A program made the position numbers and the translations under genes. The notes beneath the pieces are model-generated. The model was not told where the DNA came from and did not search any database. It saw nothing but the letters and a program-made list of their open reading frames with translations. Shown in pieces: positions 1-64,000 of a stretch of DNA of 64,000 nucleotides. Numbering within the stretch: position 1 is the stretch's first letter; every line of letters begins with the position of its first letter. The stretch covers positions 1-64,000 of the forward strand of contig JACQEP010000025.1 in the NCBI GenBank assembly GCA_016200485.1. The letters run 5' to 3'. The stretch comes from Gammaproteobacteria bacterium (GTDB taxonomy: Bacteria > Pseudomonadota > Gammaproteobacteria > Tenderiales > Tenderiaceae).

Positions 1-29
1 AATCGCCCCTACGTAATCCCAACAAACTG

Positions 30-1061
30 TTAACGCAGTTCTGTCGGCCCTAACCCCACAATTTTCGCAAACGTAGCCGCCATCGACATGCCGAGACCAT
101 GGGTAAACTTCTCAAAGGGATCAGGTGTACGCGTGTAATCGACTATTTTCTCCTCGCCGATAATCTCCCGCGCCACGTAACTGGCACTACCCAAACCATC
201 CACCAGGCCTAATTCGATACCCTGCTCGCCCGTCCAGACCAAGCCCGTAAATAATTCATCGCCACCCTTCAGGCGATCACCACGGCCTTCTTTCACCGTT
301 TTGATGAATTGCGCATGGATATTGGTCAACATCCCTTTCACATGCTGCACATCCTTATCCTTCATCGGTGAAAATGGATCCATGAATCCTTTGCTTTCGC
401 CCGCAGTCAACAGACGACGTTCAACACCCAGTTTGTTCATGGTCTCGACAAAACCAAAGGTGCTCATCAACACACCAATCGAACCTACCATGCTGGCCTT
501 GTCCGCATAAATTTCATCAGCAGCCACGGCAATGTAATAGCCACCCGACGCGCAGACATCGCTAATTACCGCATAAATCGGGGTTTTCGGATATTCTTTG
601 CGAAGACGCTTAATTTCGTCGTTAATGTATCCCGCCTGCACTGGGCTACCTCCGGGACTATTAATCCGCAAAATGACACCTACGGTATTCTTATTTTCAA
701 AGGCATCACGCAGACTGGGAATAATATTGTCCGCACTGGCTTCGGAGTCGGAAGCGATTACACCATTCAAGTCTATCAACGCCGTATGTTTCCCAACAGA
801 AAGATTTCCATCCCCCGACGACAATAGCGCGAACAATATCACCACCAGATAAAGCGCCATAACTGACTTGAAAAAAATGCCCCAGCGCCGGGCGCGGCGT
901 TGCTCTGTCACCGCCGCCATTGCCAGCTTGGAAAGCACTTCACGTTCCCAATCCCGGTTCTTGTCCGGTTCAACATTGTTTTTTTCGGCGGGCGTGGTTT
1001 CGCTTACCTGTGGATTATTGGTCCACGGATCCTGAGATGTGGGCTTTTGTTCTTCCGTCAT
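30..1061 (-). CDS. sppA: signal peptide peptidase SppA, single-domain type
   Basis: A 343-residue serine protease of family S49 that should cleave leftover signal peptides in the inner membrane. A long polar N-terminus is followed by one membrane segment at about residues 61-82. The Ser-Lys dyad is visible: Ser172 in the CASGGYY motif and Lys224 in GESKGFMDPF, 52 residues apart as in Bacillus SppA. It is half the length of the E. coli double-domain enzyme and matches the short 36-kDa form. It is the last gene of a leftward group rluC, HAD phosphatase, sppA. The start ATG has a weak upstream GAGG. Assignment is firm. Confidence 0.93.
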   Translation of the reverse strand: MTEEQKPTSQDPWTNNPQVSETTPAEKNNVEPDKNRDWEREVLSKLAMAAVTEQRRARRWGIFFKSVMALYLVVILFALLSSGDGNLSVGKHTALIDLNGVIASDSEASADNIIPSLRDAFENKNTVGVILRINSPGGSPVQAGYINDEIKRLRKEYPKTPIYAVISDVCASGGYYIAVAADEIYADKASMVGSIGVLMSTFGFVETMNKLGVERRLLTAGESKGFMDPFSPMKDKDVQHVKGMLTNIHAQFIKTVKEGRGDRLKGGDELFTGLVWTGEQGIELGLVDGLGSASYVAREIIGEEKIVDYTRTPDPFEKFTHGLGMSMAATFAKIVGLGPTELR

Positions 1062-1083
1062 ATGCTGTTTCGCCTCAATTAAA

Positions 1084-1746
1084 TCAATTCAAATTTGATA
1101 ATAACCATTGTCTCATATGCGCAATACTATCAACACAGCCCAATGCCCCGAATTGTTTCAGGCGCAGCGGTTCATGGGCGCCATACGATACCGCCAGCGA
1201 AGCGACTCCTGCTCGACGCGCCATGTCCAAATCGTATTCGGTATCCCCGACCATGAGGGTGTTATCGGGAGCAACCCCTAAATCTTCAATAATTTCTCGC
1301 AGCATTTGCGGATCAGGTTTGGAGCATGTTTCATCGGCGCAACGTGTGACCTGAAAATAGTGGTGGCTCCCGGTTTCGGTTAACACCCGATTCAATCCGG
1401 CGCGGCTTTTGCCCGTGGCAACAGCCAACAGGCGGTTATGGGTGCGTAGCTCTTCCAACAATGGAATCACGCCCTCGAACAACGGCGCCGGGGTTGGACA
1501 GGCCTCCAAATAGTGATAGCGATAGCGTTCCACAAAACGGTTATAGGCAACCACATCAAGATCCGGGTACAAAGCCATAATCGCCTCGCGCAATCCCAGG
1601 CCAATGACATTCCGCATCTCGACCTCGGTCAATTCCACCAAAGCCAGATCGACGGCTGTCGCCCGCACGGAATCGACGATGCGCCCCGCCGAATCCATCA
1701 AGGTGCCATCCCAATCGAAGATGATAAGATCAAAGCGTGAGCGCAT
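1084..1746 (-). CDS. HAD-IA family phosphatase, phosphoglycolate phosphatase-like
   Basis: A 220-residue haloacid dehalogenase-superfamily hydrolase. Motif I is FDWDGT with Asp11 as nucleophile and Asp13 as acid/base; motif II is the Thr of AVATGKS; the Lys of CSKPDP is motif III; MVGDTEYDLD is the metal-binding motif IV. A helical cap lies between motifs I and II (C1 cap). Its start overlaps the rluC stop by one base, so translation is probably coupled. The same gene sits between rluC and sppA in Pseudomonas, from memory. The substrate cannot be told from sequence; phosphoglycolate or a nucleotide is possible. Confidence 0.88.
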   Translation of the reverse strand: MRSRFDLIIFDWDGTLMDSAGRIVDSVRATAVDLALVELTEVEMRNVIGLGLREAIMALYPDLDVVAYNRFVERYRYHYLEACPTPAPLFEGVIPLLEELRTHNRLLAVATGKSRAGLNRVLTETGSHHYFQVTRCADETCSKPDPQMLREIIEDLGVAPDNTLMVGDTEYDLDMARRAGVASLAVSYGAHEPLRLKQFGALGCVDSIAHMRQWLLSNLN

Positions 1747-2696
1747 TACTTCGGAAGCCGTTTTAATACTGCGCTCAAATCTTCATCAAGTGGAGCGCGG
1801 ATTTCCAACATCTTCCCGTCATCCCCCCAGGGGAAACGCAAGACTTGGGCATGCAAAAATAGCCGCTTCAAGCCAAACTCACGCATTTGCTTATTAAATG
1901 TCTTGTCACCGTATTTTTCATCTGCCGCCAAGGGATGACCACTATGCGCAGCATGCACCCGGATTTGATGGGTGCGACCGGTATAGATATCGACTTCCAT
2001 CAAAGTGGCATCGGCAAAGCGCTGTAGCGGCGTGAATCGACTCTCGGACGCCTTGCCATCGGCGCTCACCGTAACCATCCGTTCGCCAGAGCGTTGCACA
2101 TTTTTCCGGAGCGGGACATCGACCCTCCCCCCTTTCCAGCGCCCCATACACAAGGCCAGATACTGCTTTTCCATCTGACCATCGCGCATCAGTTCGTGCA
2201 GCTGACGCAGGGCACTCCGGCGCTTGGCGATGAGCAGGCATCCCGAAGTTTCACGGTCCAGCCGATGCACCAACTCCAGATGATCCTTCTCCGGCCGCAA
2301 GATCCGCAGCGCCTCGATCACCCCAAAGCTTAAACCGCTGCCCCCATGCACAGCCATCCCCGAGGGCTTGTTGATCGCTAATAGGCCGTTGTCTTCATAG
2401 AGAATCGTCCCCTCAAGCTGCTCCTGGGCACGCCTGGTGGGCACCACCGCCTCCGGGGTATCACTGGTTCTGACAGGCGGGATTCGAATCTGATCCCCCG
2501 CCTCCAGGCGATAAGAGGGCTTGATCCGCCCCTTGTTCACCCGCACCTCGCCGGTACGCAGGATACGGTAGACAAGACTCTTGGGGACACCCTTGAGACA
2601 GGTCATCAAAAAATTGTCGATGCGTTGACCTGCCCGGTCAGCGTCTACTTCAACAATACGAATACTTGGGGTATCAGGGTCTTTAATATCGGTCAT
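1746..2696 (-). CDS. rluC: 23S rRNA pseudouridine synthase RluC
   Basis: A 316-residue RluA-family pseudouridine synthase; the family member RluC modifies 23S rRNA positions 955, 2504 and 2580. An S4 RNA-binding domain occupies about residues 24-75 and the catalytic domain follows. The catalytic aspartate is Asp147 in the HRLDRETSG motif. It is the first gene of the leftward rluC-HAD-sppA operon and is divergent from rne, with about 650 bp between them, the same arrangement as in other gammaproteobacteria. The rluC name rests on this context and on length; RluA and RluD differ in their surroundings. Confidence 0.93.
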   Translation of the reverse strand: MTDIKDPDTPSIRIVEVDADRAGQRIDNFLMTCLKGVPKSLVYRILRTGEVRVNKGRIKPSYRLEAGDQIRIPPVRTSDTPEAVVPTRRAQEQLEGTILYEDNGLLAINKPSGMAVHGGSGLSFGVIEALRILRPEKDHLELVHRLDRETSGCLLIAKRRSALRQLHELMRDGQMEKQYLALCMGRWKGGRVDVPLRKNVQRSGERMVTVSADGKASESRFTPLQRFADATLMEVDIYTGRTHQIRVHAAHSGHPLAADEKYGDKTFNKQMREFGLKRLFLHAQVLRFPWGDDGKMLEIRAPLDEDLSAVLKRLPK

Positions 2697-3342
2697 CGGG
2701 GACGGTTGCTCAGTCTTTCATGGCGCGAGGGATCATGTTATAGTACGCCGTGGTGGTTACTGGGCTTGTGGTTAAAATTGCCTTTAGCTCATGCACTTAG
2801 CTACCGGTTGAGGACGCACTTGGAGATCGGTGCTGCCCACTAGAATAGAGTGTGCGGATCATCTTCACTGGGTATCAAACGTGTCATCACGTTCGCCCCG
2901 CTTCAATGCCGTAAGAGTTTACCATCTTCAGCCGTTAGTATAAATGGCTTGAAAGATGTGATGTAAAAACGCCCGGCGCTGACAATAAAATTTCAGCGCG
3001 GCATAGTGAACACAAACTGATATTGAAAATAATGCTCCTGTGCGTTGCGCTGGAGATGCTGAATAGGCGAAACGATATTAAGGCTGTTGGACCGCGTGTT
3101 GGTCGAAAGAGCTAAGGAAGTGCTGATTTATCCGCTTAAGCGGTACTTCCCTGACGAATTTACCGCCGGTGCCGCCCCGATACATGACATGGCTGGCACG
3201 GCCGACAATTTGACGACCCTCCGTCCATCATCAGTCTTAGCTGAGATGGCTACTTAAAACGCGAACTCCGCGTTGCCATTCTTGCGCCTGACAATTTAGC
3301 ACTCCTCTCGCGGCCCGCAGCTGAGCCAAGGAGAAGCTATTA
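2697..3342 (+). promoter_or_regulatory. long rne leader and rluC/rne divergent region
   Basis: This 646-base stretch contains no credible gene. It carries a rightward promoter near its left end and several inverted repeats: GCGCTGA/TCAGCGC at 2976-2999 with a 10-base loop, and GGAAGT/ACTTCC at 3116-3150 enclosing CCGCTTAAGCGG. A clear ribosome-binding site AAGGAG lies at 3330-3335 ahead of rne. In E. coli the long rne leader carries stem-loops that RNase E senses to control its own mRNA. The same kind of autoregulation is inferred here, not shown. Confidence 0.55.
2716..2744 (+). promoter_or_regulatory. candidate extended -10 promoter for rne
   Basis: The bases TGTTATAGT at 2736-2744 form an extended -10 (TGn followed by TATAGT, five of six to consensus). 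A weak -35 candidate TTTCAT lies at 2716-2721 with a 17-base spacer. Transcription would begin near 2751 and give an rne leader of about 590 bases. Confidence 0.45.
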
Positions 3343-5757
3343 ATGAAAAGAATGTTGATTAACGCAACTCAAAAAGAAGAGTTGCGCGTTGCGATGGTTG
3401 ATGGACAAAGACTCTACGATCTCGACATAGAAATCCCCGGCCGCGAACAGAAAAAGGCCAATATCTATAAAGGTAAAGTAACCCGCGTCGAGCCCAGTCT
3501 TGAAGCGGCGTTCATCGATTACGGCGCCGACCGTCACGGTTTTCTGTCCCTGAAAGAAGTCGCGCCCTCCTGCTTTATGGGCGCCGTTCCGCAGGAAGGC
3601 GGTCGCGTCAACATCAAGGAAGTGTTGAAGGAAGGCCAGGAATTATTGGTCCAGATCGACAAGGAGGAGCGCGGCAACAAGGGCGCAGCTCTGACCACTT
3701 ACATCAGTCTCGCGGGTCGCTATCTGGTACTGATGCCCAATAATCCGCGGGCTGGCGGGGTCTCTCGCCGCATTGAAGGCGAGGATCGGACCGAGATCCG
3801 TGAAATCATGGCCGCGCTCGCCATCCCCGAAGGCATGGGGCTGATCGTACGTACCGCCGGCGTTGGCAAAAGCAGTGAAGAACTGCAGTGGGACTTGGAT
3901 TACCTGTTGCGCCTATGGCAGGCCATCGATCAGGCCGGCAAGGAGCGTTCGTCCCCGTTTCTGGTCTACCAGGAAAGTAGCCTTATTATCCGCGCCATCC
4001 GCGATTATTTTCGCCAGGATATCGGCGAGATCCTGATTGACGACAAGGACGTATACGACAACGCCCGCAACTTCATGCAGCAGGTCATGCCGCATAACCT
4101 GCGCAAGTTGCGTCACTATGAAGACCATGTGCCGCTCTTTTCGCGTTATCAGATTGAAAGCCAGATCGAGACGGCATTCCAACACGAGGTACGCCTGCCC
4201 TCCGGCGGGGCGATCGTTATCGACCGCACCGAGGCCCTGGTCTCAATCGACATCAACTCTTCGCGTGCCACCCAGGGTGGCGACATCGAGGAAACCGCGC
4301 TCAATACCAACCTTGAGGCCGCAGACGAGATTGCCCGCCAATTGCGCCTGCGTGACTTGGGCGGCCTGATTGTCATCGACTTTATCGATATGACTCCCAC
4401 CCGCAATCAACGCGAAGTCGAAAATCGCATGCGCGATGCCTTGAAGATGGATCGGGCGCGGGTGCAGGTAGGCCGGATCTCGCGTTTTGGTCTGCTGGAG
4501 ATGTCACGCCAGCGCCTGCGACCATCACTAGGGGAATCGATTCAGGTTGCCTGCCCGCGGTGCAAAGGCGAAGGCTCGATCCGCAACGTGGAATCGCTGT
4601 CACTGGCGATCCTGCGTCTGATCGAAGAAGAAGCCATGAAAGAAACCTCAGCCCGGATCGAGGCGCAATTGCCCATCGCGGTGGCGACCTTCCTCCTCAA
4701 TGAAAAACGGGCGTCGGTATCGGCGATTGAACGTCGCCATGGCACGCATGTCGTGCTGATCCCAAATCCTGATCTCGAAACACCTCACTATGATGTCAAA
4801 CGGATTCGCGTCGATGAGGTGGAGGCCGAAGATTCTGTTGGCACATTGAGCTACCAGAAGATCAAACCGCTGGACACGGAAGATGAAATTAGCGCCTTTC
4901 GTAAAGTGAAAATCCGTGGCGAAGAGCCTGCGGTGCGTGGTGTTCAACCGGCGACGCCGGCACCGGTCGTTGCCACCCCCGACGCCGCCCCGGGCACTAC
5001 GCCAGCGGCTTCCACCGCTCAACGTGAGGCCGAAGCTGGCTTCCTGAAACGCTTGTGGACTGGGTTATTCGGGGCTGCCAAGCCAACAGAAGAAACTGGC
5101 GAACAAACGCGGGATACGCAACAAACCCAACGCACCGAATCAGGACAACAGCGACGCCAGGGTCAAGGCCGTGGCACCACTACTACTGATCGCCAAGGCC
5201 GCACCCGTCGCCGTGGCGGACGTAACCAGCGTGATCGTGGCGAACGCACCGAGCGTGGCGATCGTAAACGCGTAGATCGTCCTGAACTCAGTGCAACACC
5301 GGCTGAGCAAACGCCTGTTCAAGCCCTCAGCCAGGCACCTGAACCGGTCATGGCCGAACACCTACCAATGATTATTACCCCTGACACTGGCGAAACCAGT
5401 GCTACGCCAGTCGCAGTGACGGGGGAGACTCCACGCCGTGAAGGCGCGGGTCGCCGCGGCCGTCGTGGTGGCCGTCGTCGCGGGGGGCGCCGTGATCGCA
5501 GCAATCCTGACGCTACGGGACAAAATGCCGGCCAGGAAAGTGGCAGTGCATCGTCTTCTCAGCACGACAGCGAAACATCGTCTCGCACCGAGTCCAGCGG
5601 CAATGGCAATGGTAACAGCGATGCCCCTCGGGAATCCCGTTCTTATCAGGCCTCGTTTGATCTAGATGCCAGCAACCGGGAACGTAGCGCTGGCGAAACC
5701 AGCGCTCGTCCGGCCGTGACCGAATCGCCCTCTGGCAGCGGCGCAAGCGATCATTGA
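3343..5757 (+). CDS. rne: ribonuclease E
   Basis: An 804-residue endoribonuclease that starts mRNA decay and processes rRNA and tRNA. The catalytic half contains an S1 domain (about residues 38-120), the 5' sensor and DNase I-like regions, the metal-binding Asp303 (SIDINSS) and Asp346 (VIDFIDM), and the zinc-link CPRC at Cys404 and Cys407, at the same positions as in E. coli. The C-terminal part, from about residue 530, is low-complexity, with Arg/Gly-rich blocks ([13 protein letters not shown]) suited to RNA binding; it is shorter than the E. coli scaffold. The start is set by AAGGAG eight bases upstream. It ends facing the phosphatase gene across a palindrome. Confidence 0.97.
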
Positions 5758-5792
5758 TCACTCATCGCCTGACTCGTCAGTAAGCGTACGCG

Positions 5793-5818
5793 TAGGGGCG
5801 ATTCATGAATCGCCCCTA
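5793..5818. terminator. 26-bp perfect palindrome between rne and the phosphatase gene
   Basis: TAGGGGCGATTCA at 5793-5805 is followed directly by its exact reverse complement up to 5818. It lies between two converging genes and probably ends transcription from both sides. It belongs to a small repeat family: half copies with CGCCCCTAC occur near positions 5-14 and 12631-12639, and a related palindrome lies at 18611-18636. Confidence 0.6.
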
Positions 5819-5822
5819 TAAT

Positions 5823-6302
5823 TCACCGCAGATGTTTTTCGCGGATATCGTCTAACAGCCCCTGCGCTGCTGCCTCGACTAGATCAAGCACCTGTTCAAA
5901 ACCGCGCTCACCGCCATAATACGGATCGGGCACTTCCTCTTCCGGTAAATGCGGGGCGTATTCGAGAAAGAGCTGTAATTTATACTTATATTGAGCAGGA
6001 CATTGCTCAACGATAATTTCGAGATTATCGTTGTCCATCGCCAGAATGTAATCGTAATAGCCGAAATCACTCTGCTGCACCTGGCGTGCCCGTAACGGAC
6101 TGAGATCAACACCCCGCCGCAGGGCGGCGGCCTGTGACCGCCGATCAGGTGCTTTGCCGATGTGGTAGGCATGCGTTCCTGCAGAGTCGACTTCGATGTG
6201 ATCGCTAACAGACTGATCTGCAATCAGTTTGAGAAACACACCGTGCGCCGCGGGAGAACGGCAGATATTGCCCATGCAGACAAAGAGTACTTTCACCATC
6301 AT
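5823..6302 (-). CDS. low-molecular-weight protein tyrosine phosphatase
   Basis: A 159-residue cytoplasmic phosphatase. The phosphate-binding loop C-X5-R is Cys9 to Arg15 (CMGNICR) followed by SPA, and the general-acid aspartate lies in VPDPYYGG near residue 124. Length is normal for the family. In Pseudomonas a homologue lies between kdsB and rne as here, from memory. Bacterial members of this family often act on tyrosine kinases that control exopolysaccharide, but no such kinase is in the window. The start may be either of two adjacent ATG codons. Confidence 0.92.
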   Translation of the reverse strand: MMVKVLFVCMGNICRSPAAHGVFLKLIADQSVSDHIEVDSAGTHAYHIGKAPDRRSQAAALRRGVDLSPLRARQVQQSDFGYYDYILAMDNDNLEIIVEQCPAQYKYKLQLFLEYAPHLPEEEVPDPYYGGERGFEQVLDLVEAAAQGLLDDIREKHLR

Positions 6303-6357
6303 CAGTCACCCAACATTCTGTGATCCAGTTAACGTTTTTAATTCCCGAAATGGGTAG

Positions 6358-6363
6358 TATAAT
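6358..6363 (+). promoter_or_regulatory. candidate -10 box for the small gene at 6393
   Basis: A consensus TATAAT lies 30 bases upstream of the ATG at 6393, within an A+T-rich stretch. No good -35 hexamer was found at the expected distance. Confidence 0.35.
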
Positions 6364-6392
6364 TAAAATTATTTTAAACAAAATGATTGCTT

Positions 6393-6665
6393 ATGACTGA
6401 CCTTATCATTGACATCGATGTCAATCGGCTTGCTGTTCTGATCGGGCGCGAGGTTAACTATAGTGGCAATCCGTGCCAGATAGTCGAAATACTGGAAGAC
6501 GGCCCGGCCTTGGTGTTGCAATACCACAACTACACCATTCAAGCCGATCAGCATGGCGAGGCACATCGCAAAGCGCCCAACACGGTCATTATTCCGATCT
6601 ACGATCATGAAGGCAATGGCTGGCATCCGGAGTTTGCCGCCCTACGCCTGACGCATCTACTTTAA
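6393..6665 (+). CDS. conserved-looking small hypothetical protein
   Basis: A 90-residue protein of unknown function. No signal peptide or membrane segment is seen. It is acidic, with a beta-rich pattern ([13 protein letters not shown], then [15 protein letters not shown]) that could form a small barrel. The ATG at 6393 is preferred over an in-frame TTG two codons earlier; neither has a strong ribosome-binding site, but a TATAAT lies 30 bases upstream. Its last nine bases overlap the end of kdsB, which runs the other way. The reading frame fills the gap between two core genes with codon use like theirs, so it is probably real. Confidence 0.6.
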
Positions 6666-7412
6666 TTTCGAGCGTACCCGTTCCAGATCCTGCTCCGTAT
6701 CCACCCCCGGAACCGTTGCTGTGGCTACCTCAGCCACATGTATACGATGACCATGCCATAGCGCCCGTAATTGCTCCAGTGATTCCTGCGTCTCCAAGGC
6801 CACGGCTGACCAGGTGACATATTCACGCAAAAATGCGGCACGGTAGGCATACATGCCGATATGGCGATAGTGTTCGCCTGTCGGTGGCAATGTTGATTTG
6901 CTCACCGCGAAGGCATCACGATCCCACGGAATCGGCGCGCGACTGAAATAAAGTGCATAACCCTGGTGATCGAACACAACTTTAACGATATTCGGATCGA
7001 ATAATTCTGCCGCACCGGTAATCCGTTCACACAATGTTGCGATACTGGCGTGTGTAAACTGCGCTAAATTGGTGGCCACTTGCTGAATCAATTGCGGCGG
7101 CATCAGCGGTTCATCGCCTTGTAAATTGACGATGATCTCATCTTTTTTCCAGCCACGTTGGGCACTGACTTCGGCAATACGATCAGTACCCGATCGATGT
7201 TCACTCGATGTCATGCAGACATCGGCACCGAATCCCTGTACCGCATCAAACACCGCTGAATGATCTGTCGCAATCACGACTTCGTCAGCACCACTTTTTA
7301 ACGCCTGACGATAGACATGCTCGATCATCGGCTTGCCGGCAATCAGGGCCAGCGGTTTAGCCGGTAAGCGCGTTGAGGCATAACGCGCCGGAATCACAAC
7401 CTTGAAACTCAC
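6657..7412 (-). CDS. kdsB: 3-deoxy-manno-octulosonate cytidylyltransferase
   Basis: A 251-residue enzyme that joins CTP and Kdo to make CMP-Kdo for lipopolysaccharide inner core. The nucleotide-binding start [17 protein letters not shown] and the motif [11 protein letters not shown] are typical of the family, and the length is normal. It overlaps the upstream ycaR gene by four bases. With lpxK and ycaR it forms the lipid A/Kdo block seen in many gammaproteobacteria. Confidence 0.96.
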
Positions 7413-7591
7413 CGCACTTCCTCGTCGGAAGCCAGACGACGAGCGGAATCTTCAAGCATCACCGGAATATCATCATGGATAGGATAAGCCAGTCGGTCGG
7501 CAGCACAAATTAATTCTTGTTCGGATTTGCGATACAACAAGGGCCCTTTGCAAACCGGACACACTAAAATGTCGAGCAATTTACTGTCCAT
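7409..7591 (-). CDS. ycaR: Trm112 family protein YcaR
   Basis: A 60-residue protein of the Trm112/YcaR family. It has a CPVCKGPL knuckle at the start and the conserved LLDILVCP and [12 protein letters not shown] segments. Members are small activating or zinc-ribbon-like proteins; in bacteria the exact role is not settled. It lies between lpxK (11-base overlap) and kdsB (4-base overlap), the conserved context for this family. Confidence 0.93.
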
Positions 7592-8558
7592 GCGCGTTCC
7601 TCAGTTTCGTTAGCAACCGATGTTCGAATTCGGCTGGCAATTGCGCCACCACAGGAACATACCAATGTGCGAGGGTGGCATATGGGCGGTATTTTACCGC
7701 ATCCTTCTCGGTCATCAGCACTGGTAAATTATCATTAAATTGCATATCTGCGGCCTGATAGGGGTGGTGATCCGGAAACGGATGCTCGATCACTTGCAGC
7801 CCCCTCTGCCGCAGCTGGGCAAAAAACCGTGCGGGATGACCAATACCGGCTACTGCATGCACCCGCTCCTTCGCAAAATCCAGTAGCTCCCGGGCGCTCC
7901 CCTGCCCCTGTAAGGCGTGCGCCGGCCCTTGGATGAGCGTCATTAACACTTCTCCTGATCGTGCTCCGCCATTGGCGATCACAAAATCGACGTCCTCTAA
8001 CCTGGCAGGTGGCTCACGCAAGGGGCCCGCCGGTAGACAGTGGCCGTTGCCGAGACGGCGTTCGCCATCAATGACAACAATTTCAATGTCGCGCTGGAGA
8101 CGATAGTGCTGCAAGCCATCGTCGCTGACGATGACATTGCAACCTTGCGCTAACAATTGCTGCGCGTCCTGCACGCGATCCGGCCCGGCAACGATGGGAC
8201 ACCGGCAACGTTGCGCCAATAATACAGACTCATCTCCCACTAGCACCGGATCACTGGTCGCGGTTACCGATTGCGGCCAGAGCTTGGCCTGGCCGCCATA
8301 ACCGCGTGTGATAATTCCCGGCCGATAACCGGCGTGTTGCAAGCGCTCGACCAGCCAGATGACTAACGGTGTTTTACCCGTGCCACCGACGCTGATATTA
8401 CCGACGATAATTACTGGCACAGGCAATCGCACGCGTTTTTTCAGACCACTGCGATAGGCCCATCGCCTGAGCGCGGCAATACCACGGAACAGCCATGACA
8501 GCGGCAACAAAGGCCAAATGGGCCTGGAACCATACCAGGATTTTTCGATTGCTTTCAC
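7581..8558 (-). CDS. lpxK: tetraacyldisaccharide 4'-kinase
   Basis: A 325-residue membrane-associated kinase that phosphorylates the 4' position of the lipid A disaccharide. The P-loop [14 protein letters not shown] lies near residue 53 and is preceded by an N-terminal hydrophobic helix ([16 protein letters not shown]). Length fits the family. It is followed by ycaR and kdsB with overlaps, and preceded by exbD with a 40-base gap. msbA is not next to it, unlike E. coli, but the ExbB/ExbD context matches Pseudomonas. Confidence 0.95.
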
Positions 8559-8598
8559 GTTGTTGACGATCTCTCAGCTTACCAAGAGATCATTGTGA

Positions 8599-9015
8599 TC
8601 AATCACTATTGCGCGTGGCAATAGATAACTGCGTGAGACCTACTTGGCGGGCGGCATCCATGGCGGTGACCACGGATTGATGCGGCGCCTGACCATCGGC
8701 GCTGATGATCAGCATGGGATTGGCGGGTTGATCGGCCATCACCTTGCGCAGGGCACGGCGTACCGTGTCGAGCTGGGTGTTGATCAATAATTGTTTATCC
8801 ACATAGTAGCGACCGTCCTTGTCGATGGTAATTTCCAAGGCCTGTGGCGGCTTGTCAGCGGGATCATTCGAGGCCTGAGGCAGGGTGATCTGCACCTGAG
8901 CCTCATTCTTGAATGTGGTGGTCACGACGAAAAAGATCAACAACATGAGCACCACATCGATCAGTGGAATCAAATTGAGTTCGATCTGATCGCGGCGCTG
9001 CTTGCGAAAATTCAC
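8599..9015 (-). CDS. ExbD/TolR-family biopolymer transport protein
   Basis: A 138-residue protein with one N-terminal membrane segment (LIPLIDVVLMLLIFFVVTT, about residues 15-33) and a periplasmic domain. The Asp in PLIDVVLML is the conserved proton-carrying residue of ExbD/TolR proteins. Its start overlaps the upstream MotA/TolQ/ExbB gene by four bases. The pair would form a proton-driven motor, but no TonB or TolA partner is nearby. The position between comEC and lpxK suggests a conserved envelope role. Confidence 0.93.
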   Translation of the reverse strand: MNFRKQRRDQIELNLIPLIDVVLMLLIFFVVTTTFKNEAQVQITLPQASNDPADKPPQALEITIDKDGRYYVDKQLLINTQLDTVRRALRKVMADQPANPMLIISADGQAPHQSVVTAMDAARQVGLTQLSIATRNSD

Positions 9016-9647
9016 CGCCCGCTCTCCATCGGTAAATCGCGTTCACGCATTCCGGCCAACACTTCAACCAATTTCAGTGCTTCCTGCTCCATGGAGAGCA
9101 CAAGCTCATCAACGCGGCGTTGAAAATGACGATGAAACAGCAATGCGGGAATTGCGACAAACAAACCGCCAGCGGTTGTAATCAGCGCCGTGGAAATCCC
9201 GGCCGCCAATTGATGCGGGTCACCCATACCGGAGGCGCCGACCACCGAAAAGATATTGATAATTCCAAGTACCGTACCAAACAGGCCGAGCAAGGGAGAC
9301 AATACGGCGATACTTCCCAATGTTGTCAGAAATCGCTCCAGCTCCACCACTACCTGGCGCCCCGTCTCCTCAATCGCTTCTTTCATTACCGAACGATCGT
9401 GCGCACGATTGATCAAGCCCGCCGCCAGTATCCGGCCCAGCGGGGAACCCGCCTGCAGCTGCTTGATGTGTGCGCTATCCAGTTCATTGTTCTTGATCCA
9501 GGTCCACACCTGCGCCAACAAGTGCTTGGGACAAATCTTGTTTTGCTGCAGGGCCCAGAATCGCTCGCCGATAATGGCCAGCGCAAATATCGAACTCAGG
9601 ATGATGGGGATCATCACCCATCCACCTGCTTTGACTATCTCCAGCAC
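9012..9647 (-). CDS. MotA/TolQ/ExbB proton channel family protein
   Basis: A 211-residue inner-membrane protein with three predicted segments: about residues 10-28, 108-135 and 155-180. The conserved block GLFGTVLGIINIF and the AISTALITTAGGLFVAIPALL region identify the MotA/TolQ/ExbB family. It is co-transcribed with the ExbD-type partner downstream (four-base overlap). Substrate or partner receptor is unknown. Confidence 0.93.
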   Translation of the reverse strand: MLEIVKAGGWVMIPIILSSIFALAIIGERFWALQQNKICPKHLLAQVWTWIKNNELDSAHIKQLQAGSPLGRILAAGLINRAHDRSVMKEAIEETGRQVVVELERFLTTLGSIAVLSPLLGLFGTVLGIINIFSVVGASGMGDPHQLAAGISTALITTAGGLFVAIPALLFHRHFQRRVDELVLSMEQEALKLVEVLAGMRERDLPMESGR

Positions 9648-9702
9648 TTTGCATTTCTCCCTTGTAACGATTATTAAATCATACTCGATCTACGACGCTG
9701 AT

Positions 9703-12027
9703 TCACTCTGGAATCCGGTGGTGCCAATAGCGGCGGCCGGTCTCACGGTATTGAGTGATTCCCCCGATCCCCGAATGGCTGTCCACGCGTATATTAACGG
9801 CACCCATGCGCCCAGACTGAAATCCGATGATATCCCGGGCCCGGTAACGTGCCAGCACATCCGCCTTGGGAAACCGGAAGCGATTATAGTAACCGGCCGG
9901 GAACAACGCATAACGCGGGGCAACGGCATCGATAAACTCAGCCGTTGAGGAGGTCGCGCTACCATGATGCGGCACGACCAACACATCTGCCCGCAAATTT
10001 TGCCCACTCTCCAGCAAGAAACGTTCGGCCGGTTTTTCAATATCGCCCGTGATCAAGATGGCATTTTCGCCCGCGATTATCCGCATGACGCAGGAATTAT
10101 CATTCTCGCTGGTCAGCGCATCACTCGATGGGTGTAACACCTGAAATTCGACGCCATCCCAGCGCCACTGTTGCCCCCTGGTGCAACGTTCTACATGATT
10201 AGAGGGGAGCTTTTCGGGCACGCTGCTGAGCACCCTTGTCACCGGCAATTGCGCCAGTAAGGCACGGGCGCCGCCGATGTGATCGTTATCGCCGTGACTG
10301 ATAACCAGTGTATCAACTTGATCCCGTCCCTGGCTGCGCAAAAAGGGCAGTATCACGGCCTTGCCTGTATCAAAGTCTTCACTGAACTGGGGGCCGGTAT
10401 CGAAAACCAGGACGTGATTTCGGGTCTGCGCGACGGCTGCCAATCCCTGACCCACGTCCAACAGGGTAAACCAGACCTCCCCCTCGCGCGGCTGCGGATA
10501 GGGCACCAGAAATGCTGACGCCAACCAGATTCCGCCCACCCACTTTCCCGGCACTCCACGTGGTGCCAGCAGCCACAACGCACCGATCATGGCGGGTATC
10601 ACTAACCAGGGAGCAGGCATGGCGTAATACATCTGCGCCAGATCCCGTGCCGCGAACCATTCCAACAACGGCCAAATCCACGACAAGGTTTGCTCGGCAG
10701 CGATCAACAAACTCTTTCCTAGAAACGGCACCACATCCATCAACGTCGCACCGAGCAGCGTCAGCGGCGTGACAACAAAACTGAGCCAGGGAATGGCAAA
10801 GAAGTTGGCAATCGGTGAAATCAGCGACGCCGTCTGAAATAAAACAAGCGTCACTGGCATCAATAACAAGGCGATGGCGACATGAATTCGCCCCCAGCGC
10901 CACCAGATCCCCTGCGCTGCCGGACGCCCACCCATGCTGAACAAAATGGCAGCGACGGCAGCAAACGATAACCAGAAACCACCGTCCATCACCGCCAATG
11001 GATCAAACAACAATACACCCAACAATGCCAGCGCCAACGCATGGCTTGTCGTTTGAAAGCGCTGACTCAGCGTACTCACCAGCACTGCGGCGAGCATGAT
11101 GACTGTCCGTTGCGTGGGAATCGCAAACCCAGCCAACGCTGAATAAATCAGTGCCGCAACCAATCCCGCGACCGCCCCCGCCTTGACCGCGGGCCAGCGT
11201 AGGCATAGCCGTTCCGAACGTGACCATGCGCGCTGCACCAACCAGAACAACAATAACGCCACCATACCCACGTGCAAACCTGAGATTGCAACGAGATGAT
11301 TTGTTCCTGTCTTTAGAAAGACATCCCACTGATGGGCATCAATCCCATCCGCAACTCCGATCGCTAATGCGACAATGACACCCGCCCCCGGACTATTACC
11401 AAGAATGGAATGCATACGGTCATACAAATGTTGCCGCACTCGCTCAATGCGATAACCAGAAACTTCCGATTCAACACGCACATTGTCTTCGCTGCTGCGC
11501 ACATAACCCGTGGCGCGGATTCCATTGCGGAATAACCAAGCTTCGTAGTCATAACCTCCTGGATTCATCAGGCCATGCGGCTGTTTCAGCCGCACCTTGA
11601 GCCGCCAGCGCTCACCCGCACGTAACTGCGGTGCATCCTGGTACCAACCAAGGCGAATCCGTGATGGAAGTTGATGCAGATCAATCTCAGGCTCTTGCAC
11701 TGTGGAAACATCAAGCATGAATCGTTGCCCACGCTCAACGGGTTCCGGGATCGAGGCCACCACGCCGGTCACGATCAAATCGCGCCCTTCTAATGATGGA
11801 TCAAGCCCTGACGACATCAGGCTTTGTGCGTGTAACAACGCCACCAGAAAACCATTCACCAGCCAAAATGGCCAGCGTAGTGGTGACAATCCTAAACTTA
11901 GTGGTACGCTTGCCAGTAATAGCCAGGCCCAACGGCCATCAGGCATTTCAGCCAGTTGCTGAAAAACCAGGACACCAAGTAAAAAACTGATCGCAGCCAG
12001 CCGCATATTTTGCTGCCGTTGACTCAA
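9703..12027 (-). CDS. comEC: DNA internalization protein ComEC/Rec2
   Basis: A 774-residue inner-membrane channel protein for uptake of single-stranded DNA during natural transformation. The N-terminal third holds the DUF4131 region, the middle is the multi-pass competence domain (GTNHLVAISGLHVGMVALL near residue 240), and the C-terminal part is a metallo-beta-lactamase domain with SHGDNDHIGG and PHHGSATS metal-binding motifs. Length is normal for the proteobacterial full-length form. With comEA at 54035 it suggests at least part of a DNA-uptake system. Confidence 0.95.
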   Translation of the reverse strand: MSQRQQNMRLAAISFLLGVLVFQQLAEMPDGRWAWLLLASVPLSLGLSPLRWPFWLVNGFLVALLHAQSLMSSGLDPSLEGRDLIVTGVVASIPEPVERGQRFMLDVSTVQEPEIDLHQLPSRIRLGWYQDAPQLRAGERWRLKVRLKQPHGLMNPGGYDYEAWLFRNGIRATGYVRSSEDNVRVESEVSGYRIERVRQHLYDRMHSILGNSPGAGVIVALAIGVADGIDAHQWDVFLKTGTNHLVAISGLHVGMVALLLFWLVQRAWSRSERLCLRWPAVKAGAVAGLVAALIYSALAGFAIPTQRTVIMLAAVLVSTLSQRFQTTSHALALALLGVLLFDPLAVMDGGFWLSFAAVAAILFSMGGRPAAQGIWWRWGRIHVAIALLLMPVTLVLFQTASLISPIANFFAIPWLSFVVTPLTLLGATLMDVVPFLGKSLLIAAEQTLSWIWPLLEWFAARDLAQMYYAMPAPWLVIPAMIGALWLLAPRGVPGKWVGGIWLASAFLVPYPQPREGEVWFTLLDVGQGLAAVAQTRNHVLVFDTGPQFSEDFDTGKAVILPFLRSQGRDQVDTLVISHGDNDHIGGARALLAQLPVTRVLSSVPEKLPSNHVERCTRGQQWRWDGVEFQVLHPSSDALTSENDNSCVMRIIAGENAILITGDIEKPAERFLLESGQNLRADVLVVPHHGSATSSTAEFIDAVAPRYALFPAGYYNRFRFPKADVLARYRARDIIGFQSGRMGAVNIRVDSHSGIGGITQYRETGRRYWHHRIPE

Positions 12028-12064
12028 ACAAGTGAAGAAGAATTATTAATACACATTCTGCTAA

Positions 12065-12613
12065 ATGCCAAAAAAATTCATCAAGCGCTTTTTACCTGAT
12101 CATCGCACGATACGCGATCACAAACATCTGAAGATGTTTGGTCGGCTGTTATATGATCCCAATTTATGGCATCTCAACCGACATTCCGTACCTGGCGCAT
12201 TCTCGGTCGGCCTGATCGCGGCCTTCGTACCGCTGCCGATGCAAATGGCGCTAGCCGCTGCCGGGGCGATAATTTTCCGGGTAAACTTGCCGATTGCAGT
12301 CGGCCTGGTTTGGTTGACGAATCCCTTCACCATGCCACCACTGTTTTACCTGCAGTACAAGATCGGCGCCTGGTTGCTGCAAGCACCGGCCACGCCCGGC
12401 GTTAGCTATCAACCCGAAACCAAGATCACCGATTTCTCATTCGACTATCTGATACACGAACTAGGCGACATCTGGCAACCCTTCCTGCTCGGTACTGTAA
12501 TTCTGGCGCTTGCCAGCGCCTTAATCGCCAACATAGCCATCCGTGCCTTGTGGCGGCTACATATCCATCGCTATTTGAGAAAGCGGCGGGGGCGCACTAC
12601 GGGTTCACACTAA
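12065..12613 (+). CDS. DUF2062 membrane protein
   Basis: A 182-residue protein with DUF2062 features: hydrophobic segments around residues 50-75, 80-100 and 145-165, the motif FVPLPMQM, and a basic N-terminus (MPKKFIKRFLPDHRTIRDHK). Function is unknown; members are small inner-membrane proteins. It is divergent from comEC (37 bases apart) and converges on lolD. In Pseudomonas the homologue lies between comEC and the lol genes, as here. Confidence 0.85.
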   Translation: MPKKFIKRFLPDHRTIRDHKHLKMFGRLLYDPNLWHLNRHSVPGAFSVGLIAAFVPLPMQMALAAAGAIIFRVNLPIAVGLVWLTNPFTMPPLFYLQYKIGAWLLQAPATPGVSYQPETKITDFSFDYLIHELGDIWQPFLLGTVILALASALIANIAIRALWRLHIHRYLRKRRGRTTGSH

Positions 12614-12670
12614 AACGCGACCAGGTGACTCGCCCCTACATAAACCCGCGATACACGCCGCAGCGCATTT

Positions 12671-13351
12671 TCAGCAGACGGTTAATACGCCATCTGCCAG
12701 CCGATAACGCCGCTCCGCACGTGCCGCCAGCTCAGTATCATGGGTAACGATCACCAGACTGGTTCCCAGTTCACGATTGAGTTGCAGCATTAATTCAAAA
12801 ACATGCGCTGCAGTTTGGCGATCAAGATTTCCCGTCGGCTCATCGGCTAAGACACAGCCGGGGCGCGTCACGATCGCCCGCGCCACGGCAGCACGTTGCC
12901 GTTCACCGCCGGAGAGTTCACCGGGTTTGTGTTGCAGACGATGACCAAGCCCGACACTTTCAAGTATGGCCTTCGCCTGTTGCCGCGCATCCGGTACGGT
13001 ATCACCGCGGATCAACAACGGCATCGCCACGTTTTCCAACGCGGTAAATTCCGGTAACAAATGATGGAACTGATAGACAAAACCCAGTTTTTGATTGCGC
13101 CAACGACCTAATTCCGCTTCACCCATGCCAGATAAATCGCGACCACCGATTTTAATCTCACCCGAGGTGGGACGATCCAGCCCGCCGAGCAGATGCAGCA
13201 AGGTACTCTTGCCGCTACCGGAGACACCCACAATGGCGACGCACTCGCCACGCTGCACGCTGAAATCCACACCCAGTAAAACATCCACCTCCAGCGGCCC
13301 TTCGACGAAGCGCTTGCTCACGCCACGGCATTCCAGCACGATCTCACTCAT
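12671..13351 (-). CDS. lolD: lipoprotein-releasing ABC transporter ATPase LolD
   Basis: A 226-residue ATPase that drives release of lipoproteins from the inner membrane. Walker A is [16 protein letters not shown], the signature is [15 protein letters not shown] and Walker B is [11 protein letters not shown]. The start [10 protein letters not shown] is chosen because its ATG overlaps the upstream lolC/E stop by eight bases; a longer in-frame reading would run back into that gene. It pairs with the permease gene just upstream. Confidence 0.95.
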
Positions 13352-14591
13352 AACGCAGCGCCTCCGCCGGCTGGGTACGCGAAGCACGCCAGGCAGGATA
13401 AATCGTAGCCACCAGACTTAAACCGAATGAAAGAGCACTGATCAAAATCACATCTGACCAATGCATCTCGGAGGGTAAATCACTGATGTAATAAACATCT
13501 GGCGACAAAAACTTAACATTAAAGGCCTGTTCGATTGCGGGCACCAGTGTCTCGACATTTTGCGCCAAGGCAACGCCACCGATAACACCGAGCAAGGTGC
13601 CAAAGACACCAATCACCACCCCTTGCACCACGAAGATCAGCATTACACTGCGCGGACTAATACCCAAGGTTCGTAAGATTGCAATATCAGATTTTTTATC
13701 GGCGACCACCATCACCAAGGTCGAGATGATGTTGAAGGCTGCCACCGCAACGATCAAGGTCAGGATCACAAACATTACCGTCTTTTCGGTCTTCACTGCC
13801 TTGAAGAAGTTGACATGCTGCCGCGTCCAGTCAGTGACCACGTAACCATACGGCAACTCCTGCACCATCTTATCCGTCAACGCCGGGGCCGCGAACATAT
13901 CCTCAAGCTTTAAACGCAGACCAGTCACCTCCCCCGGCACTAAAAATAATTTAGCCGCATCGTCGAGATGAATCAGCGCCAGCGCACTGTCGTATTCATA
14001 CATGCCTGCTTCAAAGATGCCGACGACGTTAAAACGCTTGAGTCGCGGCATGATGCCCACTGGCGTCATCGTCGCCTGCGGCGTTACCAGCGTCACCTTA
14101 TCCCCAGTCTGCACCCCCAGCTTGCGCGCCAGTTCGATGCCCAGAATGACATTGAATTCGCCAGGCATCAGGTCTTCGAGCCGCCCCACCACCATATCCT
14201 GCGCCAGACTCGAAACCTTAGGCTCATCTGCTGGCAATATCCCGCGCACCAGACTGCCGCTGACACTGCCATTGGCGGTGAACATGCCCTCCGCGCCGAT
14301 GTACGGCGCCATTCCCACAATCTCGGGATAATGCTTGAGCATGGGGGGCAGAAGTTGCCAATCGCGCATCCCGGCGTTGGCCGAGGTGATCACCGAGTGC
14401 GAGGCCACGCCCAGGATACGGGTGCGCAGCTCATGCTCGAAACCATTCATCACCGACAACACCGTGATCAAGGCCATCACCCCCAGGGCGATGCCCGCCA
14501 TAGAGATAAAAGAAATGAACGAAATGAAGTGATTACGCCGCTTGGCGCGGGTATATCGCAGACCGATAAAGATTTCTAGAGGACGGAACAT
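13344..14591 (-). CDS. lipoprotein-releasing ABC transporter permease, LolC/LolE family
   Basis: A 415-residue inner-membrane subunit with four segments: one near residues 20-45 ([27 protein letters not shown], in two pieces) and three after a large periplasmic domain (about 265-400), ending QPAEALRYE. This is the LolC/LolE fold. ATG at 14591 is preferred over an in-frame GTG two codons earlier. Only one membrane-subunit gene adjoins lolD. Many gammaproteobacteria have lolC and lolE on either side of lolD; here a globin gene and DUF2062 take those places. It may therefore be a LolF-type homodimer subunit, or the second gene lies elsewhere. Confidence 0.9.
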
Positions 14592-14754
14592 GGGCACACA
14601 TTAAAGCACAGCTCACCATAAAATGCGCCTGCTTCCGGCTTAATAAATACTGACTCGACCCACCATCGAATCCCTGCTCATTTAACTTTTTTTTACAATT
14701 GCCGACAACCATATCCCGCACGAACAAACGGCGAATGTTCAACAGTCCTCCCCG

Positions 14755-14780
14755 GCCAGCGATTCCCCGGGATCGCTGGC
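14755..14780 (+). promoter_or_regulatory. inverted repeat ahead of the globin gene
   Basis: GCCAGCGAT and ATCGCTGGC flank an 8-base centre, 46 bases before the globin ATG. It could be an operator or an mRNA hairpin. The rest of the 234-base gap (14592-14825) shows no clear promoter; a run of T lies at 14686-14693. Confidence 0.35.
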
Positions 14781-14825
14781 GGATAACTACCCTCCTTATT
14801 GACCATGCCATGTAAAGGGACTTGT

Positions 14826-15227
14826 ATGCAAAAATCACTAGCTGCAGTTAGACAAAGTTTCGGGCGGGCGCTGACCAAGCGTAGCTTCATGCCCCGGTTC
14901 TATGAAATTTTCACCAAGAGCAACCCGAGCATACCCGCGATGTTTAGTAATACCAATTTTGAAAAACAACATGAACTCTTGAGCCAATCGATCAATATGG
15001 CGATCTTGTTCGCCCAGAACAATATCATCGCCAAAAACGCCATCACCAGAATCAGGCAATCACACGATCATGAACATCTCAAGATAAAACCTGATCTATA
15101 TCCACTGTGGATTAATAGCCTGATCGCGGCCTTGAAAGAGTCTGATCCAGAATTTAGTCCAACCCTGGAGAAACAATGGCGCGAGATTCTTGCGCCCGCG
15201 ATTGATCACATCACGGCCGGTTACTGA
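14826..15227 (+). CDS. single-domain globin
   Basis: A 133-residue haem-binding globin. The FMPRFYEIF start and the F-helix pattern H-x2-LKIKPDLY fit single-domain bacterial globins; His82 is the likely proximal haem ligand, ten residues before Tyr92. No flavin reductase domain follows, unlike flavohaemoglobin. ATG at 14826 is chosen for the AAAGGGA five bases upstream; earlier in-frame starts at 14799 (TTG) and 14805 lack one. Its last seven bases overlap the end of the converging glycosylase gene. Likely roles are oxygen or nitric oxide handling, not shown here. Confidence 0.75.
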   Translation: MQKSLAAVRQSFGRALTKRSFMPRFYEIFTKSNPSIPAMFSNTNFEKQHELLSQSINMAILFAQNNIIAKNAITRIRQSHDHEHLKIKPDLYPLWINSLIAALKESDPEFSPTLEKQWREILAPAIDHITAGY

Positions 15228-15910
15228 TCCAACGACGACGGACAGCTCGACTTTAGGCAACAAGTACCGCACCGGGGCTTGGTGCGGCAAACATCCTTGC
15301 CATGACACACGATCAAGGCATGGTATTCGTTAAAGAGTCTGATCCGTTGCTGGCGGCTGCCACGCGCCAAGGCCTTTTCAAAGATCTGCCGCAGTTGCTC
15401 ATAGGTTTCATCGCCGGCGATCAACCCTAAGCGCGAAAAAATCCGCCGGGTATAAGCATCGATGACAAACACCGGCCGCTCACAGGCATAGAGCAAGATA
15501 TCATCCGCCGTCTCCGGGCCAACACCATTCACGGCCAGTAATTCGTGGCGCAATGTTTTGTCATCCAGAACTGCCATGCCCTTTTCGGCGCCGACGGCGA
15601 GATACCAGGCACAAAAATTATGCAGACGTTTGGCTTTGACATTGAAATAACCGGCCGGACGGATCAGCGCTGCCAGACGGGCGGGTGTGAGCGCCATAAT
15701 ACGTTCGGCATCGAGGCAATCATGGTCACACAGATTGGCGATAACCTTTTCGACATTGGTCCAGGCCGTGTTTTGCGTCAACACGGCACCGATCATGATC
15801 TCAAACGGTGTTTCACCCGGCCACCAATGTTGGGGGCCGCAATGTTTGAAGAGTTGTTGATAAACGGATCGAAATGTCACCTTGGTATTAACCTGGCCCG
15901 CAACATACAT
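15221..15910 (-). CDS. endonuclease III-like DNA glycosylase
   Basis: A 229-residue base-excision enzyme of the HhH-GPD superfamily. The helix-hairpin-helix is VNGVGPETADDILLYA and the catalytic Asp lies in VFVIDAYTRRIF. The C-terminal 4Fe-4S loop has four Cys in the Nth spacing (CHGKDVCRTKPRCGTCC region, then a further Cys in CLKSSC). The lysine that gives E. coli Nth its lyase activity (GVGRKTA) is replaced: here the motif reads GVGPETA. That points to a monofunctional glycosylase, like Helicobacter MagIII, which removes 3-methyladenine. It follows rluB on the same strand with a 50-base gap holding a CCCCCT/AGGGGG hairpin. Confidence 0.85.
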   Translation of the reverse strand: MYVAGQVNTKVTFRSVYQQLFKHCGPQHWWPGETPFEIMIGAVLTQNTAWTNVEKVIANLCDHDCLDAERIMALTPARLAALIRPAGYFNVKAKRLHNFCAWYLAVGAEKGMAVLDDKTLRHELLAVNGVGPETADDILLYACERPVFVIDAYTRRIFSRLGLIAGDETYEQLRQIFEKALARGSRQQRIRLFNEYHALIVCHGKDVCRTKPRCGTCCLKSSCPSSLDQ

Positions 15911-15960
15911 CCAATTAAGTTCCCTCCCCCTTTCAGGGGGAAGGCGTTTTCTGACTACCG

Positions 15961-16797
15961 TTAATGACGCCGCCGCGCAGATGGTCCTCTTTCACGTCCC
16001 TGCCGCGCACCCGGCAGTTTCCTTTGCATCCGTCGCGGGGCTGGGGCTTCATCCAGCAGCGGCGCCAAACCAACACTCACCCGCAAAGTATCGATTGTTT
16101 TCTGATCCAGCTCATCGAACTTGCCGGGTTTAAGGCCACGGCGCAACGTGATTGCTCCATAACGCACACGAGTCAAGCGGCTAACGACCAGACCTTGCGA
16201 CTCCCACAAACGCCGCACCTCACGCTTGCGACCTTCACGGATAATCACGTGGTACCAGTGATTGGCGCCTTGACCGCCGACATCGACCACCGATTCAAAA
16301 TGCGCTTTGCCGTCTTCCAGCTCAACACCTTGTTGCAGGCGCTGAATAATTACGGCATCGACCTCACCCATCACACGCACGGCGTATTCACGTTCGATCT
16401 GACTCGAAGGATGCATCAATCGATTGGCGAGTTCACCGTCGGTCGTCACCAGCAACAGACCACTGGTATTGATATCCAGCCGACCGATGGTAATCCAACG
16501 GCTACCTTGCAACTTCGGAAGATTGGCGAAGATAGTCTCCCGGCCTTCGGGATCGGAGCGGGTGCAAATTTCGCCTTCCGGTTTGTTGTAGGCCAGCACA
16601 CGATGTTTGATGGTCGCCTGCGGGCGCAGTTTGATGATCTGGCCATCGACACGAATGGTATCGCTCGGCTCCGCCTTGGCGCCGACGTTCACTACGGTGC
16701 CATTGATACTGATGCGCCCGGCCTCGAGCATCGCCTCGATTTGACGGCGTGAGCCAATGCCCGCTGCTGCCAGCAGTTTTTGTAGACGTTCTGCCAT
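15961..16797 (-). CDS. rluB: 23S rRNA pseudouridine synthase RluB
   Basis: A 278-residue member of the RsuA family, which modifies 23S rRNA U2605. An S4 domain starts at once ([21 protein letters not shown]) and the catalytic motif is [17 protein letters not shown] with its Asp. The basic C-terminal tail ([24 protein letters not shown]) is typical of RluB rather than RluE. It lies downstream of scpB across a 198-base gap with two repeat palindromes, the same gene order as in other gammaproteobacteria. Confidence 0.94.
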
Positions 16798-16862
16798 GTC
16801 CAGTTTTAATCTCTATGGGTTATTGACGCGGTATCACTCTCTCCCGGCCCTTAGGGCCACCC

Positions 16863-16884
16863 CCTCTCCCGCACGCGGGAGAGG
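16863..16884. repeat. CCCTCTCCC-type palindrome, copy 1
   Basis: CCTCTCCCG and CGGGAGAGG flank the loop CACG. This is one of seven copies of the family seen in this window, in the 198-base rluB/scpB gap (16798-16995), which holds no gene. Confidence 0.7.
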
Positions 16885-16921
16885 AAATGCTTGCTCAGCA
16901 GCAGACTCTTCGAGAGCTGCC

Positions 16922-16962
16922 CCCTCTCCCACTTGTGGGAGAGGGTTGGGGAGAGGGCGGGA
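16922..16962. repeat. CCCTCTCCC-type palindrome, copy 2
   Basis: CCCTCTCCCAC and GTGGGAGAGGG flank TT, followed by the family extension TTGGGGAGAGGG. It lies 38 bases from copy 1. Confidence 0.7.
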
Positions 16963-16995
16963 ATTTCCTAAATGAATCTATTGAGCAAGCCGGGT

Positions 16996-17784
16996 TCAGT
17001 TTGAAGCCATAGCCTCAGTTTCGAGTTCTTCTTCCTCGACATTTACTTTTTCCATTTCAAAAACTAATGCTTCTTCAGTCTCAGCCGTTGTTGCCAATTC
17101 CGCCGATGCGGGCATTGCTTCGCCGTCTGCGGGAGTTTCTGTTTCCAGCAACGACTCCAGCACCTCGGCACCCGCCGCCGCTGCATCGGGCTCGTTGGCA
17201 GCATCTTCCTTGCCAGGTTCAGGACCAAAATCAAGCGCATGCTCGATGCTGTCGATGTTCTTGAGATCCGCCAGCGTCGGCAGGTCGCTCAAGTTCTTCA
17301 GATTGAAGTAATCCAGAAATTGACGCGTGGTGCCGAACAAGGCGGGTTTACCCGGCACATCGCGATGACCCACAATCCGCACCCACTCACGTTCCATCAA
17401 GGTCTTGACGATATTGGAGCCAACGCTGACACCGCGAACATCTTCGATCTCGGCACGAGTAATCGGTTGCCGGTAAGCGATCAGCGCCAACGTCTCCAGC
17501 ACGGCGCGTGAATAACGCGGCGGCTTTTCTTCCCACAAACGCGCTATCCAGGTAGCAAGCGCGGAACGCACTTGATATCGGAAACCAGTAGAGACTTCCA
17601 CCAATTCCACCGCCCGTGATTCGCAATCGGCCTTCAGGCTATCAATTGCTTCACGAATTTCTTCTCTTGACGGCTGTTCTTCATCCATAAACAGCGATAA
17701 GAGCTGATCAATACTCAGCGGTCGACCTGCCGCCAACAACGCACCTTCAACAATCTGCTTCAATCGATCACGATTCATGGACAT
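16996..17784 (-). CDS. scpB: segregation and condensation protein B
   Basis: A 262-residue winged-helix partner of the SMC-ScpA condensin complex in chromosome segregation. The conserved block SRAVLETLALIAYRQPITRAEIEDVRGV and LFGTTRQFLDYFNLKNLSDLP identify ScpB. The last 80 residues are a Glu/Ala/Asp-rich acidic tail, longer than usual and probably disordered. Its start overlaps the end of scpA by 17 bases. Confidence 0.95.
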   Translation of the reverse strand: MSMNRDRLKQIVEGALLAAGRPLSIDQLLSLFMDEEQPSREEIREAIDSLKADCESRAVELVEVSTGFRYQVRSALATWIARLWEEKPPRYSRAVLETLALIAYRQPITRAEIEDVRGVSVGSNIVKTLMEREWVRIVGHRDVPGKPALFGTTRQFLDYFNLKNLSDLPTLADLKNIDSIEHALDFGPEPGKEDAANEPDAAAAGAEVLESLLETETPADGEAMPASAELATTAETEEALVFEMEKVNVEEEELETEAMASN

Positions 17785-18592
17785 GTTGTCTTGCCTTCAC
17801 ATAAATAGGGCCAAAGGGTTCGTTCTGAATTAATTCAATCAACGATTCCTTGATCAATTCGAGTATGGCAAGCAGTGTCACCACCACTCCCATGCGCCCT
17901 TCCTGGACATTGAATAACGATGCAAATTCGGTAAATACATCGGGCTTTACCGCGGCCAGGACATTGGTCATGCGCTCACGTACCGACAACGCCTCGCGCT
18001 GTACATGATGATGGGCGAACATCTCGGTGCGCACCAGGACATCCTTGAACGCCAGCATGATTTCTTTCAAATCGACCTCAGGATGCGGCTTGACCAGCTT
18101 CAGTTCAGGCGCCTTGGCGCTGGTTTCAAACACATCGCGTCCCACGCGCGGCAGCGTGTCAATGTCTTCCGCCGCTTTTTTGTAACGCTCGTATTCCTGC
18201 AAACGGCGCACCAGCTCGGCACGCGGATCTTCTTCTTCGCCCTCCGCCGCTGCCGGTCGCGGCAGCAACATCCGCGACTTGATCTCGGCCAACATCGCCG
18301 CCATCACCAAATATTCCGCCGCCAGCTCCAGCCGCATGTCCTTCATCAGCTCGATGTACTCCATGTACTGGCGGGTAATCTCGGCGATGGGAATATCGAG
18401 GATGTCCAGGTTCTGCCGGCGGATCATGTACAACAGCAGATCCAGCGGACCTTCGAAGGTTTCCAGGAACACCTCCAGCGCATCCGGCGGGATATAAAGA
18501 TCCTGCGGCAACTGGAACATCGCTTCACCCCTGATAAAGGCGAAAGGAATTTCCTGTTGCAGGGCAATTTCGGTTGTTACGGGTTCGCTCAT
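17768..18592 (-). CDS. scpA: segregation and condensation protein A
   Basis: A 274-residue kleisin that bridges SMC heads in chromosome segregation. The N-terminal EGPLDLLLYMIRRQNLDILDIPIAEITRQY and the AAEYLVMAAMLAEIKSRMLLP helix are diagnostic; the C-terminal winged helix ends near FGPIYVKARQ. About 25 residues precede the usual start. It lies between trpS and scpB, a gene order shared by other gammaproteobacteria. No smc gene is in the window. Confidence 0.95.
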   Translation of the reverse strand: MSEPVTTEIALQQEIPFAFIRGEAMFQLPQDLYIPPDALEVFLETFEGPLDLLLYMIRRQNLDILDIPIAEITRQYMEYIELMKDMRLELAAEYLVMAAMLAEIKSRMLLPRPAAAEGEEEDPRAELVRRLQEYERYKKAAEDIDTLPRVGRDVFETSAKAPELKLVKPHPEVDLKEIMLAFKDVLVRTEMFAHHHVQREALSVRERMTNVLAAVKPDVFTEFASLFNVQEGRMGVVVTLLAILELIKESLIELIQNEPFGPIYVKARQHVHES

Positions 18593-18610
18593 GTTTTGCC
18601 TATATTTATC

Positions 18611-18636
18611 GGACGGGTTTGAAACCCGCCCCTACC
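18611..18636. repeat. palindrome at the end of trpS
   Basis: CGGGTTTGAAACCCG at 18614-18628 followed by CCCCTAC. It is related to the TAGGGGCG/CGCCCCTA palindrome at 5793-5818. The CTA at 18632-18634 supplies the TAG stop codon of trpS, so the repeat appears to have fixed the gene's end. Confidence 0.5.
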
Positions 18637-19849
18637 GGTATTCCAGCCCCATCGCCTGGCGCACTTCTTCCAACGTCTTACGTGCTTCGTCGCGCGCCGC
18701 CTCGCAGCCTTCATTGACTATGCGCCGCACCATCTGTGGATTGCGGATATATTCTTCGGCACGCTCCTGGATCGGCTTTTGCTCCAGCAACACGGAATCG
18801 ATCACCGGCTGCTTACACTCCAGACAACCGATCCCCGCCGAACGGCATCCCTGCTGCACCCACTGCTTCACCTCCTCAGAGGAATAGACCAGGTGCAATT
18901 GCCAGACCGGACACTTCGCCGGATCACCCGGGTCCGTGCGCCGCACGCGTGCCGGATCGGTCGGCATGGTGCGCATCTTCTTCTCCACCTCTGCCGGCAC
19001 TTCACGCAGGCTAATGGTGTTGCCATAGGACTTGGACATCTTCTGTCCGTCCAGGCCGGGCATTTTTGAAGCCGGTGTCAGCAACGGTTGCGGCTCGGGC
19101 AGGATGACTTTACCGCCCCCCTCAAGATAACCGAAAAGCCGCTCCCGGTCACTCAATGTGACGTTCTGCTGACCTTCGAGCAGCGCCCGCGCCGTGGCCA
19201 GCGCTTCATGATCACCTTGTTCCTGAAATTTAGTACGCAACTCTTTGTAAAGTTTTGCGTTCTTCTTCCCCATTTTGACAATAGCCGCTTCAGCCTTGGC
19301 TTCGAAATCCGGTTCGCGACCATAGAGATGGTTAAAACGCCGCGCCACTTCGCGCGTCAGCTCGATATGCGCCACCTGATCTTCACCTACCGGCACTAAG
19401 CCAGCGCGATAAATCAGGATGTCCGCACTCTGAAGCAGTGGATAGCCGAGAAAGCCATAGGTCGAGAGATCGCGATCTTTGAGCTTGTCCTGCTGATCTT
19501 TGTACGTCGGTACCCGTTCCAGCCAGCCCAGCGGCGTCATCATCGACAATAGCACGTGCAGTTCGGCGTGCTCCGGTACCTTGGACTGAATAAAGAGCTT
19601 GGCCGAACCGGGATTCACGCCCGCGGCCAGCCAGTCGATCACCAAGTCCCAGACGCTCTCAGCAATGATCGCGGGATGTTCATATTGCGTGGTCAGCGCG
19701 TGCCAGTCGGCAACAAAAAAGAAACACTCATATTCGTGCTGCAGCCGCACCCAGTTCTTGAGCACGCCATGATAATGGCCCAGATGCAATTTACCGGTGG
19801 GCCGCATCCCGGAGAGGACGCGCTGATGATGAATGGCTACTGTATTCAA
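18632..19849 (-). CDS. trpS: tryptophan--tRNA ligase
   Basis: A 405-residue class I aminoacyl-tRNA synthetase that charges tRNA-Trp. The HIGH-equivalent is GKLHLGHYHG and the KMSKS loop is GQKMSKSYGN. It is about 70 residues longer than the 334-residue E. coli form, with insertions around residues 170-235 and 300-350 (including CPVWQLHLVYSSEE); Pseudomonas also has a long TrpS. The stop codon lies inside a repeat palindrome. It is upstream of scpA with a 39-base gap. Confidence 0.95.
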   Translation of the reverse strand: MNTVAIHHQRVLSGMRPTGKLHLGHYHGVLKNWVRLQHEYECFFFVADWHALTTQYEHPAIIAESVWDLVIDWLAAGVNPGSAKLFIQSKVPEHAELHVLLSMMTPLGWLERVPTYKDQQDKLKDRDLSTYGFLGYPLLQSADILIYRAGLVPVGEDQVAHIELTREVARRFNHLYGREPDFEAKAEAAIVKMGKKNAKLYKELRTKFQEQGDHEALATARALLEGQQNVTLSDRERLFGYLEGGGKVILPEPQPLLTPASKMPGLDGQKMSKSYGNTISLREVPAEVEKKMRTMPTDPARVRRTDPGDPAKCPVWQLHLVYSSEEVKQWVQQGCRSAGIGCLECKQPVIDSVLLEQKPIQERAEEYIRNPQMVRRIVNEGCEAARDEARKTLEEVRQAMGLEYR

Positions 19850-19887
19850 AGAGTTAATATTCCAAGTTTATGTTAATTATTATGGCC

Positions 19888-20541
19888 TCAACCACCCACC
19901 AAACTGATGACCAGGTTGTTCATGATATCCATGAGCGGTTGCATAATCTTACCCAATAAACCCGCTGCCAGCAGACCCAAGATGATAAAGAAACCATAAG
20001 GTTCTATCTTGCTATATGGGATCGCATAGCGAACCGGCAACAGACTGGTCATGATCCGTCCGCCATCCAAAGGTGGCAATGGCAACAGATTTAACACCAT
20101 CAAGGCAATATTGATGGTAATCCCGATACTGCCCGTCAGTACCATCCACTCGCCGTACATGGGCTGGCTGGCAGCGACGCTGATACCGATCTTGGCGACC
20201 ACCGCCCAGAAAATGGCCATCGCCAGATTCGCCATCGGCCCCGCCAGGGCGACGAAGGCCATATCGCGTTTCGGATGCCGCAAATTACTAAAATTGACCG
20301 GCACCGGTTTGGCCCAACCGAACAAAAAACCACCCAGCGCCAACAACAATATCGGAACTAACACCGTCCCGATCGGGTCGATGTGTTTCAGTGGATTCAG
20401 CGACAAGCGCCCCATCATATAAGCGGTCGTATCGCCATAGTGGCGCGCCACCCAGCCATGCGCCACCTCATGGAGTGTGATGGCAAACAAGACCGGCAAC
20501 ACGCCGATGGCAATCTTCTGGATCAGACTCAACTCTATCAT
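19888..20541 (-). CDS. site-2 protease family membrane metalloprotease
   Basis: A 217-residue multi-pass membrane protein of peptidase family M50. The zinc motif HEVAH lies in ITLHEVAHGW (about residue 24) and the third ligand in NLLPLPPLDGGRIM. No PDZ domain is present, so it is the short type, not RseP. Substrate is unknown. It lies between trpS and the YciO-like gene, with a 38-base gap to trpS. Confidence 0.92.
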   Translation of the reverse strand: MIELSLIQKIAIGVLPVLFAITLHEVAHGWVARHYGDTTAYMMGRLSLNPLKHIDPIGTVLVPILLLALGGFLFGWAKPVPVNFSNLRHPKRDMAFVALAGPMANLAMAIFWAVVAKIGISVAASQPMYGEWMVLTGSIGITINIALMVLNLLPLPPLDGGRIMTSLLPVRYAIPYSKIEPYGFFIILGLLAAGLLGKIMQPLMDIMNNLVISLVGG

Positions 20542-20601
20542 CTGTGCAATAAGTTAATTATATTTAATAGGTTATCATTAATAGTTAATGTCGATTATAA
20601 A

Positions 20602-21189
20602 TCATGCCGCACTCGTGTCACCTACAACCAAATCAATCCGCTGCGGCGGATCGACACCGCAATAGCCACCGTCAATCACCAGCTCCAGGCGATTACCTAA
20701 GGTCGCCTCGATGTCGTAAGGATCGGTCAGCGGAATATCGTCCCCCGGCAACAGCAAGGTGGCACACACCAGCGGCTCGTCCAGCGCCTGCATCAAGGCC
20801 ATCGCGATTTCATTTTTCGGCAGGCGTAATCCTACCGTTTTTTGTTTCGATTGCCATAACCGGCGCGGCAATTCCCGGGCCGCAGGCAAAATAAATTCAT
20901 AGGGCCCCGGCACCTGACCGCGGATCTGGCGAAAGGCAACATTATCCACCCTGCCATAGCGCGACAGTTCCGCCAGATCACGGCACATCACACTCAGCGG
21001 AAAGCGCTCATCTGCCCCCAGAATCCGCCGCAGCCGCTCTTCACCGGCCTTGGCATTCAGGGCGCAGGCCAAGACATAACAAGCATCTGTCGGCATGGCG
21101 ATCACCCCACCCCGGCGCAAGATATCCGCCGCTTGCTTGATCAATCGCGACTGGGGATTGTCAGGGTGTATTTGCCAAAGCTGACTCAT
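20602..21189 (-). CDS. YciO/YrdC/Sua5 family protein
   Basis: A 195-residue protein of the L-threonylcarbamoyladenylate synthase fold. It contains AADILRRGGVIAMPTDACYVLAC and RFPLSVMCRDLAELSRYG. TsaC proper uses this fold for the tRNA t6A modification; this protein groups better with YciO by its neighbour, the PHP nuclease gene, and by length. ATG at 21189 (MSQLWQIHP) is chosen: a longer in-frame reading would run into a repeat element and lacks the family's start. Whether it acts in t6A synthesis is uncertain. Confidence 0.88.
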   Translation of the reverse strand: MSQLWQIHPDNPQSRLIKQAADILRRGGVIAMPTDACYVLACALNAKAGEERLRRILGADERFPLSVMCRDLAELSRYGRVDNVAFRQIRGQVPGPYEFILPAARELPRRLWQSKQKTVGLRLPKNEIAMALMQALDEPLVCATLLLPGDDIPLTDPYDIEATLGNRLELVIDGGYCGVDPPQRIDLVVGDTSAA

Positions 21190-21210
21190 AACCCTGAAAA
21201 CAACCTGTGA

Positions 21211-21375
21211 ACCACAGAGGCACGGAGAACACAGAGAAAATCCATAACGCAATGCGCGTGCAGGATCGGCCGTACCGCAATCGCGCCAAAGACAACTTTC
21301 CATTGTAAGCCAAGGGAAAGCGGCGCTGTTGAGATCGAAGTTTTATCTTCTCTGCGCACTCTGTGTCTCTGTGGT
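21211..21375. repeat. inverted-repeat element with ACCACAGAGG ends, copy A
   Basis: The left end begins ACCACAGAGGCACGGAG and the right end finishes CTGTGTCTCTGTGGT, imperfect inverted repeats of about 28 bases bounding 165 bp. It fills the gap between the YciO-like gene and the PHP gene. No coding capacity is seen. A close relative is at 60873-61066. Confidence 0.65.
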
Positions 21376-21389
21376 AAATAATTTAGGAA

Positions 21390-22250
21390 TTAAAGTGAAC
21401 CCCACGTGCTCCAGATCGGCATACACCCCTCCGGCAACACTGGCAACGCGGCCATCTTGAGCCAGGTCTGGCTCGGCCCGTGATAATCCGTGCCCCGCGA
21501 GGCATAAAGCTCATGGCGTTGGGCCAGCTCCGCCATATGACGGGTGTGAACACTGTCCTGGCTTCCCGAGACCACTTCAATCCCGATGCCGCCCACCGCT
21601 TTAAATTCTTCGATCAGGGTGCGAAGCTTGGTTGCCGTCATATTGTAACGCCCGGGATGAGCAATCACCGCCTGCCCACCGGCCGCCGTAATCCAGGACA
21701 CCGCCTGCGCCAGTGTCGCCCAATCGCTGCCGACATAGGCCGGCTTGCCCTGGCCGATGTAACGGTCAAAGGCGCCTTGCAGGGTTTTTACGAAACCCTG
21801 ATCGTGGAGAAAACGGGCAAAGTGGGTACGACTCAACACTCCACCGTTGGCAAGCGCCTGAGCTCCCGCCAAGGCTCCGGCAAAGCCCAGTTTTTCCAGG
21901 CGCCGCCCCATCTCTTCGGCCCGCTCCATTCGCATCTGACGCAATCCGGCCAGCCCACGCTTCAATTCCGGGTACTCCGGATCAAAGCCAAGCCCTACGA
22001 TGTGAACCAGATATTTCTGCCAATTAACCGAGATTTCCACGCCATTGATGAAACCGATACCGGCCGCTTCGGCCGCCAGCCGTGCCTCAGCCAGTCCGTC
22101 GGTGGCATCGTGATCGGTGAGCGCCAGCACCTCCACCCCCGAGGCGGCGGCATAGGCCACCAGGGCGGCGGGCGCCAATTCGCCATCAGAGGTGGTCGAA
22201 TGATTATGGAGGTCATAACGCGCCTTGCGGGTCTGCGAATCCGTCATCAC
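21390..22250 (-). CDS. PHP-domain nuclease, RNase AM / TrpH-like
   Basis: A 286-residue metal-dependent phosphoesterase. PHP motifs are clear: YDLHNHSTTSDG near residue 14, LALTDHDATDG near 58, VIAHPGRYN near 195 and a final SRGTDYHGPS. The E. coli homologue (YciV) is a 5'-3' exoribonuclease that trims rRNA 5' ends. It sits next to the YciO-like gene as in E. coli and is divergent from yciB, with 105 bases between starts. Confidence 0.9.
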   Translation of the reverse strand: MMTDSQTRKARYDLHNHSTTSDGELAPAALVAYAAASGVEVLALTDHDATDGLAEARLAAEAAGIGFINGVEISVNWQKYLVHIVGLGFDPEYPELKRGLAGLRQMRMERAEEMGRRLEKLGFAGALAGAQALANGGVLSRTHFARFLHDQGFVKTLQGAFDRYIGQGKPAYVGSDWATLAQAVSWITAAGGQAVIAHPGRYNMTATKLRTLIEEFKAVGGIGIEVVSGSQDSVHTRHMAELAQRHELYASRGTDYHGPSQTWLKMAALPVLPEGCMPIWSTWGSL

Positions 22251-22355
22251 CGTGAAAAACCACCCTCAAGAACAAGACGCGCTATGATAAGATGTTTGAC
22301 TGATTAAAGCCATTAAACGCCCAATATCAAACCACAGTAAGGAAGAGAATTTTTA

Positions 22356-22910
22356 ATGAAGTTTCTATTCGATTTTTTCCCGATATTACTCTTTTTCGTC
22401 GCCTACAAGGTCTCCGGTATTTTCGTCGCCACCGCAGTGGCGATCGTCGCCTCGTTCGCGCAACTGGCGTGGTATTGGCTACAACACCGGCGCTTTGAAA
22501 CCATGCATCTGGTCAGTTTCGGACTGATCGCTGTGTTTGGTGGCGCAACACTGGTGCTGCAAGATGAAACCTTCATCAAATGGAAGCCCACCGTCTTGTT
22601 CTGGCTGTTCGCCGTGGTCTATCTTGGCAGCCAATACATCGGCAAAAAGACGATCATTCAACGTATGCTCGAAGCCAACATGTCACTACCCTCGCCAATT
22701 TGGAAACGACTCAATCTGGCATGGACCGCATTTTTCGTTGCCCTCGGTTTCATCAATCTTTATGTCGCCTACAATTTCAGCACCGACACCTGGGTCAACT
22801 TCAAAATGTTCGGCTCGACGTTATTGATCCTGGCATTTATTTTCGGCCAAGCAATGTACATCGGTCGTTACGCCAAAGATCCGGTTGCCGACAATCAGGA
22901 GAATTCCTGA
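22356..22910 (+). CDS. yciB: septation protein A homologue, inner-membrane protein YciB
   Basis: A 184-residue inner-membrane protein with about five segments, starting [19 protein letters not shown], the family's hallmark. YciB takes part in cell-envelope synthesis and division in E. coli. GGAAGAGAA upstream of the ATG serves as ribosome-binding site. It is the first gene of a rightward operon: yciB overlaps yciI by one base (TGATG), yciI overlaps bolA by one, and ppiC follows. Confidence 0.94.
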
Positions 22911-23209
22911 TGCTCTACGCCATCATTGGTGAAGATGTTCCTGGCAGTCTGGATAAACGCCTGAGCGCAAGACCTGCGCACATCGCACGCCTGCAACGAT
23001 TGAAAGATGAGGGCCGCCTGCTCCTGTCCGGGCCATTCCCGGCCATCGACAACAACGATCCCGGTCCGGCTGGGTTTCTTGGCAGCCTGATCGTAGCCGA
23101 ATTCGATTCACTCACCGCAGCCGAAACATGGGCCGCCGCTGACCCCTATATCGAAGCCGGGGTTTACGCCCACGTCAGCGTCAAGCCCTTCAAGAAGGTG
23201 TTACCCTGA
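22910..23209 (+). CDS. yciI: YciI family protein
   Basis: A 99-residue protein of the YciI-like, ferredoxin-fold family, with [27 protein letters not shown] and the conserved [13 protein letters not shown]; the His in ARPAHIARL and the Asp in [11 protein letters not shown] are the residues proposed as active-site in the family. Length fits. Start and stop overlap yciB and bolA by one base each, so translation is coupled. Reaction unknown. Confidence 0.92.
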
Positions 23210-23487
23210 TGACCACTGATCGCGTTGCCATGATCCGCAGCCGGCTGGAGCAGGCACTTGCGCCTACGCAGCTGCAAATCGTCGATGACAGCGCCAAACA
23301 TGCTGGCCACACCAGTGCTGGCGGCGCCGGTCACTTCAATATACTCATTATTACCCCCGCCTTTTCCGGAAAGGGCTTGTTAGAACGGCATCGAATGGTC
23401 TACGCTGCCGTTGCGGATATCATGCCTCATCATATCCACGCCCTCAGCATCAACGCTAAAACACCGGAAGAGATCAACACATTCTAA
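23209..23487 (+). CDS. BolA family protein
   Basis: A 92-residue BolA-type protein. The signature HAGHTSAGGAGHFNILIITPAFSGKGLLERHRMVYAAV is clear and includes the His residues that help hold a 2Fe-2S cluster with monothiol glutaredoxins. The position in a yciB-yciI-bolA-parvulin operon is common in Pseudomonas-like genomes. It could act in Fe-S trafficking or as a regulator; the sequence does not decide. Confidence 0.93.
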   Translation: MTTDRVAMIRSRLEQALAPTQLQIVDDSAKHAGHTSAGGAGHFNILIITPAFSGKGLLERHRMVYAAVADIMPHHIHALSINAKTPEEINTF

Positions 23488-23505
23488 CTATTAAAGGACT
23501 ATCCC

Positions 23506-24339
23506 ATGTTTAAACGCTCAACCCTCGTTGCCTTAGTTTCCGCCGTCATTGCCGGCGCCTCATTAACCTCCCATGCTGCCACCGACCCTGTGGTTGCCGT
23601 CGTGAATGGACAAAATGTGACGCAATCACAATACATCACATACGTCCGTAGCGAGACCCCAAACAGCAATCTTAATCTCAACGATCCTGCGGTCCAAAAT
23701 CAGTTGTTTGATACCTTCCTCAAGCGTGAAATTCTATTCCAGGAAGCGCAAGCCAAAAAGGTTGATCAAGATCCAGGCGTGATCGCCGTCCTTGAAGAAC
23801 AACGCCGTGCTGTCATTACCAAAGCACTGGTGGGGCAGCTGCTACAAGCCAACCCGATCAAAGAAGAGCAGGTTAAGGCCTTTTACGATAAAGAAGTTGC
23901 TGGCAAAAGCACCCAGGAATACAAGGTACGCCACATCCATGTCGAGTCTGAAGATGCGGCCAAAACCACCATTGCCCGCCTCAACAAAGGCGAGGCATTT
24001 TCCAAGCTGGCCAAGGAAGTTTCTAAAGACGCCTCTGCGACCAATGGCGGCGAATTGGGATGGCTGCAACCCGAGGCATTGCCGGCACCGGTTGCAACCG
24101 CCATCAAAAACACGCCTGCCAAACAGTACACCCGCACTGCCATTAAAACCGATAATGGCTGGCATATCATGATGGTCGACGAAACCCGGCCGCTGACTCC
24201 GCCGCCCTTCGACTCCATCCACGACCGGATTGCGGGCATGCTGCAAGGCCAACTCATTGATAACTACGTTAACAGCCTGTCCCAGAAAGCCAAGGTTGAA
24301 ATCAAGCTGCCGACCAAAGACGCAGCCAAACCTAACTAA
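23506..24339 (+). CDS. periplasmic parvulin-type peptidyl-prolyl isomerase
   Basis: A 277-residue secreted foldase. A signal peptide (about residues 1-24, cleavage after SHA) precedes a SurA-like N-terminal helical region and a parvulin domain at about 130-230 (YKVRHIHVE, GGELGWLQPEALP, GWHIMMVDETRP). Length and single rotamase domain resemble PpiC/PrsA-like proteins rather than SurA, which has two. AAAGGA is the ribosome-binding site. It is followed by a rho-independent terminator. Confidence 0.92.
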   Translation: MFKRSTLVALVSAVIAGASLTSHAATDPVVAVVNGQNVTQSQYITYVRSETPNSNLNLNDPAVQNQLFDTFLKREILFQEAQAKKVDQDPGVIAVLEEQRRAVITKALVGQLLQANPIKEEQVKAFYDKEVAGKSTQEYKVRHIHVESEDAAKTTIARLNKGEAFSKLAKEVSKDASATNGGELGWLQPEALPAPVATAIKNTPAKQYTRTAIKTDNGWHIMMVDETRPLTPPPFDSIHDRIAGMLQGQLIDNYVNSLSQKAKVEIKLPTKDAAKPN

Positions 24340-24364
24340 TTTCTTTTTAGACCCGAGATCTACG

Positions 24365-24394
24365 CCCCGGAACATAAATTCCGGGGTGATTTTT
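24365..24394 (+). terminator. rho-independent terminator after the parvulin gene
   Basis: CCCCGGAA and TTCCGGGG flank CATAAA, followed by TGATTTTTG. It lies between the converging parvulin and FTR1 genes. Confidence 0.8.
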
Positions 24395-24395
24395 G

Positions 24396-26324
24396 TTAAT
24401 TGATTTGCTGTCGCTGATCTCGATATCGCGAAAACAACATCCACCCCACCGCCAACACCACCAACACTAATTGCAGTCCCACGCCCTGAATGGTGGGATA
24501 CACGCCCAGGAATTCCACTTGCGGGACATTCAAGGGATTGACCGCCAACTTACCGGCTGCCTGCAATACCGCAACTCCCTTGCCCGCGAATACTACCGCC
24601 AACACAAACAACAGGGCTGCGTTAACGCGGAAAAACAAGGCCAATGGCAAACGCACGCTATAGCGGAACAACAGCCAAGCCACCAGGACCAATAACGCTG
24701 CCGCAATGGCAAAACCGGCAAGCACATAACCGCGCCCGCCTTCATCCACTTGCCACCACAGCGTTTCATAAAACAGCACCGTCTCGAATACTTCACGATA
24801 CACGGCGATAAACGACACCAACACCAAACTCCACATCGTGCCTTTATCCAACACCGTGCTCACTTGGTCATGGATAAAACCCTTCCAGCGTTTGGCGTGC
24901 GAATAGTTATGCAACCAGAAGCCCACATAGATCAGCATCGCAGCCCCCACCAGGGCCATGACACCCTCGGTCAATTCACGACTCGCACCGCTGAATGACA
25001 CCAGATATTTCGCGACCGCCCATGTCACGCCACCCAACACCAGTGCCACAATCCAGCCGATATGAATGTAACGTACCGCATTCTGACGCCCAACCTTGTT
25101 CAAAAACGCCACAATCGCGGCCAATACCAGGATCGCCTCCACGCCTTCGCGCAGCAAAATGACCATGGCGCTACCCATGGCCGCTGCCGGTGAAAACTCC
25201 TTGTTGCTCACTTTGGCATCGGCTTCGGTCAAGAGATGATTGATGTCCGATAATTGCACTGTAATCTCATTAACAGAGACTCGATCACGAATCGATTGCC
25301 GGAAGGCCGCCATCTTTTGTTCAATGGTTGCCTTTAACTCCGGAGCACCAACACGCAAACCCGGTTCTGCCAATTCAAAACCTTCAAGATAAGCACTGAC
25401 GGCCAGGTTATAGGCCACATCAGGCCGTCCGGCACGATACTCTTCCAGGCTCTTGGCCAAGTGATCTCTGGCGATATCCAGTGGCGCTGAACTCTTTGCC
25501 TGGGACTGTGGCAACACTTCGGGATGTTGCCGCAAATATGCCAATACCGACGCGCCATCACCACCAAATCGCCGATCGATCGCTTCAGGCGTTGTCTGTG
25601 TCAAATCTGCGAGCGAAGCAATCATCTCGCGACCTTTCCCGCTCTGCCACAACTGTTCTCCGCGAAAACGGTCATCCGGAGCAGCAAGGAAATTACTGAC
25701 ATAAAATGCAAGCGCCCAGCGTTCCTCCTCACTCAGCTCAGTAAACGGGCGCATTTTGGTTCCGGTCACACCCAACGAAATGGTGCTGTAGAGACTATAA
25801 ATATTGCGTTGTTCTTGCCGTTCCCGCTTGTGGAAATTGATGGGCGGCGGACTCAACCCGGCACCCGCCGGGCCATCCCCAAAACCTTCAGCCCCATGAC
25901 AGCCTTTGCAATTACGCTGATAAAGCGCTTCACCCACCCTCAGTGACGGCGCCTTTGTCGGAACAATGACCACCTGATACGCAGTCACAAACGCTGACGC
26001 GAGTTGCGCACACAATTGTTTTACCTCTTCGCCTGGACGCTTGGCTTCGATAGCCGCCACCAGTTGCTCGGCACGTTGCTGTAGCATTGGCTTTTCATTT
26101 ACTTCAGGCGATTCAGCAATCAGTTTACGGACTTGAAGCACGAATTCATGTTGCTCCGAATATTCGTCTTGATTAAGCACAGCGCCATTTTGGACAACAC
26201 CAGGGTAATCCACCGCGACGTAATCCAGCGCGTGTAAAACAGTCTGAGCGGAATCTGCCGCCCAGACATTTGGCGCCCCCACCAATAACCAAACCAGAGC
26301 CCAGATAAACTTTCTCGCAAACAT
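24396..26324 (-). CDS. cytochrome c-FTR1 iron permease fusion
   Basis: A 642-residue fusion protein. A signal peptide (about 1-22) and an alpha-helical periplasmic region lead to a class I cytochrome c domain: haem motif CKGCH at 139-143 and probable axial Met191 in GTKMRPF. A second helical segment follows, then a seven-segment FTR1 permease with REGVE at 392-396 and REVFE at 510-514, the two Arg-Glu motifs that move iron in FTR1/EfeU. The layout suggests that ferrous iron is oxidised at the cytochrome and passed to the permease. It stands alone, with no EfeO or EfeB next to it. A -10-like region upstream and a Fur box were not recognised. Confidence 0.9.
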   Translation of the reverse strand: MFARKFIWALVWLLVGAPNVWAADSAQTVLHALDYVAVDYPGVVQNGAVLNQDEYSEQHEFVLQVRKLIAESPEVNEKPMLQQRAEQLVAAIEAKRPGEEVKQLCAQLASAFVTAYQVVIVPTKAPSLRVGEALYQRNCKGCHGAEGFGDGPAGAGLSPPPINFHKRERQEQRNIYSLYSTISLGVTGTKMRPFTELSEEERWALAFYVSNFLAAPDDRFRGEQLWQSGKGREMIASLADLTQTTPEAIDRRFGGDGASVLAYLRQHPEVLPQSQAKSSAPLDIARDHLAKSLEEYRAGRPDVAYNLAVSAYLEGFELAEPGLRVGAPELKATIEQKMAAFRQSIRDRVSVNEITVQLSDINHLLTEADAKVSNKEFSPAAAMGSAMVILLREGVEAILVLAAIVAFLNKVGRQNAVRYIHIGWIVALVLGGVTWAVAKYLVSFSGASRELTEGVMALVGAAMLIYVGFWLHNYSHAKRWKGFIHDQVSTVLDKGTMWSLVLVSFIAVYREVFETVLFYETLWWQVDEGGRGYVLAGFAIAAALLVLVAWLLFRYSVRLPLALFFRVNAALLFVLAVVFAGKGVAVLQAAGKLAVNPLNVPQVEFLGVYPTIQGVGLQLVLVVLAVGWMLFSRYRDQRQQIN

Positions 26325-26418
26325 GACTGATCATCCAATGCAAATACGAATCGTTCTCAGTAAGATTTTAAAGCGGATATCGGGGTTTTGCAAGCCCTAT
26401 TTCACTTATTTTGACGCG

Positions 26419-26940
26419 TTATTTTGAAGTGGCCGCCAGCTCTTCAACAAAGCCGAACTGGGTAAAATCCCGCAGGCGGCGGGGATAGAGAATGCCATCC
26501 AGATGGTCGACCTCATGCTGGACGACACGGGCATGGAACCCCTCTGCCAGACGCTCGAATTTTTCACCTTTTTGATCATAGCCCCGATAACGAATCCGGG
26601 TATATCGAGGCACCCGGCCGCGCAGCCCCGGCACACTGAGGCAGCCCTCCCAATCCTCGTTGAGCTCATCATCGAGATATTCAAGCTCCGGGTTAATCAG
26701 CACCGTCATCGGCACCGGCTCCTCGTTTGGATAGCGAGGATTCTTTTCGACGCCAAAGATCACCACCCGCAGACTTTCGCCGATTTGCGGTGCGGCCAAC
26801 CCTGCCCCATTGCGATCGGCCATGGTATCGAACATATCCTGGATCAACGTATCCAGGGCCGGTGTGTTAAAATTCGCCACAGGTTTGGCGACCTGCAACA
26901 ACAATGGATGCCCCATACGTAACACTTGCCGTACTGCCAT
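26419..26940 (-). CDS. def: peptide deformylase
   Basis: A 173-residue metalloenzyme that removes the formyl group from nascent proteins. All three motifs are present: [16 protein letters not shown] and [12 protein letters not shown] at 26940 ([10 protein letters not shown]) is chosen because GGAGG lies seven bases upstream; an in-frame reading continues back into a repeat palindrome. No fmt gene is adjacent, so this may be the second, stand-alone deformylase of the genome. Confidence 0.94.
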
Positions 26941-27000
26941 CTTTACCTCCGAGATATGGCCGATGAAAGATATTTTAACCGGCCAATGAAATTTCACACC

Positions 27001-27037
27001 CCCTCTCCCGCACGCGGGAGAGGGCTGGGGAGAGGGC
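27001..27037. repeat. CCCTCTCCC-type palindrome, copy 3
   Basis: CCCTCTCCCG and CGGGAGAGGG flank CACG, with the extension CTGGGGAGAGGG. It lies between the divergent def and csiV genes. Confidence 0.7.
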
Positions 27038-27115
27038 CACGACTTCAAGTCTGACTGGAATGATTATAACGTGTGGACGCGATATTTGACTTTAGCAGCA
27101 AGCACAGGAGCACCC

Positions 27116-27739
27116 TTGAATAACATCATTCGTTTGTTTGTCCTTTTGTTCGGCATCAGCCTGATAGGGGCCGCTCATGCCCAAGATAATAGCGATGACT
27201 GGTACGACGTGGAAGTCATTGTTTTCGAGCGCCTCAATCCGCAAGACTATGCCCCGGAAAAATGGCCCCAGGGACCTGGATTCCCCGATTTGAATGGTGC
27301 AGATGAAATTACCGCCGCAGAAACCAGTCCACATCGCCTGTTGCCGCGAGAACGCTACCGCCTCAATAATGAATACGACAAAATCGCCAAGAGCAAAAAC
27401 ATACGCCCGTTAATTCATATTGCCTGGCGCCAACTCGTCCCCAACCGTGAGCGCGGCGACCGTGTTCATCTGCATAGCTTTAGCGGCTCCGGCAAAACGA
27501 CCAGCAATCGTCAGGCAACCCCGCTTGATGGCGTGATCAGCATTGGCAAAGGCCGCTATTTACATATCGATTCAGATCTTGTGCTGCACAGAAACAATTC
27601 AGGCAGCACGGGCACACCCGAGTTTATCCGCATGAAAGGCGATCTGCGCATGCGCAGCAATGAACTGCACTACCTCGATCATCCGATGGGGGGAATGTTG
27701 ATTCAGTTTACGCCGGTGAAGGCGAAAGCGGGGACTTAA
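27116..27739 (+). CDS. csiV: CsiV family periplasmic protein
   Basis: A 207-residue exported protein of the CsiV family (cell shape integrity, first described in Vibrio as a partner of a penicillin-binding protein regulator). A signal peptide NNIIRLFVLLFGISLIGAAHA ends before QDNSDDWYDVEVIVFERL, the family's conserved start. The TTG at 27116 is preferred: AGGAG lies five bases upstream and it begins exactly at the signal peptide. A GTG at 27071 is possible but would add 15 non-signal residues. The gene ends just before the large hairpin that bounds the CRISPR array. Confidence 0.82.
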   Translation: MNNIIRLFVLLFGISLIGAAHAQDNSDDWYDVEVIVFERLNPQDYAPEKWPQGPGFPDLNGADEITAAETSPHRLLPRERYRLNNEYDKIAKSKNIRPLIHIAWRQLVPNRERGDRVHLHSFSGSGKTTSNRQATPLDGVISIGKGRYLHIDSDLVLHRNNSGSTGTPEFIRMKGDLRMRSNELHYLDHPMGGMLIQFTPVKAKAGT

Positions 27740-27756
27740 TCGTCTAATATAATCCT

Positions 27757-27808
27757 GAAAACCTGCAATAAAATGGCCGCTAATGCGGCCATTTTATTGC
27801 AGGTTTTC
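27757..27808. terminator. 24-bp perfect hairpin between csiV and the CRISPR array
   Basis: The left arm 27757-27780 and the right arm 27785-27808 are exact reverse complements, with loop TAAT. The core is GGCCGC-TAAT-GCGGCC with A/T-rich outer parts, so the stem has U-tracts in both directions and should act as a two-way terminator. It would stop csiV transcripts 19 bases before the first CRISPR repeat. Confidence 0.8.
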
Positions 27809-27826
27809 GTACAATCACTTTCTCGT

Positions 27827-28259
27827 GCTCCGGTCAGTGCGCATATCCCGATGATGTATACTTCGAGGACGATGCCTGCACCTGCACAATTTAGTTCCGG
27901 TCAGTGCGCATATCCCGATGATGTATACTCGTGACAGTCACGGCAGCAAGAGAAAGCGAGTTCCGGTCAGTGCGCATATCCCGATGATGTATACTTCCGG
28001 TAAAGAACGCTCGCAGGAAGAACTGGTTCCGGTCAGTGCGCATATCCCGATGATGTATACTACAAACTCACACTGGCATCGGCTAGCATGAGTTCCGGTC
28101 AGTGCGCATATCCCGATGATGTATACTGCGGAATGTCGTGAGTCAAAATCAACTTGAGTTCCGGTCAGTGCGCATATCCCGATGATGTATACTTTTTAGA
28201 TACCTATGTCGCCGCCCTTGAAGGTTCCGGTCAGTGCGCATATCCCGATGATGTATACT
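27827..28259 (+). CRISPR. type II-C CRISPR array, 7 repeats and 6 spacers
   Basis: Seven 36-bp repeats start at 27827, 27894, 27960, 28026, 28092, 28158 and 28224. The repeat begins GTTCCGGTCAGTGCG and ends GATGATGTATACT. Spacers are 30 bp except the first, 31 bp. Repeats 2-7 are identical; repeat 1 has C for T at its second base. Each repeat ends in TATACT, a good -10 box. The strand is set by this box, by the terminator at 28271, and by the tracrRNA match to the repeat. In type II-C loci the degenerate repeat lies at the 5' end of the transcript, as here. New spacers are then expected near repeat 7, beside cas2. Confidence 0.97.
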
Positions 28260-28270
28260 ACGAATGGCAT

Positions 28271-28298
28271 AACCCACTGAATTGTCAGTGGGTTTTTG
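28271..28298 (+). terminator. rho-independent terminator of the CRISPR array
   Basis: AACCCACTGA (28271-28280) and TCAGTGGGTT (28285-28294) flank ATTG, with a T-run up to 28297. The run follows the hairpin only on the + strand, which supports rightward transcription of the array. Confidence 0.85.
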
Positions 28299-28330
28299 TC
28301 TTATCAGGCTTGAAAAATGGGCGTCCATAT

Positions 28331-28660
28331 TCAGAACAAGTTAAATTGATCCGGTGATTTTTTGGCGGCTTGCTTGGCCTTGCCACAGTAAGAAATGATT
28401 CGTTCGTATTGTTTATCGGTAAAGATGAGAATATTGACCTTCCCTCCCTCTGGCAAGGCCTGTTCCACCCGTTTGCAGAAAGTGTCTATCTGCGCCTGGC
28501 TGGTACAGAAACGCATATAAACCGAGAACTGCGCCATTTCGAATCCCATATCCAGCAGTGTATTGCGAAAATCGGTGGCTGCCTTGCGCTCACTCCTTTC
28601 CACTACAGGCAGATCGAACATTACCGTAACCCACATTAGTCGATACCCGCTAAGCATCAC
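28331..28660 (-). CDS. cas2: CRISPR-associated endonuclease Cas2
   Basis: A 109-residue Cas2 with ferredoxin-like fold. The catalytic-position Asp is in VTVMFDLPV (Asp16), and the order KAATDFRNTLLDMGFEMAQFSVYMRFC is typical of type II Cas2. It joins Cas1 to insert new spacers. It is the last gene of the leftward cas9-cas1-cas2 operon, three bases after cas1, and 71 bases from the array. The start could also be the ATG eight codons in (MWVTVMFDLP). Confidence 0.96.
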   Translation of the reverse strand: MMLSGYRLMWVTVMFDLPVVERSERKAATDFRNTLLDMGFEMAQFSVYMRFCTSQAQIDTFCKRVEQALPEGGKVNILIFTDKQYERIISYCGKAKQAAKKSPDQFNLF

Positions 28661-28663
28661 GCT

Positions 28664-29593
28664 TCAGTCATCAGACAGACTTGCCGCCATGGAGAGCGGA
28701 AGCCCTGGCAAGGGGAGATCGAGCTTGTCCCGATCGCCAAGGTAAACCTGAGCCAGAGACACAGCCAGGCGCTGCATACAGACCATGACGGGCGTGGCGC
28801 CTGAACTGGTTTGCATGTCATCGTAGAGAGTACGCACCAAAGAGCGTTTGGTATCTGACGTGACATTAACCTCTCCTGTTCGTTGCAAATGCCACACATG
28901 CAGGTCCATAACGGGGCGGAATGGCTCCATCAGATCATCAACTAACCGCATCGGATTGCCTTCATTGGAGTGATGCAGCCCCAGCGTAGGATGAAGCCCC
29001 GCTGCAATGACGGCACGTGCGGTAGCAGCACGCAGCACTGTGTAGCCGTAATTAAGCAAGCTGTTAAGCCCTCCTCCATTCTGATCGCGCCGAAAATCGT
29101 CGCCAAACAGTAGCCCCCAATAACGGCGAGCCCCCTGAGCCTCCAGATTATCTGGATCGCCAGAGCGTACCTTAGCTGTCAGCGCCGCCAATGGAGCAAC
29201 GGGTGCCCCCGCTGCTTCGAGGGCAGCAGCCTGTTGTTGCAGCTTGCTGCGCACCACCTCTGCCCACAGCCGTTTGTGGGTGGGGCGCGATGCTGCAATC
29301 TGCGCATCGAAACGTTTGGCTTGCTGAAAATTACCGTCCACCGGCCACAACATGCCGATGGCATTGTGATTGGCCGCACACAGCACAAACGGTGCACCAC
29401 GCTCAGCCAATGCCACCAGCAGGTTGTTGGTGTAACTCAAGCCATGCGCATTGACGATGACAGCCGCAATATCATCCAGCGGCACCTGCCCCAGCTCTTT
29501 ACGCTCCCCCTCCGTATCCTGTACAACCATAAAACCACGGGAAACAAACAGGTGCCGCCGGTCATCGGCCACTTCAACGATGCGGCCTATCAT
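28664..29593 (-). CDS. cas1: CRISPR-associated integrase Cas1
   Basis: A 309-residue spacer integrase of the type II group. The metal-binding residues are present: Glu151 in NLEAQGARRYWG, His207/His208 in GLHHSNEGNP and Asp220/Glu223 in DDLMEPFRP. Length is normal. It lies five bases after cas9 and three before cas2, so the three are surely co-transcribed. No csn2 or cas4 gene is present, which places the locus in subtype II-C. Confidence 0.97.
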   Translation of the reverse strand: MIGRIVEVADDRRHLFVSRGFMVVQDTEGERKELGQVPLDDIAAVIVNAHGLSYTNNLLVALAERGAPFVLCAANHNAIGMLWPVDGNFQQAKRFDAQIAASRPTHKRLWAEVVRSKLQQQAAALEAAGAPVAPLAALTAKVRSGDPDNLEAQGARRYWGLLFGDDFRRDQNGGGLNSLLNYGYTVLRAATARAVIAAGLHPTLGLHHSNEGNPMRLVDDLMEPFRPVMDLHVWHLQRTGEVNVTSDTKRSLVRTLYDDMQTSSGATPVMVCMQRLAVSLAQVYLGDRDKLDLPLPGLPLSMAASLSDD

Positions 29594-29598
29594 GGTGA

Positions 29599-32500
29599 TT
29601 ACCCTTTGAAGCCTGGATCACGCAGGTCGCCTATAGGTGACAATGTAATCTTACGGGCCCTACCTGCTTTCAGATCAGACACCCCAATTTGGGACAATAC
29701 AAACTCATCATTCAAGGCAATTCTTTCCACCGTACTAATCTGATCGACTGTTTTTCCCTCTTTTTTGATCAGATTTCTGGCCTTCCTTCTCTCATCATAT
29801 CGCTTGCTAACATTGGCCTCGCTCAGCTCTGTAAATGTCGCACCACCTTCTACGCTCATCTTCACAACAGATAAGAGGCGATTCTTGATGCCTTTATAAT
29901 CCATGCGAATTACATCACCAGGCATAAGCTTCATAATCAAGCTTCCTGGCTTGCTTGATAATTTTGTGTTGATCATTTTGTGAAGAACGTGTGCTTGATA
30001 AACTTTCCCATAACCAAACTCTCGTGCAAACTGATATGCCTTGAAGACTGGAATCGTTTCCATCACCCATTCTCCTGCATCGTCCTCTATGATCTCCAGG
30101 CAATAATTTCCATCCGGCGCATAGCCCTTATATGGTCTAGGACCGCCATCTACTGAGGTTCCATGTCTCGCCATCTGATTCAGTGAATAAACTGGAACAA
30201 CATACTCAATCGTTCTAGTTTTTCCACCCTCATCTCTCTTCTTCTGAATTACCGAACCATCTGGCCTTATGCCATAAGCCGTATCTTTAAACATGGAGCC
30301 TTCAAAACCATGATCCGGTTTATGACTAACAACAATATTGTTCAGCGCCCGCTCTACATGCTCGCGGTAATTAACCCACGGCAGTGGCATCTCCTCAACC
30401 AACCGGTCAAGCTGTCTTTCCCGCGCACTGGCACTGGCCTTGGCAAAGCGCTGCAACAACCCTTGATCGGTAATACCAATCACGGCGGCATCGAGCGCAT
30501 GGTGGCGATGGTCATTACGGTTCTTTATCTCGGAGCCTGACAGCAGTTGATTGAGGCCAAACTTGCCGCGCAGCAATGCCGTCATACGGCCAGGAATGGC
30601 ACGCACACTGTTGGGCGGGCAAATCAGCGATAGATACTCCTTGGCAATACGCGACAAATAGGCGGTATCGTTCAGCGACCTGGCAAGAAAATCTTTATCT
30701 TCTTTGAGCCAGCGCTGGTAACCATCGGGCGCAAAACGCTTGGCTTTTTCCTTGGGCATGAGTGCTGCACGCTGAAGGATGGCGACATAGTCATACTCGC
30801 TGTTATCGGCAAATGCCTCATAGGGCGCGCGATTACCTTTGTCGCGGTTGGCTCGACGTAACGACACCGTTTTGTTGTTCATACTGTCATCCAGTGTTTT
30901 GGAGAAGGGCAGAATATGCTCGATCTCTACATCATTGGATAACAACCGCTCAATACTGATCTGCTCACCTGTATAGGGGCATTGCCGGTCAGCAATGTTA
31001 TTAATATTGAGCTCTCTCCAGAGCTGCATTTTTTGCGATAGTTCACGGCGCTTGGCCTTATCGAGATTGTCAGGAGTCAGCCCCAGCACCACACATGCTT
31101 CGGCGACATGCTTGTTATTGAGGTCTTGTCGCTCCTTTTGTTCACGCTGTATTTCCTGCTTTCTTTCATGGCCAAGCTTAAGATCACGCGCCACCTCCAC
31201 AATAATTTCGCTGGGATGGCCATAACGCTTGATGAGAGTATTTACCACCTTACGCAGCTCGTTCAGGCCAATATGCACCGTAGGGTTGGCGATCTTGCCA
31301 TAACGCTCTTCATCATTACGCGGGTTGTCCTTAGCGAAAGCGACATGGCGAAGTAATGGAATGCCGTAATAGGGCAGAGACTCCATGATCTCGCCAGTTT
31401 GCTGCGCATGTGAAAGTTCACTGTGGCTATCAAACCCTGCCCGCGTAACTGCTCCTGAGTAAACAACCACATCATTGACCAGCTCTGGTAGTATCCGAGC
31501 CAGGGCTGCACGACTCAAACTGCCATAGCCTTCTGGCAGACCGACACTGGCAATGCGTTCTGCCGTTGGCTCATCCACGCCGGTATTATCCTGTAACCAC
31601 GCCACCAGCGCAGATTCGCTGGCTTCATTCAGCAACTTTTCCACTATATTGTCTTGCAGTTCAGGAACAAAGCCATGCCACCGATCGCCGAAGGTCATCT
31701 CTTTTGAAAGCATTACCGAGGTAACATTACCCTTCAAGCGATCACGCTTAATGTCCTCAAGATTAAATTTGGTAGTTCCCGGTAATTTCAGCTTCTTAAG
31801 CATCGCCGTAAATCTCACTTCACTCTGATGTTCAAGAAGATCAATGATCTGATTTCGCTGCTCAAGCGTTAACTCCTGTTCCCGCAGGTCAGAAGTTAGG
31901 TATCGCAGGTTATTGACCTCCTGATAAATGCGGAAGCGTTGTGTACTTGGCAGGGCCTGCGGCGCGCGCTCCTCATTAGGCAACAGCGTACAGCGTCCTG
32001 GTTTGATCGGCTTGAGTGGACGCTGATGCAGCAATATATCTTTGAATTCATCACGGGCTGCATCATTGAACAGCAATGGATTCAAGCTATTCTGTTTGGC
32101 CCATAGCATATCGAATTCATGCTCGATCATAGCTCGGTTAGCATAAAAATCGTAAGCCTTGTCCTTCTGGGTTTTGCCGCGCAAACGTGCCCGCACACTT
32201 AGGCGCGCCTCATGGCGTTTTGCTAGCCATTCGCCCAGGGTCTGACAGTTTTCCTGTTCCAGTTTGGTGTACAAATCCTTGATAGCCTTTTTGAGTGCGC
32301 CACTGTCGTTGTCTTTCTTGTCTGTCTTACGGTTACTTAAAAACCCACGCCGCTGGTTGATGTGAAACAAGGCACGGGCGAATTCGGGGCCGCTCAGGGA
32401 TTCGTACAATCCCTTTTTGCGCAAGGCATAGGGATCGAGCTTCACCAGCTCTCGACGTTGACCATCATCCTTCGGAAAAAAACCAAGCTTAATCAGCGAT

Positions 32501-32739
32501 GCCATCATGCGTTCTTTGCGTTTCAACAGCCGGTCGCGGCGGCGGCGCATCTGGCGGGCATTGCGGCGGGTGACGGCAAGAGAGCTGCCATCTTTGGGAT
32601 TCCGCCCATCGGAGAAGATGCGAACCCCCATCCTGATAACGGCAATGGGTTCATCGTTGGCATTCAATCGAATCAGACACCAGCCGATTGACGTTGACCC
32701 CATATCCAGAGCCAACCGGTATCGCATTTTCGGTAGCAT
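29599..32739 (-). CDS. cas9: type II-C CRISPR RNA-guided nuclease Cas9
   Basis: A 1046-residue Cas9, in the small type II-C size range. RuvC-I LALDMGSTSIGW carries Asp12; the Arg-rich bridge helix is at about 57-78 (RRNARQMRRRRDRLLKRKER); RuvC-II is EIIVEVARDLK with Glu515; the HNH domain has EIEHILPFSK with His608 plus Asn631; RuvC-III HHALDAAVIG has His747 and Asp750. All nuclease residues are therefore intact. WED and PAM-interacting regions follow from about residue 790. Start: GGGAGGGGAAGT immediately precedes the ATG. By hand count, DNA for residues beyond about 800 has near 43% G+C against about 53% just before. The PAM cannot be read from sequence. Confidence 0.97.
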   Translation of the reverse strand: MLPKMRYRLALDMGSTSIGWCLIRLNANDEPIAVIRMGVRIFSDGRNPKDGSSLAVTRRNARQMRRRRDRLLKRKERMMASLIKLGFFPKDDGQRRELVKLDPYALRKKGLYESLSGPEFARALFHINQRRGFLSNRKTDKKDNDSGALKKAIKDLYTKLEQENCQTLGEWLAKRHEARLSVRARLRGKTQKDKAYDFYANRAMIEHEFDMLWAKQNSLNPLLFNDAARDEFKDILLHQRPLKPIKPGRCTLLPNEERAPQALPSTQRFRIYQEVNNLRYLTSDLREQELTLEQRNQIIDLLEHQSEVRFTAMLKKLKLPGTTKFNLEDIKRDRLKGNVTSVMLSKEMTFGDRWHGFVPELQDNIVEKLLNEASESALVAWLQDNTGVDEPTAERIASVGLPEGYGSLSRAALARILPELVNDVVVYSGAVTRAGFDSHSELSHAQQTGEIMESLPYYGIPLLRHVAFAKDNPRNDEERYGKIANPTVHIGLNELRKVVNTLIKRYGHPSEIIVEVARDLKLGHERKQEIQREQKERQDLNNKHVAEACVVLGLTPDNLDKAKRRELSQKMQLWRELNINNIADRQCPYTGEQISIERLLSNDVEIEHILPFSKTLDDSMNNKTVSLRRANRDKGNRAPYEAFADNSEYDYVAILQRAALMPKEKAKRFAPDGYQRWLKEDKDFLARSLNDTAYLSRIAKEYLSLICPPNSVRAIPGRMTALLRGKFGLNQLLSGSEIKNRNDHRHHALDAAVIGITDQGLLQRFAKASASARERQLDRLVEEMPLPWVNYREHVERALNNIVVSHKPDHGFEGSMFKDTAYGIRPDGSVIQKKRDEGGKTRTIEYVVPVYSLNQMARHGTSVDGGPRPYKGYAPDGNYCLEIIEDDAGEWVMETIPVFKAYQFAREFGYGKVYQAHVLHKMINTKLSSKPGSLIMKLMPGDVIRMDYKGIKNRLLSVVKMSVEGGATFTELSEANVSKRYDERRKARNLIKKEGKTVDQISTVERIALNDEFVLSQIGVSDLKAGRARKITLSPIGDLRDPGFKG

Positions 32740-32752
32740 ACTTCCCCTCCCG

Positions 32753-32782
32753 TTGATTTTTATTGAACCACCACTTTATACT
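32753..32782 (+). promoter_or_regulatory. tracrRNA promoter
   Basis: TTGATT at 32753-32758, an 18-base spacer, and TATACT at 32777-32782. Transcription would start near 32789, just ahead of the anti-repeat. It points away from cas9, whose start is 14 bases to the left. Confidence 0.75.
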
Positions 32783-32788
32783 GGTACC

Positions 32789-32873
32789 CGTTACTACATC
32801 GGGATATGCGCTCTGTCCGCTAACAAGCTGAAAGATGCACCAAATGAAAGGCCGCTATATGCGGCCTTTTTCA
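32789..32873 (+). ncRNA. tracrRNA
   Basis: About 85 bases. The anti-repeat (32793-32822) contains CATCGGGATATGCGC, an exact complement to repeat positions 13-27, then pairs with repeat positions 5-11 across two U-U mismatches. The tail has AAGCTGAAAGATGCACC, which resembles the nexus segment of Neisseria II-C tracrRNA as I recall it, and ends in the terminator AAAGGCCGC-TATAT-GCGGCCTTTTT at 32847-32873. It is on the opposite strand to cas9 and the same strand as the array. Processing would need RNase III, which is not in the window. Confidence 0.9.
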
Positions 32874-32985
32874 TGTTTGGCGATATAAACCTTATAGATA
32901 ATACTTATTGTCGTTGGGTTGGTAAATGTGTATTTTTAAGCAACTTTTCGAATAAACCAAACCCCCAGTGATTATCAATTCCTCG

Positions 32986-33125
32986 TCACAGAATGGTCGT
33001 TCTAACGAGTATCTCCAACATCTCGCACACTTGACTACAGCTTCCCTTAAGACAGTTTTCGATTTCTTCCATGATAACCACTCCACTGCTGTGGTGAACG
33101 GGATAGTATGGCCATCGCCATGCCG
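32986..33125 (-). pseudogene. decayed fragment of an mtnP-like phosphorylase gene
   Basis: Read on the - strand, one frame gives SSGVVIMEEIENCLKGS and ends CEMLEILVRTTIL before a stop, close to the C-terminus of the intact MtnP at 34786 (SGGVITMQDIENCLKGG). A second frame just upstream gives RHGDGHTIP, matching RHGYGHTIP near residue 62 of MtnP. A hand alignment of 90 bases against 34796-34885 gives about 72% identity. The two pieces are in different frames and lack the middle of the protein, so this is a remnant with a large internal deletion. Positions 33126-33224 beyond it show only A+T-rich DNA. Confidence 0.75.
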
Positions 33126-33181
33126 GGGGTGACTACCCCGGCGGGAACACCACAGATAAGCAAGGGTGAAAAAATTCAAAT

Positions 33182-33277
33182 AGTTATTAAAGTCATAACT
33201 GACAACATAATTAAACAAAACTAATTGACTATTAATAAGTTAATATCTATTATTTTTATCATAACTAATTAACTAAC
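33182..33277 (+). promoter_or_regulatory. promoter and operator-like repeats of the HipA-family gene
   Basis: TTGACT at 33225-33230, a 17-base spacer and TATTAT at 33248-33253 form a strong sigma-70 promoter. Repeats surround it: AACTAATTGACTA near 33220 and AACTAATTAACTA near 33262, and the inverted repeat AGTTAT/ATAACT with a 7-base gap at 33182-33200. These could be sites for the protein's own winged-helix domain. No ribosome-binding site precedes the ATG at 33285. Confidence 0.6.
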
Positions 33278-33284
33278 TACCCTC

Positions 33285-34685
33285 ATGAGACCCCAAAACC
33301 AAGCGGCAAGAAATCAATTGACCACGGAATTGCGGCGAAACGCCCCTGTTTCGGCGGCTGATCTGGCCGGTCACCTACGGATCAGCGTACCTACGGTTTT
33401 GCGCATACTGCGGGAACGAGGGGATCAAATCGTCCGCATCGGCACAACAAAGAAAGCGCGCTATGCTTTACGCCGCCCGTTGCGCGGTATCGCACACTCT
33501 ATTCCTGTCTACCGCATTGATATTCAAGGCAAGGGTCATAGCTGTGGAACACTGGAGCTCGTGGAACCCCATGGCTCGGTCATGGATCTGGAGATCATGG
33601 GTTGGCCTGTCGATGTTGAACATAGCAGCGGTTATTGGGATGGCCTGCCCTACCCGTTGTACGACATGCGGCCGCAGGGCTTTCTCGGTAGAAGTTTCGC
33701 GCGTCAGACCTACCGGGATCTTGCGCTTCCTTCCAACCTGAGTGACTGGTCAGACGATGATATTGTGCACGCGCTTAGTCAGCGCGGGTCAGATACTATC
33801 GGCAATTTGATTGTGGGCGATCACGCCTATGAGCGCTGGCTAACAAGTGTTGCCAGTCCTGAAGCCCCCCCACTGCCTGAATCTGGGCTGGCTGAGTGTT
33901 ATGCGGACCTTGCCGTTCGTATCATGAACCTGGGCATTGCCGGATCGAGTGCAGCAGGTGAATTTCCCAAGTTCACGGCCAGCCGCGAACTGCCGGGGGC
34001 GGCGGCACCGCACGTCATCGTTAAATTTTCAGGCACGGAGGATTCAGGTGCGGTCAAACGCTGGTCAGACCTTTTGGTGTGTGAACATATCGCGTTAACA
34101 ACCCTGAGGGAAACTACACGTTTACCTGCCGCTCATAGCAGAATCCTGAACGCGCAAGGGCGCACCTTTCTTGAAGTGGAACGCTTTGACCGTCACGGAA
34201 TGTTTGGCCGCAGCGAAATCGTGACCTTGGCGAGTATCGATGCCGCATTTCTGGGCAGTGCGGAATCGCTCTGGCCAGAATCAATCCGGCGCCTAACCAA
34301 GATTAAGCTGGCCAATCAGCTTCTGGAAAACAAGGTACGTGTGCTGTGGTGGTATGGAAAGCTCATTGCCAATTCCGATATGCACATGGGTAATCTGTCT
34401 TTCACCTTTACACCAGAACCGGGTAAGCAGCCTGAATTAAGGCTGGCGCCCACCTACGATATGTTACCCATGTTCTATGCGCCTCTCGCGGGAGGGGAAG
34501 TTCCTGTGCGCACTTTTGAACCCGTGTTGCCGTTACCGAAGGAACGGGAAGCCTGGTTGATGGCATGTGCAGCAGCGCTACATTTCTGGCAGCAAACGAG
34601 TACCGATACACGCATCAGTGATGCATTCAGAAAAGTTTGTGGTGAGAATTACCAGCGATTAAACAACTTGGTACAGCTGGTTTGA
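33285..34685 (+). CDS. yjjJ: HipA family serine/threonine kinase, YjjJ type
   Basis: A 466-residue HipA-family kinase. Unlike classical HipA it carries its own N-terminal winged helix (residues about 10-55, VSAADLAGHLRISVPTVLRILRERGDQ), then the HipA N-terminal region and the kinase core, with the catalytic loop LIANSDMHMGNLSF and the metal site APTYDMLPMF. E. coli YjjJ has this layout and is toxic when overproduced. No hipB-like antitoxin gene is adjacent; the built-in DNA-binding domain may give self-control. It is next to the CRISPR locus and the mtnP remnant, in an A+T-rich setting, which suggests an accessory insertion. Confidence 0.87.
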   Translation: MRPQNQAARNQLTTELRRNAPVSAADLAGHLRISVPTVLRILRERGDQIVRIGTTKKARYALRRPLRGIAHSIPVYRIDIQGKGHSCGTLELVEPHGSVMDLEIMGWPVDVEHSSGYWDGLPYPLYDMRPQGFLGRSFARQTYRDLALPSNLSDWSDDDIVHALSQRGSDTIGNLIVGDHAYERWLTSVASPEAPPLPESGLAECYADLAVRIMNLGIAGSSAAGEFPKFTASRELPGAAAPHVIVKFSGTEDSGAVKRWSDLLVCEHIALTTLRETTRLPAAHSRILNAQGRTFLEVERFDRHGMFGRSEIVTLASIDAAFLGSAESLWPESIRRLTKIKLANQLLENKVRVLWWYGKLIANSDMHMGNLSFTFTPEPGKQPELRLAPTYDMLPMFYAPLAGGEVPVRTFEPVLPLPKEREAWLMACAAALHFWQQTSTDTRISDAFRKVCGENYQRLNNLVQLV

Positions 34686-34740
34686 TGAACAACCTCCCCG
34701 GGTTACGCCGCTTGCGCGGCTAATCCAGGCTACATTAATC

Positions 34741-34772
34741 CCTCACCCCAACCCTCTCCCTGAGGGAGAGGG
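34741..34772. repeat. CCCTCTCCC-type palindrome, copy 4
   Basis: CCTCACCCCAA leads into CCCTCTCCC-TGA-GGGAGAGGG. It lies between the converging yjjJ and mtnP genes. Confidence 0.7.
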
Positions 34773-34785
34773 AGTTAGTAATTTT

Positions 34786-35553
34786 TTACAGAATCGGTAC
34801 GAGCTTCTCCAACATCGCACGCACTTGGTCCATGCCACCCTTGAGGCAGTTTTCGATATCTTGCATGGTGATTACGCCACCGCTACGGCCTGCGGCCCAA
34901 TTGACGCTGACGGCGCAAGTGGCATACGCCATACCCAGTTCGCGTGCCAGTGCCGCTTCCGGCATGCCGGTCATGCCGACCATCGTACAACCGTCACGCT
35001 CCAGACGATTGATCTCGGCGGTGGTTTCCAGGCGCGGGCCTTGGGTAGCTCCATAGGTTCCGTACTCACAGCAGTCGATCTTGGCTTGTTTGCTGGATTT
35101 GATCATCAGCTGCCGCAAACCTTCATCATAGGGATTGGTGAAATCGACGTGTACGACTTCGTTGAGGCCTTCTTCGAAAAAGGTGTGTTTACGCGACCAG
35201 GTGTAATCGACGATCTGATCAGGAATGGCAATGCGCATCGGCGGCAAGTCTTTATGAATTCCCCCGACAGCGGCGACGGCTACGATACGTTCGACGCCGA
35301 CGTGTTTGAGCGCCCAGATGTTGGCGCGATAGTTGATTTTGTGAGGCGGGATGGTGTGGCCATAGCCGTGACGCGCGAGGAATACCACTTCTTTGCCGCA
35401 CAATACCCCATGCGTGAGCGGCCCGGAGGGTTCGCCATAAGGTGTGTGCACGACTTCACGCTTAACAATTTCCAGATTCTTGAGTGAAGTAAGTCCGGTA
35501 CCGCCGATGATGGCGACGTTGCTCATGTGTGGTTGTTTTTCCATTGTGGACAT
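34786..35553 (-). CDS. mtnP: S-methyl-5'-thioinosine or thioadenosine phosphorylase
   Basis: A 255-residue purine nucleoside phosphorylase of the MTAP/PNP family, which splits the nucleoside left by polyamine synthesis. The phosphate-binding GGTGL and RHGYGHTIPPHKINYRANIWAL segments and the sugar-site VGMTGMPEAALARE are clear. The base-binding loop reads VSVNWAAGRSG: an Asn where true MTAP has Asp, which favours 6-oxopurines, so methylthioinosine is the likelier substrate, as for Pseudomonas PA3004. The start is uncertain: ATG at 35553 has AAGGAG very close, while MSNVAIIGG at 35526 is the family's usual start. hpt lies upstream. Confidence 0.88.
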   Translation of the reverse strand: MSTMEKQPHMSNVAIIGGTGLTSLKNLEIVKREVVHTPYGEPSGPLTHGVLCGKEVVFLARHGYGHTIPPHKINYRANIWALKHVGVERIVAVAAVGGIHKDLPPMRIAIPDQIVDYTWSRKHTFFEEGLNEVVHVDFTNPYDEGLRQLMIKSSKQAKIDCCEYGTYGATQGPRLETTAEINRLERDGCTMVGMTGMPEAALARELGMAYATCAVSVNWAAGRSGGVITMQDIENCLKGGMDQVRAMLEKLVPIL

Positions 35554-35592
35554 TCACTCCTTTGAGTTAGAGGTAAGGATATTATGGTTTAT

Positions 35593-35626
35593 CCCCTCAC
35601 CCTAACCCTCTCCCGGAGGGAGAGGG
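35593..35626. repeat. CCCTCTCCC-type palindrome, copy 5
   Basis: CCCCTCACCCTAA leads into CCCTCTCCC-GGA-GGGAGAGGG, in the 114-base gap between hpt and mtnP. Confidence 0.7.
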
Positions 35627-35667
35627 AATAAAAAATTTCTCGGTTTCAGGGGAAATACCCCGCCCTT

Positions 35668-36219
35668 TTATTCTTTAACGGCATAAATACCGGCAGCATT
35701 ACGCAGATATCCCTTGTAATCCATGCCATAGCCAAACAAATAGCGGTCTTCGACTTCCAGGCCGACAAAATCAGCCTTAATCATTGCCTCTCGCTTACGA
35801 ATCTTTTCGACCAGGACCGCTGAATACACTGCCTTTGCCCCGGCATTGCGGCAATCTTCCACGATTGCCTGTAAGGTTAAGCCTTCATCGAGGATGTCGT
35901 CGATCAACAAGATGACCCGGTCTTTGATCGGCTGCGAAGGACGGACGATCCAGTTCAGATGCCCGCCCTGCGTTTTGTTTCCATAACGAGTGGCATGGAT
36001 GTAATCGAGATTCAGAAGAAAATCCAAACGTGTCAGTAGCGTTCCGGCGGTGATTAATCCTCCGGTCATGACGCAAAGCAGCAAAGGATCCTGATCGCCG
36101 ATTCGGTCTTTGATTTCGACGGCCATTTTATCCAGCGCTGCCTCGACTTGCTGATGCGAACAGAGCAGATCGGCATCTTGCAGGATTTTTCGTGATTCTT
36201 CTCGATATTGTTGTGACAT
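35668..36219 (-). CDS. hpt: hypoxanthine-guanine phosphoribosyltransferase
   Basis: A 183-residue purine salvage enzyme that makes IMP or GMP from base and PRPP. The PRPP-binding motif is VILLIDDILDEGLTL and the flexible loop is near RYGNKTQGGHL. Length fits. It is upstream of mtnP on the same strand: MtnP would release hypoxanthine from methylthioinosine and Hpt would reuse it. The DsrE gene lies 14 bases upstream. Confidence 0.93.
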   Translation of the reverse strand: MSQQYREESRKILQDADLLCSHQQVEAALDKMAVEIKDRIGDQDPLLLCVMTGGLITAGTLLTRLDFLLNLDYIHATRYGNKTQGGHLNWIVRPSQPIKDRVILLIDDILDEGLTLQAIVEDCRNAGAKAVYSAVLVEKIRKREAMIKADFVGLEVEDRYLFGYGMDYKGYLRNAAGIYAVKE

Positions 36220-36233
36220 AGTCCGACTTTCTT

Positions 36234-36596
36234 CTAATAGGTAAATGTTACCGTGGCACTATCCATCGCTTCGCTGATGATATAAGCGCCCCCCACGGTT
36301 TCGCCAATTTCCGGAATAATATCTTCGCCCCAGTATTCCAGTCCCATCGCACACACCTTGAAACTAACACCGGCAGCGACGGCTTCCTTGATCACATCAT
36401 ACACACTGCGCCCTTCTTTCAACCGCAATCGTTCGGCATGACCTTTACGAACAATGCCAGCCGCGCGCCCGGAAAAAATCACTTCCACATCAAACTCCAT
36501 TGCAGCAGCGACGGTGGCCTGCGCCAGTGGTGGCACCAGCTCCATGGCGTTTTCCGGATCGCTGTTCATCATGACAATAATTAGCTTATCGGCCAT
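36234..36596 (-). CDS. DsrE family protein
   Basis: A 120-residue DsrE/DsrF-like protein. It starts KLIIVMMNSDPENAMELVPPLAQATVAAAME and holds a Cys in VCAMGLEYWG, the position of the reactive Cys in sulfurtransferase members. No other dsr or tus genes are near, so a sulfur-relay role is only possible. It lies between the peroxidase and hpt with gaps of 9 and 14 bases. Confidence 0.87.
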   Translation of the reverse strand: MADKLIIVMMNSDPENAMELVPPLAQATVAAAMEFDVEVIFSGRAAGIVRKGHAERLRLKEGRSVYDVIKEAVAAGVSFKVCAMGLEYWGEDIIPEIGETVGGAYIISEAMDSATVTFTY

Positions 36597-36605
36597 TGTT
36601 CACTC

Positions 36606-37655
36606 CTAGTCGTCGTGTCCGGCCAGCGCACTACGATTAGGCGTCTGGGGTAAGCGTGGCAGGCGAATCTCCGGAAATTCACCCGTCAAGGTATTAAGAA
36701 AAGCGACAATATCCGATATCTGCGCATCAGACAGTTCCCGTTTGAGCTGGGTCATCGCCATGACACGCACGGCTTCATCCAGTGTTTTTACCGCTCCGTT
36801 ATGAAAATATGGGGCGGTGACCGCAATATTGCGCAAACTCGGCATGCGCCACATGCGTTGATCACCTGAATCGAGCGTAAGGTGATAACGCCCCAAGTCC
36901 TGGGCTAAATTATAGCGCCGTTCATAGTCGGTGCCTGGATAATTGGGGAAAAGCTCGTAAAAACCTTCGCCCTGCTGAAACGCCAAGCCGGGGATGGGGC
37001 CTGCCAAATTGACCCAGAAGTGGCAGGAGGCACAACCTATATCAACAAATTCCTGGAATCCACGCTTGGCCGATGCTGAGATGACAGTTTTATCGCCACG
37101 CAGATAGCGATCAAACGCGCTATTGGGTGTGACCAAGGTGCGCTCGAAACTGGCAATGGCGTTGGCCATGTTGTCATAGCTGAGTCCGTCGCGACCGAAT
37201 ACTTGTTCAAACTGGCTGCGATACCCCGGAATGGTATTGATTCGTGCTACCAGTGTCGCGCCATCCGCCATGCCCATGATGCGTGAATCGAGCACATGGC
37301 CTTTGAACTGTTCTTCCAGCGTCTTGGCGCCGCCATCCCAATTATGTGCCGTGTGATAGGCCGCATTCCAGATGGTTTGTGTATTTCGCATCCCGACCCG
37401 ACCATTCACTCCCGTCGAAACAGCACGACCGTCTTCGCCACCGGCACTGATGTTATGGCAACTGATGCAGGCGTGTGTGCCGGTGATCGAAAGCCGCGGG
37501 TCAAAAAACAATTGTTTGCCAAGTTCGATCTTTTCTGCCGTTTGCGGATTATCTTTTGGAATTGGCGGTTGCGCTGGCAAGGGTTGAAACGGTTCGATTG
37601 CCTGAGCGACAATGCTCATCCCCAATAAAATAATACTGCCTAAAAACTTAACCAT
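36606..37655 (-). CDS. di-haem cytochrome c peroxidase
   Basis: A 349-residue periplasmic peroxidase that reduces hydrogen peroxide with electrons from cytochrome c. A signal peptide (cleavage near AQA, residue 18) precedes two haem sites: CISCH in ITGTHACISCHNISAGG and CASCH in DIGCASCHFWVNLAG. Length matches CcpA/MauG-type peroxidases. The gene lies in a leftward run nagZ-upstream, mscS, peroxidase, dsrE, hpt, mtnP with short gaps (nine bases on each side). Confidence 0.93.
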   Translation of the reverse strand: MVKFLGSIILLGMSIVAQAIEPFQPLPAQPPIPKDNPQTAEKIELGKQLFFDPRLSITGTHACISCHNISAGGEDGRAVSTGVNGRVGMRNTQTIWNAAYHTAHNWDGGAKTLEEQFKGHVLDSRIMGMADGATLVARINTIPGYRSQFEQVFGRDGLSYDNMANAIASFERTLVTPNSAFDRYLRGDKTVISASAKRGFQEFVDIGCASCHFWVNLAGPIPGLAFQQGEGFYELFPNYPGTDYERRYNLAQDLGRYHLTLDSGDQRMWRMPSLRNIAVTAPYFHNGAVKTLDEAVRVMAMTQLKRELSDAQISDIVAFLNTLTGEFPEIRLPRLPQTPNRSALAGHDD

Positions 37656-37663
37656 AACCCCTC

Positions 37664-38785
37664 TTAGTTGTTCTGAGTCAGCGCTTGTCCATGAGCGGAT
37701 TTAAGCGCGATTTCGTTGGCGATGTGAATCGTTGACGTTGGGAAGGCGATGTCGGCGCCGTGTTTACGGATTACGGAATAAATCGCGAGTAGAATTTTAT
37801 GCTTATCCCGATGATATTCGTGTACCTCGGAAACCGGGGTATATACAGACACCAAAATATCCAATGATGACGGTCCAAAGGCATTAAAACTAATGATCAT
37901 CTTTTCTTTATGATCGACTTCAGAAGAGTTTCTCAGCATTTCACGTATGTCGTCGACGATAGCATCGATCTTTCCGGCATCTTCATAACGTAAACCGATG
38001 GTCTCGGAAATCCGGCGATGGCTCATGCGCGAGGGGTTTTCGACGGCGATGTTTGCGAACACCGAGTTGGGGACATAAAGAGGGCGTTTGTCCGGCGTCA
38101 TGATGCATGTCTGGCGCCAGCCGATAGTTTCAATCGTACCTTCAATATTACGATCCGGAGAGCGCACCTGATCTCCGACGGCGAAAGGCCGATCAAGATA
38201 AATCATCAAACCGCCAAAGAAATTGGCGAGCAAGTCCTTGGCAGCAAAACCGACGGCGATACCACCGATGCCGCCAAAGGCCAGAATGCCGGAGATGCTA
38301 TACCCCAATGTCTGGAACATCACCAGTGCGGCGATGATCACCACGGTGATGCGCAGCACTTTGGTGACGGCATCAACGGTCGTGCGGTCGATCGCTTCAC
38401 CGGCCTGTATTCGGCGGCCGATAACTTCGCGCTGGGCATTATTAATGAATCGCAGCAGGAACCAGGCGATGATCACAATCACACCCATATCGCGCAATGG
38501 CGCGACTGCCGAGAAAATTGCGGCACCGGTGGATCGCTCAACGATGTTGGCGGCAAAGGCCAGGCCTACGATCCAGATCAATACTGATAGCGGCCGCTTG
38601 AGCGCTTCGATCAGTGCATCATCCCAAAGGGTCGCCGTTTTGGTGAAATACAGGTGCGCCCGGGCTATGATCCGGCGTTGCAACCAGTTAACGAGGATAG
38701 TGATTACAATAACCGCCAGCACCTGGCTTACCCAGATGTCCCAGTGTTTGTAATCGAGAATATCCTTAATGAGTTGGTCGAACAC
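37664..38785 (-). CDS. MscS-type mechanosensitive ion channel
   Basis: A 373-residue membrane protein. Four or so membrane segments precede the conserved pore and MscS domain: ISGILAFGGIGGIAVGFAAKDLLANFFGGLMIYLDRPF (about 168-205), then the beta domain with GTIETIGWRQTCI. It probably opens under osmotic downshock or transports small solutes. It is longer than E. coli MscS, like YnaI-type channels. It sits between the peroxidase and nagZ. Confidence 0.92.
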   Translation of the reverse strand: MFDQLIKDILDYKHWDIWVSQVLAVIVITILVNWLQRRIIARAHLYFTKTATLWDDALIEALKRPLSVLIWIVGLAFAANIVERSTGAAIFSAVAPLRDMGVIVIIAWFLLRFINNAQREVIGRRIQAGEAIDRTTVDAVTKVLRITVVIIAALVMFQTLGYSISGILAFGGIGGIAVGFAAKDLLANFFGGLMIYLDRPFAVGDQVRSPDRNIEGTIETIGWRQTCIMTPDKRPLYVPNSVFANIAVENPSRMSHRRISETIGLRYEDAGKIDAIVDDIREMLRNSSEVDHKEKMIISFNAFGPSSLDILVSVYTPVSEVHEYHRDKHKILLAIYSVIRKHGADIAFPTSTIHIANEIALKSAHGQALTQNN

Positions 38786-38823
38786 TGAAATGCCTTGGCC
38801 TGAATTAATTGAGTCCGGCGATT

Positions 38824-39867
38824 TTACAACAGATCAATGGGCTTGGGCTCGAAACAACACTCGAGTGAATGAAGTGCCTGCTTCCAAAGTGGGTCATTGT
38901 GCAATTGGTCGCGGTGATAACCCTGGCGGCCATGCATCCGCACCAGGCGCAGCTGTGATGCCGGACTTTCGTAAGCCTCGAGCCGCTCCAGGGTGCTGGT
39001 GATGGCATCAAAATCCTTACACACCAGGGCCATGTCACAACCTGCCTCCAGCGCCGCGACGGCGCGATCGCTCACCGAACCCGCCACTGCTGCACCTTCC
39101 ATCAATAAATCGTCGCTGAAGATCACACCCTGGAAACCCAGGCGCTTGCGCAACACCTCTTGCAGCCAGAACGGAGAAAATCCCGAAGGCCGGGCATCGA
39201 CATTGGGATAAATCACGTGCGCGGGCATGATGCCGGCCAGGCCATTCTGGATCAGACGCGAGAAGGGAATGATGTCTTCCTGTTCGATGTCGGCATAGCG
39301 GCGCTGATCACGGGCAATCGCCTCATGGGTATCGACCTCAACCGCGCCATGACCGGGGAAGTGTTTACCGACCGCCGCCATCCCCGCCTTGTTCATGCCA
39401 TGCATGTAGGCGACCGCGAGATCGGTCACGACGTTCGGATCGCGATGAAACGAACGATCGCCAATCACCTTGCTAACGCCATAATCCAGATCCAGCACCG
39501 GGGCAAAACTGAAATCGACGCCGACGGCGCGTAGCTCTGCGGCCATGAGCCAGCCTGCCGTCTCGGCTAAATGCTTGGCACGTTTCGGTTCTTGCTTATA
39601 AAACTGGCCGATCGTCCCTGGCGGTGGCAGCCGGCTGAACCCCTCACGGAAGCGCTGCACGCGGCCCCCTTCGTGATCCACACTCACCAATAAGTGCGGG
39701 CTGCGTAAGCCATGAATTTCGGCGACCAGGCGTTGAATCTGCGCCGGATCCTGATAATTGCGCGTGAACAGGATCACGGCCCCGACCTTGGGATGCCGCA
39801 ACATCTCCCGTTCTTCGGCGCTCAATTCCGGCCCGGCTAGGCCGACCATAACTGGTCCTAATGACAT
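38824..39867 (-). CDS. nagZ: beta-N-acetylglucosaminidase NagZ
   Basis: A 347-residue cytoplasmic glycoside hydrolase of family 3 that removes GlcNAc from anhydromuropeptides in cell-wall recycling. The flexible-loop motif KHFPGHGAVEVDTHEA carries the catalytic Asp-His pair, and the nucleophile Asp lies in VIFSDDLLMEGA. Length is normal. The next genes upstream are peptide permeases and an L,D-transpeptidase, which together suggest murein turnover. Confidence 0.95.
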   Translation of the reverse strand: MSLGPVMVGLAGPELSAEEREMLRHPKVGAVILFTRNYQDPAQIQRLVAEIHGLRSPHLLVSVDHEGGRVQRFREGFSRLPPPGTIGQFYKQEPKRAKHLAETAGWLMAAELRAVGVDFSFAPVLDLDYGVSKVIGDRSFHRDPNVVTDLAVAYMHGMNKAGMAAVGKHFPGHGAVEVDTHEAIARDQRRYADIEQEDIIPFSRLIQNGLAGIMPAHVIYPNVDARPSGFSPFWLQEVLRKRLGFQGVIFSDDLLMEGAAVAGSVSDRAVAALEAGCDMALVCKDFDAITSTLERLEAYESPASQLRLVRMHGRQGYHRDQLHNDPLWKQALHSLECCFEPKPIDLL

Positions 39868-39888
39868 CGCAATTACTCCATTAAAATC

Positions 39889-40020
39889 TAACGCGGAGGC
39901 GCAGAGGACGCAAAGACAGTACTGGTTTTCACGATTGCTTGCTGAAAAACTTCCACTCTCGCGAGGAGCGTATTAACCAAATTTGTCTTCATACTCTGCG
40001 TCCTCCGAGCCTCCGCGTTA
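39889..40020. repeat. inverted-repeat element with TAACGCGGAGG ends, copy C
   Basis: The left end is TAACGCGGAGGCGCAGAGG and the right end finishes CCTCCGAGCCTCCGCGTTA; the ends are about 27 bases of near-perfect inverted repeat around a 132-bp element. It fills the gap between nagZ and the permease gene. Confidence 0.65.
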
Positions 40021-40051
40021 AATCTATTATCAATCATGAAATCTATGTCGA

Positions 40052-40861
40052 TCATACCCTACCCCGTGGCCGCGCCCGCACATCCATCCAGTCGCGCAGG
40101 GCATCGCCCAATAGATTTACTGCCAATACTATCAGCATCAGCGCTACCCCCGGTGCCAGCACCATGTGCGGCGCGACCAGCAGGTAGCGGGCGCCGTCGC
40201 GGATCATACTGCCCCACGAGGCTTCCGGCGGCTGGACGCCCATCCCCAGGAACGATAGCCCGGCCTCGGCGATGACGACACCGGCAATGGCGAAGGTCGC
40301 CTCGACGATCAGCGGTGCCAGGATCAGGGGGATAATGTGACGGAGGATGATGCGCGCCGGATTGCTGCCCAGGGCGCGGGCGGCGACGACATGGTCGCGA
40401 TGTTTGACGGTGAGCACCTGCGCCCGCGCCAGCCGGGCAAAACCGACCCAACCGACCACGCACAGGGCGATCACTACGTTATTAGTGCCGGGCCCAAGCA
40501 AGCCGGCCAGCGCGATCGCCAGCAGAATGCCGGGGAAGGCGAGAAAGATGTCGATGATGCGCACAGTAACATGATCCCACCAGCCACCCAGATAACCACT
40601 CACGGTGCCGATCAGCGTGCCTAGCACCACCGAGATGCTGACCACCATCACTGCGACCAAGAACGAGGTCTGCGCACCATCGACCAAGCGATCCCAGATC
40701 GGCCGACCAAGGTCGTCATAGCCTAACCAGGCAACTTGACCGGGCGTGAGGAGAATTTTATCCAGTTCGATCCGGTTGGGGTCTAACCCCAATAATCCGC
40801 CGCCCAGCGCAAACAACGCCCATAATGCGACGATAGCGGTTGGCCACCAGCGCCGCTTCAT
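40052..40861 (-). CDS. peptide ABC transporter permease, DppC/OppC family
   Basis: A 269-residue inner-membrane permease with about five to six segments. The OppC/DppC layout is clear: an N-terminal segment, a periplasmic loop, and the EAA loop ARALGSNPARIILRHIIPLI followed by AGLSFLGMGVQPPEASWGSM. Its ATG overlaps the upstream DppB-type gene by four bases. No ATPase gene follows; the element at 39889 and nagZ come next, so the ATPases must be encoded elsewhere. Confidence 0.92.
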   Translation of the reverse strand: MKRRWWPTAIVALWALFALGGGLLGLDPNRIELDKILLTPGQVAWLGYDDLGRPIWDRLVDGAQTSFLVAVMVVSISVVLGTLIGTVSGYLGGWWDHVTVRIIDIFLAFPGILLAIALAGLLGPGTNNVVIALCVVGWVGFARLARAQVLTVKHRDHVVAARALGSNPARIILRHIIPLILAPLIVEATFAIAGVVIAEAGLSFLGMGVQPPEASWGSMIRDGARYLLVAPHMVLAPGVALMLIVLAVNLLGDALRDWMDVRARPRGRV

Positions 40862-41787
40862 GCGCCCTCCTCCAACCGCACACGCGGATCGAGCCAGCCG
40901 TAGACGAGATCGGTAAGCGTGTTGACGAGCACGTAAGTCAGACTAATCAACAGGACACACGCCTGCACTACCGGATAATCGCGAGACTGGATCGATTCCA
41001 CCGTCAGCTGGCCGAGGCCGGGCCATGAAAACACGACTTCGGTAATCACCGCACCGCCGAGCAAGGCGCCTAACTGCAAACCCAACAACGTGACAATCGG
41101 CAACATCGCATTGCGCATCGCATGACGCCAGATGACTACTCGTTCGCTCAAACCTTTGGCGCGCGCAGTACGGATGTAATCTTCATTCAAGACTTCGAGC
41201 AAAGTTGCACGCACCATGCGTGACAAAATTGCGGACATCGCACTGCCTAAGGTTAGCGCAGGCAGTATGATCGACCCTGCCCCTTCACGACCACTGACCG
41301 GAAACCAGCCCAGCCACAATGAGAACACCAGGATTAAGATCGGGCCCAACAAGAAATGCGGAATCGAGACACCCAGCAGCGATAACGACATCGCGCCTTG
41401 ATCCCAAACACTGCCTTTGCGCACGGCTGCCAGCGCGCCTAATGGGAAAGCGATGGCTACCGCGACCAACAACGAAACCAAGGCCAACTCCGCCGTCGCT
41501 GGGATGCGTTCCAGCAACACATCAATGATCGGACGCTTGGAATACAGCGATTCGCCAAGATTGAGATGGAGCAGATTTGAAAAATAATTACCAAGCTGTG
41601 TCAGTAATGGCAGATCCAGTCCCAGTGCATGCCGTAGTGCTTCACGATCCGCCGGTTGTGCGGCTTCGCCGAGCATCACTTCGACCGGATCACCCGGCAC
41701 CAGATGCAGAAACATGAACACCAGGCACGTGACGCCAATGATCACGATCAGGGCGCTGAGCAAACGTGAGAACAAAAAATGAACCAT
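40858..41787 (-). CDS. peptide ABC transporter permease, DppB/OppB family
   Basis: A 309-residue inner-membrane permease of the DppB/OppB type with six segments. It has the N-terminal GVTCLVFMFLHLVPGDPVEVMLG and the EAA loop RTARAKGLSERVVIWRHAMRNAMLPIVT. Coupled to the DppC-type gene downstream. Upstream, after 231 bases with two repeat palindromes, come the L,D-transpeptidase and the binding lipoprotein that probably serves this pair. Confidence 0.93.
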   Translation of the reverse strand: MVHFLFSRLLSALIVIIGVTCLVFMFLHLVPGDPVEVMLGEAAQPADREALRHALGLDLPLLTQLGNYFSNLLHLNLGESLYSKRPIIDVLLERIPATAELALVSLLVAVAIAFPLGALAAVRKGSVWDQGAMSLSLLGVSIPHFLLGPILILVFSLWLGWFPVSGREGAGSIILPALTLGSAMSAILSRMVRATLLEVLNEDYIRTARAKGLSERVVIWRHAMRNAMLPIVTLLGLQLGALLGGAVITEVVFSWPGLGQLTVESIQSRDYPVVQACVLLISLTYVLVNTLTDLVYGWLDPRVRLEEGA

Positions 41788-41844
41788 GTGTAGTATCTAT
41801 CTCATGTGGTTTTATCAGCATTGCTATTAGACGCACCTATGGTC

Positions 41845-41883
41845 TCATCCTCTCCCCCTCTTTGAGGGGGAGGGTTAGGGTGA
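41845..41883. repeat. CCCTCTCCC-type palindrome, copy 6 (reverse orientation)
   Basis: CTCTCCCCCTC-TTT-GAGGGGGAGGG with the extension TTAGGGTGA on the right, so it is reversed relative to copies 4 and 5. It is in the 231-base gap 41788-42018, which holds no gene. Confidence 0.65.
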
Positions 41884-41908
41884 AAAGCCCGGAAATGCCC
41901 TGCAATTC

Positions 41909-41946
41909 GCCCTCTCCCCAACCCTCTCCCGCCAGGCGGGAGAGGG
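41909..41946. repeat. CCCTCTCCC-type palindrome, copy 7
   Basis: CCCTCTCCCCAA leads into CCCTCTCCCGCC-A-GGCGGGAGAGGG. It lies 26 bases from copy 6 in the opposite orientation, so the two could pair into a larger structure. Confidence 0.7.
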
Positions 41947-42018
41947 AGCGTCCTGTGTACTCTTTAGCTGTGTCCCAAATATTTTGGATCAGCATTCCGA
42001 TGTTGAGTTAGGTGCTTG

Positions 42019-42522
42019 CTATTCAGTGATCAACACTTTCGTCCCCACCGGCACCCGTTCAAACAACTCGATGATCTCACGATTACGCATCCGCACACAG
42101 CCGTGCGAACCCGGCGCACCCATCGGCACTGAATCCGGTGTACCGTGGATGTAAATGTAACGGCGCATGGTGTCGACCTCGCCCAGACGATTACATCCCG
42201 GCTCCAAGCCGCTGAGCCACAGGATGCGAGTTAAAATCCAATCTCGTCCCGGCCCGCTGGCGGCAAGTTCCGGCGTATAGATTTCGCCTGTCGGCCGGCG
42301 GCGGATAAACACGGTATTTTCCGGTTGCCCGGCACCGATCTTGGCGCGAATCTTGTGCCAGCCGCGCGGCGTACATTCGCTGCCGCGACATTCACCGGGA
42401 CCATTCTTGGCGGTGGAGATAGCGATGTCCATTAACACCTGATCACCCCGCCGCAACCACAAATGTTGCTGTGCGATACTGATCTCGATCCATAATTCAT
42501 TAGAACTAATGGCGTGTGACAT
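42019..42522 (-). CDS. L,D-transpeptidase (YkuD domain)
   Basis: A 167-residue protein with a YkuD catalytic domain: HGTPDSVPMGAPGSHGCVRM, with the catalytic Cys in SHGCVRM. The family makes 3-3 cross-links in peptidoglycan or anchors proteins to it. There is no signal peptide and no LysM or PG-binding domain; the protein starts MSHAISSNELWIEISIAQQ. It overlaps the end of the binding lipoprotein gene by 17 bases. A cytoplasmic role or a non-classical route cannot be excluded. The link to murein-peptide import is inferred from context. Confidence 0.88.
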   Translation of the reverse strand: MSHAISSNELWIEISIAQQHLWLRRGDQVLMDIAISTAKNGPGECRGSECTPRGWHKIRAKIGAGQPENTVFIRRRPTGEIYTPELAASGPGRDWILTRILWLSGLEPGCNRLGEVDTMRRYIYIHGTPDSVPMGAPGSHGCVRMRNREIIELFERVPVGTKVLITE

Positions 42523-43996
42523 ATTTCAATCCATCAAAATTACCATCACGTGCGATGCGATATCCTTCAAGCCCACGCCGTGCGATATACACATGATCTT
42601 CATACCACAACGGCACATAAGGCAATTGCTCCAGCAACCGTGCCTGAATCTGCCGGTAACCGGGCACTTGTGCCTCGGTCGTGGCATTGACTTCCGTCTG
42701 ATCGATCAGTTGATCCGTTATCGGGTCGGCGTAACGGCCGCGGTTCGCCCCATCCGGCGGGATTGCAGTACTATAAAAAGCATAGTGAAAGATATCCGGC
42801 GTCTTGATCCCGATCCAGCTCAAACTGAACATCTGAAAACGTCCCGCCTTGATATCGCCATAAAACGTACCCCAATCATAACTGCGCAGATCGACATCAA
42901 TCCCCACTTCATTGAGTTGCTGCTGTATCACCGTCGCCAGCCGAATCCGAAACGGATCGCTCGAAGTCTTGTACATAATCCTGGGCCGGCGACCACCGGT
43001 GTAGCCTGCCGCCTTCACCAACTGCCGCGACTTGTCAGGATCATATGCCAGCAACGGCAAATCCGGATTCCCCGCCCACAAGTCCGGCGGCAACAAGGCA
43101 CTGGCGGGGCGCGCTGCATCACCCAATACATATTTGATAATCGCAGGCCGATTGATGGCATGGGCGATCGCCTGCCGCAGTTTGAGATTACGGGTCACCG
43201 GGTCCTGCATGTTAAAACCCAGATATGTGAAATTCGAACCTGCACCGCGAATTACCCGCACCGTATCCTGTTGCTCCAGATAACGCACCAGCTCCGGCGG
43301 CATATCGTTCTGAGTCATATCGATCTCACCGCGCATCAGCTTTAACGCCATTACCGTCGGATTTTTTACTTCAATGAAGTCCAGCAATTGGCCATCGTTA
43401 CGCCGCCGCAGTTGCAACACGCCTTCCACCGGCCAGGCGACAAGCTCAAAAGTACCACTACCCAGTGCTTTCGTATTGAAAGAATAACCCGCCACCAATT
43501 GCCGCGCGGGCATGATGCCGATCACCAAGCGGCCAGGAAACAGCGGATCAGGTTTGCTGAGATGAAAATCGACCGTGTTATCGTCCACCACCTCTACCCG
43601 AGCGAGCATGTCAAAGATGGCGCTGTGCGGCGAGGCTGTGGCCGGATCGAGAATAGCGTCATAAGTCGCCTTCACATCGCGGGCCGTCAGGGTGTTGCCA
43701 TCGTGAAAACTTGCCCGATCTGGACGCAAAATGAACCGATATTGAGTGGGCGTCAGCAATTGCCAATCCGCCAGCGCCGGAACCGGCCGGTAACTGTCAT
43801 CGAAATCCACCAGTCGTTCGTAGAACAAACGATTGATCCGCGCCGAAGCGGCATCGGTGGCAAAACGCGGGTCCAGCGTCAGCGGGGCACGGGAAATGCC
43901 AAAGCGCAGGCTCTCGCGCGGCGTCTGGTCACAACCCGAGCATAGAAGCGCAATAATGCCCGCCAGGGCCAATCCGATCCAGAAGCGCCAACTCAA
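42506..43996 (-). CDS. peptide ABC transporter substrate-binding lipoprotein
   Basis: A 496-residue periplasmic binding protein of the SBP_bac_5 (DppA/OppA) family. A lipoprotein signal ends LLCSGC with Cys22 as the lipid anchor (Cys at -3 is unusual). Conserved parts include YRFILRPDRASFHDGNTLTARDVKATYD and LRQAIAHAINRPAIIKYVLG. It probably feeds the DppB/DppC-type permeases downstream and may bind murein peptides, given nagZ and the L,D-transpeptidase. The CYTH gene lies 17 bases upstream. Confidence 0.92.
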   Translation of the reverse strand: MSWRFWIGLALAGIIALLCSGCDQTPRESLRFGISRAPLTLDPRFATDAASARINRLFYERLVDFDDSYRPVPALADWQLLTPTQYRFILRPDRASFHDGNTLTARDVKATYDAILDPATASPHSAIFDMLARVEVVDDNTVDFHLSKPDPLFPGRLVIGIMPARQLVAGYSFNTKALGSGTFELVAWPVEGVLQLRRRNDGQLLDFIEVKNPTVMALKLMRGEIDMTQNDMPPELVRYLEQQDTVRVIRGAGSNFTYLGFNMQDPVTRNLKLRQAIAHAINRPAIIKYVLGDAARPASALLPPDLWAGNPDLPLLAYDPDKSRQLVKAAGYTGGRRPRIMYKTSSDPFRIRLATVIQQQLNEVGIDVDLRSYDWGTFYGDIKAGRFQMFSLSWIGIKTPDIFHYAFYSTAIPPDGANRGRYADPITDQLIDQTEVNATTEAQVPGYRQIQARLLEQLPYVPLWYEDHVYIARRGLEGYRIARDGNFDGLKYVTRH

Positions 43997-44013
43997 TCGA
44001 CCGCTTAATCGAA

Positions 44014-44493
44014 TCAGGGGTTATCCTTCCATTCCTTGTAGGGATGCTGCGCCAAACAGACGTTATAGTAGCGTGAATCATGGGAAACTTCCTCCCCCGC
44101 CCATGGCGGCAGTTCGAAAGGCTCGTCCTCAGCCTGGAGCTCTATCTCCGCTACCACTAGCCCGGCGTTGTCGCCCTCGAAAACGTCAATCTCCCACAGA
44201 TGACCGCTATGCTGCACCCGGTAGCGGGTCTTCTCGATCAGCGGCCCGACGCAGAGGTTATTCAGCATCTCCTCCGCCTCCGCGAGCGGGATCAGATACT
44301 CGAATTCGTGGCGCCGCACACCAAGGGTCATACTCTTGATATTGAGATAACCCTTCCCCTCCGCCGCTCGCACCCGCACCGAGGCACCCTCAGAGTTCGC
44401 CAGATAGCCTTGGCGGTAAAAGGCCTGGCCCGCCATATTCGCCCGCCACTGATCATTTACCACCAGGAACTTACGTTCAATTTCAGTCGCCAT
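44014..44493 (-). CDS. CYTH domain protein, probable inorganic triphosphatase
   Basis: A 159-residue CYTH-domain protein. The signature ExExK is EIERK right after the start, and the tunnel-lining charges RVRAAEGKGYLNIK and EIDVFEGDNAGLVVAEIELQ follow. Small bacterial CYTH proteins of this size hydrolyse tripolyphosphate. ATG at 44493 (MATEIERKFLV) is the family start; an in-frame ATG six codons earlier is less likely. It may be co-transcribed with the binding lipoprotein gene. Confidence 0.9.
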   Translation of the reverse strand: MATEIERKFLVVNDQWRANMAGQAFYRQGYLANSEGASVRVRAAEGKGYLNIKSMTLGVRRHEFEYLIPLAEAEEMLNNLCVGPLIEKTRYRVQHSGHLWEIDVFEGDNAGLVVAEIELQAEDEPFELPPWAGEEVSHDSRYYNVCLAQHPYKEWKDNP

Positions 44494-44577
44494 ACTCAAT
44501 TCCGCTTCCAATCACGTTGATTTTAATTAAAATAGCAGCCTACAGTAAAACTGCTTACGCAACCGGAGTAGCATCGC

Positions 44578-45450
44578 GTGAATGACCCCAAACCACCTTT
44601 TACCCAACCCGTGTCCCAGAACACGTACGAAGATGAGATCAGCCTCGTCGACTTATGGCTGACACTGGCCAAACATAAGACCGTCATTCTCTCCATCGCC
44701 GCGACCTGCACCCTGGGCGGGATGGTCTTTGGCTTTATCAGTTCCGTCAAACATACTTATGTCACCGCCATTCAGCTGGGCACACCCAGCCTCGAGTCGA
44801 CAAAATCAACCATCACCAAACTGGAAAAGCTGTTTATCCCAACGACACAAGCCGCTCTCGATTCTCCCGTCGGCCTCAAGGTCGACTCGCCGGACGATAA
44901 GTTAATTCTTTTGGAATCCACGACTACAGAAGATAAAGTGGACGCCGTGCGCACCTTGCACACAGCGATCAGCAAACGACTGATTGAGGATCACGCTGTC
45001 CTTTTTGAGAAACAATTAACTTCGCTAAAAACCTTGGCTGACAACTACGCCACCACCCTCCGCGACCTGCAAAACAATAACTATGCGGGTGCTCTGGGTG
45101 AAAACATTAATGCATTGAAAGATAAAATCGCTCACACCAAGAGCGCAACCGATACGCAGGATCGCCTCAAGCTCGAACTCAAATTCGCCCATTCCGAACT
45201 CGCCCGCGAACAGCAACAGATCAAAGTGGCCGGCATCGATACTCAGACCAAGCTCGATCAGTTGCGCATGCAAATCGCCACCGCTCAGAACACCTCGCTG
45301 ATTTCAACGGCCAGCGAATATGAACGCAAGGGTAAATCGCCACTCGTCATGGGCGTTCTGGGCTTGGTACTGGGGGGAATTTTGGGAGTTTTTGCCGCCT
45401 TCCTGATGGAGTTTGCCCTTAAGGTTAAATCTGCCAAAGCACAGGCATAG
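44578..45450 (+). CDS. Wzz/polysaccharide chain-length determinant family protein
   Basis: A 290-residue inner-membrane protein with a cytoplasmic N-terminus, one segment at about 36-55, a long coiled-coil periplasmic part (about 60-250) and a second segment at about 258-280. This is the Wzz/PCP layout. ISLVDLWLTLAKHK near the start is the usual lead-in. It starts at GTG with CCGGAG upstream. No kinase domain is attached. It lies 4 kb from galU and the wbpM-like gene and probably sets polymer length for the same polysaccharide. Confidence 0.82.
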   Translation: MNDPKPPFTQPVSQNTYEDEISLVDLWLTLAKHKTVILSIAATCTLGGMVFGFISSVKHTYVTAIQLGTPSLESTKSTITKLEKLFIPTTQAALDSPVGLKVDSPDDKLILLESTTTEDKVDAVRTLHTAISKRLIEDHAVLFEKQLTSLKTLADNYATTLRDLQNNNYAGALGENINALKDKIAHTKSATDTQDRLKLELKFAHSELAREQQQIKVAGIDTQTKLDQLRMQIATAQNTSLISTASEYERKGKSPLVMGVLGLVLGGILGVFAAFLMEFALKVKSAKAQA

Positions 45451-45461
45451 CGCTTGAATCT

Positions 45462-46466
45462 ATGAAAATGCGTGCTGTTGTCATGAATACTCCGGGGAAG
45501 CCGGAGGTATTGCGACCCGCCGAAATCGCACGTCCGGTTATTACCCAGCCGCAGGAAATCCTGGTCCGCCTCAAGGCCGCCGGTGTTAATCCCGTCGACA
45601 CCAAACTCCGGGCGCGGGGCACTTATTATCCTGATCGCTATCCGACCATTTTGGGATGTGACGGTACCGGCATAGTCGAAGCCATCGGCTCAGCTGTGAC
45701 TCGATTCAAACCCGGCGATGAAGTTTATTACTGCTACGGCGGCATCGGCGGCACACAGGGCAATTACGCTGAATATGCGGTAATTCCTGAATACGTTGCC
45801 GCGCTTAAGCCGAAATCACTAAATTTTGAACAGGCTGCTGCCGCACCACTGGTACTCATTACCGCCTGGGAAAGCTTGTTTGACCGCGCCCACTTGCAGC
45901 CAGGCCAAACTGTGCTCATCCATGCCGGCGCCGGTGGCGTCGGCCATGTCGCAATTCAGCTCGCGCATGATAAAGACGCACGCGTGTGCACTACCGTGGG
46001 CAACAGCAGTAAGGCGGAGTTTGTGAATAGGTTAGGTGCCGAAAAGGTCATCGATTACAAGCAACAAGACTTCGTCACCACCGTACTCGACTGGACCAAT
46101 GGTCAAGGTGTTGATATCGCCTTCGACACCGTGGGTGGCGAAACATTTAATCGAAGTATTTCGGCAGTACGCTATGGTGGTGATCTAGTGACGCTGTTAC
46201 AACCAGAGGATACTGCCTCGTGGAAAGAAGCGCGCACACGCAATCTGCGCATCAGTCTGGAGCTCATGTTAACCCCCATGCACCAGGGACTCACAGACGC
46301 ATTGCGCCATCAAGGTCAGATCCTGCAACGCTGTGCGCAACTTTTCGATGAGGGCAAGCTTAAGATCCACGTTGCCCATACCTTCCCGCTCGCCGAAGCG
46401 GCAGCAGCCCACCGTCTGATAGAACAGGGTGGAATGACCGGCAAAATCGTGCTGACGATTGATTAA
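45462..46466 (+). CDS. zinc-type alcohol dehydrogenase / quinone oxidoreductase
   Basis: A 334-residue medium-chain reductase. The N-terminal GroES-like domain contains AAGVNPVDTKLRARGTYY and the Rossmann motif is HAGAGGVGHVAIQLA (about residue 150). Structural zinc Cys residues are absent, so it fits the zinc-free quinone oxidoreductase group. It is just downstream of the wzz-like gene (11 bases), though a metabolic link is not evident. The substrate is unknown. Confidence 0.9.
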   Translation: MKMRAVVMNTPGKPEVLRPAEIARPVITQPQEILVRLKAAGVNPVDTKLRARGTYYPDRYPTILGCDGTGIVEAIGSAVTRFKPGDEVYYCYGGIGGTQGNYAEYAVIPEYVAALKPKSLNFEQAAAAPLVLITAWESLFDRAHLQPGQTVLIHAGAGGVGHVAIQLAHDKDARVCTTVGNSSKAEFVNRLGAEKVIDYKQQDFVTTVLDWTNGQGVDIAFDTVGGETFNRSISAVRYGGDLVTLLQPEDTASWKEARTRNLRISLELMLTPMHQGLTDALRHQGQILQRCAQLFDEGKLKIHVAHTFPLAEAAAAHRLIEQGGMTGKIVLTID

Positions 46467-46477
46467 ATACAAAAATC

Positions 46478-46626
46478 TAACGCGGAGGCGCGGAGGCGCA
46501 GAGAAAAACAAAAATACCACTCACAAAGGGCACCAGGAAAGAATAGGTAAATTATTATAGAATAGCTTTATCTTCTCTTGCGATCTTGGCAATCAACTTT
46601 CCTCTGCGCCTTTGCGTCTCCGCGTT
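46478..46626. repeat. inverted-repeat element with TAACGCGGAGG ends, copy D
   Basis: The left end is TAACGCGGAGGCGCGGAGG and the right end finishes TTTGCGTCTCCGCGTTGG. It is a 149-bp element between the converging oxidoreductase and rlmD genes. AAAATC stands outside the left end and GATTTT outside the right, extending the inversion. Confidence 0.65.
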
Positions 46627-46640
46627 GGATTTTGATCTCA

Positions 46641-47966
46641 TTACCGCTCAAACAGCGCAATCGACTCGACATGCGTGGTATGCGGGAACATATCCATCAC
46701 CCCGGCGCTCACTAAACGATAACCCGCCTCATTGACCAAGACACCGGCATCACGCGCCAGCGTCGCCGGATCGCAAGCAACATATACGATCTTTTTCGCA
46801 CCAAACTCGGCAATGTGCTGCACGATCTCATACGCTCCAGTACGTGGTGGATCAAGCAAGATCTTATCAAAGCCCTGCCCAAACCAGGGCTGCGCGTGCG
46901 GCGCAAGCGTTAAATTCGCGCCATGGAACTCGACATTAACCAAGCCATTACGCCGCGCATTTTCTCGCCCCTGTTTGACCAGCAACTCATCACCCTCGAC
47001 GCCGACCACATGGCGAGCGTGGCGCGTTAGAGGTAAGGTGAAGTTACCCAGCCCGCAAAACAAATCCAGCACCCGATCCTGGGGCTGAATATCCAGTAAT
47101 TGAATTGCCCGGCTGACCATCGCCGGATTGATCGAATAATTAACCTGCGTAAAATCGGTAGGGCGAAAAAACAATTCAAGATCAAATTCTGACAAGCGGT
47201 AGCTCAACTCCGAATGATCCGGCCACAACAAATGCACACTGTCCGGCCCCTTGGGTTGCAAATAAATATGAAATCCGGTCTTGACGCCGAAATCGCACAA
47301 CTTGGCCAGATCATCCTCTATCAACGCATCCAGGTGACGAAACACCAGCGCTGTAGCAGTATCACTCACCGCTAGTTCGATTTGCGGAATTCGATCAAAA
47401 ATCTTCAGACTATGCACTAAGACCCGTAATTCATCCAACCGCTGACCAATAGCAGGATGCAACACCTCGCATGTTTCCAGATCGGCAAGAAACGCACTCC
47501 GTTTTTCCCTAAACCCGATTACCATTTTCTGTTTCTTAATGACATATTTGCAGCCCAGCCGCGCCTTGCGCCGATAACCCCAAACGTCACCCGTTAATGG
47601 CACCAACACTTCAGTCGGTTCAACCTTGCCAATGCGACGAAAATTCTCGAGCAGAATTTTCTGCTTGACCAGTATCTGATCATGAGCATCGAGGTGTTGC
47701 AGACTACATCCACCGCAGATCTCGAAGTGTTTACACTGCGGCGCTACACGTTGTGGCGATGGTAGTTTAATTTCTACCGACACGCCCTCGTCAAAATGCC
47801 TGTGCCGCGCCAAATACTTGAACATCACCTCCTCACCCGGCAAGGCCCCCTCAATGAAGATCGTTTTGCCCTCAATGTGCGCAACACCACGACCATCATG
47901 AGATAGCGATCCAATCACCGCCGGGAACGTTCCCGCGGGTACAGGCTTGAAGTTTCTGCGGCTCAT
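46641..47966 (-). CDS. rlmD: 23S rRNA (uracil(1939)-C(5))-methyltransferase
   Basis: A 441-residue SAM-dependent methyltransferase. A TRAM domain (about 10-70) is followed by the Fe-S cluster Cys set CKHFEICGGCSLQHL and, later, the SAM-binding DLFCGLGNFTLPL. The catalytic Cys is in VYVACDPATLARD and the final motif is DMFPHTTHVESIALFER. Length is normal. It is followed upstream by the exonuclease gene and cysM; cysM next to rlmD is also seen in Pseudomonas, from memory. Confidence 0.96.
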   Translation of the reverse strand: MSRRNFKPVPAGTFPAVIGSLSHDGRGVAHIEGKTIFIEGALPGEEVMFKYLARHRHFDEGVSVEIKLPSPQRVAPQCKHFEICGGCSLQHLDAHDQILVKQKILLENFRRIGKVEPTEVLVPLTGDVWGYRRKARLGCKYVIKKQKMVIGFREKRSAFLADLETCEVLHPAIGQRLDELRVLVHSLKIFDRIPQIELAVSDTATALVFRHLDALIEDDLAKLCDFGVKTGFHIYLQPKGPDSVHLLWPDHSELSYRLSEFDLELFFRPTDFTQVNYSINPAMVSRAIQLLDIQPQDRVLDLFCGLGNFTLPLTRHARHVVGVEGDELLVKQGRENARRNGLVNVEFHGANLTLAPHAQPWFGQGFDKILLDPPRTGAYEIVQHIAEFGAKKIVYVACDPATLARDAGVLVNEAGYRLVSAGVMDMFPHTTHVESIALFER

Positions 47967-47979
47967 GCCTGATAAATCC

Positions 47980-48759
47980 TTACACTTCGCCGCCAGTCCA
48001 GGCGTTAAGAAACTCGATGAAATGGGGTTTGGCCTCGTGCGTCAATACTTCACGCACCAATCGGCATTCAGCAGTATATTCCTCGATTGTCAAATTACCG
48101 CGCATCAATTCAAAACGCAGATACACAAGATAGGTATTGAGCACATCGGTCTCACAATAATTGCGAATACCTTCCAAGTCACCCGCCTGAAAACTGTCCC
48201 ACACCTTGGCGCCACTCATCCCCATCTTGCCGGGAAAACCCAATAAGGTCGCAATGTCATCCAGTGGCGCATTGGCGCGCGGCTGATAGGCTGCCAACAC
48301 GTCCATCAGATCGGTATGTCGATAATGATAGCGGCTAAGATAATTATTCCATTTGAAGTCCCGGTCACCCTCGCCGACATCCCAATAACGCGGCGCCACC
48401 ACGCCATTGATCAGTCCTCGATAATGCAACACCGGCAGATCAAAGCCACCGCCATTCCAGGAAACCAATGTCGGTGTGAATTTATCGATGCCATCGAAGA
48501 AGCGTTGAATCAATTCTTTCTCGGAAGACTCAAGCGTTCCCAATGACCAGACCTTGAGTTGATCACGGTTACGAAATACCGCAGAGATTGCCACGACGCG
48601 ATGTTGATGTAATGGCAGGAAATCATTGCCCGTGTCCTGCCGACGGCGATGAAACATGACCTCCGCAACGTCCTTATCTGCCAAGCCATCCAAATCATAG
48701 AGTTTGCGGCCACCCGCAACATCCGGCACAGTTTCAATATCAAAGACAAAGACATTCAT
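47980..48759 (-). CDS. 3'-5' exonuclease, DnaQ-like
   Basis: A 259-residue RNase H-fold exonuclease. Exo I is VFVFDIETVPD with Asp7 and Glu9, Exo II is LVSWNGGGFDLPVLHYR, and Exo III is the YCETDVLNTYLVYLR box. This group is often annotated as a PolB-like predicted exonuclease. Cellular role is unknown. It lies 13 bases upstream of rlmD on the same strand and 17 bases downstream of cysM. Confidence 0.9.
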   Translation of the reverse strand: MNVFVFDIETVPDVAGGRKLYDLDGLADKDVAEVMFHRRRQDTGNDFLPLHQHRVVAISAVFRNRDQLKVWSLGTLESSEKELIQRFFDGIDKFTPTLVSWNGGGFDLPVLHYRGLINGVVAPRYWDVGEGDRDFKWNNYLSRYHYRHTDLMDVLAAYQPRANAPLDDIATLLGFPGKMGMSGAKVWDSFQAGDLEGIRNYCETDVLNTYLVYLRFELMRGNLTIEEYTAECRLVREVLTHEAKPHFIEFLNAWTGGEV

Positions 48760-48776
48760 GCGTGACTCTCGGAAGC

Positions 48777-49667
48777 TTACTCAGGAAACACACCCGTCGA
48801 TAAATAACGATCACCGCGATCACAAATAATCGCGACAATCACGGCGTTCTCAACCTCTTGTGCTAAACGTAAAGCCGCGCTTACGGCACCGCCGGATGAA
48901 ATCCCGGCAAAAATTCCTTCCTGCGCCGCCAGAGCCCGCGTAGTTTCTTCCGCATCTTGCTGAGTGACATCAATAATTCGATCCACCTGTGCCGGTTCGT
49001 AAATCTTGGGTAAATATTCAACTGGCCAACGACGAATACCCGGGATACTGGCGCCATCCACCGGCTGCACTCCGATAATCTGAATCTTGGGATTTTGCTC
49101 GCGTAAATAGCGGGAGGTCCCCATAATGGTGCCGGTCGTACCCATTGCGCTGACGAAATGCGTTATCCGGCCCTGGGTATCGCGCCAGATTTCTGGGCCT
49201 GTGCCTTCATAATGCGCCAGTGGGTTATCAGGATTTGCAAATTGATTGAGTACCCGGCCCTCACCGCGTGACTCCATTTCACACGCCAGATCAATCGCTG
49301 CTTCCATACTACCTGCCTTAGGCGTCAGAATAATCTCAGCGCCAAATGCCTTCATCACCGCCCGCCGCTCGACGCTCATATGCTCGGGCATAATCAACAC
49401 CATGCGATAGCCCTTCATTGCCGCCGCCATCGCCAGGGCAATACCTGTATTGCCGCTCGTCGCCTCAATCAGCGTGTCACCTGGCTTGATTTCGCCACGC
49501 GCCTCAGCGTGTTTGATCATACTCAAGGCAGGACGATCTTTGACTGAACCCGCCGGATTGTTTCCCTCGAGCTTTACCAGCAAAGTATTGGTGCTGGCAC
49601 TCAGCATGCGCTGCAGACGCACTAAAGGCGTGTTACCAATGAATTGTTCCAAGGTAGGAAAGGTCAT
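48777..49667 (-). CDS. cysM: cysteine synthase B
   Basis: A 296-residue PLP enzyme that makes cysteine from O-acetylserine and sulfide or thiosulfate. The PLP lysine lies in NNPAGSVKDRPALSMI, the substrate loop is EATSGNTGIALA and the phosphate-binding loop is SAMGTTGTIMGTSRYLRE. Length fits CysM, not the longer CysK. It is followed by the exonuclease and rlmD genes in the same direction. Confidence 0.95.
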   Translation of the reverse strand: MTFPTLEQFIGNTPLVRLQRMLSASTNTLLVKLEGNNPAGSVKDRPALSMIKHAEARGEIKPGDTLIEATSGNTGIALAMAAAMKGYRMVLIMPEHMSVERRAVMKAFGAEIILTPKAGSMEAAIDLACEMESRGEGRVLNQFANPDNPLAHYEGTGPEIWRDTQGRITHFVSAMGTTGTIMGTSRYLREQNPKIQIIGVQPVDGASIPGIRRWPVEYLPKIYEPAQVDRIIDVTQQDAEETTRALAAQEGIFAGISSGGAVSAALRLAQEVENAVIVAIICDRGDRYLSTGVFPE

Positions 49668-49728
49668 GTTGTGGATTTTACCGGAAGCCGATCAAACGGG
49701 CGAATTTGCCCCATGGATAGAGGAGTCC

Positions 49729-50607
49729 TCAATCCACGGTACAAATAAAGGATTTCAAATATCCGCGAAATGCACCACCAAGCTCCGGATGCTGCAAGGC
49801 ATACTCCACCGTTGCCTGCAAGTAGCCGAGTTTGCTACCGCAATCATAGCGTTTACCCGTAAATTGATAAGCCAGCACCTGCTCTTGTCTTAATAGCTCG
49901 GCAATCGCATCGGTCAGCTGAATCTCACCACCCGCACCCCGCTGCGTCCGTTCCAGCAAATCGAATATTTGCGGCGTGAGAATATAACGCCCCACCACAG
50001 CGAGATTGGAGGGTGCAACTTCGGAACGAGGTTTCTCGACGATTCGATCAACCTTCCCCAAACGCTCATGGAAACTACCTGTTTTGACGATGCCATACTT
50101 ATCTGTATCTTCCGCCGCAACGGGCTCGACCCCTAAAACACTGCACCGATGCTGTTCATATACCTGAGCCATCTGCGACATGCAGGCCCCTCCCGCACCA
50201 TCGATCAAATCGTCGGCCAGAATCACGGCAAATGGCTCATCTCCGACCACAGGCCGGGCGCAGAGCACCGCATGCCCCAATCCCAACGCCTCTGGCTGCC
50301 GCACATAGACGCAGGAAATTCCCTCCGGCACTACACTACGAACCAGACTTAGCAACTCATGCTTGCCGCGCTTTTCAAGTTCGGCTTCAAGCTCATAATT
50401 TTTATCAAAATGGTCTTCAATCGCCCGCTTGGAACTGCTGGTCACAAAAATCAATTGGGTGATACCGGCTGCAATCGCCTCTTCTGCCGCATACTGAATC
50501 AGTGGCTTGTCGACAATCGGCAACATTTCCTTGGGATTTGCCTTCGTTGCAGGCAAAAATCGTGTTCCCATGCCTGCCACTGGAAATACCGCCTTTTTGA
50601 CCTTCAT
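49729..50607 (-). CDS. galU: UTP--glucose-1-phosphate uridylyltransferase
   Basis: A 292-residue enzyme that makes UDP-glucose. The start [26 protein letters not shown] and the [21 protein letters not shown] block are characteristic. It is two bases downstream of the wbpM-like gene, so they are co-transcribed. UDP-glucose would feed polysaccharide made with the neighbouring wbpM-like and manC products. Confidence 0.96.
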
Positions 50608-50609
50608 AG

Positions 50610-52484
50610 TTATGCCGTCACCTTTTCAAAGGGAATCACGTTGTTCTGATTAGATTGCATGGGGAGTACCGACGCCATTTCAGGCACCAATCCATGAAGC
50701 AATGCCGTTAGTCGCTCTATGTCATACATTGCGCACGATTGCTCCATATCAATCAGTACGGAATCGACAAGCTGACACTCGACCGAGCGGCTGTGAGCTT
50801 GGAATATTTTCTCATGCGCGGTCTCGGCAAGATTCTCCTGATCATGAAACAATTCTTCGTACAGCTTCTCGCCAGGACGCAAACCGGTATAGACAATCTC
50901 AATATCCTGCCCCGGTACTTTGCCCGACAAACGAATCATTTGTTCCGCCAGATAATTGATCTTGATCGGCTCGCCCATATCCAGCACAAAGATCTCGCCG
51001 CCATCCCCCAACACAGCCGCTTGCAAAATCAATTGCGAAGCTTCCGGAATCGTCATGAAATAACGGGTAATATCAGGATCGGTCACGGTCACCGGCCCGC
51101 CTGCCTCGATTTGGGCGCGGAACAAAGGCACCACGCTACCGGCAGATCCGAGGACATTCCCAAAGCGCACGGTAATAAACTTCGTCTGCGAATGTCGGCT
51201 CAGCGTCTGACACAATATTTCAGCCACCCGTTTGGTTGCACCCATCACATTCGCCGGATTGACGGCCTTATCGGTCGATACCAGCACAAATATTCCGCAA
51301 CCATGGCGATCCGCGGCCGATGCCAGAAGATGACTGCCCAACACATTGTTACGCACTGCTTCGCGAACCTGCGCCTGTAACATCGGCACATGTTTGTAGG
51401 CTGCCGCGTGGAAAACCACTTCTGGCCGGTACTCTTCAAACACGCGTTCAATCGCAACCTTGTCACAGACATCTATCAAACAGGGATAAAGCACCAAGTT
51501 TGGAAAATGTTGCCGCAGCTCCAGCTCGATAGAATAGAGATTGAATTCCGACCTCTCCACAATCACGAGTTTGGCAGGCCCCAAACGGGCAATCTGGCGA
51601 CACAACTCTGACCCAATGGACCCACCGCCACCGCTCAACAAAACAACCTTGCCCGCCAGGCCGTCGCTAATCCGTTTCCAATCAAGTGCCACGGATTCAC
51701 GCCCCAGCAGATCATCAATCGATACATCACGTAATTCCTGCAATACCGAATATCCGGAAACCAGATCCTGCAACCGGGGCAAGGTACGAAACGGCACACC
51801 CGCCGCATTACACAAAGCCACTACGCGCCGCATCTGGATACCCGTCGCCGAAGGTATCGCAAGCATCACAATATCCACACTCCGTTCAGCCACCACATTT
51901 CCCAGGCAATCGACCGCGCCGAAGACCGGTAAGCCGTGAATGTTTGCCCCTTTTAGCCGGATGTCATCATCGAGAAAACCAATGGGTTGATATTCTCTAT
52001 TGCGACGCATATCACGCACCAGCATCTCACCGGCCCGTCCGGCACCAATCACCAACACTCGTTTCGCTTCGGAAATTTTGATCTTGAGCCCATGATCCTT
52101 CCATAAGCGATAACAGAGGCGCGGCCCTCCTAACAAAAAAACCAGAAACAAGGGATAGAGCATCAGTGCGGTACGTGGCACACCTGCCATTCGATTGAAT
52201 AGAAACAAGGCAAGCGTAATCGCCAAGGCACCCAACACTGCGGCTCGAATAATATTCCAGAGGTCCGGAATGCTGGCAAAACGCCATACGCCACGATAAA
52301 GACCGACCTTCCACAACACTGCTCCTTGCGCCAACAATACTGTTGCAATCACGCCAGGACTGGGCATTAATCCAATGGAATACCCTTCATAACTGCCACG
52401 AATCAGGTTGGCCAACATCCACGCCACCATGACCATAAAAACATCATGCACTAGAACCAATGTGCGTCGATTGATTTCTCGCAT
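50610..52484 (-). CDS. nucleotide-sugar 4,6-dehydratase, WbpM/PglF-like
   Basis: A 624-residue membrane-anchored enzyme. Four N-terminal segments (about 12-110) are followed by a CoA-binding-like Rossmann region ([17 protein letters not shown], near residue 142) and the catalytic short-chain domain with [17 protein letters not shown] (near 283). The active-site motif is [16 protein letters not shown], with Met replacing the usual Tyr, as in WbpM/PglF/FlaA1 dehydratases acting on UDP-GlcNAc. It is the first step to deoxy-amino sugars in O-antigen or glycans. In Pseudomonas wbpM closes the O-antigen cluster downstream of ihfB; this gene has a similar place. Confidence 0.93.
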
Positions 52485-52541
52485 ACGCGATGCCCCTATC
52501 CCCTTATATGCAATATTTGATTATCTGAATGATTTTGAATA

Positions 52542-54020
52542 TTAGCGCCCATAGACATCTTCAAACCTGACAATATCATCCTCGCCCAAATAGCTTCCCG
52601 ATTGCACCTCGATCAACTCCAAGGGAATTGTTCCTGGATTTTCCAAACGATGTTTCATTCCCACCGGGATATAGGTCGATTGATTTTCACTCACCAACAG
52701 GATTTCATCCCCGCGCGTCACCTTGGCCGTCCCCTTAACCACAATCCAGTGCTCGGCACGATGATGGTGCATCTGTAACGATAATGCCGCCCGGGGATTA
52801 ACGGTAATACGCTTGACCTGAAAGCGCTCGCCATTGTCGATCGATTCATAACATCCCCATGGGCGCGAGACACGACGATGGGTTTGGTATTGAGTTTTAT
52901 TGTTTCTCTTTAATTCTTCGACAATCTTTTTGATATCCTGCGAGCGGTCTTTGTGGGCCACCAGCACGGCATCCGCCGTTTCAACCGCAATAATGTCTTC
53001 CAAGCCCACCGTCGCCAGCACCCGATGCTCGGCAATCAGCACATTATTTTTCGAATCAATCGCGTGTACATCGCCTTTTTTGACATTTCCCGCCGCATCA
53101 TGCTCACTCGCCGACCACAAGCTGGCCCAGGAGCCCACGTCCGACCACCCAGCATCCAGCGGCACAACAACAGCATCCCCGTGCTTAGCCGATCCAACAA
53201 TTTTCTCCATGACTGCATAATCGATGGAATCACTGGGGCAGGCAGCAAACACTTTCGCGTCAACGCGAAAGAAATCACGATCCGCCGCACCTTGTTCAAA
53301 GGCCTGCACGCAACTTTGTGCAATGTCGCTGCGATATTGTTTGATTGCCGTCATCCAGGTAGTAGCCGTCATCATGAAAATGCCACTATTCCAGAGATAG
53401 TCACCGGAGTTGAGATATTTTTCTGCAGTCTTTAAATCCGGTTTTTCGACAAAGGCGGCGATGGTAAAGGTATCACCATCGCCCTGACGCGCGCCCTTTT
53501 TGATGTAACCGAAACCCGTTTCTGGCGCATCCGGCACAATACCAAAGGTCACGACCCCCCCCGCACGGGCATGCGGAACCGCCAACACAACTGCCTGGTG
53601 AAACGCCGTCACATCCTTGATTAAATGATCAGCGGGCATGACGAGCAAAATCGGATCCGTCTCACTACCAGCGGCCGCCAGCGCCGCCAAGGTCATCGCT
53701 GGCGCGGTATTGCGCCCAACAGGTTCCAGAATAATTTTGGAATAATTTTTCTTGATTTGCCGGACCTGCTCTCCGACCAAAAAACGATGTTCTTCGTTGC
53801 AGATTATCAGCGGATTGAGAACGTTGACTTCATCGCTCTGCGTCTTAGACAGGCGGCTATCCAGTCCATCCATACGCATCACCGTATTCTGCAATAGACT
53901 CAATTCGCCAAACAGGGCGATCAATTGCTTGGGGAAATGTTCGCGCGACAATGGCCAGAGCCGGGTTCCTGAGCCACCGCTAAGAATTACAGGCTGCAAA
54001 ATCATCTTTCTCGTATCCAA
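52542..54020 (-). CDS. manC: mannose-1-phosphate guanylyltransferase/mannose-6-phosphate isomerase
   Basis: A 492-residue bifunctional enzyme leading to GDP-mannose. The N-terminal guanylyltransferase has PVILSGGSGTRLWPLSREHFPKQL; the C-terminal cupin isomerase has RPWGCYESIDNGERFQVK and LQMHHHRAEHWIVVKGTAKV. Length is normal for the AlgA/CpsB type. Phosphomannomutase is not in the window. It lies between comEA and the wbpM-like gene and probably supplies the same polysaccharide. Confidence 0.95.
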   Translation of the reverse strand: MDTRKMILQPVILSGGSGTRLWPLSREHFPKQLIALFGELSLLQNTVMRMDGLDSRLSKTQSDEVNVLNPLIICNEEHRFLVGEQVRQIKKNYSKIILEPVGRNTAPAMTLAALAAAGSETDPILLVMPADHLIKDVTAFHQAVVLAVPHARAGGVVTFGIVPDAPETGFGYIKKGARQGDGDTFTIAAFVEKPDLKTAEKYLNSGDYLWNSGIFMMTATTWMTAIKQYRSDIAQSCVQAFEQGAADRDFFRVDAKVFAACPSDSIDYAVMEKIVGSAKHGDAVVVPLDAGWSDVGSWASLWSASEHDAAGNVKKGDVHAIDSKNNVLIAEHRVLATVGLEDIIAVETADAVLVAHKDRSQDIKKIVEELKRNNKTQYQTHRRVSRPWGCYESIDNGERFQVKRITVNPRAALSLQMHHHRAEHWIVVKGTAKVTRGDEILLVSENQSTYIPVGMKHRLENPGTIPLELIEVQSGSYLGEDDIVRFEDVYGR

Positions 54021-54034
54021 TTACTGTTTCAGCT

Positions 54035-54319
54035 TCATTGCGAAAACTCATCGGAGTCCGCGACCACAATCTTGGCACGATTTTTCTCGATGAGTTTGGG
54101 ACCAATCCCTTTTACCCGGGTTAGATCGTCGGCCGATTTGAATGGCCCATGTTGCCGCCGTTCCGTCACGATGGCCTTGGCCTTGGCGGGACCGACCCCC
54201 ACCAATTCCCGATCCAATGTTGCGGTATTGGCGCGGTTGATATTCACCACCTCTGCCGCAGCGGCAACGCCAACCAGCGCTATCAACAAAATCCCTAAAA
54301 TGGCTTTCACGGAGCGCAC
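54035..54319 (-). CDS. comEA: ComEA family helix-hairpin-helix DNA-binding protein
   Basis: A 94-residue exported protein. A signal peptide (cleavage near residue 22, VAAAAEVV) precedes two helix-hairpin-helix motifs: LVGVGPAKAKAIV and VKGIGPKLIEKNRAKIV. Short ComEA proteins pull transforming DNA into the periplasm and hand it to ComEC, whose gene is at 9703. In Pseudomonas a homologue also lies next to wbpM. The gene is 15 bases upstream of manC. Confidence 0.92.
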   Translation of the reverse strand: MRSVKAILGILLIALVGVAAAAEVVNINRANTATLDRELVGVGPAKAKAIVTERRQHGPFKSADDLTRVKGIGPKLIEKNRAKIVVADSDEFSQ

Positions 54320-54369
54320 TCCTTTACCTCCGATTCCTGTCTTTAAAACAAAAGGATGCCGAAAAATCC

Positions 54370-55095
54370 CTATTTAGTCAAGGCATTAGCGATTCCTAAC
54401 TGAATCGACCGTAGTGCCGCCAACGGATCCGGCGCCTGGGTAATTGGCCGACCAATCACAAGATAGCTCGCCCCCGACTTGAGCGCCTCACTGGGGGTCA
54501 ATACCCGATTCTGGTCGCCTTTGTCACTCCCCGCCGGACGCACTCCTGGCGTCACCAAACAAAATTCCGCCCCGATTGCTTGGCGCAGCAAAGCTGCTTC
54601 TTGCGGTGAACAGACCACTCCATCCAAGCCACTACTCTCGGTTAACTGCGCCAAGCGCAAGACGTTAGCCGCAAGGTTCCCCCCCAGCCCCGTTTCATGG
54701 ATCTCGCGTTCAGTCAGGCTGGTAAGAATAGTGACCGCGATCAACAAGGGCCGATGCTCACCCGCCGCAGCTACGGCCTCCCGCGCCGCTTCCATCATCC
54801 GCCGCCCGCCCTGGGCATGCACATTCAGCATCCACACCCCAAGATCAGCCGCGGCCGCACATGCGGCCGCGACAGTGTTGGGAATATCATGGAATTTGAG
54901 ATCCAGAAACACCTCATAACCGGCGTTCACTAAGCGCTTAACAAAAGCAGGCCCCTCACGGGTAAACAACTCCTTACCTACCTTCACTCGACAACCGCGG
55001 GGATCGAGTTTTTCAACCAGCACCCACGCCCGGTCGGCAGTGGGAAAATCCAAGGCAACAATGATCCGTTTGGGATCAGTCTCAAAAAACGGCAT
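54370..55095 (-). CDS. pyrF: orotidine 5'-phosphate decarboxylase
   Basis: A 241-residue TIM-barrel enzyme, the last step to UMP. The catalytic DxKxxD lies in [13 protein letters not shown], and the phosphate loop is [13 protein letters not shown] at 55095 is chosen because it overlaps the lapB stop by one base (TAATG) and gives the family start. lapA, lapB and pyrF together are a usual gammaproteobacterial order. Confidence 0.96.
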
Positions 55096-56261
55096 TAATT
55101 GATAACTCCACGCTCCTGAACTGAACGAATACTCGACCAACGCTTACAACTCGGGCAAGACCAATGCATGGCATTTCCAGTAAACCCACAGTTAGCACAA
55201 CGATATACAGGCTTCGCTGCCAATAATTTATTTAAAGTCGTTTTGATCAGCGCATAGTTCTCGGAAACGGGCGGCTGACGCTGCATTTCCAACTCCAGCA
55301 TATAATTCACTCCATGCAGCGAAGGACGTTTGCTAATTTCCTGCCCCAAAAAATTTGCCGCCGCAGACTCGCCCTCAAGATCAAAAATCATGCGCGAGGC
55401 AGCCAGTAACAACTCAACATTGGAATGATGATGTATTACTTTTTTAAGAAACCCGAGTAATTCTGCTCGCTGCCCGCAAGCTTCATGACATTTCACTAAT
55501 GACGCCAACACTTCGGCCAAATATTGAGGTGCCCGTTTTTCCAAGCGCTGATAATGTTGGATTGCACCTGACCAATCACCTGCATCACGTCGCAAATCCC
55601 CTTGCATGATCATTGCCCTTGCACAGCCATCATCCTGCGCAATGGCCCGCTCCAGCATCCGTTCGGCCTGAGCGATATCGCCTTTTTTCTGGGCATTATC
55701 AGCAATTTCACAATAATACTGCGCGATTAATTGATCTTCCGCCTTACCGGTGCAAGTCTCGATTTTGCGCACAACATCCACTGCCCGGAACCACTCTTTT
55801 TCCTGTTCGTAAATATCGCGCAATAATTTCAGGGCGGGTAAATGTCGACTCTCGGAATCGATAATTTCCTGACACAACTCTTCAGCCCGATCCAGCAAAC
55901 CAGCACTCATATAATCCTGCGCCAGCTCAAACAAGACCTGACCGCGTTGCACCGCAGATAAATTGGAACGTACAATCAGATTTTGATGGACGCGTATGGC
56001 CCGCGAGACTTCACCGCGGCGCCGAAAAAGACTGCCCAAGGCCAGATGAATATCGACGGTATCTTTATCGACCTCGAGCATCCTGACGAAGACATCGATC
56101 GCTTTATCCGGCTGTTCATTGATCAGGAAGTTCAGACCCTTGAAATATTCTGGATTAAAACTTCTCGCCTCAGCCTCCAGGCACTTACGATATTCACGTC
56201 GTGCCACAAGCCAGCCGGAAACAGCAGCAACAGGCAACAATAACCAGATTAGCTCCTGCAT
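55095..56261 (-). CDS. lapB: lipopolysaccharide assembly protein B
   Basis: A 388-residue inner-membrane TPR protein that controls LPS synthesis by guiding FtsH to LpxC. One N-terminal segment (residues 2-20) is followed by nine or so TPR repeats and a C-terminal rubredoxin-like zinc ribbon, CANCGFTG then CPSCKRW. Length fits E. coli LapB. Six bases separate it from lapA, and it overlaps pyrF by one base. Confidence 0.96.
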
Positions 56262-56267
56262 AATCGA

Positions 56268-56555
56268 CTATGACTCCTTCGTCGCGGAGCGAGTGTGCGT
56301 CAAGCGGCGCTCAACGTGTTTCATGCCTTTCTTCAGCTTGCTGATTTCTCGCTTCAGCCGAATAATCACACCCACACTACCGAGCAAGCCTAATATTGCA
56401 CCTGTCCCCAGCGTCAGCATTAACGCCAAGGACAATGGCAAATCCCAACTCCCAAAATAATAATTGAGATGCACCACTTGCGAATTGAGAACGGAAAAAC
56501 TAATCCCGACCAATAATATGAAGGCCAGGAAGATCAGGGTGAAGATACGTGTCAT
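56268..56555 (-). CDS. lapA: lipopolysaccharide assembly protein A
   Basis: A 95-residue protein with two membrane segments (about 5-22 and 42-64) and a short coiled-coil tail, the layout of LapA/YciS. VHLNYYFGSWDLPLSLALMLTLGTGAILG is the conserved middle. It works with LapB in LPS assembly. It is downstream of ihfB by 30 bases. Confidence 0.93.
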   Translation of the reverse strand: MTRIFTLIFLAFILLVGISFSVLNSQVVHLNYYFGSWDLPLSLALMLTLGTGAILGLLGSVGVIIRLKREISKLKKGMKHVERRLTHTRSATKES

Positions 56556-56585
56556 ACCTTACGCCCCTCCGAGGACACCTGAAAT

Positions 56586-56894
56586 TTAATTGTCGGTAAT
56601 GGGAACTCGGGTAACACTTTCGTTAACCCGCTCCCGCATTTCCTTACCCGGTTTGAAGTGGGGGACGTATTTTCCGGTCAAGGGCACCGATTCACCCGTT
56701 TTAGGATTACGTCCTACACGCGGCGGACGGAAGTGCAGTGAAAAACTACCAAATCCCCGGATCTCGATGCGATCCCCGGTGGCCAAGGTTAGAGCCATTT
56801 GCTCAATCATGGTTTTGATAGCGAATTCAACGTCTTTCGAAGTCAAATGACTCTGACGTTGCGACAAAATTTCGATCAGCTCAGATTTTGTCAT
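56586..56894 (-). CDS. ihfB: integration host factor subunit beta
   Basis: A 102-residue DNA-bending protein that pairs with IhfA. It contains the HU/IHF signature [24 protein letters not shown] with the intercalating Pro in RNPKTG. It is the classic neighbour of rpsA. It has its own promoter in the gap behind the rpsA terminator. If the CRISPR adaptation machinery needs IHF, as type I-E does, this supplies one half; for type II-C that is not established. Confidence 0.96.
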
Positions 56895-56946
56895 TATTAG
56901 TCTTCCCCTGGTTGCTAGGGGCCAGAATCACCCCCTTGGTCAAGCT

Positions 56947-56976
56947 ATAATACTGATAAGACAAGTGTTTTCGCAA
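56947..56976 (-). promoter_or_regulatory. ihfB promoter
   Basis: Read on the - strand: TTGCGA (56976-56971), an 18-base spacer and TATTAT (56952-56947). The start site would lie near 56940, about 46 bases before the ihfB ATG. It lies just after the rpsA terminator. Confidence 0.55.
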
Positions 56977-56986
56977 CTCCCCCCTG

Positions 56987-57014
56987 AAAAAAAAGCCGGT
57001 CACTGGGACCGGCT
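56987..57014 (-). terminator. rpsA terminator
   Basis: On the - strand AGCCGGTC-CCAGT-GACCGGCT is followed by eight T. It lies 14 bases past the rpsA stop. Confidence 0.9.
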
Positions 57015-57028
57015 CCGGGTTGGTGCGA

Positions 57029-58708
57029 TTAGACGTTCTGTTCGCCCTGAGTTTCCATCTTTTCTTTAAGGATATCACCCAGGGTAGTGGAGCCAACACC
57101 GCCGCGAGTGTATTCCTGAATTGCTTCGGCCTCTTCGTCACTATCTTTAGCCTTGATCGACAGCATGATAGTACGGTTCTTGCGATCAACGCCAATGAAC
57201 TTGGCTTCAACCGCATCCCCCACGTTCAGCAGCGTACGCATATCTTCGACATGCTCACGCGACAATTCAGAAGCGCGCAGATGACCTTCCACGCCTTCTG
57301 TCAGTGTGATCACGGCACCCTTGGCGTCAACTTCAGCGACCACGCCTTTCACGATGGTGCCTTTTGGATGCTCACCAACATACTGGGAGAATGGATCCTG
57401 ATCCAGCTGCTTGATACCCAGCGAAATACGCTCGCGCTCAGGATCGATTGCCAGAATGACGGACTCGAGTTCATCGCCCTTCTTGTATTTACGAACGGCG
57501 TCTTCACCGGTCTCATTCCAGGAAATATCAGACAAGTGCAGCAGGCCGTCGATGCCGCCTTCCAGACCAACGAAAATACCGAAATCGGTGATCGACTTGA
57601 TTACGCCCTTGATCTTCTCGCCCTTGTTATGGGTGACCGAGAAGGATTCCCACGGATTCATCTGGCACTGCTTCATGCCCAGAGAAATACGGCGACGCTC
57701 TTCGTCGATATCCAGCACCATAACTTCAACTTCGTCGCCAACGTGTACAACCTTGGACGGATGGATGTTCTTGTTGGTCCAATCCATTTCAGAAACGTGT
57801 ACCAGACCTTCAACACCTTGTTCGATCTCAACAAAGCAACCGTAATCAGCAATGTTGGTGACTTTGCCGAACATGCGGGTACCTACTGGGTAACGGCGCG
57901 AAATTGCAGACCATGGGTCATCGCCCAACTGCTTGAGACCCAGAGAAACGCGTTGACGCTCTTTGTCGAACTTCAATACTTTAACGGTGATTTCGTCACC
58001 GACATTGACGATTTCTGACGGCTGACGTACACGACGCCATGCCATATCGGTGATATGCAACAGACCATCAATACCGCCCAGATCAATGAAAGCGCCGTAA
58101 TCGGTGAGGTTCTTGACCACACCCTTGATGACTTGGCCTTCGACCAGATTGTCGAGCAGCACTTGACGCTCGGCGCTACCTTCTTTCTCAACCACAGCGC
58201 GGCGTGACACAACAACATTGTTACGGCGGCGATCCAGTTTGACAACCTTGAATTCAAGGGTCTTGCCTTCAAGATGCGCTGCATCGCGCACGGGACGTAC
58301 ATCAACCAAAGAACCGGGGAGGAAGGCGCGGATACCGCTCATTTCGACAGTGTAGCCGCCTTTGACCTTGCCGGTGATGACACCGATCACGGCCGTAGAT
58401 TCGTTCATTGCTTTCTCGAGATCAACCCAAGCCTGGGCGCGCACGGCTTTTTCACGTGACAAGCGAGTTTCGCCGTAACCGTCTTCAACGGTTTCCAGAG
58501 CGACTTCGATTTCGTCACCGACGTTAACATTGACTTTACCGGTTTCGTTGTAGAACTGTTCGACCGGGATTGCGCTGTCTGATTTCAAACCGGCATTAAC
58601 AACGACGACGTTGTCATCGATGCTCAATACAGTCGCGCGCAAAATTGCGCCAGGCTGCATGCGCTCGTTAACCAGACTTTCCTCAAGAAGTTTTGCAAAG
58701 CTTTCCAT
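57029..58708 (-). CDS. rpsA: 30S ribosomal protein S1
   Basis: A 559-residue RNA-binding protein with six S1 repeats, each with the pattern G-x-V-x(4)-YGxFV/I, needed to load mRNA on the ribosome. It starts [15 protein letters not shown] at 58708 is chosen for the AAGG nine bases upstream, since the longer in-frame reading runs back into cmk and lacks family similarity. It lies between cmk and ihfB as in E. coli and has its own strong terminator. Confidence 0.97.
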
Positions 58709-58842
58709 TGATGGTTTACCTTTTCCTCGCCGGGACTGACGTCCTGACTTTGATTGCTGTTGCACCGCAAGAATGCGGTGTGTGTTTATCATCGGTCTGG
58801 CGTTGCCAGACCCCCGTAGTAATATTGCGTAACGCGTGTGCC

Positions 58843-59529
58843 CTAACCTGAAACCTGCTGCCAAAGTGCCTTCACCCGCGCCAATACTTCGGCTACGGGT
58901 ACACCGGAGGTATCCACCACAACGGCATCTGCCGCCGGCATCAGCGGGGCTACCGCCCGCTCCTTATCGCGCGCATCGCGCTGGGCAAGTTCCTGATAAA
59001 GGGCCGCCATATTAACATTAACCCCCTTTTCCTTCAACTGCTTATGGCGCCTGGAGACGCGCTCATCCAGACTTGCAGTCAGGAAGATTTTAAGCTTGGC
59101 ATCCGGAAACACTACTGTTCCCATGTCACGGCCATCGGCCACCAGTCCCGGTGGCTGACAGAAGGCCCGTTGCCGCTCCAGCAGCGCACTGCGCACCATA
59201 GGAATCACGGCCACCTTCGAGGCATCATTACCACACTCCTCGCTACGGATGACATCGGTAACTTCTTCTCCCTCAAGGAAAATTCGGGTCGTGGCGCCGG
59301 TGTCGTCGCCCGTAAACTGGACATCCAGGTGGGCCGCCAGGGTTTCCAGCCCCACCGCGTCCCCAAAGGGAATCGAATGCCAGCGTGCGGCAAGTCCCAC
59401 CAGGCGGTAAAGCGCTCCACTATCCAGAAAATGCCAATCCAGATCCTGGGCCAGAAGACGGCTAATCGTGCCTTTGCCCGATCCGCCAGGACCATCGATG
59501 GTAATTACCGGGGGTTTTTCTTCTATCAT
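58843..59529 (-). CDS. cmk: cytidylate kinase
   Basis: A 228-residue kinase that makes CDP and dCDP. The P-loop is [18 protein letters not shown], the CMP-binding motif is [22 protein letters not shown] and the lid is RVSRRHKQL. Three bases separate it from aroA, so they share a transcript. About 134 bases lie between it and rpsA. Confidence 0.96.
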
Positions 59530-59532
59530 GGC

Positions 59533-60843
59533 TTAACCCTTGATCTCCAAGCCTGCGCCACGCGCCAGCTGAATAAAACCCGGAAACGAGGTCGCCACAT
59601 TGGCACAATCGTTGATAACGACCTCTCCTTCCGCCCGCAGTGCCGCCATGGCAAAGGACATGGCGATCCGGTGATCACCATGACTATCGATCTCGGCACC
59701 TCGCAGACCACCGCCCTGTATCATGATCCCATCCGCTGTCGGGCGAGCGTCAATACCCATTTTGAGCAGCCCATCGGCCATCACCTGAATCCGGTCACTT
59801 TCTTTCACCCGTAGTTCTTCGGCACCGGTCAACACGGTTTGGCCTTCGGCGCAGGCCGCTGCCACGAACAGTGACGGAAATTCATCAATCGCCAGCGGCA
59901 CCAATTCTTCCGGAATTTGAATACCACGCAACTTAGATGCACAGATACGGATATCGGCCACCGGTTCGCCTCCGACTTCACGCTCATTCATGACTTCGAT
60001 ATTGGCACCCATCAAACGCAAAATATCGATCACACCCGTACGTGTCGGATTGATGCCCACATGTTCGAGTACGATGTCTGAACCGGGCGCGATGCTGGCA
60101 CCGACCATGAAAAATGCGGCAGACGAAATATCGGCCGGTACATCAATCGCCGTCGCCTTGAGTTTGCCGCCACCGACCACACAGGCAGTCGCACCACGAC
60201 GTTCCACAGGATAACCAAATCCTGTCAACATACGTTCGGTATGATCGCGCGTCGGCGCAGGTTCGGTAATGCAGGTTTTTCCTTCGGCATACAAACCTGC
60301 CAATAACAGCGATGACTTCACCTGTGCACTGGCCATCGGCATGATGTAGTCAATGCCTTTGAGTTTGGCGTTGGCCTGGATATGTAAAGGTGGCGTTCCT
60401 TTTTCTGTCGCATCGATCCGCGCGCCCATTTTTGCCAGCGGATCAGTGACGCGCCGCATCGGCCGTTTTGACAGAGAGGCATCGCCGATCATTTCAACTT
60501 CAACACCAGCACCCGCCAGCAACCCCGCCATCAATCGCATCGAGGTGCCGGAATTACCTAAATCCAGTGCCTTGCTTGGGCGCTTTAGCCCATGCATACC
60601 AACACCATGGATCGTGACGCGACCTTGATCCGGTCCTTCGATCTTGACCCCCATATCGCGAAACGCGCGCAAGGTACAAAGACTGTCTTCGCCTTCCAGG
60701 AATCCGGTAACGTGAGTCACGCCTTCCGCCAGCGCACCCAACATAATCGAACGATGGGAGATGGATTTATCGCCAGGCACGCGTACCCGGCCATTCAGGG
60801 CACCGCCTGGCTTCACAAAAAAACGAACGTTTGATCCACTCAT
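59533..60843 (-). CDS. aroA: 3-phosphoshikimate 1-carboxyvinyltransferase
   Basis: A 436-residue EPSP synthase of the shikimate pathway. The N-terminal PGDKSISHRSIMLGALAEG and the LGNSGTSMRLMAGLL motif are diagnostic. The LGNSGT-A/S and RPMRRVT region has the Ala/Ser pattern of class II enzymes (SMRLMAG in place of the class I TMR-PL), which tend to resist glyphosate; this is inferred from motif only. A 243-base gap with a repeat element separates it from tyrA. Confidence 0.94.
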   Translation of the reverse strand: MSGSNVRFFVKPGGALNGRVRVPGDKSISHRSIMLGALAEGVTHVTGFLEGEDSLCTLRAFRDMGVKIEGPDQGRVTIHGVGMHGLKRPSKALDLGNSGTSMRLMAGLLAGAGVEVEMIGDASLSKRPMRRVTDPLAKMGARIDATEKGTPPLHIQANAKLKGIDYIMPMASAQVKSSLLLAGLYAEGKTCITEPAPTRDHTERMLTGFGYPVERRGATACVVGGGKLKATAIDVPADISSAAFFMVGASIAPGSDIVLEHVGINPTRTGVIDILRLMGANIEVMNEREVGGEPVADIRICASKLRGIQIPEELVPLAIDEFPSLFVAAACAEGQTVLTGAEELRVKESDRIQVMADGLLKMGIDARPTADGIMIQGGGLRGAEIDSHGDHRIAMSFAMAALRAEGEVVINDCANVATSFPGFIQLARGAGLEIKG

Positions 60844-60872
60844 TGAAACTCTATCTCTTGGAATATTTACTC

Positions 60873-61066
60873 ACCACAGAGGCACAGAGTACACAGAGTG
60901 GTTACCATTCGTAAGCAGAAAATACCTTGCTTCATCTCAAATACATTATTGCAACACAGAAAACTGCATCTATTTAAGCTTCTATTACCTGCCACACTCT
61001 ACACTTCTCATTACCTCAAATAACTCGGCACCATCAAAATCTCTGTGTTCTCGATGTCTCTGTGGT
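60873..61066. repeat. inverted-repeat element with ACCACAGAGG ends, copy B
   Basis: The left end is ACCACAGAGGCACAGAG and the right end finishes TCGATGTCTCTGTGGT; the 26-base ends match as an inverted repeat with few mismatches around a 194-bp A+T-rich element. GTGGTAAATAAT just past the right end is shared with copy A. It fills the aroA/tyrA gap. Confidence 0.65.
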
Positions 61067-61086
61067 AAATAATCAATAAATCCAGA

Positions 61087-61956
61087 TTAATTCTCGAGCT
61101 GTTTCGCGTAACGGTCACGCGCGTCTTTGGCACGACGAAAAACGGATTCCAGTGCCGCACCATTACCATCGCGCACGGAACGCGTAAGCTCGGCAAGGTC
61201 CTCTGAATAATGTGCCAGTACTTTGAGAATTGCTTCCCGATTGGCAAGGCAAATATCGCGCCACATCAATGGATCACTGGAGGCAATGCGGGTAAAGTCA
61301 CGAAACCCGCCAGCGGCAAAGCGGAAAATTTCTTCGCTTTCATCCATCCCCACCAACGAGTCCACCAACCCAAAGGCTAACAGATGCGGCAAATGACTGG
61401 TTGCGGCCAGAACCTCATCATGATGCTCAACGTTCATTTCTTCGACCACGGCACCGGTTTGTTCCCACATCTGGCGCACTTTGGCTACCGCACCAGGCGC
61501 CGACTCCGGCACAGGGGTCAGAATCACTCGCCGCTTATGAAACAATTCCGTAAATGATGCTTCAACTCCGCTTTTTTCCGTGCCTGCGATAGGATGTCCA
61601 GGCACAAAGCCTGCCGGCAAACGCCGAAATGCAGCGCGAGCAGCAGCCACAACACTGGCTTTGGCACTGCCGACATCAGTAATGATTGCATCATCGGCGA
61701 CATGACCTGCCATGGCGCGAAAACACATTTCCATTGCACCCAAAGGTACTGCCAGCACTACAACATCAGCGCCTTGAACCGCGGTTGCGATGTCGGTGCT
61801 GGCACGATCAATCACGCCCAACTCAAGCGCACGTTGTAATTGAGATTGATCGCGAGCACAGCCAACCACTTCCTGGCAATAACCGGCCGCCTTTAGCGCC
61901 CGCGCCAGCGAACCGCCGATCAAGCCTACGCCAATAATGGTCAGTTGTCTGATCAT
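61087..61956 (-). CDS. tyrA: prephenate dehydrogenase
   Basis: A 289-residue enzyme that converts prephenate to 4-hydroxyphenylpyruvate for tyrosine. The Rossmann motif is TIIGVGLIGGSLARAL; the active-site His are in GHPIAGTEKSG and TSHLPHLLAF. It is the monofunctional form with no chorismate mutase or ACT domain. In Pseudomonas the homologue is fused to aroA; here they are separate genes with a repeat element between them. Confidence 0.94.
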   Translation of the reverse strand: MIRQLTIIGVGLIGGSLARALKAAGYCQEVVGCARDQSQLQRALELGVIDRASTDIATAVQGADVVVLAVPLGAMEMCFRAMAGHVADDAIITDVGSAKASVVAAARAAFRRLPAGFVPGHPIAGTEKSGVEASFTELFHKRRVILTPVPESAPGAVAKVRQMWEQTGAVVEEMNVEHHDEVLAATSHLPHLLAFGLVDSLVGMDESEEIFRFAAGGFRDFTRIASSDPLMWRDICLANREAILKVLAHYSEDLAELTRSVRDGNGAALESVFRRAKDARDRYAKQLEN

Positions 61957-61982
61957 GATCGATAGCTAAATCGAGACCTTAC

Positions 61983-62999
61983 TTACAGCTCGCGGCCAAC
62001 CACTTGGGCAATACCACGCAATTCACCCATCAAGACTTCGAGTTGCTGCGGGCTCAGCGCCTGATCGGCATCACACCAAGCCTCGGAAGGACAAGGATGC
62101 GCTTCGATCAATAAGCCATCGGCACCGGCCGCAATCGCAGCTCGGGACAAAGCAGGCACCATCCACGCCTTACCACCGGCATGGCTGGGATCAATAATTA
62201 CCGGCAAATGCGTTTCCAGCTTCAACACTGGGATTGCCGTGACATCCAGCATATTGCGGTAATAAGTTTCAAAGCTGCGCACACCGCGCTCGCAGAAAAT
62301 AATATTGTGATTGCCTGCGGCAGCGATATATTCCGCCGACATTAGCCATTCGGAAATCGTCGCCGACATACCTCGCTTTAAGATAACAGGTACTTGTACT
62401 TTGCCGACCTCCTTGAGCAGGTCAAAGTTCTGCATGTTGCGGGTACCAATCTGGATCACATCCACGCCATATTCAAGGAAGGTATCCAGCATTCGCACAT
62501 CCATTAACTCAGTCACAATCGGCAGCTTGTGTTTGCGCGCTGCGGTCTGGAACATTTCCAGCCCCTTAACGCCAACACCTTGAAAGGTATAAGGACTGGT
62601 GCGTGGTTTAAAGGCGCCACCACGCATCAGACGACAACCGGCCTTGGCCACTGCCGCTGCCGATTTATCCATCTGATCCTGGGTTTCGACCGAACAGGGG
62701 CCAGCAATGATTTGAATTTGTTTGCCCCCCAACGGGATGCCTTTGATATCGATGATGGTATCTTGCTTGTGTGATTCACGGGCCACGATCTTGTACGGCT
62801 TCATTACCCGCACAACATTTTCGACCATTGGCAACGCTTCGAGCGCCTCTTTATCGATCTTGCGCTCATCGCCAATGGCACCAATCACCGTCCGCTGGAT
62901 ACCTCGCGACACATGCGGCTGCATCCCCATGGCGAGCAACTTTTCTTCCACGGCGTGGATCTGCTCGTCGTTCGCTTCGGATTTCAAAATAATAATCAT
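61983..62999 (-). CDS. aroF: 3-deoxy-7-phosphoheptulonate synthase, type I-beta with ferredoxin-like domain
   Basis: A 338-residue DAHP synthase, the first enzyme of the shikimate pathway. A ferredoxin-like regulatory domain (about 1-70) precedes the KDO8PS-like barrel with IAGPCSVET, GGAFKPRTSPYTFQG and IIDPSHAGGKAWM. Length and layout match the Thermotoga enzyme, where this N-terminal domain binds Tyr or Phe for feedback. It is unlike the long AroF/G/H of E. coli. It lies between pheA and tyrA, where hisC is common in relatives, so the aromatic operon has its own entry enzyme. The gene symbol is by function. Confidence 0.93.
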   Translation of the reverse strand: MIIILKSEANDEQIHAVEEKLLAMGMQPHVSRGIQRTVIGAIGDERKIDKEALEALPMVENVVRVMKPYKIVARESHKQDTIIDIKGIPLGGKQIQIIAGPCSVETQDQMDKSAAAVAKAGCRLMRGGAFKPRTSPYTFQGVGVKGLEMFQTAARKHKLPIVTELMDVRMLDTFLEYGVDVIQIGTRNMQNFDLLKEVGKVQVPVILKRGMSATISEWLMSAEYIAAAGNHNIIFCERGVRSFETYYRNMLDVTAIPVLKLETHLPVIIDPSHAGGKAWMVPALSRAAIAAGADGLLIEAHPCPSEAWCDADQALSPQQLEVLMGELRGIAQVVGREL

Positions 63000-63046
63000 T
63001 GGGACATCTCCAGATGTGTCTAACTCAATTCAATAAAAATTTAAAG

Positions 63047-64000
63047 TCACAGGACTGCAACCGGGTACGATCCCAACACTTTCAACATCGCGGCTTCCTT
63101 GCGCAACATATCCAGCGCAGTAGCGACCTTGGCATCAATAGCATGCCCCTCGATATCGACAAAAAACACATAATCCCACATACCGCGTCGTGACGGACGC
63201 GATTCAATCCGCGTCATCGAAATACCTGCTTCGGCTAACGGCACCAACAATCGCGCCAAAGCCCCCGGCCGGTTGGTGGTGGATAATAACAAAGATGTCT
63301 TATCCTTGCCGCTGACACCTGGTGATTTACGGCCAATAATCAAAAATCGGGTGGTATTATCAGGCTCATCCTCGATATTGGCCACCAACACTTCTAAACC
63401 GTAAATTTCAGCCGCTGTTGCTGAGGCAATTGCTGCCGCACCTGCTTCCTCAAACGCTAGACTAGCGGCCTTGGCATTACTGCTGACCGCAATGCGAGGA
63501 ATATTTTTAAGCTCCTCATCTAACCATTCCCGACACTGTGCCAACGCCTGCTGATGACCATACACCTTGGTAATCTTAGAGATATCCATCTCGCGCGCCA
63601 GCAAACAGTGATGGATGCGCAGCTCTACTTCACCACAAATCTTCAATGGCGAGTTGAGGAACATATCCAGGGTATGATTCACCACGCCCTCAGTGGAATT
63701 TTCCACGGGCACCACGCCATAATTCGATAATCCGGATTCGACATCGCGGAAGATTTCATCGATGGCACCATGCGGCACAGTGACAACGGCATGGCCGAAG
63801 TGTTTCAGCGCGGCATCTTGGGAAAATGTGCCTTCAGGGCCTAGAAATGCGATGCGCATTTTCTGTTCCAGCGCCAGACAGGAAGACATGATTTCGCGAA
63901 ACAGGCGCGCAATATCTTCATCTGTTAGCGGCCCTTGATTGCGCGCAATCACTTGCCGTAACACCTGTGCCTCGCGTTCGGCACGATAATAATCCACATC
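63047..64000 (-). CDS. pheA: chorismate mutase/prephenate dehydratase P-protein, cut by window edge
   Basis: The visible 317 residues hold the end of a chorismate mutase helix (YYRAEREAQVLRQVIARNQGPL, then ARLFREIMSSCLALEQ), a prephenate dehydratase domain (MRIAFLGPEGTFSQDAAL and VPVENSTEGVVNHTLD) and a C-terminal ACT domain (TNRPGALARLLVPLAEAGISMTRIESRPS), the Phe feedback site. The reading frame stays open to the right edge, so the N-terminus with the start, about 40-50 residues, is outside. It leads the visible operon pheA, DAHP synthase, tyrA, aroA, cmk. Confidence 0.95.
   Translation of the reverse strand, partial: DVDYYRAEREAQVLRQVIARNQGPLTDEDIARLFREIMSSCLALEQKMRIAFLGPEGTFSQDAALKHFGHAVVTVPHGAIDEIFRDVESGLSNYGVVPVENSTEGVVNHTLDMFLNSPLKICGEVELRIHHCLLAREMDISKITKVYGHQQALAQCREWLDEELKNIPRIAVSSNAKAASLAFEEAGAAAIASATAAEIYGLEVLVANIEDEPDNTTRFLIIGRKSPGVSGKDKTSLLLSTTNRPGALARLLVPLAEAGISMTRIESRPSRRGMWDYVFFVDIEGHAIDAKVATALDMLRKEAAMLKVLGSYPVAVL

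What the first reader, a model, noticed from the sequence alone, without database searches (positions are those of the whole stretch)
27827..32873. Complete minimal type II-C CRISPR-Cas locus with its tracrRNA
Array, cas2, cas1, cas9 and tracrRNA are all present and look intact in 5 kb. cas9-cas1-cas2 genes are 3-5 bases apart; csn2 and cas4 are absent, which sets subtype II-C. Cas9 is 1046 residues with all RuvC and HNH residues visible (Asp12, Glu515, His608, Asn631, His747, Asp750). The anti-repeat matches the array repeat over 15 consecutive bases. I do not recognise this repeat or Cas9 as a characterised system, though only a search can say.
Basis: partly seen in the sequence, partly recalled or inferred. 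Interest (0 to 1): 0.75.

Follow-up and report, generated by a model that had tools for sequence, protein, structure and literature searches.

The report
Type II-C CRISPR-Cas9 locus, intact

Summary
The window holds a 7-repeat/6-spacer array, cas2, cas1, an intact 1046-residue Cas9 with all catalytic residues, and a divergent tracrRNA with promoter-like and terminator sequences. It is a genuine type II-C locus and a new member of a known kind. Fifty-seven loci with 50-78% identical Cas9s were found in beta/gammaproteobacterial genomes, including gamma proteobacterium HdN1. Published work places HdN1 beside the described Bordetella pseudohinzii II-C system. No close relative has a solved structure.

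Comparison adds four things. (1) All 45 distinct clade repeats end in TANA(A/C)T, a -10-like box, consistent with one promoter per repeat. (2) The first repeat is mutated in 17 of 35 complete arrays, the last in none, so arrays grow at the cas2-side 3' end, as published for II-C. (3) A covarying hairpin/terminator sits about 11 nt after the last repeat in nearly all arrays. (4) Spacer 3 matches the host's own dnaA at 29 of 30 positions.

The closest relative also has two spacers matching its own chromosome. No shared flank motif is seen, so a missing PAM is the likeliest reason for survival, but this locus's PAM remains unknown. In Ottowia, spacers matching its own prophages give a 3' PAM near NNRNNTYR.

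The parts
27757..27808 (+). Perfect 24-bp inverted repeat with T-run just upstream of the array: intrinsic terminator-like, would insulate the array from csiV transcription
   Evidence: inverted repeat, 100% complementary; role by analogy with upstream terminators of II-C arrays in PMC12080349
27827..28259 (+). CRISPR array: 7 repeats of 36 nt (27827, 27894, 27960, 28026, 28092, 28158, 28224) and 6 spacers (31,30,30,30,30,30 nt)
27827..27862 (+). First (oldest, 'extra') repeat, degenerate (T2C)
   Evidence: clade pattern
27996..28025 (+). Spacer 3: 29/30 match to the host's own dnaA (G000 contig 16, 285726-285758, minus); the only mismatch is nt 1, PAM-distal; sense to dnaA
28254..28259 (+). 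TATACT at the end of the last repeat (same 6 nt in every repeat): -10-like box, T31 A32 A34 T36 invariant in 45 distinct clade repeats
28266..28300 (+). Covarying hairpin with T-run about 11 nt after the last repeat: intrinsic terminator of array transcripts and neighbour of the presumed spacer-integration end
   Evidence: z -5.25; covariation
28331..28660 (-). cas2 (109 aa)
28664..29593 (-). cas1, type II (TIGR03639)
29599..32739 (-). cas9 (1046 aa; RuvC and HNH residues intact)
32753..32782 (+). Promoter-like site TTGATT-18-TATACT for the tracrRNA
   Evidence: consensus match only; the number of such sites in the region is at chance level
32789..32873 (+). tracrRNA: anti-repeat 32797-32819, clade-conserved CTAACAAGCTGAAAGATGCACCAAATG, terminator hairpin 32846-32870

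Best explanation
This is an intact type II-C CRISPR-Cas9 adaptive immune locus. Each repeat probably carries its own promoter (-10-like TATACT at its 3' end), so short crRNAs start inside each spacer and run into the next repeat. That repeat pairs with the divergently transcribed tracrRNA and the duplex is loaded on Cas9, which cuts matching DNA carrying a 3' PAM. Cas1-Cas2 add new spacers at the 3', cas2-side end, next to a conserved hairpin that also terminates array transcription before it runs into the convergent cas genes. Spacer 3 was most likely taken by mistake from the cell's own dnaA and is tolerated because its target lacks a usable PAM. Shown by sequence: gene content, catalytic residues, tracrRNA:repeat complementarity, array polarity, hairpin covariation, the dnaA match. 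Inferred: expression, promoter use, nuclease activity, PAM, the reason for tolerance.
For: Cas9, Cas1 and Cas2 families over cut-off and Cas1 of the type II group. Catalytic residues invariant in 55 aligned Cas9s. tracrRNA conserved in sequence and position in nearly all clade loci. -10-like box invariant at four positions in 45 distinct repeats, including bases not paired with the tracrRNA. First repeat mutated in 17 of 35 complete arrays, last in 0 of 35, and in those first repeats only one change lies outside nt 1-17 (nt 36), as expected if the promoter half is kept. 3' hairpin with changes on both sides in 11 of 14 pairs, covariation score 0.351 against 0.170 for shuffles. PAM side confirmed in Ottowia: information only 3' of the protospacer. 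Published II-C systems acquire at the last repeat and carry repeat promoters (PMC12080349, PMC12638026).
Against: No expression or cleavage data. No convincing phage or plasmid protospacer for any of the six spacers; one weak 22-nt match for spacer 5 in a tRNA-rich region of a 183-kb viral contig may be chance. The dnaA match could also mean that interference is off. No good -35 box is seen in the repeat. The promoter scan does not exceed chance in number of sites.
Confidence: 0.93

Rival explanations
1. The locus looks intact but interference is off in this cell (not expressed, or blocked by an anti-CRISPR), which is why a spacer against the essential dnaA is tolerated.
For: Spacer 3 matches dnaA over the whole seed. 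The dnaA flank is the family consensus, so there is no escape mutation. A related system, Ottowia oral taxon 894, has about two dozen spacers matching its own prophages with a shared PAM, where inhibition is the natural explanation.
Against: All Cas9 catalytic residues are intact. Three spacers lie on the newer side of spacer 3, so the array apparently kept growing after it was acquired. The dnaA flank shares no motif with the two chromosomal self-targets of the closest relative, as expected if self-targets simply lack a PAM.
Confidence: 0.2
2. Spacer 3 is a working guide on dnaA, used to regulate replication initiation or dnaA expression.
For: A 29/30 match to the host's own gene, not present in relatives' dnaA (closest relatives have 5 or more mismatches).
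Against: The spacer is sense to dnaA, so PAM-free RNA targeting of dnaA mRNA is excluded. Full-length pairing by an active Cas9 should cut rather than regulate. The closest relative's self-targets hit unrelated genes (GGDEF, MCP), so there is no shared regulatory theme. C. jejuni II-C is known to pick up host spacers (PMC4283603).
Confidence: 0.03
3. A non-canonical or degenerate Cas9 relative (for example Cas9d/II-D or an IscB-like remnant) rather than II-C.
For: A weak NF049971 (Cas9d) match, 132.6 bits.
Against: That is far below its cut-off of 375, while Csn1/Cas9 gives 615 bits against 100. The operon has cas1, cas2, tracrRNA and array in the II-C order.
Confidence: 0.01

Closest known systems
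Type II-C system of Bordetella pseudohinzii (PMC4624362) and Alicycliphilus denitrificans
   Same: cas9-cas1-cas2 order, divergent tracrRNA upstream of cas9, 36-nt repeats, 30-nt spacers, degenerate terminal repeat; HdN1 Cas9 lies just outside its clade in that paper and is a 62% identical relative here
   Different: The Bordetella cas9 gene is 3117 bp against 3141 bp here; its array is longer (21 spacers) and its spacers match known prophages. Its protein was not held here, so direct identity was not measured.
NmeCas9 / GeoCas9 / ThermoCas9 (solved II-C Cas9s)
   Same: RuvC, HNH, bridge helix and REC regions align; same locus logic
   Different: The C-terminal 246 residues have no PDB sequence match at E up to 10; repeat and tracrRNA differ; PAM unknown
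Campylobacter jejuni II-C (PMC4283603, PMC12080349)
   Same: 3'-end acquisition, promoter-bearing repeats, host-derived spacers, upstream terminator and mutated extra repeat
   Different: Different Cas9 lineage; the C. jejuni host spacers were found in phage carrier-state cultures

Membership tests
Type II CRISPR-Cas | cas9 gene with RuvC and HNH nuclease domains | tested here: met
   TIGR01865 615 bits (cut-off 100), PF13395, PF18541; catalytic residues invariant in 55 aligned Cas9s
Type II CRISPR-Cas | tracrRNA with anti-repeat pairing to the array repeat | tested here: met
   15 consecutive bases, duplex -42.9 kcal/mol; conserved across clade loci. By sequence only.
Subtype II-C | only cas9, cas1, cas2; no csn2 (II-A), no cas4 (II-B) | tested here: met
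   No other ORF between csiV and the yjjJ-like gene encodes a Cas protein
Subtype II-C | Cas1 of the type II (NMENI) group | tested here: met
   TIGR03639 231.5 bits, cut-off 120
Subtype II-C | promoter in each repeat | tested here: inconclusive
   -10-like TANA(A/C)T invariant in 45 distinct repeats; no clear -35; no RNA data
Subtype II-C | spacers acquired at the 3' end | tested here: inconclusive
   Degenerate repeats only at the 5' end: 17/35 first, 0/35 last; acquisition itself not observed
Functional II-C immunity | RNA-guided DNA cleavage with a PAM | not testable with these tools
   No assay; PAM of this Cas9 not found
Cas9d / subtype II-D | NF049971 above cut-off | tested here: not met
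   132.6 bits against cut-off 375

The most novel reading that the evidence does not exclude
The covarying hairpin fixed about 11 nt beyond the last repeat is not only a terminator but the true 'downstream leader' that directs Cas1-Cas2 to the last repeat in this II-C lineage, and this sub-lineage has relaxed self-avoidance, so that it repeatedly stores spacers from host genes such as dnaA.
Probability: 0.15. Interest if true: 0.65.

Novelty: new member of a known kind. Interest (0 to 1): 0.4.

Why it matters
It adds an intact, compact (1046 aa) Cas9 with a C-terminal PAM-interacting region unlike any solved one by sequence, in a clade of at least 57 loci that is hardly characterised. The clade gives a clean natural data set for II-C array polarity, repeat promoters and the 3' end element. 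The dnaA spacer is a sharp natural test of how a cell survives a self-targeting guide against an essential gene: wrong PAM, inhibitor or silence.

Tried and rejected
Phage and plasmid BLAST with the array, and with 75 spacers of the members with the most similar PAM-interacting domain against phages: no usable protospacer, so no PAM for this Cas9. Six viral-contig scans with 20-nt spacer ends gave one hit (spacer 5, 22 nt exact in a 183-kb contig); it matches 25 of 30 overall in a tRNA-rich stretch and is treated as probably chance. A scan with a core shared by two L041 spacers gave nothing. The array of G400, whose PAM-interacting domain is 64% identical, gave neither self-targets nor phage hits. 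The hypothesis of an escape mutation in the dnaA flank was tested and rejected. RNA targeting of dnaA mRNA was rejected because the spacer is sense. The AlphaFold model of Cas9 is poor (mean pLDDT 67.8, pTM 0.37), so its fold matches to Nme1Cas9 and ThermoCas9 are only supportive. Rfam found nothing in the window. The Zhang et al. 2013 Neisseria paper is not held.

Full report
What is there. The window carries, in 5 kb, a 36-nt-repeat CRISPR array (27827-28259, plus strand), cas2 (28331-28660), cas1 (28664-29593) and cas9 (29599-32739), all three on the minus strand and 3 and 5 nt apart, and a tracrRNA gene on the plus strand just upstream of cas9 (about 32789-32873). Family models confirm each gene and put Cas1 in the type II group; the Cas9d model is far below its cut-off. 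The repeat occurs nowhere else in the host genome, and Cas9's HNH domain has one match there.

Is it more than chance? Yes. The array is seven near-identical 36-mers at 66-67 nt spacing. The anti-repeat shares 15 consecutive bases with the complement of the repeat, while the longest match elsewhere in the window is 12 on either strand.

Relatives. A scan of genome contigs returned 57 loci whose Cas9s are 50-78% identical in the best segment, from Burkholderiales, Nitrosomonadales, Gallionellaceae and gammaproteobacteria, including HdN1 at 62%. The closest full-length relative is L041 at 75%. No solved structure is close, and the C-terminal 246 residues, expected to hold the PAM-interacting domain, have no PDB sequence match at all. 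The published II-C system of Bordetella pseudohinzii has the same anatomy, and its Cas9 tree puts HdN1 beside the Burkholderiales clade (PMC4624362).

tracrRNA. In nearly all clade loci the tracrRNA lies divergently just upstream of cas9 with the same layout: anti-repeat, CTAACAAGCTGAAAGATGCACCAAATG, then a G+C-rich terminator hairpin. Here a promoter-like TTGATT-18-TATACT lies at 32753-32782 and the terminator at 32846-32870. The number of promoter-like sites in the region is not above chance, so the promoter call rests on position.

Repeat promoter. Among 45 distinct clade repeats the last six bases are TANA(A/C)T, with T31, A32, A34 and T36 invariant, while neighbouring bases 27-30 vary. 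That is the pattern of a -10 box, and II-C repeats are known to carry promoters (PMC12638026, PMC12080349). The mutated first repeats agree: of 35 arrays with both ends in the contig, 17 have a mutated first repeat and none a mutated last repeat. Apart from one change at position 36, every first-repeat mutation lies in positions 1-17, so the half carrying the -10 box is kept while part of the tracrRNA-pairing half decays. Here the first repeat has one change (T2C), and a perfect 24-bp inverted repeat with a T-run lies just upstream (27757-27808). Both match strategies described for silencing the unused first repeat in II-C arrays (PMC12080349).

The 3' end. About 11 nt after the last repeat nearly every clade array has a hairpin followed by T residues (here 28266-28300, z -5.25). 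In 46 sequences 11 of 14 pairs show changes on both sides, with a covariation score of 0.351 against 0.170 for shuffles and 0.06-0.19 for slid partners; five of the 51 flanks collected, those whose hairpin has another length or is unclear, were left out of that alignment. The element would end transcripts fired by the last repeat's promoter before they run into the convergent cas genes. Because the array appears to grow at this end, it may also act as a leader; that is not shown. The II-C papers read here discuss upstream structures, not this one.

Self-targeting. A search of the host genome with the array found spacer 3 (27996-28025) in the host's own dnaA: 29 of 30 bases, the only mismatch at the PAM-distal first base (DnaA by Pfam). 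The match is far beyond chance. dnaA of 24 relatives differs at 5 or more positions in this stretch, and the dnaA flank TTCCATACC is close to the family consensus, so the source was this lineage and no escape mutation is visible. The spacer is sense to dnaA, so it cannot direct cutting of dnaA mRNA. The closest relative (L041/G248) has two perfect chromosomal self-matches among 29 spacers, in a PAS-GGDEF gene and a chemotaxis-receptor gene. The three 3' flanks (TTCCATAC, ATTTAATT, AGTATCCA) share no base at any position, which fits targets lacking a PAM. Two other arrays tested, G400 (40 spacers) and Diaphorobacter aerolatus (61), had no credible match to their own genome outside the locus itself.

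PAM. For this Cas9 the PAM is unknown. For Ottowia oral taxon 894 (56% identical overall, 34% in the C-terminal region), about two dozen spacers match its own prophage regions and give a 3' consensus near NNRNNTYR. This confirms that the PAM lies 3' of the protospacer and hence the crRNA orientation, but it should not be transferred to this Cas9. The window's dnaA flank does not fit that consensus.

Host context. The same genome carries a complete type I-F system on another contig (cas6f, cas7f, cas5f, cas8f, cas3f, cas1f and an array). The II-C locus lies between csiV and a yjjJ/HipA-like gene, with G+C 50.6% against 53.1% for the window.

Verdict. The finding is real and correctly interpreted: an intact type II-C locus, new as an individual, ordinary as a kind. 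Its most interesting features are the dnaA spacer and the conserved 3' hairpin. Expression, cleavage, PAM and the reason for tolerance remain to be tested.

Noticed in passing
L064/L118-L123 (Ottowia sp. oral taxon 894): About two dozen of 58 II-C spacers match the genome's own prophage regions, mostly with 2 or fewer mismatches and a shared 3' PAM near NNRNNTYR, beside a Cas9 with intact catalytic residues. This suggests an anti-CRISPR in those prophages and gives a PAM for that Cas9.
   Followed up: partly
L041 / L099 about 7323-7355 and L100 about 7504-7533: The closest relative's array holds two spacers perfectly matching its own chromosomal genes (PAS-GGDEF protein; methyl-accepting chemotaxis protein).
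   Followed up: partly
L154 (host genome contig 4, 246-265 kb): The host also carries a complete type I-F CRISPR-Cas system with its own array.
   Followed up: partly
window 28266-28300 and the same place in about 45 relatives: Covarying hairpin/terminator at a nearly fixed distance after the last repeat, next to the presumed spacer-integration end; not described in the II-C papers read here.
   Followed up: yes
window 33285-34685 (+): yjjJ-type HipA-family gene (NF007297, 483 bits) beside the tracrRNA.
   Followed up: no
L019 and L057: Two loci show a second array or an interrupted array close to the first.
   Followed up: no
L076 9028-9049: The last 22 nt of spacer 5 match exactly a tRNA-rich stretch of a 183-kb viral contig; 25 of 30 overall, possibly chance.
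   Followed up: partly
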